This document shows, one piece after another, positions 1 through 20,375 of a DNA stretch of 20,375 bases (its first letter is position 1; every line of letters begins with the position of its first letter). The notes beneath the pieces are model-generated. The model was not told where the DNA came from and searched no databases. It was given only the letters and a program-made list of their open reading frames with translations. The position numbers and the translations under genes are program-made. The stretch is from a virus. The stretch lies in the IMG/VR virus record IMGVR_UViG_3300010885_022324, positions 1 to 20,375 of that record, one strand, 5' to 3'.

Positions 1-1
1 G

Positions 2-583
2 AGAGCACAAGAATTTGTTGCCGAGCTCAACTATCCTGATGAACTCAATGTAAGTGATGCCTTACAGCAACACTTTATTAAACGTGGCTATCAAGTTGCC
101 GGCGAAGGACGTGATCAAATAGCATTTGAAAGTCCGCGCGGCACTGTGGTCAAAGTAGTAGGCCTTGGTGATATCCATCGTGAAGATGTTGTCCGACAGT
201 ATGTCAAGTTCTTTGTGGCAAATCAACGCAATCCCTACTACCCACGCATATACAACACAGGTGAATTTCCAGTTGGCGATGAAACTTATTTTGTGTATGA
301 ACAAGAATACTTGACCTACATATCTGACGAAGAAGAAGTGTTAGAATACATAGAAGATCTGATGAAAGCAGTTCCTCGCGGTGAACAAGCAGTTTACGCA
401 TTCCAACAAAATCGTCCCCTGCCAAAATCATTAGACCCAGGTGAAGTTGACGGGCTTGTCATGGCCACACAAGATCTTGAAGATCACCTAGGTGGTGCCG
501 CATCATTAGATTTGAGCATGATTGAAAACATACGCCGGCGTAGCAACGGACACCTAGTTATTATGGATCCTTACAGCCTATGA
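2..583 (+). CDS. Kinase-fold-like phage protein, 5' end missing
   Basis: The reading frame is open from base 2 to the TGA at 583, so the gene enters from the left edge. A GTG at 146 lies inside the continuing frame and is not needed as a start. The visible part resembles a protein-kinase or aminoglycoside-phosphotransferase fold: a Gly-rich stretch (RGYQVAGEGRDQIAFE), a following strand with GTVVKVVG that could hold the ATP-binding lysine, a hinge-like segment (YFVYEQEYL), and near the C-terminus an Asn in ENIRRRSNG followed by LVIMDP, which looks like the catalytic-loop Asn and the DFG Asp. The HRD and DFG motifs are not canonical, so it may be a degenerate kinase. Similar proteins occur in marine T4-like phages, to my memory; the substrate is unknown. 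It overlaps the next gene by four bases (ATGA, 580-583), indicating translational coupling. Confidence 0.6.
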   Translation, partial: RAQEFVAELNYPDELNVSDALQQHFIKRGYQVAGEGRDQIAFESPRGTVVKVVGLGDIHREDVVRQYVKFFVANQRNPYYPRIYNTGEFPVGDETYFVYEQEYLTYISDEEEVLEYIEDLMKAVPRGEQAVYAFQQNRPLPKSLDPGEVDGLVMATQDLEDHLGGAASLDLSMIENIRRRSNGHLVIMDPYSL

Positions 584-1965
584 GATTAAGAGAATTTGCA
601 CCCGGCACCGAACGTGATGACCACGGGCCTAACGAAGAAGAAATATTGCGTCAATATGCGGCCCGGTGGTATAATGGCGACGAAGACCCTAGAGTTGAAA
701 AATTACTAGCCACCATGGGGTGGGAAATTGGGCAAAATGAAGATGAAGCTGGCGGGGCATTCATGGTCCGCCATGGCGATATCAACGGCAACAGTTTTAT
801 AAGCTGGAGCGATGCAGAACTGTCTGCCCTAAATGAAATCAGCGATGAACTAAGACAAAATTATCTACAACGTGCTGGTCGGCATGTTGATCGTCGTATG
901 GATCATATGGCCCGTGTCCGTGACAGACTCAACAAAGGTTATGAAATCTACCACGCCGATCGTCCTACTGCTATAGTTGATCGTTTTGATGCCGACACTC
1001 CTGCACTGGCACGACAGTATTATGAAAAGTTTATCCACAACTACGAATCAGATGTAGACTTTGATTTAAGGTTACGTCGTAGCACCGGTATCATTGAGGA
1101 AGCTCGCATACCACGTGCCATTGAAGGATTCCTTGACAGTTTAAGTCCCGATGATGTAGGCGTTGAAGAGTTCGGTAACTACCGCATACACTACGAAGGT
1201 TTTACTGACGACTGTAAAAGCAGTAGAGACTATCGTCGAAATCCCGACGCAGTATATGATCAAGTATTTGCAGACTTTGTTGCCCGTGAAGGTGGTCGTA
1301 AACCATTGGTACAAGATATGGTGGGCGACGAACGCTATCCTATCTTGTACAGCATATTTAAAATACCCCGTCAGGTAAAAGAGATAGCCCGAATACCACA
1401 AGGTGACTTTGGCGATAAGGATACACTTATCGCCCCTACTACTCTTCCTAAAAATCGTAAGCCCTTGCCAGGCGGTAGCAATTTTACCTATGCTGTCAAC
1501 AAAAAAGATCCAGAGTATATGGAAATTATGATCTATGATCAAGATCAGTTGGTTGCGGAACTTGATTTATTTGCCACACTTGACCCACTTAAAACCTGGG
1601 GAATAGAAACTGTAGCTGTTGATCCTGATTATCGTGGTCAAGGTCTAGGCAAAGCCTTGTATGGCATTGCTCTCAGCATACTTAAACTCACACTTGAAGC
1701 CGGTGAAACACAAACCAAACACGGGCAAGCCATGTGGATTATGTTGAACAGTATACCCGGCGTAGAAGTTAAAGGCTATGCCATGGAACCCACTAAGGAA
1801 TATCGCCCCAAACCTGGCGATACGGTTGTAGACCAAAATGATACATGGACTAGATACACATTTCCTGTAGAGCCCGGTAAACGTAGTATGCGTAGCACAC
1901 GTCGCGGCACAGGTATCTACAGTAGCCAGTATGTTAGTATGATAGCCAAGTGGACCGGCAGATGA
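580..1965 (+). CDS. Large phage protein with C-terminal GNAT acetyltransferase domain
   Basis: A 461-residue protein. The C-terminal third holds a GNAT (Gcn5-related N-acetyltransferase) core: a strand ending in VAVDPDYRGQGLGKALYG at about residues 345-362 matches motif A, with R352-G353-Q354-G355-L356-G357 as the acetyl-CoA pyrophosphate loop. The first 300 residues are unrecognised, charged and mostly helical. The gene begins with MRLREF, similar in form to other starts in this window (MRASEF, MRATDF). A sequence IEE|A at residues 172-175 fits the (L/I)-x-E prohead-protease pattern and would separate the N-terminal part from the rest, but this is only a motif match. At more than 450 residues it is far longer than a stand-alone GNAT (about 150), so the enzyme domain is fused to something else, perhaps a virion module. 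The acetyl acceptor is unknown. The start is set by the ATGA overlap with the previous gene. Confidence 0.75.
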   Translation: MRLREFAPGTERDDHGPNEEEILRQYAARWYNGDEDPRVEKLLATMGWEIGQNEDEAGGAFMVRHGDINGNSFISWSDAELSALNEISDELRQNYLQRAGRHVDRRMDHMARVRDRLNKGYEIYHADRPTAIVDRFDADTPALARQYYEKFIHNYESDVDFDLRLRRSTGIIEEARIPRAIEGFLDSLSPDDVGVEEFGNYRIHYEGFTDDCKSSRDYRRNPDAVYDQVFADFVAREGGRKPLVQDMVGDERYPILYSIFKIPRQVKEIARIPQGDFGDKDTLIAPTTLPKNRKPLPGGSNFTYAVNKKDPEYMEIMIYDQDQLVAELDLFATLDPLKTWGIETVAVDPDYRGQGLGKALYGIALSILKLTLEAGETQTKHGQAMWIMLNSIPGVEVKGYAMEPTKEYRPKPGDTVVDQNDTWTRYTFPVEPGKRSMRSTRRGTGIYSSQYVSMIAKWTGR

Positions 1966-2150
1966 AAGCTCAAGAAATATATCCCAAGTACAAGTTATGG
2001 ACCGCACCTGTGCGTATCCAGCAACCTAACTACGTGGGCTACATTGATGTCACTGTGACTGCGGCCAATGCCCAAGATGCTCGTAGATTAATGAAAGCCC
2101 AGTATGGTGTTGAAGATTGGCACATCGGATCAACTAAAGAAGTCAAATAA
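1962..2150 (+). CDS. Small conserved phage protein (62 aa)
   Basis: I place the start at the ATG at 1962, which overlaps the TGA of the GNAT gene as ATGA, rather than at an in-frame GTG at 1950. The product is 62 residues, beginning MKAQEIYPKYKLW. Its second half, TAANAQDARRLMKAQYG, is a strand followed by a helix rich in Ala, Arg and Gln. Small phage proteins with an 'A..ARR...AQYG' helix are common in tailed phages in my memory, but no function is assigned to them. There is no signal peptide, membrane segment or catalytic motif. Translational coupling suggests co-expression with the neighbouring accessory or structural genes. Confidence 0.65.
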   Translation: MKAQEIYPKYKLWTAPVRIQQPNYVGYIDVTVTAANAQDARRLMKAQYGVEDWHIGSTKEVK

Positions 2151-2157
2151 TTAACCG

Positions 2158-2165
2158 CTAAATAC
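2158..2165 (+). promoter_or_regulatory. CTAAATAC motif, possible T4-type late promoter
   Basis: CTAAATAC lies in the 18-base gap before the gene at 2169 and resembles the T4 late promoter box TATAAATA. A related TTAAATAC lies at 7788-7795 before another gene, at the same distance from its ATG. A box here would place the transcript start almost on the start codon, so it would give a leaderless message or serve the next genes. This is a weak, short match that also occurs by chance in coding sequence. Confidence 0.25.
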
Positions 2166-2168
2166 AGC

Positions 2169-2459
2169 ATGACTAAAAAGTTTGTGCATGTTCAGGCTGA
2201 CGTAGACTGCGAATGGGAAGGATTAGCTCCCGTTTATCGCGTATATGTCAACGACGAACTGTTTGCTGAACGCACCTGGCAATGGACTGATTGTTATCTT
2301 GAAGAGAATCTTCAAATTAACGCAGAACCCGGTGAATACAATCTGCGTTGGGAGTTAGTTCCGCCGCATTTAGCTACAATAACTGTAAAAAACATGCGTG
2401 TAGATCGTGGTCCGGCAACTATAGAAAATAATGTATTAAGGATTAATAATGAGAGCTAG
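2169..2459 (+). CDS. Beta-rich small phage protein (96 aa)
   Basis: A 96-residue protein whose sequence alternates hydrophobic and polar residues in short strands (YRVYVNDELFAERTW, YNLRWELVPPHLATITVKN), which points to a beta-sandwich of the carbohydrate-binding or virion-decoration type. It has two cysteines (in VDCEW and TDCYL), no signal peptide and no catalytic motif. I recognise it as a recurring protein of marine T4-like phages with no known function; a structural or capsid-decoration role is inference. Its 3' end overlaps the next gene by 11 bases. The ATG at 2169 is preceded by a CTAAATAC motif and no convincing ribosome binding site. Confidence 0.6.
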   Translation: MTKKFVHVQADVDCEWEGLAPVYRVYVNDELFAERTWQWTDCYLEENLQINAEPGEYNLRWELVPPHLATITVKNMRVDRGPATIENNVLRINNES

Positions 2460-2637
2460 CGAATTCATAGTAGAAACGACGGTAAGCGGTAGTATAGCCA
2501 CTGTGGCAATGCCCATGGGCCCAGTGATTACAAGAAATGGCGGATCCTTCTTTACTGGTAAATACATGAATAGTGCGGATCCGTATCCAAACACGCCTGC
2601 CTATATGAAAAAAGGAAAAAAACGCCGTGCTAGCTGA
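2449..2637 (+). CDS. Small protein with T4-like capsid-targeting N-terminus
   Basis: A 62-residue basic protein. It starts MRASEFIVE, closely paralleling the capsid-targeting sequence of T4 internal proteins as I remember it (MKTYQEFIAE), which the prohead protease cuts after (L/I)-x-E. Here the predicted cut is after E9 (I7-V8-E9|T10). The remainder is glycine- and proline-containing, apparently poorly structured, and ends in a basic tail (KKGKKRRAS) suited to nucleic acid contact. I infer a packaged internal head protein or peptide. It overlaps the preceding gene by 11 bases and the Dps gene by 11 bases, so its translation is probably coupled to both. The targeting motif is short, so the assignment is tentative. 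Confidence 0.6.
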   Translation: MRASEFIVETTVSGSIATVAMPMGPVITRNGGSFFTGKYMNSADPYPNTPAYMKKGKKRRAS

Positions 2638-3067
2638 TTTATTAAAAACCTATTTGGCATCAACATTTAGCTACTATTTGAAAGCTCATATGTTCCACTG
2701 GAACGTAGAAGGCCCAGACTTTGGCGAATTGCACGAATTTTTTAGCAACATTTATGAAGATGCATTTGGGGCTGTAGACCCTATTGCCGAATTTATCCGC
2801 ACCACAGAAGAATACGCACCCGGAAGCCTAAGTCGTTTCCATGAATTATCACAAATACAGGACCAAATCAAGGTTCCTCGTGCCCGATTAATGTTAGAAG
2901 AATTACTCGCAGATACACAAACCATGATAGACCTAAGCAAACAAATGTTTGATGCATCAACCGAAGCTGGTCGTGATGACGTTGCAAACTTTGCTGCAGA
3001 CAGAATGGCCGCTCATGGCAAGTATATGTGGCAACTTAAGAGTTATTTGAAAGCAATAAGGGCATGA
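2627..3067 (+). CDS. Dps-family ferritin-like protein
   Basis: A 146-residue four-helix protein of the Dps (DNA protection during starvation) type, which binds and oxidises iron in dodecamers and shields DNA. The dimer-interface signature is present: H24-W25-N26, H36, D51 and E55 have the same mutual spacing (12, 15, 4) as the E. coli Dps ferroxidase residues H51, H63, D78 and E82 as I remember them. The position matching E. coli D67 is Ser40, so one ligand is missing or displaced. There is almost no N-terminal tail before helix A, so the Lys-rich DNA-binding tail of E. coli Dps is absent. The start is a GTG at 2627 with AAGGA about ten bases upstream; it overlaps the preceding gene by 11 bases. 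In a phage this could protect virion or intracellular DNA, or sequester iron. Confidence 0.85.
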   Translation: MLADLLKTYLASTFSYYLKAHMFHWNVEGPDFGELHEFFSNIYEDAFGAVDPIAEFIRTTEEYAPGSLSRFHELSQIQDQIKVPRARLMLEELLADTQTMIDLSKQMFDASTEAGRDDVANFAADRMAAHGKYMWQLKSYLKAIRA

Positions 3068-3070
3068 TCC

Positions 3071-3739
3071 ATGGCACAAGATCATAACGATATCTATAGT
3101 ATTGTAGAACGTCTTCGTATGTTGGAAGAAGGACTCAACGCGAATCAAAAAAGCGTTAACCAACTTGGTGCCACATTTAAACCTAAAACAGTAGCAGTGC
3201 TCACAGCCAAAACTGATCCTAAAAACCCTATGGGCGGCAAGATGGTAGGTGGTTGCGAAGAGTCAGAAGAGCTTGACGAAACTGCCGTAGCCGAAGATGT
3301 GCTAGATAAAGTTAAAAAATCATTTGCTGATTATCTAAGCAATATAGCAGATGAAATCAAAACCGACACAGATCTCAAAGATAAGAAAAAAGACGACTCG
3401 GACATCAAAGCAAAAGATACCAAGGATCGTACTCTTGTCGCTAAACAAAACGAGGACAGCGAACTGGGCTCAGCCTTAAGTGGGGAGATCCCAGCAGAAC
3501 AACCTGCGGGTGAACCCGGTGTCAGCATGAAAGAAACGGCACCTGTTAAAACTGTTACTAACGAATCGGGCTTATGGGAAGTACACGGCAATGAACCCGG
3601 TGGTTTTGAAATACGCCGTGCAGGCCGTTGTCTGCCCACACGTTTTAAAACACTAGATGAGGCTGAGATGGCCTTGGAAATGTTTGCACATCGTCAACGT
3701 CGTCGTGACGAATCAGCGGATTACATAGACGAAGCCTAA
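3071..3739 (+). CDS. Acidic modular phage protein, possible internal or virion protein
   Basis: A 222-residue protein in three parts: an N-terminal helix (DIYSIVERLRMLEEG), a long charged low-complexity middle rich in Lys, Asp and Glu (about residues 55-150), and a compact C-terminal module from ESGLWEVHG to the end, with a beta-hairpin followed by the helix LDEAEMALEMFAHRQRRR. The C-terminal module resembles two modules inside the next, 699-residue protein. Sequences LEE|G near residue 20, LDE|T near 67 and IDE|A at the extreme C-terminus fit the (L/I)-x-E prohead-protease pattern. No enzyme motif is seen. I know similar C-terminal modules from marine phage genomes but not their function. 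Start at ATG 3071, just after the Dps stop, with an AAGGG sequence upstream. Confidence 0.6.
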   Translation: MAQDHNDIYSIVERLRMLEEGLNANQKSVNQLGATFKPKTVAVLTAKTDPKNPMGGKMVGGCEESEELDETAVAEDVLDKVKKSFADYLSNIADEIKTDTDLKDKKKDDSDIKAKDTKDRTLVAKQNEDSELGSALSGEIPAEQPAGEPGVSMKETAPVKTVTNESGLWEVHGNEPGGFEIRRAGRCLPTRFKTLDEAEMALEMFAHRQRRRDESADYIDEA

Positions 3740-3749
3740 GGAAAAATAA

Positions 3750-5849
3750 ATGTTTGCATTAGACCTATTCAACACGGACCACGAACGTCGCCTTGCAGAA
3801 GGTGCCGTAGACCAACTAGAACAACGACGCATCGACGACTTGGCTATGAAAATGGACGACTTAGTAGCTCGTGCAAAAAAAGCCTCAACGCCAGAAGCCA
3901 AAGCCGCATTAGTAAAAGAATTCCAAAAGTGCAAAGACGAGCGTGACAGTTATTATAAAATCAAAGATGAGTGCATGGGGTATGGCGGATTAACTTCGGA
4001 AGCTGGTATTCCTGGCAACGTTCCAGTAGAAAAGATTCCTGGCAAAGAAGACCTGCTCAAAGGCAAAGGCCGTAGCTACTACGAAGCTGACCAAAAAAAA
4101 AATTCTAAAACCGTTTTAGCAGTAGGTGATCCTATTGTGGTCACAGCACCCAATGAATTCGAAGGTAAGACTGGTGAGATCTACGAGTTCAGCCCAAGCG
4201 GTTCATTTGTTATTGTAGACTTATACAACCACGGCCAACACAGTATGCACTTGTCGGATGTCAAGTATAATGACTATGCTGACCAAGAAGAACAGGATGA
4301 CTGGTACGATGAGGAAATGGAAGAAGGTTATGCCAGTACCATTGGTGTAAATCCTAAACCATTGGATGCTGAGAGCCAATGGAAAATCAATGTCAGACAA
4401 TTGATTGCTGACTACATCAAAAATCCACAAGGTCTGTATAACATTGCCAAGCAAAAAGGCGCTAACAGTGCCGAAGCCATGGCTTACAAATATATCATGC
4501 ACCCCAAAGGCAAGATTGATTTGCCACCAGATGCAGTCACATTTGAAGGTTATCAAGACTTTAACAAAGTAGAGCCATATGCTGTTTGCCTAGCTGGCAA
4601 GCCCGTAAAGAAATTTGACTACTATGAACAAGCTCGCAGATTCCACGACAACTGGAAACAGAAGTTATACCGCGAAGGCAACAAAGAAAAGGCAGACAAG
4701 ATTACGCTAATGCCGCTAAATCTTGATGAGGCTGAAATGACCCCCGACGAAATACGCACCCGTGTAGGAAAAAATATTCCTCGCATAATGAAAAACATGA
4801 TTCGCGATTATTCAACCATGGACGATAATAGTTTTAAACAAACTCACGGAATGACTCGTCAACAGTTTTATCAACAATTAAGTCCAGAAGCTCGCAACTA
4901 TTATATGAAAGAAGAGCAAAAGCCGGCAGGTTGGGGTGAGTTTCCACCAAAGCAAGAAATTACAATTGTTCCTCCTAAAAAATTAAAGTCTGGCGAAACA
5001 TACCAGGACCGTAACAACTATTGGCAATCACAAGGTCAAGCACCTATTTACAAAACAAACGAGTCAGAAGGTTCATGGATTGTGTATGATCCTGAGACCA
5101 AGCAGATCAAAAAGCGTTTCAAAACACACACCGCCGGCAAGAGTTATGCCAAGACACACGGTTTAGGATTTGCCAGTTCGGAGTTTTACTTTGACCGTGT
5201 CAAAGACAACAAAGAAGTGGCAGAGACAGCACTTAATCCACGAGATCCTGCGGGCGACTATGCGGCCAAACGCCAAGCCTTACAAGATTTGGGAATGAAC
5301 AAAGATGTTGATCAACAGGCTGTTCTACAACGTAGACTAGATTTAGATCGAGAAGCCGAGGCTAAGGGTATCACCGAAGGTGCTATGAAAGATTTACACG
5401 CCGAACTGGCTGAAAAATATCGTGAACTAGCTCCCAAAATTGAACGCAATCGAGACAGTTATCTTGCTGGACAACTCTATGATGAGTTAGAAGCTATTGC
5501 TGATGCTCATGGTGCTGGAGAAGAATTTACCCGTATGATGCGTGGTGCTCGTAACCGTGCTCACATGGACTATGATACCAACCCAGGTGGTTTCCAAAAC
5601 TGGTTCTGGTACCTGCCATTTGAGGACGAAGAATTAAGTGAAGAACAAGACACTTCAGGTGTAGAACGTGCTATTCTTAATCGTATCATGGTAGCACACA
5701 CAGATTTACTAATGAAGTTTGGTCCAGACAAGGTCATGCAGGCCGCAGAAGAAGTTGCGTACAATGTAGGCGACGTAGATGAAATTGGCACTAGCGATGT
5801 TAGTGCTTATGTCAATCAAGTCAAACAAATACTTGGCGTGGAGGCCTAA
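3750..5849 (+). CDS. Large multi-module phage protein with KOW/SH3-like domain
   Basis: A 699-residue protein built from apparently independent modules. Residues 1-17 form a basic leader ending LAE|G; a coiled-coil-like helical region follows to about residue 75. Residues 122-173 look like a KOW/SH3-type barrel (VGDPIVVTAPNEFEGKTGEI). Small alpha-beta modules lie at about 274-325 (VEPYAVCLAGK) and 438-488 (EGSWIVYDPETK). A helical module at about 546-625 ends GGFQNWFWYLPF, and a final helical module (638-699) contains FGPDKVMQAAEEVAY. Motifs LAE|G (15-18), LDE|A (325-328) and ITE|G (541-544) match the (L/I)-x-E prohead cleavage consensus and fall between modules. I recall these modules from uncultured marine phages; none has a known activity. 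There is no transmembrane segment or catalytic signature. A processed internal or ejected head protein is inference. AAGGA lies ten bases before the ATG. Confidence 0.65.
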   Translation: MFALDLFNTDHERRLAEGAVDQLEQRRIDDLAMKMDDLVARAKKASTPEAKAALVKEFQKCKDERDSYYKIKDECMGYGGLTSEAGIPGNVPVEKIPGKEDLLKGKGRSYYEADQKKNSKTVLAVGDPIVVTAPNEFEGKTGEIYEFSPSGSFVIVDLYNHGQHSMHLSDVKYNDYADQEEQDDWYDEEMEEGYASTIGVNPKPLDAESQWKINVRQLIADYIKNPQGLYNIAKQKGANSAEAMAYKYIMHPKGKIDLPPDAVTFEGYQDFNKVEPYAVCLAGKPVKKFDYYEQARRFHDNWKQKLYREGNKEKADKITLMPLNLDEAEMTPDEIRTRVGKNIPRIMKNMIRDYSTMDDNSFKQTHGMTRQQFYQQLSPEARNYYMKEEQKPAGWGEFPPKQEITIVPPKKLKSGETYQDRNNYWQSQGQAPIYKTNESEGSWIVYDPETKQIKKRFKTHTAGKSYAKTHGLGFASSEFYFDRVKDNKEVAETALNPRDPAGDYAAKRQALQDLGMNKDVDQQAVLQRRLDLDREAEAKGITEGAMKDLHAELAEKYRELAPKIERNRDSYLAGQLYDELEAIADAHGAGEEFTRMMRGARNRAHMDYDTNPGGFQNWFWYLPFEDEELSEEQDTSGVERAILNRIMVAHTDLLMKFGPDKVMQAAEEVAYNVGDVDEIGTSDVSAYVNQVKQILGVEA

Positions 5850-6464
5850 ATGAAAAAGATATTGGTAGCAGTAGCCGGAGTGGCAGTAGTTGCGGCGGCA
5901 ATATACGCTTTTTCAACAATAAAAAATTCTAGCTCAACCAAGGCTGAGTCAAAAACTACATCGGGGCTGACAACTTGTGACGGTCAATATGCATTGTGTG
6001 CGGCATCAACTTGCAAGCCTACAAACAAAATGATCACCGGCAACAATGGTGTTGCTTATCCTGAAGTAGAGTGCCGTTGTCCCATCCTCAAAGGTCGTGC
6101 TATCGCTGATACTAAAGCCGGCAATATGGCAGGATCATGCACACCCACAGACAGCCAACACGTATGGAGCCTGTTTGCTCCCAAGTTATACTATCCACAA
6201 GAAGCCAGCAACTTTAGTAACAAACCCAAAGACATGAAGGCCACAGTTCAAAAATGTGATGCCAGTTTAAATCTTGGTGACAAAGCCAGTAACTGTTTTA
6301 GTTGGAACTGTAAGATTGGTGCTGACGGCATTGCTGTATGCTCTTGCCCTACAGGACAAGTGGCCGCAGCAACTACATTCTTAACTGAAGCTGGTCAAGG
6401 CAATCCTGCGGCTTGTGCTCAGTATCCTGTGAGTTTGCCAATACAAAACCCACCGGGTAATTAA
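5850..6464 (+). CDS. Exported or membrane-anchored cysteine-rich protein
   Basis: A 204-residue protein starting MKK and then a hydrophobic helix (about residues 4-22, ILVAVAGVAVVAAAIYAF), so it has a Sec-type signal peptide or an N-terminal membrane anchor. No lipobox cysteine follows, so it is not a lipoprotein. The mature part has 12 cysteines, several in close pairs (CRC, CSC), expected to form disulfides in the periplasm. Motifs such as PEVECRCPILKG, VWSLFAPKLYYPQ and CSCPTGQ remind me of uncharacterised proteins of proteobacterial genomes rather than of phages, so it may have been acquired from a host; this is from memory and unverified. GGAGG ends five bases before the ATG, which follows directly on the previous stop. 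Possible roles are in the host envelope (superinfection exclusion, lysis) or host manipulation; none is demonstrated. Confidence 0.65.
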   Translation: MKKILVAVAGVAVVAAAIYAFSTIKNSSSTKAESKTTSGLTTCDGQYALCAASTCKPTNKMITGNNGVAYPEVECRCPILKGRAIADTKAGNMAGSCTPTDSQHVWSLFAPKLYYPQEASNFSNKPKDMKATVQKCDASLNLGDKASNCFSWNCKIGADGIAVCSCPTGQVAAATTFLTEAGQGNPAACAQYPVSLPIQNPPGN

Positions 6465-7103
6465 ATGCGGGCCACGGATTTTCAAATTCGCAATCATGAT
6501 AAACTAGACGGTATCCTAGTGCGTCTCTGCGAACTGGTAATCCAAGGTCAACGCAAGGATCCTACAGAGTATGGCATGGTTGCCGCTGCCGTATTGGATC
6601 CCAACAACAACTGTGTAGCCGCATTAAATTATCGCAACAAGCAAGGAGATGTGCATGGTGAACGTGCAGCCATAGATGCTTACCATGATCGTTTTGGTGA
6701 GATCCCCGAAGGCAGTATTATACTAACTACTTGTAGTCCTTGCACCGAACCCATGTCTGATCGTGTAGGATCGAGTTGTCAGGACCTAATCAGTTCAACA
6801 CCAGTGCATAAAGTCTATGCCGGTTACAGAGATCCTAGTCAACAAACTGCGGCCGGTGATAAAACATATCACTTAGAAATTACCCGTAATCCTAAGATTC
6901 AAGAACTATGTCGAGCCTTTGCTGAGACTTGGCTCCGGAATGAATTAAATGAACTTGAATTCTTAGGTAGCCCATGCACCAAAGACTGTTCGGGTCATCG
7001 TGCTGGCTATGCGTGGAGTCAGAGCAAAGGTGGTCGTGTTGCAAACAGTCTATTTAGTCCCAGCTTCAACAATGGTAGTCAACTACACGTGGATGGTAAG
7101 TAA
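6465..7103 (+). CDS. Zinc-dependent deaminase-like protein with extra C-terminal module
   Basis: A 212-residue protein. Residues about 15-120 match the cytidine deaminase-like fold: H64-G65-E66 (zinc ligand and catalytic Glu) and a Cys motif TTCSPCTEPM with C90 and C93, followed by C105. The long spacing between C93 and C105 is nearer to RibD/TadA-type variants (PC...C) than to PCxxC dCMP deaminases. The substrate is unknown; a nucleotide or a pyrimidine/pterin precursor are possibilities. The C-terminal 45 residues are a separate module, SPCTKDCSGHRAGYAWSQSK... ending SPSFNNG, with two Cys and a His. I have seen this CSGH-AGY module at the C-termini of otherwise unrelated phage proteins; its role is unknown. 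The gene begins MRATDF, resembling other cassette starts, and follows the previous stop with no gap and only a weak ribosome binding site. Confidence 0.7.
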   Translation: MRATDFQIRNHDKLDGILVRLCELVIQGQRKDPTEYGMVAAAVLDPNNNCVAALNYRNKQGDVHGERAAIDAYHDRFGEIPEGSIILTTCSPCTEPMSDRVGSSCQDLISSTPVHKVYAGYRDPSQQTAAGDKTYHLEITRNPKIQELCRAFAETWLRNELNELEFLGSPCTKDCSGHRAGYAWSQSKGGRVANSLFSPSFNNGSQLHVDGK

Positions 7104-7107
7104 TAGC

Positions 7108-7185
7108 ATGGACGAAAACCAATACCCAGTATACCCCGAGGACGATGGCAGTGATACTCCAAGACTTCCATACGCACCAGTCTAA
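7108..7185 (+). CDS. Possible 25-residue proline/acidic peptide
   Basis: A short frame from ATG 7108 to the stop at 7185 encodes MDENQYPVYPEDDGSDTPRLPYAPV, rich in Pro, Asp and Tyr. It starts four bases after the deaminase stop and spans the start of the methyltransferase-like gene, so it may be a leader peptide that couples translation, or chance. No good ribosome binding site and no recognised homolog. Confidence 0.25.
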   Translation: MDENQYPVYPEDDGSDTPRLPYAPV

Positions 7186-7741
7186 TCTTGATGAGTCTAG
7201 TGGCTACAGCCTAGCCGGTAGCTTTACTCGCGATCTCATAGCCAGCAAGGTTTGGTTGCTCGACAAACTAGAACAAATACAACCGCATTATACCACCATG
7301 TATATCTTAGGATCATGGTATGGCAACCTAGCAGTGTATATGACTCTACAACCTACAATCCGAGTTGATCGTATTATCAATGTAGAAACCGATACAGAAA
7401 TGCTAGATACCAGTCAAAATATCCTGGATCTCGTTGGTGCCAAAAACGTCAAATCGATGTTGGCCGACGCCAACGAACTAGACTACAGACAGTTAGGTAG
7501 TGCCGGTGTTGTGGTCAATACCAGCCTGACCGAAATGCCAGAAAAAGAGTGGTTTAAACATATACCAGCCGGTACTGTTGTGGCCTTGCAGGCCAGAGAT
7601 CAAGATCCCGGTGTAGAATATCACAGTGCCCAAGATATACAACGCAAATATCCGTTGAGTCGAGTCCTATATTACGGTAGCATGCAGTTACGTGATCCAG
7701 AAATCGAATACACACGCTACATGACCATTGGCATCAAGTAG
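7145..7741 (+). CDS. SAM-dependent methyltransferase-like protein (LGSWYG type)
   Basis: A 198-residue protein with a class I (Rossmann-like) methyltransferase layout. Residues 52-62 (MYILGSWYGNL) occupy the position of the glycine-rich SAM-binding loop, with G56 and G60. A second strand ending VETD (E81) would bind the SAM ribose. VVVNTSLTEMP (residues about 122-132) lies where motif IV is expected, and AGTVVALQARD follows as the next strand. I recall a family with ILGSWYG and a later INTSxxHM-like motif in phages and proteobacteria, of unknown substrate. The catalytic target cannot be inferred. Two starts are possible: ATG 7145, or GTG 7151, which is better spaced from GAGG at 7138-7141. 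The gene overlaps the preceding 25-residue frame. Confidence 0.6.
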   Translation: MAVILQDFHTHQSNLDESSGYSLAGSFTRDLIASKVWLLDKLEQIQPHYTTMYILGSWYGNLAVYMTLQPTIRVDRIINVETDTEMLDTSQNILDLVGAKNVKSMLADANELDYRQLGSAGVVVNTSLTEMPEKEWFKHIPAGTVVALQARDQDPGVEYHSAQDIQRKYPLSRVLYYGSMQLRDPEIEYTRYMTIGIK

Positions 7742-7752
7742 AATTTGTCCTT

Positions 7753-7770
7753 GGTAATCGATTTATTGCC
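7753..7770. other. Weak hairpin in intergenic gap
   Basis: GGTAAT at 7753-7758 can pair with ATTGCC at 7765-7770 (one G-U pair) around a six-base loop, in the 57-base gap before the radical SAM gene. It lacks a following T-run, so it is not a classical intrinsic terminator. It could be an RNA-stability or attenuation element, or chance. Confidence 0.25.
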
Positions 7771-7787
7771 GTAAACTATTAAGTGAG

Positions 7788-7795
7788 TTAAATAC
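7788..7795 (+). promoter_or_regulatory. TTAAATAC motif, possible late promoter
   Basis: TTAAATAC ends three bases before the ATG at 7799, the same spacing as CTAAATAC before the ATG at 2169. It resembles the T4 late box TATAAATA. With so short a distance the message would be almost leaderless. Weak evidence. Confidence 0.22.
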
Positions 7796-7798
7796 CTA

Positions 7799-8848
7799 AT
7801 GCATCAAGACATCATAAAATTTTGGAAATACAGTCCTGTCAAAAAACCCAAATACAAGGGAAAATTTTGTTATAAACCATTTGAAGTCATACAAATTGAC
7901 GGCGACGGTGATGTGCAATTATGTACCTGCGCAATACACATGCCCTATACCCTTGGCAACATCTATCAAGACACTTTACAAGATATTTGGCTTAGCGAAG
8001 GTGCTAATCGCGTAAGGCAAGCAGTAGCCGACGAAGATTTTACCTATTGTAGTTGGAGTTGCGATTTTTTGCATACTCTACCCAATCGTCCAGCCGTGTT
8101 ACCCGTTGTTCAAGATTTTCCAAAAACTATCAAACTAAATATGGATCTTAGTTGTAATTTAAAATGCCCAAGTTGTCGAGAAGGCATTATCATTGAAAAA
8201 AACTCAACAAAAATTGACAAACAAATTGAATTATACAATCAAATAATACAATGGGGTATGGATGATCCTACTAAGATTTTAAAAATAATCCCAATGGGCA
8301 GCGGCGAAATTTTTGCCAGCCACAGCGGATTGGCTTTTTTGAAGTTATTAAAAGATTATCCTTACAATAATATCAAACTAGATATTACCACCAACGGAAC
8401 GTTGATCTACCGCAATCGTGAACTGCTTACTAGTATCAGACATTTAATTAATTCTTTTTCTATTAGTATCGATGCTTCAACACCCGAGACCTATGCTGTT
8501 GTTCGAGGAGGGGATTGGAATGAATTATTATTAGGATTAGAATTTATAAAAAATACTATTACAAAAAATTTGACTTTTAGATTTTGTATACAGAAAAACA
8601 ACTATCACGAAATTGAATCGTTTGCCGATTTTACTAGTCAGTATAATGCAGCTATAGTCTATCAAAAGCTCTTAGATTGGGGTCATTGGGATATAGCATG
8701 GTGGCATGATAATAATGTATTAGATCGATCTCGAGATACATTTAATCTAACACTTGATAGTATCCAACGAGTAAAATTGAAATATCCAAAATTGGGCTTT
8801 GCTGCTGAAATTAGCAAGTACTTGGAACAACGTAAAAAATCACCTTAG
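7799..8848 (+). CDS. Radical SAM protein with N-terminal SPASM-like cysteines
   Basis: A 349-residue protein. The N-terminal part has a SPASM-like pattern: C24 in FCYKPF, then IDGDGDVQLCTC with C42 and C44, a GNIYQDTLQDIW segment, and C84 and C88 in YCSWSC. The radical SAM cluster motif CxxxCxxC is C119-NLK-C123-PS-C126, followed by a glycine loop (MGSGE) and TNGTL. This order (SPASM first, radical SAM after) is the reverse of the usual C-terminal SPASM maturases. The enzyme would bind a 4Fe-4S cluster and an auxiliary cluster to generate a 5'-deoxyadenosyl radical; the substrate may be a peptide, sugar or nucleotide and is unknown. It is visibly AT-richer than the replication genes and sits with a glycosyltransferase-like gene, suggesting one cassette. 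No clear ribosome binding site precedes ATG 7799. Confidence 0.75.
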   Translation: MHQDIIKFWKYSPVKKPKYKGKFCYKPFEVIQIDGDGDVQLCTCAIHMPYTLGNIYQDTLQDIWLSEGANRVRQAVADEDFTYCSWSCDFLHTLPNRPAVLPVVQDFPKTIKLNMDLSCNLKCPSCREGIIIEKNSTKIDKQIELYNQIIQWGMDDPTKILKIIPMGSGEIFASHSGLAFLKLLKDYPYNNIKLDITTNGTLIYRNRELLTSIRHLINSFSISIDASTPETYAVVRGGDWNELLLGLEFIKNTITKNLTFRFCIQKNNYHEIESFADFTSQYNAAIVYQKLLDWGHWDIAWWHDNNVLDRSRDTFNLTLDSIQRVKLKYPKLGFAAEISKYLEQRKKSP

Positions 8849-8857
8849 GACCGCAAA

Positions 8858-9928
8858 ATGCTAGTACCGTTACCAGTAGAAGGAACACAAGATACCATTC
8901 CTTCTTTTCCAGGCTATGAATGGATTAAAAAGTTACCCAATAAACGAATCTATTTTGCATTATTTCAACGCTGGCCAACTATAAATAGGTCAACTCAAAA
9001 TCTGCCTGCTGGGCACGATTATTATATTGTAAGTTTTCATCTAGAAGCAGTAGATATAGCCTGGTTAAAAAAACAACAAGTAACGGGTCCAATTATTGTA
9101 TTAACCGATGGGCAAAGTTATAATTTTAAAATTCCAGGTGTGCATTTTTTACCATTTTTTTATTGGCATTATCAGTTCAAAAACATGCACAAAGTGTTTG
9201 GTATCAAAGAAAAAACAAATCCTCAATATAAATTCAGTGCAGTATGTAATCGTATTAGTCAAAGTAAAGTATGGATAACGACCAAATTATTAGAAACTGC
9301 GAGAGAATCATCTTTAATAGTATTGAATTCTTGGCTTGAAGAAAAAAATGTGCATGGATGGCAGGCAACCGGTAATGTAACATTAGATCAACTAACACAA
9401 CTGTTCCGCGATCGGTATCTTAGTCAAGAAATAAAAATTGACGACTTTGATAATGCAACTCAAAATTATCAAAGTATAACCGGTAATCCCTGGCAACCGT
9501 TGTATCAAGACTGTGCTGTACATTTTACAAATGAAAGTTTTCACTACAGCCGAATGATCGAAGATGAACAAGAATACATTTGGCCCGGACCCTTTGTCAC
9601 GGAAAAAACTTTAAAATGTCTGCTAGGTGGTACGGCATTTGTGTCAGTTGGGCAGTTTGAAACGTATCGTACTTTAGAAACGTTAGGATTCCAATTTAAT
9701 TACGATTTTGATACTGCCTGGGATTCAGATCCGGGTAATTTATCTAGAGCAGAAAGCATTGTTACTTTAATTGATGATTTGAATCAATTTACTGTAGAAC
9801 AACTAGTAAATAAAACCGAAGACAGTACCAGATACAATCAAAATCATATCCTATCTGGTAGATTCTTTGATCAATGCCAACAAAAAAACGAAGAGTCAAT
9901 TGCCCAAATTTTCAATTTAATCAGTTGA
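8858..9928 (+). CDS. Glycosyltransferase-like phage protein (GT10-like C-terminal motif)
   Basis: A 356-residue protein. Its C-terminal half has a motif PGPFVTEKTLKCLLGG (about residues 244-259, T248-E249-K250) followed by TAFVSVGQFETYRTLETLGF. This pattern, in which T/S-E-K starts the helix that holds the nucleotide-sugar, is seen in GT10-like and related phage and bacterial glycosyltransferase-type proteins. A DTAWDSDPGN segment follows, like the tail of those families. The N-terminal part is not recognised and no signal peptide is present. Acceptor and donor are unknown. It follows the radical SAM gene by nine bases, with AGGA overlapping that gene's stop and ATG 8858 about seven bases on, so the two are probably co-translated. 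It is AT-rich. Confidence 0.55.
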   Translation: MLVPLPVEGTQDTIPSFPGYEWIKKLPNKRIYFALFQRWPTINRSTQNLPAGHDYYIVSFHLEAVDIAWLKKQQVTGPIIVLTDGQSYNFKIPGVHFLPFFYWHYQFKNMHKVFGIKEKTNPQYKFSAVCNRISQSKVWITTKLLETARESSLIVLNSWLEEKNVHGWQATGNVTLDQLTQLFRDRYLSQEIKIDDFDNATQNYQSITGNPWQPLYQDCAVHFTNESFHYSRMIEDEQEYIWPGPFVTEKTLKCLLGGTAFVSVGQFETYRTLETLGFQFNYDFDTAWDSDPGNLSRAESIVTLIDDLNQFTVEQLVNKTEDSTRYNQNHILSGRFFDQCQQKNEESIAQIFNLIS

Positions 9929-9952
9929 CTTTCCATATTAATCGTGTATAAT
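9925..9952 (+). promoter_or_regulatory. Strong sigma70-type promoter
   Basis: TTGACT (9925-9930) and a perfect TATAAT (9947-9952) are separated by 16 bases, and the predicted start near 9959 lies about 19 bases before the ATG at 9978. An AGGAG ribosome binding site (9967-9971) follows. The -35 box overlaps the end of the previous gene. This is the clearest promoter in the window and would be read by host sigma70 RNA polymerase, giving early or middle expression of the replication operon. Confidence 0.8.
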
Positions 9953-9977
9953 AGTAAAACTTACACAGGAGAATTAA

Positions 9978-10241
9978 ATGTCCAATAGTAGAATTTTTAG
10001 TGGTACAGAACAGATCAAACTTACTCAAGTGATCAACGAAGGCATGCAAGTCATGATGGAGATTGAGACCTTAACCGGCGGTCTCAATGACACAGTCAAA
10101 GCCATTGCTGAGGAAATGGATATCAAACCCAACATTCTCAAGAAAGCTATCAAGCTAGCACACAAGAGCGAATTTGGTCGCGAACAACAAGATCACGAAT
10201 TGTTAGAAACAATTTTAACAACTGTAGGTAAGACCCTATAA
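9978..10241 (+). CDS. dsbA: DsbA-like double-stranded DNA-binding protein, late transcription
   Basis: An 87-residue helical protein. The central region NDTVKAIAEEMDIKPNILKKAIKLAHKSEF reads as a helix-turn-helix-like segment, and the family resembles the small T4 DsbA protein, which binds double-stranded DNA and assists late transcription. The T4 sequence is only distantly similar, so the name rests on family resemblance I recall from marine T4-like phages and is tentative. It lies immediately after the sigma70-type promoter, with AGGAG six bases before the ATG, and is the first gene of the polymerase operon. A TATAAATA box overlaps its stop codon. Confidence 0.55.
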   Translation: MSNSRIFSGTEQIKLTQVINEGMQVMMEIETLTGGLNDTVKAIAEEMDIKPNILKKAIKLAHKSEFGREQQDHELLETILTTVGKTL

Positions 10242-10244
10242 ATA
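10237..10244 (+). promoter_or_regulatory. TATAAATA box, T4-type late promoter candidate
   Basis: A perfect TATAAATA overlaps the TAA of the DsbA-like gene. This is the T4 late promoter consensus. It would start transcripts around 10250, giving a leader of about 70 bases before the DNA polymerase TTG start. It could equally be a chance AT-rich string or a sigma70 -10-like box, so confidence is limited. Confidence 0.4.
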
Positions 10245-10289
10245 TTGTTTTCAACAACAATCGAGTCGTTCACGTTACGAACATGAATC

Positions 10290-10305
10290 ATGGCTAACCG
10301 GCCAT
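10290..10305 (+). promoter_or_regulatory. Hairpin just before the DNA polymerase ribosome binding site
   Basis: ATGGC (10290-10294) pairs with GCCAT (10301-10305) around the six-base loop TAACCG. The stem ends four bases before GGAG (10310-10313), the Shine-Dalgarno sequence of the TTG-started polymerase gene. T4 gp43 represses its own mRNA by binding a five-pair hairpin with an eight-base loop next to its ribosome binding site. The position and size here are alike, so this is a candidate translational operator. Upstream, ATTGTT/AACAAT (10244-10261) can also pair. Confidence 0.45.
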
Positions 10306-10319
10306 AAACGGAGAAAAAT

Positions 10320-12977
10320 TTGAGTTATGTAGATGCACTTTTTGATCGTGAACACGATCGTATTCATGTAGTTGAACGGAAGGATGGTCAAAGACACTAT
10401 CAAGAATATTCAGCCAACTACATCTTTTACTACGAGGATCCTCGTGGTAAATTCCAAAGCCTTTTTGGCACGCCTGTCAGCAGATTCAGCACACGCAACA
10501 ACAAAGAGTTTCGCAAAGAAATTCGCATACAGTCGGGCAAACAACTGTATGAGTCGGATATCAATCCAATCTTTCGTTGCTTAGAAGAAAACTACAAAGG
10601 ACAAGATGGTCCTCGACTAAACGTAGCGTTCTTTGACATTGAGGTAGACTTTGACCCCGAACGTGGTTTTAGTCCAACAACAGATCCATTCAATGCTATC
10701 ACTGCCATTTCAGTGTATCTGCAATGGTTAGAACAAATGGTCACCTTGGTTGTTCCACCCAAGCACATGAGTCGTGAGACTGCGGACGAGATTGCTAAGG
10801 AGTTTGAAAACTGTATCATCTTTGAACGTGAAGATGAAATGTTAAAAACATTCTTAGACTTGATTGAAGACGCCGATGCAATATCAGGATGGAATTCAGA
10901 GGGCTATGATATACCTTACACTGTAAATCGTGTCACTAGAATCCTCAGCAAAGACGACACACGGCGTTTTTGTTTGTGGAATCAGTATCCTAAGAAACGC
11001 ACATTTGAACGCTTTGGTGCTGAAAATGAAACCTATGATTTGATCGGCCGGGTGCATATGGATTATATGCAACTGTATCGCAAATACACTTATGAAGAAC
11101 GTCATAGTTATAGTTTGGATGCCATTGCTGAATACGAGCTACAAGAAACCAAGACAGTATTCGAAGGCACGTTAGATCAACTGTATAATCAAAACTTTAA
11201 AAAGTTTATTGAATACAACAGACAAGATACGATGATTCTAGCCAAGCTGGATAAGAAACTTAAATTCTTAGATCTTGCCAACACACTAGCACATGAGAAT
11301 ACTGTGTTGCTACAGACCACCATGGGTGCTGTGGCTGTAACTGAACAGGCCATTATCAATGAAGCACACGAACGTGGCATGGTTGTGCCCAATCGCAAAG
11401 AACGCTACAGTGATGAGGACACGCAGGCCGCTGGTGCATATGTGGCGTTTCCAAAGAAAGGCATCCATGAGTATGTGGGTAGTATAGATATTAACAGTTT
11501 GTATCCAAGTGCCATTAGAGCACTTAATATGGGTCCTGAAACTATCGTAGGACAACTCAGACCAATAATGACTGAACGTTACATCGGCGATAAGATGCGG
11601 GCAGGTAGTAGTTTTGCCGGTGCATGGGAAGGCCTGTTTGGCAGTTTAGAATACGAAGCAGTTATGAATACCGAAGTTGGCACAGAAATTACTATTGACT
11701 GGAAAGATGGTGAAGAGAGTGTGCATAGTGCAGCTGACGTATGGAAGATAATTTTTGATAGTAACCACCCTTGGATGATCACTGCCAACGGCACTATCTT
11801 TACCTATGAGAAAGAAGCAGTTATTCCTGGCTTGTTAAAACGCTGGTATGCCGAGCGTAAAGAAATGCAGGCCAAATTGAAAGAATGTAAAAATGCAGAA
11901 GATGAAGAATATTGGGACAAACGACAACTCGTTAAAAAAATTAATCTTAACAGTCTCTATGGTGCTATCCTTAACCCTGGTTGCCGCTTTTTTGATAAGC
12001 GTATTGGACAGTCCACAACTCTTACTGGTCGTGCCATTGCCAAGCACATGGATGCTTATGTAAATGAATGTATTACTGGTGAATACGACCACACAGGCGA
12101 AGCAATCATCTACGGTGACACAGACTCTTGTTATTTTACAGCCTATCCTATACTACAAAAAGAAATAGAAGCAGGTAACATGACCTGGAACAGAGAAATT
12201 GCTGTGCAACTGTATAACAGTATTGCCGATCAAGTTAACGATAGCTTCCCAGGATTTATGGAACAAGCATTCCATGTGCCACGTGAAATGGGCGATGTAA
12301 TCAAAGGTGGTCGAGAGATTGTGGCCAGCAAAGGCTTGTTTATTACTAAAAAACGTTATGCTGTCATGTATTATGACAAAGAAAACAAGCGTGTAGACAC
12401 ACACGGATCGCCTGGCAAAGTAAAAGCCATGGGCCTTGATCTCAAACGCAGCGACACTCCTAAGGTCATTCAAGAATTCCTAAGTAAAATCCTAGACGAA
12501 GTGCTGATCGGCACCAGTCGTGAAGACATCATTGAAAAGATTCGCGAGTTTAAGTATTTGTTCAAAGAACGTCCAGGTTGGGAAAAAGGATCACCCAAAC
12601 GGGTAAACAACTTGACCAAATACGGCAAGGAAGAAGAACGCCTAGGTAAAGCCAACATGCCAGGGCATGTTCGTGCGGCACTTAACTGGAATAATCTACG
12701 CAGGATGAATGGCGACAAGTATAGTATGCAGATCGTAGACGGAATGAAAACTATTGTATGTAAACTCAAGAGTAATCCACTGGGATGGACCAGCATTGGT
12801 TATCCCACAGATGAACAACACTTGCCGCAATGGTTTAAAGAATTGCCATTTGCTGACAGCGAAATGGAAGCCACAGTAGTAGATCAAAAATTAGACAACT
12901 TGTTAGGTGTATTAGAGTGGGACCTAGCGTCAGCTACTAATACTGAAAACACTTTCCAGACCTTATTCGAGTGGTAA
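10320..12977 (+). CDS. 43: Replicative family B DNA polymerase (T4 gp43 type)
   Basis: An 885-residue DNA-dependent DNA polymerase with a proofreading 3'-5' exonuclease, near the length of T4 gp43 (898). Exonuclease motifs: D106-I-E108 in FFDIEVDFD (Exo I), N192...D197 in GWNSEGYD (Exo II), and YNRQD with D303 (Exo III). Polymerase motifs: motif A DINSLYPS with D390, motif B KINLNSLYG with N544, and motif C YGDTDS with D600 and D602; KKRYAV follows, as in family B enzymes. All catalytic residues look intact. The start is a TTG at 10320, supported by GGAG six bases upstream and an N-terminal sequence that fits gp43. It should work with the sliding clamp encoded at 13985. It is preceded by a structured leader and followed one base later by the methyltransferase-like gene. 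Confidence 0.97.
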   Translation: MSYVDALFDREHDRIHVVERKDGQRHYQEYSANYIFYYEDPRGKFQSLFGTPVSRFSTRNNKEFRKEIRIQSGKQLYESDINPIFRCLEENYKGQDGPRLNVAFFDIEVDFDPERGFSPTTDPFNAITAISVYLQWLEQMVTLVVPPKHMSRETADEIAKEFENCIIFEREDEMLKTFLDLIEDADAISGWNSEGYDIPYTVNRVTRILSKDDTRRFCLWNQYPKKRTFERFGAENETYDLIGRVHMDYMQLYRKYTYEERHSYSLDAIAEYELQETKTVFEGTLDQLYNQNFKKFIEYNRQDTMILAKLDKKLKFLDLANTLAHENTVLLQTTMGAVAVTEQAIINEAHERGMVVPNRKERYSDEDTQAAGAYVAFPKKGIHEYVGSIDINSLYPSAIRALNMGPETIVGQLRPIMTERYIGDKMRAGSSFAGAWEGLFGSLEYEAVMNTEVGTEITIDWKDGEESVHSAADVWKIIFDSNHPWMITANGTIFTYEKEAVIPGLLKRWYAERKEMQAKLKECKNAEDEEYWDKRQLVKKINLNSLYGAILNPGCRFFDKRIGQSTTLTGRAIAKHMDAYVNECITGEYDHTGEAIIYGDTDSCYFTAYPILQKEIEAGNMTWNREIAVQLYNSIADQVNDSFPGFMEQAFHVPREMGDVIKGGREIVASKGLFITKKRYAVMYYDKENKRVDTHGSPGKVKAMGLDLKRSDTPKVIQEFLSKILDEVLIGTSREDIIEKIREFKYLFKERPGWEKGSPKRVNNLTKYGKEEERLGKANMPGHVRAALNWNNLRRMNGDKYSMQIVDGMKTIVCKLKSNPLGWTSIGYPTDEQHLPQWFKELPFADSEMEATVVDQKLDNLLGVLEWDLASATNTENTFQTLFEW

Positions 12978-12978
12978 C

Positions 12979-13950
12979 ATGAAACTAAGTGAACTAGTTG
13001 CCTATAAAAATCTATTAGATCTTACAAGTGCTCGAGCCACTCAGGATACAACTAGTCAAGATCTTAATCGTATTATACATACCGTGGACAGTCGTGAAAT
13101 ACAAATGTCTGATCATTTATTAATGCATAAAAATAATCTAAGTCAAACATTTGATTTATTTGAACAAGAACTAGATAATTTAAAACAACAACTTAATGAA
13201 ATGATAACTGAAGCTGAAAAACCCATGTTTCAGCAAAGCTACAGACTATATGAAGAAGAAAAAACACATGTTGATTCAGAACAAATGTATAAAGACCATA
13301 CTGAGTATGTATTAAATAGGCGTTTAAAAGTTACCGATGAAAATTATCAAATATTCTTAGCCAGGCTCATGACCTACACCAATTGGCAACATGCAGGCAT
13401 GGTATTACATCCAGGCCGAGAATCATTTATCAATCATATGGTAACCAATGATCCATTATACATTGTAGATGAAAATTATGATTTAATACAACCAGCAATA
13501 AGTCAATTCAACGAATTTTATCAAACTCGCTTACGCATCAGTACAGTAAAAGAAGCCGCCAATACACCCTGGTTGACCAAAATACCCAATGGACAACTGG
13601 GTGTATGTCTTGCCTATAACTTTTTTAACTACAAACCATTTGAAGTTGTAAAGCAGTACCTGTTTGAAATTTATCAAAAACTCAAACCTGGCGGTACTTT
13701 AATTATGACATTTAACGATTGTGACAGATACGCAGCGGTACAGCTGGTCGAACAGTTTTATACCGCATACACGCCTGGAAATATGTTGCGAGGTTGGGCC
13801 AACCATGTAGGATTTAAAGAAATCTTTTGCTACCACAACGACGGTCCTAGTACATGGATCGAATTACAAAAACCTGGGGACTTGACATCATTGCGTGGAG
13901 GCCAGTCCCTAGCAAGAATATTACCTAAACCTGTTGCAGAATCTAAATAA
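12979..13950 (+). CDS. Methyltransferase-fold-like protein with N-terminal coiled coil
   Basis: A 323-residue protein. Residues about 40-100 form a charged coiled coil (SQTFDLFEQELDNLKQQLNE). The C-terminal two-thirds resemble a Rossmann-type class I methyltransferase: VCLAYNFFNYKPF near residue 209, then YQKLKPGGTLIMTFNDCD with L235-K-P-G-G, the usual post-core loop and strand. However, the GxGxG SAM-binding motif is not seen at the expected place; PLYIVDENYD may be its degenerate counterpart, so catalysis is doubtful. I recall the C-terminal ELQKPGDLTSLRGGQ motif as typical of marine T4-like phages. It starts one base after the polymerase stop, with only a weak ribosome binding site, so it is probably translationally coupled to the polymerase. 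Its role is unknown. Confidence 0.6.
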   Translation: MKLSELVAYKNLLDLTSARATQDTTSQDLNRIIHTVDSREIQMSDHLLMHKNNLSQTFDLFEQELDNLKQQLNEMITEAEKPMFQQSYRLYEEEKTHVDSEQMYKDHTEYVLNRRLKVTDENYQIFLARLMTYTNWQHAGMVLHPGRESFINHMVTNDPLYIVDENYDLIQPAISQFNEFYQTRLRISTVKEAANTPWLTKIPNGQLGVCLAYNFFNYKPFEVVKQYLFEIYQKLKPGGTLIMTFNDCDRYAAVQLVEQFYTAYTPGNMLRGWANHVGFKEIFCYHNDGPSTWIELQKPGDLTSLRGGQSLARILPKPVAESK

Positions 13951-13962
13951 CCCCTGTATAAT
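13934..13962 (+). promoter_or_regulatory. Sigma70-type promoter before the sliding clamp
   Basis: A perfect TATAAT at 13957-13962 has a poor -35-like TTGCAG at 13934-13939, 17 bases upstream. A transcript start near 13970 would precede the AAGGAG ribosome binding site (13971-13976) and the ATG at 13985. Much of it overlaps the 3' end of the previous gene. It is weaker than the promoter at 9925-9952. Confidence 0.55.
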
Positions 13963-13984
13963 CAAACAATAAGGAGAATTGCCC

Positions 13985-14707
13985 ATGAGAGATCATTTAT
14001 TAGACTTAGTAGAACACACACATAAATTAGGTGTCATTGACCTGGTTAAAATTACCGGTGACGATAAGTCATCTGAAATCTTTGGTGTTGCTGAAGATCG
14101 TAGCGTAGTAGTAGAAGGCAAGTATGCCAATCCAGTTCCAGAATTTATTGGCTTGTTTGGCATGCCAAATTTGGCTAAACTCAACATCCTGTTGAACTTG
14201 CCAGAGTACAAAGAAGGTGCTGACCTTAGCGTTACAAAAAAAGATACAGGAGCACCCGATGGTATTAGTTTTCAAAATGCCACAAAGGATTTTAAAAACA
14301 CATATCGTTTCATGGCCAGTGAGATTGTAACTGAAAAGGCCAAGACAGTCAAATTTAAAGGTGTCAACTGGCACATTGAATTTGAACCAACTGTAGCCTC
14401 TATCCAGCGATTAAAAATGCAAGCCAGTGCCAACGCCGAAGAAGTTAATTTCCAAGCCAAAACTGAAAATGGCGACTTGAAGTTTTTCTTTGGTGATCAT
14501 AGCACACACGCTGGTAACTTTGTATTTCAATCCGGAGTAACAGGCACTCTTAAACGCACATGGTCGTGGCCAATTAAAACAGTGATTAGCATTCTTGACC
14601 TCACTGGCGACAAAGTAATGAAGATCAGTGACGACGGTGCGGCTCAAATTACTGTTGATTCAGGAATTGCCGTTTACACTTATATTATTCCAGCACAATC
14701 TAAATAA
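13985..14707 (+). CDS. 45: Sliding clamp, T4 gp45/PCNA type
   Basis: A 240-residue protein beginning at ATG 13985 with AAGGAG eight bases upstream; an in-frame TTG at 13979 is rejected because it would lie too close to the ribosome binding site. The sequence has the two-domain, strand-rich pattern of DNA sliding clamps: hydrophobic alternation, VKFKGVNWHIEF in the middle, and a C-terminal WPIKTVISILDLTGDKVMKISDDG followed by VDSGIAVYTYIIPA. This resembles the PCNA/gp45 C-terminus. Clamps encircle DNA and hold the polymerase; its partner is the gp43-type polymerase upstream. Identity is from fold-like pattern and my memory of marine T4-like clamps, not from exact alignment. It has its own promoter. 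Confidence 0.75.
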   Translation: MRDHLLDLVEHTHKLGVIDLVKITGDDKSSEIFGVAEDRSVVVEGKYANPVPEFIGLFGMPNLAKLNILLNLPEYKEGADLSVTKKDTGAPDGISFQNATKDFKNTYRFMASEIVTEKAKTVKFKGVNWHIEFEPTVASIQRLKMQASANAEEVNFQAKTENGDLKFFFGDHSTHAGNFVFQSGVTGTLKRTWSWPIKTVISILDLTGDKVMKISDDGAAQITVDSGIAVYTYIIPAQSK

Positions 14708-14710
14708 TTA

Positions 14711-16405
14711 ATGACCCAAGATAACTTAACTGCCAAGCAAAAAGATTACGCTGTATTCTTGCCAGCTATTAGTGGTTTCTATGCTACTTACATAGGCAAA
14801 CAACGTGATCCGGTTAATGGTCCGTATGTAGATCCTGCTCGTATGCCTGCTGGCCTTAAAGACATGGAAATGATGAACTGGCTTAATAGCACCAAAGGCC
14901 TATTTCCATACCGGTGGTCGCTTTACTCAGGCGGTCACGCTAACTTAGATCTAACCAAGCAGGACTGGTCAGAAGACATGGTTCGTAATCGTGAACCGGG
15001 CGGTGTAATGTTAGGTGACTCGGGTGGATTCCAGATTGCTAAGGGTTTATGGGAAGGTGAATGGCGTGATCCAACTAGCCCAGAAGTCTTGGCTAAAATA
15101 GCTGAACTCAAAGCCAAAGGTGTTGAGCATGTGTTGGATCTTAAACCAGATGGCACACCCAAGCACGACAAGAATGGCAACAAAAAATATGCCAAGATTG
15201 ATCATGTTAAAAACTATCAGAACTTGCTAGATGCCGCACAGAAGAAGCGTGAGGCTGTGGTTAAGTGGTTAGATGGTGTCGCTGATTATGGCATGACCTT
15301 AGACATACCAACCTGGGTTATACATGACAAAAATGCCAGTGACAAGTGCGGTATCACTACCCTAGAAGAAGCCGTGGCTGCTACCAAGTATAACAATGAC
15401 TACTATATGCGACATCGCAAGGGTGCCAAGAATGGTGGTATGAAAGTGCTGAATGTTTTACAAGGTGCTAACCATGCTGATGCAGATCGTTGGTATGACA
15501 CTATGAAACACTATTGTGATCCTAACTTGTATCCAGACACACACTTTGATGGTTGGTCAATGGGTGGTCAGAACATGTGCGATGTGCATTTGGTATTACG
15601 TAGACTTGTAGCATTGCGCCATGATGGATTACTCCAAGAAGGTGTCCATGATTGGATGCACTTCTTAGGCACAAGCAAACTAGAATGGGCTGTGCTACTG
15701 ACAGACATCCAAAGAGCTGTTCGCAAGTATGTTAATCCTGCTTTTACCATCAGCTTTGACTGTGCGTCGCCGTTCCTGGCCACAGCCAACGGACAGGTAT
15801 ATCATCACATTGATCTACCACACAACGACAAGTGGTGTTATAGAATGAGTCCTATTGCTGACGACAAGAAGTATAGCACAGACACACGCCCATACGGTCA
15901 AGCAGTGGTAGCTGACGGATTGGTTGATCACTTTGACGAAAGCCCAATTAGTCTACAGTTACAAATGAAAGATGTTTGTTACTACCAACCTGGTATGCTA
16001 AACAAAATTGGTAAAGAAGGCAAGACGTCGTGGGACAGTTTCAGTTACGCATTGTTAATGGGCCATAATGTTTGGATGCATCTTGAAGCAGTACAGCGAG
16101 CCAATCGTGAATATGACAACGGATCGTTTCCTGCTATGATGTGGCATCAAAATGGCGACCATGCTCGATTTAAAGATATTGTAGATGCTATCTTTGCTAC
16201 ATCAGACCGTGCCGAAGCCGAAGCTATCATTGAACACTACGACCGTTATTGGATGGACATTATTGGTACTCGTGGTTTCAAAGGCAAGAAGGCCAAGAAC
16301 GCACACAGTCAATTCAATGCCTTGTTTGAGGAAGCCGATGTTGATACCGAAAGCGAAGACGACGTAGAATTTGACGAATCAAAATTAGACAATTTGGAGG
16401 CATGA
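14711..16405 (+). CDS. dpdA: DpdA-like DNA/tRNA guanine transglycosylase
   Basis: A 564-residue TGT-fold protein. Two TGT signatures are visible: GDSGGFQ with D103, equivalent to the substrate-recognising Asp of bacterial tRNA-guanine transglycosylase, and SFDCASPFLATANGQ with D350, matching the nucleophile motif FDCVxPTRxxRNG. A later LMGHNVWMHLEAVQ resembles the TGT HN...L helix. The TGT zinc site CxCxxC is not seen after D350, which suggests a divergent member. DpdA proteins exchange guanine in DNA for a 7-deazaguanine (preQ0-like) base in phages and bacterial genomic islands. Placement right after the clamp and polymerase supports a DNA target, though tRNA action cannot be excluded. It lies three bases after the clamp gene with a weak ribosome binding site; similar proteins occur in marine T4-like phages, to my memory. 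Confidence 0.8.
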   Translation: MTQDNLTAKQKDYAVFLPAISGFYATYIGKQRDPVNGPYVDPARMPAGLKDMEMMNWLNSTKGLFPYRWSLYSGGHANLDLTKQDWSEDMVRNREPGGVMLGDSGGFQIAKGLWEGEWRDPTSPEVLAKIAELKAKGVEHVLDLKPDGTPKHDKNGNKKYAKIDHVKNYQNLLDAAQKKREAVVKWLDGVADYGMTLDIPTWVIHDKNASDKCGITTLEEAVAATKYNNDYYMRHRKGAKNGGMKVLNVLQGANHADADRWYDTMKHYCDPNLYPDTHFDGWSMGGQNMCDVHLVLRRLVALRHDGLLQEGVHDWMHFLGTSKLEWAVLLTDIQRAVRKYVNPAFTISFDCASPFLATANGQVYHHIDLPHNDKWCYRMSPIADDKKYSTDTRPYGQAVVADGLVDHFDESPISLQLQMKDVCYYQPGMLNKIGKEGKTSWDSFSYALLMGHNVWMHLEAVQRANREYDNGSFPAMMWHQNGDHARFKDIVDAIFATSDRAEAEAIIEHYDRYWMDIIGTRGFKGKKAKNAHSQFNALFEEADVDTESEDDVEFDESKLDNLEA

Positions 16406-16611
16406 TGTCCTGGGAAAATCGTATTCGACATTTAGAACAAGCACACCAAGCATTAGATAAAAGAATTAACGGTTTAGAAAGTACCGGTATATTTGATGAT
16501 GTCGAATTGACCGATTTGAAGAAACAACGGTTGCAATTAAAGCGACAAATTGTTATACTTAAACAAGACCACACACCTTCAACCCATTACAACACTGAAC
16601 AAAATGATTAG
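16405..16611 (+). CDS. DUF465/SlyX-like short coiled-coil protein
   Basis: A 68-residue helical protein. The pattern HLEQAHQALDKRINGLE... and LTDLKKQRLQLKRQIVIL matches the two-helix coiled coil of DUF465 (YdcH-like) or SlyX proteins, small proteins of unknown role common in proteobacteria. I choose ATG 16405, which shares the A of the DpdA stop TGA and lies four bases after GGAGG (16396-16400), over ATG 16402, only one base after that sequence. No catalytic residues or membrane segment are present. Its coupling to DpdA suggests co-expression; a functional link is unproven. Confidence 0.55.
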   Translation: MSWENRIRHLEQAHQALDKRINGLESTGIFDDVELTDLKKQRLQLKRQIVILKQDHTPSTHYNTEQND

Positions 16612-16638
16612 AGTAGAAACTGAAGTAAAACACATTAA

Positions 16639-17361
16639 ATGAAAATATTGTTTAATGGTTGTAGTATGGTAGAGATGGGCAACTGCGATGTTCATCAAAA
16701 TTGGCAAAATTTAGTTTGGCCCCGGTTAATTGCTGACCGTCTTGGAATGGATTACAATAATGTGGCTATGACTATGAGTTCTAATCAAAGAATTCTAAGA
16801 ACTACATTAGAACAATTAGTTTTAGATAAACCAGATATTATTGTAATTGGGTGGACCAATATGGATAGGATAGAATTGCCATTGGCTAATGGTGATTGGG
16901 CTAGAATTGGAATGTCTGGCTGTATTAGTGAAAAAAGTGATCCAGTTGAACCATATCATAAAGACTACTATCAAAATCATTATAATGATTGGTTAAGTTT
17001 TAATCAAACTATTCAGGCAATGTTTTTGTTGACAAACTTATGTGAATTCTATAAAATTAAGTTATATAATTTAAATAGCGTTTTTCATAATTTTTTAACC
17101 AACTACAATTCAATTGTAACAACGAATTTTTATAGTTCAAGAAAACACCATTTTTTATATTCCGAACAAATTCAAAAATACACAAATACAGTTGATGCTA
17201 TGCTAGAAAAAATTTTAAATCAAGTTTGGTTATTAGAACCTTCGACCACCTTAGTAGATATTTGCCGTATACAAAACTGGGCAATAGATCAATCTGAGCA
17301 CCCTACTATAGAATGTCAACCAAATATAGCAAACATGTTTTTAGAAAAGATAGGAAGTTAA
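16639..17361 (+). CDS. SGNH/GDSL-hydrolase-like protein
   Basis: A 240-residue protein with SGNH-type features: a nucleophile-like GCSM near the N-terminus (G7-C8-S9), a block II-like NVAMTMSSNQRILRTT, GWTNMDR with W72-T73-N74 in the position of the block III Asn, and near the C-terminus D217...H221 (AIDQSEHPT) as a possible Asp-His pair. These motifs are divergent, so enzyme activity is not certain; SGNH proteins are often esterases or acyltransferases. Similar proteins occur in cyanophages and pelagic T4-like phages. The gene is strikingly AT-rich compared with DpdA, for example 10 G/C in the 60 bases at 17041-17100, suggesting recent acquisition. A weak ribosome binding site precedes ATG 16639, and the downstream gene begins one base after its stop. 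Confidence 0.6.
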   Translation: MKILFNGCSMVEMGNCDVHQNWQNLVWPRLIADRLGMDYNNVAMTMSSNQRILRTTLEQLVLDKPDIIVIGWTNMDRIELPLANGDWARIGMSGCISEKSDPVEPYHKDYYQNHYNDWLSFNQTIQAMFLLTNLCEFYKIKLYNLNSVFHNFLTNYNSIVTTNFYSSRKHHFLYSEQIQKYTNTVDAMLEKILNQVWLLEPSTTLVDICRIQNWAIDQSEHPTIECQPNIANMFLEKIGS

Positions 17362-17877
17362 ATGAACAGAGCAGGACATGAAAACGTAAGTTTCTTTATA
17401 GGAACCGAAGTAGAGCATACTGTTGCATTTGGCAAGCGAACATTATTTGTAGTGGGCTTACAAGACAGCCAAATTATCCAACAAGAAGCCAAGAACAACG
17501 ACTGTGAACATATCTACTTTGGTGCTGACCAAAGTTTCCCAGCCCTAGATAAAAACGATGCTGATGCCTGGCAGGATTGGGAATACATGATACAGTCATG
17601 CTTAGAAGCTGGGTGGTTATGCACTCTTGATCTAGATCATGCACAAGCAGAAGGCCTGTTAGAAAGTGGCCTAGTAGAGTTCCATAATTTCGTTCCCATG
17701 ATCAGTGTCAAACTTCCTTATATAAAACAATTTGGATACCATGCTACTCTTAAAATTGATGACCGAGATTTTGCGGCAACAAACCCAGGCGTGTGGTGTC
17801 ACAGCCTACACGACTTACAAAATTCCAAGGTGTTCACTGACTGGTCTAAATATACCAAGGACGAAGTAATACAATGA
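17362..17877 (+). CDS. Conserved marine-phage protein of unknown function (171 aa)
   Basis: A 171-residue protein. It has recognisable motifs FFIGTEVEHT, FGKRTLFVVG, HIYFGADQSFP, LCTLDLDHA and NPGVWCHSLHDL, which I recall as conserved in marine T4-like phages, without a known function. Alternating strands and helices suggest a Rossmann-like or TIM-barrel-like fold. There is no CxxxCxxC, so it is not a radical SAM enzyme. Acidic patches and several His/Asp residues could bind metal but this is speculation. An AGGA sequence at 17352-17355 precedes ATG 17362. It overlaps the following gene by four bases (ATGA at 17874). Its position between SGNH, radical SAM and DpdA genes makes it a candidate partner in modification. 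Confidence 0.55.
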   Translation: MNRAGHENVSFFIGTEVEHTVAFGKRTLFVVGLQDSQIIQQEAKNNDCEHIYFGADQSFPALDKNDADAWQDWEYMIQSCLEAGWLCTLDLDHAQAEGLLESGLVEFHNFVPMISVKLPYIKQFGYHATLKIDDRDFAATNPGVWCHSLHDLQNSKVFTDWSKYTKDEVIQ

Positions 17878-18191
17878 GAGACTGGCTAAGACAACGACTG
17901 CTACATTTTTTAATGGATGCCGAACCTAGCAGGCCCAGCAGGATAGGTCGCAGAAACATTAGTGTTTCATTGGGTGACGAAGAACTATGCGATGACAGTC
18001 CAGGTGGCATTGACCTTCCGGATCCTATTGTGTTTAAGGTACAAGCAGTATCAGGAGGCACAATAGTAGAAACACGCTGGTTTGATTACAAGAAGGACGA
18101 GAATCGTGTCAAACTGCACATCATCACACAAGAAGAAAACTTAGCCGAATCTATTGGTAAAATCGTAACTATGGAACTATTACAAAAATGA
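17874..18191 (+). CDS. Small unrecognised phage protein (105 aa)
   Basis: A 105-residue protein starting at ATG 17874, overlapping the previous stop as ATGA. It begins with an Arg-rich amphipathic helix (MRDWLRQRLLHFLMDAE), followed by an acidic stretch and a strand-rich C-terminal half (PIVFKVQAVSGGTIVETRWF, VKLHIITQEENLAESIGKI). The C-terminal part resembles a small domain of many tailed-phage genomes, with no assigned function. No signal peptide, metal-binding cluster or catalytic motif is visible. It overlaps the next radical SAM gene by four bases (ATGA at 18188), so the three genes from 17362 onward are translationally coupled. Confidence 0.5.
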   Translation: MRDWLRQRLLHFLMDAEPSRPSRIGRRNISVSLGDEELCDDSPGGIDLPDPIVFKVQAVSGGTIVETRWFDYKKDENRVKLHIITQEENLAESIGKIVTMELLQK

Positions 18192-19297
18192 AAAATTTTT
18201 GTGCGTTGCCATTCCATCACGTTCAAGTGCGAACAAATGGTGATTTTAATGTGTGTTGTGTTCATGACATGTCGGAAAGTCAAAATTTAAATATTAACAA
18301 TTGCACAGTAGACGAATGGCGTAACTCTGAGTACATGACCGAAATAACACAATCTTTTTTAGATGATAAAAGACATACTGGATGCTCAGATTGCTGGAAA
18401 AAAGAAGACCATGGATTTGTTAGTCTACGGCAACGCACCGCTAATGAATACAAAATACTTGAAATAAATGTCGACGAAAGAAAAATAACCAATGTTGAAA
18501 TTAGTCTTTCAAATCAATGCAATCTTACATGTCATATGTGTAATGAGAATGAGAGCAGTGCAATTTTAGCAGAGAATGTAAAATTAGGAATTAATTTAAA
18601 ATTACAAAAAGATTTTAAATGGTCAGATCAAGGGTATCAAAATCTACAAGCATTGTTGATGCAAAATCCCAAATTGGTTAATATCAAAGGGGGAGAACCA
18701 TTTTATGTAAAAAAACTGCTTGAATTAATTGAAAATATTCCAGAAGAGCGTGCCGGAACCATGGCTCTACATATAACTACCAATGCCACTATGTGGAGCA
18801 ACCGTTGGCACGAAGCTTTAAAAAAATTCAAATTAATAAGATTTATGTTCAGCATAGATGCTACAGGCGACCTTTATGAATATATGAGATTTCCTGGTAA
18901 TTGGGAAACAGTGCAATCTAACATAGATGCTATATGCAAATTACCTAATGCTCAATTTTTGGTACATTGTGTTGTTCAAAATCTTAATATAGGATCTCTC
19001 GGACAGTTAATTAATTGGTGCAAGGACAAGTCTTTATGGTTAAATTTTGATCTTTTAGATCAACCTCAATATTTAAAAATAACCAATCTTTCCGAACAAC
19101 AAAAATCTAAGGCCTTGTTGCATCTCAAAAATATTGATCGTTCTACCTTGGAATCACATCATATACAAACTATAGACAACAGCATAAAACTGCTCGAATC
19201 GTGCTATACTGAGACTGCCGAATGGAATGAGTTTGTAAAAAACATTTCAATGAGGGATCGTGTACGAGGCAACAACTATCGTGAATTTATCAACTAA
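18188..19297 (+). CDS. Radical SAM protein with twitch/SPASM-like N-terminus
   Basis: A 369-residue protein. The N-terminal region has SPASM/twitch-like cysteines: C5 in NFCALPF, C23-C24 in NGDFNVCC, and C66 and C69 in GCSDC. The radical SAM cluster motif is C111-NLT-C115-HM-C118, then IKGGEPF as the glycine-rich SAM loop and TTNATMW. The order is auxiliary cysteines first, like the protein at 7799-8848, but the two sequences are clearly not duplicates. The substrate is unknown; proteins called 'twitch domain radical SAM' appear in marine phages. It starts within an ATGA overlap with the preceding gene and is AT-rich. Together with the first radical SAM gene it suggests separate acquisitions of radical chemistry. 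Confidence 0.7.
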   Translation: MKNFCALPFHHVQVRTNGDFNVCCVHDMSESQNLNINNCTVDEWRNSEYMTEITQSFLDDKRHTGCSDCWKKEDHGFVSLRQRTANEYKILEINVDERKITNVEISLSNQCNLTCHMCNENESSAILAENVKLGINLKLQKDFKWSDQGYQNLQALLMQNPKLVNIKGGEPFYVKKLLELIENIPEERAGTMALHITTNATMWSNRWHEALKKFKLIRFMFSIDATGDLYEYMRFPGNWETVQSNIDAICKLPNAQFLVHCVVQNLNIGSLGQLINWCKDKSLWLNFDLLDQPQYLKITNLSEQQKSKALLHLKNIDRSTLESHHIQTIDNSIKLLESCYTETAEWNEFVKNISMRDRVRGNNYREFIN

Positions 19298-19321
19298 CTT
19301 ATAAACCGGAGTTATTAAACA

Positions 19322-19771
19322 ATGATACAACAAGAACGCGAAACAGTAGAACGTATTAAAGAAGCCGCACACAGACAAATTTGGGTCACTTTCCAAAAAG
19401 AAGGTATCCATTGCTATCCAGCAGCGGCAACAGACCCGATGTTAAATACTAATGATGAATATAATGTTGCGTTCCTTGCTAGCCCTCATCGTCATATTTT
19501 CCATTTCAGGGTGTCAATCGATGTGTTCCACAATGATAGGGACATCGAGTTCATCCAGTTCAAACGATGGCTCATTGCGTTGTATTCAGGTCAAGATTCC
19601 GTTTTAGAATTAAATTATAAGTCATGCGAAATGATTGCAGACGACTTATATATACAAATTGCTCAACGATATCCCAATCGTTGTGTTATAATCGAAGTAT
19701 CCGAGGACGGCGAGAACGGATGCTCCATTAGTTATAACCTTACTCGCCCAACATCATCAATTGTAATTTAA
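19322..19771 (+). CDS. Conserved phage protein, possible T-fold (QueD/PTPS-like)
   Basis: A 149-residue protein. H56-R-H58 in SPHRHIFHFRVSI resembles the zinc-binding HxH and following strand of the QueD/PTPS T-fold; DIEFIQFKRWL could match the DFxxLK helix; SCEMIADDLYIQI resembles the PTxENxA helix; and VIIEVSEDGENGC resembles the V.V.E strand. C31 in GIHCYP is a candidate nucleophile. Spacing between C31 and HxH is longer than in QueD, so this may be a distant or unrelated fold. QueD makes a 7-deazaguanine precursor, so the guess fits the nearby DpdA-like gene, but is unproven. I recall this protein in phages as 'hypothetical'. GGAG at 19308-19311 lies ten bases before ATG 19322. Confidence 0.5.
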   Translation: MIQQERETVERIKEAAHRQIWVTFQKEGIHCYPAAATDPMLNTNDEYNVAFLASPHRHIFHFRVSIDVFHNDRDIEFIQFKRWLIALYSGQDSVLELNYKSCEMIADDLYIQIAQRYPNRCVIIEVSEDGENGCSISYNLTRPTSSIVI

Positions 19772-19782
19772 AAGGAAATATC

Positions 19783-20010
19783 ATGGGCAAGCCCCAACAT
19801 CGCGTAAACCCTAGAGCACTTCAAGCATTTGAAGATTTGTCAACCTATTTAGAATTCTGTGTCGACTTTGGCTACAGATATCGTGAAGAAGATTTGTATA
19901 ATTTTAAGAGCTATGCTTGGCAACAGTACAACAAGTTCACACAAGGCAAGAACGCCAAGAACATGTGGGATGAAGATGCCCGTAGATTCTCAGGATATCG
20001 CCGTGCGTAA
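19783..20010 (+). CDS. Small conserved phage protein (75 aa)
   Basis: A 75-residue protein, basic and aromatic-rich, beginning MGKPQHRVNPRAL and containing YNFKSYAWQQYNKF and KNAKNMWDEDARRFSGYRRA. It is predicted mostly helical. There is no membrane segment or catalytic motif. AAGGA six bases upstream gives a good ribosome binding site. Its last eight bases overlap the start of the glycosyltransferase-like gene. Function unknown; the basic character would allow nucleic acid binding. Confidence 0.55.
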   Translation: MGKPQHRVNPRALQAFEDLSTYLEFCVDFGYRYREEDLYNFKSYAWQQYNKFTQGKNAKNMWDEDARRFSGYRRA

Positions 20011-20375
20011 ACTATTCTATATGGGCTTAGAGAGCTACGAAGCTCGCTACACACTACAACTTACTGAATGGAACCGTCGTGTGTTTGATCGTCGTGGACT
20101 GGATGTTGTTTATGTTCCGGGTACCACAATTGACAACACACAAAGTATCAGCGTTGGCCAGGTGTTAGACGCACACGGTCGTAGTTACTTTGGTATGAGT
20201 CAGATGATGAATCTAGTTCAAATGATGCGGAATGGAGAAGTTACCAATGAAGATGTTATCTACTTTGAAGACATGTTTCAACCCGGTATTGAGAGCTTAC
20301 CTTATATTCTCGATCAAGTGCCTGAGTCTCAGCGTCCCCGTATTTTTGTACGTTGTCTTGCTCAAGCCATTGATC
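20003..20375 (+). CDS. Glycosyltransferase-like phage protein, 3' end missing
   Basis: The frame opens at GTG 20003, with AGGA at 19992-19995 seven bases upstream, overlaps the previous stop, and runs open to the window edge, so only about 124 residues are seen. An ATG at 20021 is an alternative start. The protein begins VRKLFYMGLESYEARY, with later motifs GQVLDAHGRSYFGMSQ, EDVIYFEDMFQPGIESL and PRIFVRCLAQAID. I recall a marine-phage family with these motifs that is annotated as a GT-B-type glycosyltransferase, possibly a DNA or surface glucosyltransferase. The catalytic half lies outside the window, so donor and acceptor cannot be judged. Confidence 0.5.
   Translation, partial: MRKLFYMGLESYEARYTLQLTEWNRRVFDRRGLDVVYVPGTTIDNTQSISVGQVLDAHGRSYFGMSQMMNLVQMMRNGEVTNEDVIYFEDMFQPGIESLPYILDQVPESQRPRIFVRCLAQAID

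Follow-up and report, generated by a model that had tools for sequence, protein, structure and literature searches.

A divergent TGT/DpdA-like transglycosylase near a phage DNA polymerase gene and its probable role in 7-deazaguanine modification of DNA

Genes at the locus and in related loci

The window, by which we mean the whole stretch of 20,375 nucleotides of viral DNA that was analysed, carries at 14711-16405 on the plus strand an intact open reading frame which begins with ATG 3 nt past the stop of the upstream gene and encodes a 564-aa protein, described here from its AlphaFold2 (AF2) fold, PDB fold matches and profile matches as a TGT/DpdA-like guanine transglycosylase. Directly upstream (13979-14707, plus strand) lies the gene of a probable sliding clamp. 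Support for this identity is only indirect: the protein belongs to phrog_12062, which is of unknown function, its homologue in Vibrio phage 2.275.O has a further match at E=6.7e-5 to phrog_223, a polymerase processivity factor, the homologue in phage Phosso carries a sliding-clamp annotation, and profile comparison with T4 gp45 gave only P=0.0086. A preliminary description of this DNA had placed the enzyme immediately after the clamp gene of a T4-like phage; the adjacency holds, the clamp is identified only in this indirect way, and a T4-like affiliation has not been established. The gene at 10320-12977 (plus strand; phrog_262, E=2.5e-193) is certainly that of a family B DNA polymerase (PolB).

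We collected 165 related loci, which are not independent of each other. PolB is present in 151 of them, and a clamp homologue precedes the transglycosylase gene in 161. The gene order in these loci is PolB, clamp, transglycosylase, a 171-aa protein, a 149-aa protein, a glycosyltransferase-like protein and then FolE, QueD and QueE. The 171-aa partner (17362-17877, plus strand) is conserved but of unknown function; its homologues, found in 133/165 loci, usually stand directly after the transglycosylase gene, and one adjoins DpdA2 in Acidovorax phage ACP17. Its AF2 model is confident (pLDDT 93.7), yet the PDB fold search returned nothing at E<=0.001. The 149-aa protein (19322-19771, plus strand; phrog_17812), a candidate for an enzyme that processes 7-carboxy-7-deazaguanine (CDG) in place of QueC, occurs in 125/165 loci. 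Of the GT-B-like glycosyltransferase gene (20003-20375, plus strand) only the start is in view, as it is cut by the window end; in a single-sequence search the fragment was matched at E=2.2e-62 by the profile of the downstream glycosyltransferases, a family found in 119/165 loci and with a weak PF00534 match in 14 of 35 members as well as weak PF13524 matches.

Several other genes of the window were noted. A 323-aa protein encoded between PolB and the clamp (12979-13950) resembles methyltransferases only very weakly (E=0.087) and has homologues in 91/162 related loci. There are two radical-SAM proteins whose products are unknown, one of the SPASM type (7799-8848) and one with a twitch domain (18188-19297; NF033640, E=1e-79); they were considered as QueE candidates and rejected, the latter matching QueE TIGR03365 only at E=0.017. 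A cytidine/dCMP-deaminase-like protein (6465-7103; PF00383, E=2.6e-8), for which a RibD-like match was also seen, and a phage-encoded Dps/ferritin-like protein (2627-3067; PF00210, E=1.6e-20) are also encoded. Outside the window, contigs assigned to metagenome-assembled genomes of Phycisphaerae, archaea and other taxa (L214-L217) have the genes of the clamp, the transglycosylase, the 149-aa protein and the glycosyltransferase in their phage-type form, and look like phage rather than host DNA.

Active-site motifs, predicted fold and relation to known enzymes

The complete set of motifs of tRNA-guanine transglycosylases (TGTs) is present in the protein and in the TGT order: DSGGFQ, which begins at residue 103 (15017-15034), LDIP with D198 (15299-15310), NVLQG (15452-15466), HFLG, and ISFD with D350 (SFDCASPF, 15752-15775), all on the plus strand. 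D103 we take, by analogy with TGT, to be the general acid/base. D198, placed by hhalign opposite the DEIP motif of DpdA2, is the proposed base-binding aspartate, NVLQG aligns with the IxQG motif of TGT, and D350, proposed as the covalent nucleophile, corresponds in the alignment to D264 in the FDCVMPTR segment of E. coli TGT. These roles are inferred. Across 166 relatives of 30-95% identity, residues D103, S104, G106, Q108, D198, P200, G252, H317, G320, D350 and S353 are identical without exception. The chance expectation of DSGGFQ in a protein of 564 aa is about 2e-5, judged from residue composition, which together with the invariance of the key residues argues that the DSGGFQ and D350 motifs are not fortuitous. 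The preliminary description had recognised both as the key TGT sites and had remarked on the absence of the usual CxCxxC zinc site; both observations were borne out, the zinc site being missing from the window protein and from all 166 relatives.

The AF2 model, built from 103 relatives, has a pLDDT of 92.8 and a pTM of 0.90. Only two PDB structures matched its fold at E<=0.001, both of them TGTs (prob 1.00), namely bacterial TGT 5lpt (E=4.6e-6) and the archaeal ArcTGT 1iq8 (E=7.9e-5), while the next-best match was a xylanase, which is not a TGT, at E=0.085. In the overlay on solved TGTs, one of the checks proposed earlier, TM-scores are only 0.28-0.41 with an rmsd of 11-12 Å, probably a reflection of large insertions; over all structures compared the overlay is loose (TM 0.28-0.64) and again shows large insertions. 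Among predicted viral structures the model matched DpdA2 of Vibrio phage nt-1 (R9TGF0, E=4.9e-8), a protein of Achromobacter phage Motura annotated as tRNA guanine transglycosylase, and a 596-aa protein that, judged by its length, is probably the 2.275.O relative.

A comparison with TGT/DpdA profiles had likewise been proposed, and its outcome was divided. Neither the window protein nor its profile has a significant match in Pfam, NCBIfam, PHROGs, PADLOC or PDB sequences, and the curated models of canonical TGTs (PF01702, TIGR00432) do not find it; one distant bacterial relative alone matches TIGR00432 directly (E=5.5e-6, 25.1 bits against a cut-off of 350). Profile-profile comparison, in contrast, placed the DpdA2 set at P=1.1e-7 and bacterial TGTs at P=5.7e-4, pairing D350 with the E. 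coli TGT nucleophile and D198 with DEIP, while unrelated families of the same loci gave P of 0.1-0.8 and column-shuffled controls P>=0.06. The family profile also finds the DpdA2 of ACP17 (E=0.0011). The PA5oct and 2.275.O proteins used as single-sequence queries had no matches in our collection, whereas the alignment query succeeded.

DpdA2 of nt-1 (YP_008125322; PMC6884629) resembles the family in its motifs (DSGG(F/L)Q, DxP, LG and ISYD/ISFD), in the lack of a zinc site and in having FolE, QueD and QueE nearby; the DNA of nt-1 contains dPreQ0 (PMC6884629). A family member of the 2.275.O type is similar to it by BLAST (E=8e-4), but the window protein is not significantly so, proteins of the window family are about 100 aa longer, and tblastn with either protein did not show the phages of the other group among the matches listed. 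The nt-1 type gene set FolE, QueD, QueE and QueC is also not met, as QueC is usually missing in the window family (present in 1/25 records). DpdA1 of Enterobacteria phage 9g shares the presumed base exchange and the position beside clamp and polymerase genes, which is found in CAjan too, and in RHph_N17 and Dp-1 the gene lies near the clamp. Nevertheless, no similarity of sequence to the window family can be detected (hhalign P=0.11), the 9g protein has 317 aa and no DSGGFQ, and 9g possesses QueC. Bacterial TGT and ArcTGT (PF01702, TIGR00432) have in common with the family the TIM-barrel fold and two catalytic aspartates, and differ from it by CxCxxC, by their recognition by PF01702 and by the absence of its large insertions. 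A 259-aa candidate in the FolE/QueE/QueD cluster of Cellulophaga phage phiST (CGPG_00065) matches the family only at P=0.001.

A place in the TGT/DpdA-like enzyme class, as the preliminary description proposed, is supported by the fold, by the motifs of the active site and by the profile comparison. By sequence comparison the family is neither DpdA1 nor DpdA2 and appears as a separate divergent subfamily homologous to DpdA2. Within the DpdA/TGT superfamily it has no annotation and stands closest to DpdA2, and it is most likely a DNA-guanine transglycosylase, with DNA as an inferred substrate. Cui et al. 2023 reportedly distinguished the divergent subfamilies DpdA3 and DpdA4 and DNA bearing CDG or 7-deazaguanine, and the subfamily described here may already have been named among these.

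Precursor genes, QueC and the 149-aa protein

No gene for FolE, QueC, QueD, QueE or QueF was detected within the window. It had been suspected that other phage genes of a 7-deazaguanine pathway lie outside it, and the relatives bear this out: of the 71 loci whose downstream sequence extends for 9.5 kb or more, 64 have FolE within 10 kb downstream of the transglycosylase and 41 have QueE. A relative whose enzyme is 91% identical (L051, genome G003) has FolE, QueD and QueE downstream. For the lineage of the window itself these genes are known only from such relatives, as its contig ends before them. In 25 large records with relatives, FolE and QueE were each detected in 23, PTPS/QueD in 18 and QueF in one; the QueE search missed the annotated QueE of Phosso. 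As background, the QueE of PA5oct is matched by only 119 of 50,697 phage records. Neither a Pfam TGT nor QueA was detected in any of the 25 records, so the window-family protein is the sole transglycosylase candidate found in these precursor-making phages. In 2.275.O the family member lies 1.2 kb ahead of QueF, a YhhQ-type transporter, QueC and FolE.

QueC exceeded the cut-off in two of the 25 records, but only that of 2.275.O is genuine, so 24 lack it. The other, in G003, is by our reading of the sequence an NAD-synthetase-like ORF beside the true QueE. As QueC is missing from nearly all of these records, neither preQ0 nor ADG is the product one would first expect; most of these phages may stop at CDG, and the product may differ from expectation.

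The 149-aa protein is present in 21 named phage records and stands close to FolE in the phages inspected, unrelated ones included; in Bakedbeans, RHph_I1_18 and D479 this is so with no window-type transglycosylase in view. Among 17 pathway-bearing phages, eight of the nine with the protein lack QueC, and QueC is present in all eight others (Fisher p=4e-4, uncorrected for kinship or for the choice of phages). In this set the protein is nearly confined to phages that lack QueC, and we infer that it acts on CDG. Comparison with QueD as a possible paralogue gave only P=0.0096. Cellulophaga phage phiST encodes a homologue. Cui et al. 2023 are said to have predicted a CDG decarboxylase, DpdL, and the phiST homologue may be this protein, in which case the 149-aa protein already has a name.

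Phages ACP17, X1 and ZZ01 have the glycosyltransferase next to DpdA2, with the 149-aa protein as another shared neighbour; in Phosso the glycosyltransferase stands between the 149-aa protein and FolE and the transglycosylase gene is elsewhere. Between glycosyltransferase and FolE many relatives carry a nucleotide-sugar epimerase (phrog_540; L051:16965-17909) and a DegT-type aminotransferase fragment (L051:17891-18484), possibly a sugar-donor pathway. A PF00156 phosphoribosyltransferase lies near FolE in 34 loci of one cluster, at a median of +5 kb, and an XGPRT-like gene is located within the deazaguanine cluster of ZZ01 (genes noted at L145:3761-4327, L082:11946-12377 and L174:736-1197); such an enzyme could recycle the guanine freed by transglycosylation. 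Alphaproteobacterial genomes contain a YhhQ-like transporter, this same GT-B-like type of glycosyltransferase and a member of the transglycosylase family together in seven loci (L220, L233, L237, L238, L241, L242 and L244), and the bacterial transglycosylases examined retain the catalytic motifs. In Shinella and Ciceribacter a divergent protein of 863-884 aa is encoded beside the family member (L219:2331-4919, L221:2257-4908); comparison of the Shinella protein with Pfam and PADLOC, and of that of Ciceribacter with NCBIfam, gave no match.

Proposed reaction, substrate and product

We propose that D350 would attack C1' of deoxyguanosine in phage DNA, that guanine would leave, and that D103, D198 and Q251 would hold the 7-deazaguanine base that replaces it, the swapped base protecting, as we infer, the phage DNA from restriction. 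FolE, QueD and QueE of the phage itself would make this base, and their genes are expected beyond the right end of the window. The base may be CDG, a CDG derivative made by the 149-aa protein, or preQ0 obtained via host QueC, options inferred from the near-constant absence of phage QueC. We consider this whole reading, of a TGT-superfamily base-exchange enzyme which acts like DpdA on phage DNA with a base supplied via phage FolE, QueD and QueE, to be quite probable. No measurements of base composition or enzymatic activity were found for any family member, and in the literature, as far as it was accessible to us, nothing specific was found on restriction resistance of PA5oct/MIJ3-type phages.

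Could the protein be an unrelated TIM-barrel enzyme in which DSGGFQ and SFD are coincidental? The absence of a match to any curated TGT family and the many TIM barrels among the weak fold matches would allow it, but with both PDB matches at E<=0.001 being TGTs, with motifs in TGT order that are invariant or nearly so across the family, and with pathway genes around it, this is extremely improbable, and the possibility that would have refuted the preliminary description is contradicted by fold, motifs and neighbourhood alike. Modification of host or phage tRNA in a queuosine- or archaeosine-like manner, favouring phage translation, is a different matter, since the closest solved folds are tRNA enzymes and the relatives on bacterial chromosomes are accompanied by a YhhQ-like transporter of queuosine precursors, which also fits tRNA modification. 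Nonetheless we think it unlikely: in phages the gene is tightly linked to DNA polymerase and clamp as in DpdA1 phages, QueA is absent from all 25 records, there is no zinc site, and the nearest proteins by profile and predicted fold are DpdA2, the type carried by phage nt-1, in the DNA of which dPreQ0 is present (PMC6884629). The clamp adjacency, the lack of QueA and the kinship to DpdA2 therefore favour DNA over tRNA without proving it, and the bacterial clusters leave tRNA possible.

An alternative that concerns the product and not the enzyme class is that preQ0 is inserted, the phage FolE, QueD and QueE boosting the flux and host QueC completing the synthesis, with the 149-aa protein and the glycosyltransferase in an unrelated role. 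Host QueC is common, the family member 2.275.O comes with its own QueC and QueF, and dPreQ0 is found in the DNA of the DpdA2 phage nt-1 (PMC6884629). Against this, in 24/25 records QueC alone has been lost while the phage pathway is otherwise complete, and the 149-aa protein is found where QueC is absent, so that we can regard preQ0 as a serious possibility without leaning towards it. Taken together, the lack of QueC, the presence of the 149-aa protein and the repeated occurrence of the glycosyltransferase point to a product other than preQ0-type bases. It is speculative, and in our opinion rather doubtful, that these genes form one module, widespread in phages and bacteria, in which CDG made without QueC would be processed by the 149-aa protein, inserted in DNA by the transglycosylase and provided with a sugar by the GT-B-like enzyme, giving a hitherto unseen glycosylated 7-deazaguanine, with the bacterial YhhQ clusters as a salvage version; transfer of sugar to the base is untested.

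Most novel among these results is that glycosyltransferase and transglycosylase are paired in phages and bacteria alike. Phages of the family are already in culture, and the product is therefore directly testable by mass spectrometry. Each of the 13 named phage records that gave a match, among them Pseudomonas jumbo phages studied for therapy, annotates it only as a hypothetical protein, and relatives of the enzyme are encoded by at least 600 environmental sequence stretches. If the family is truly one of DNA-guanine transglycosylases, many large phages would hide DNA with 7-deazaguanine that is missed by current annotation.
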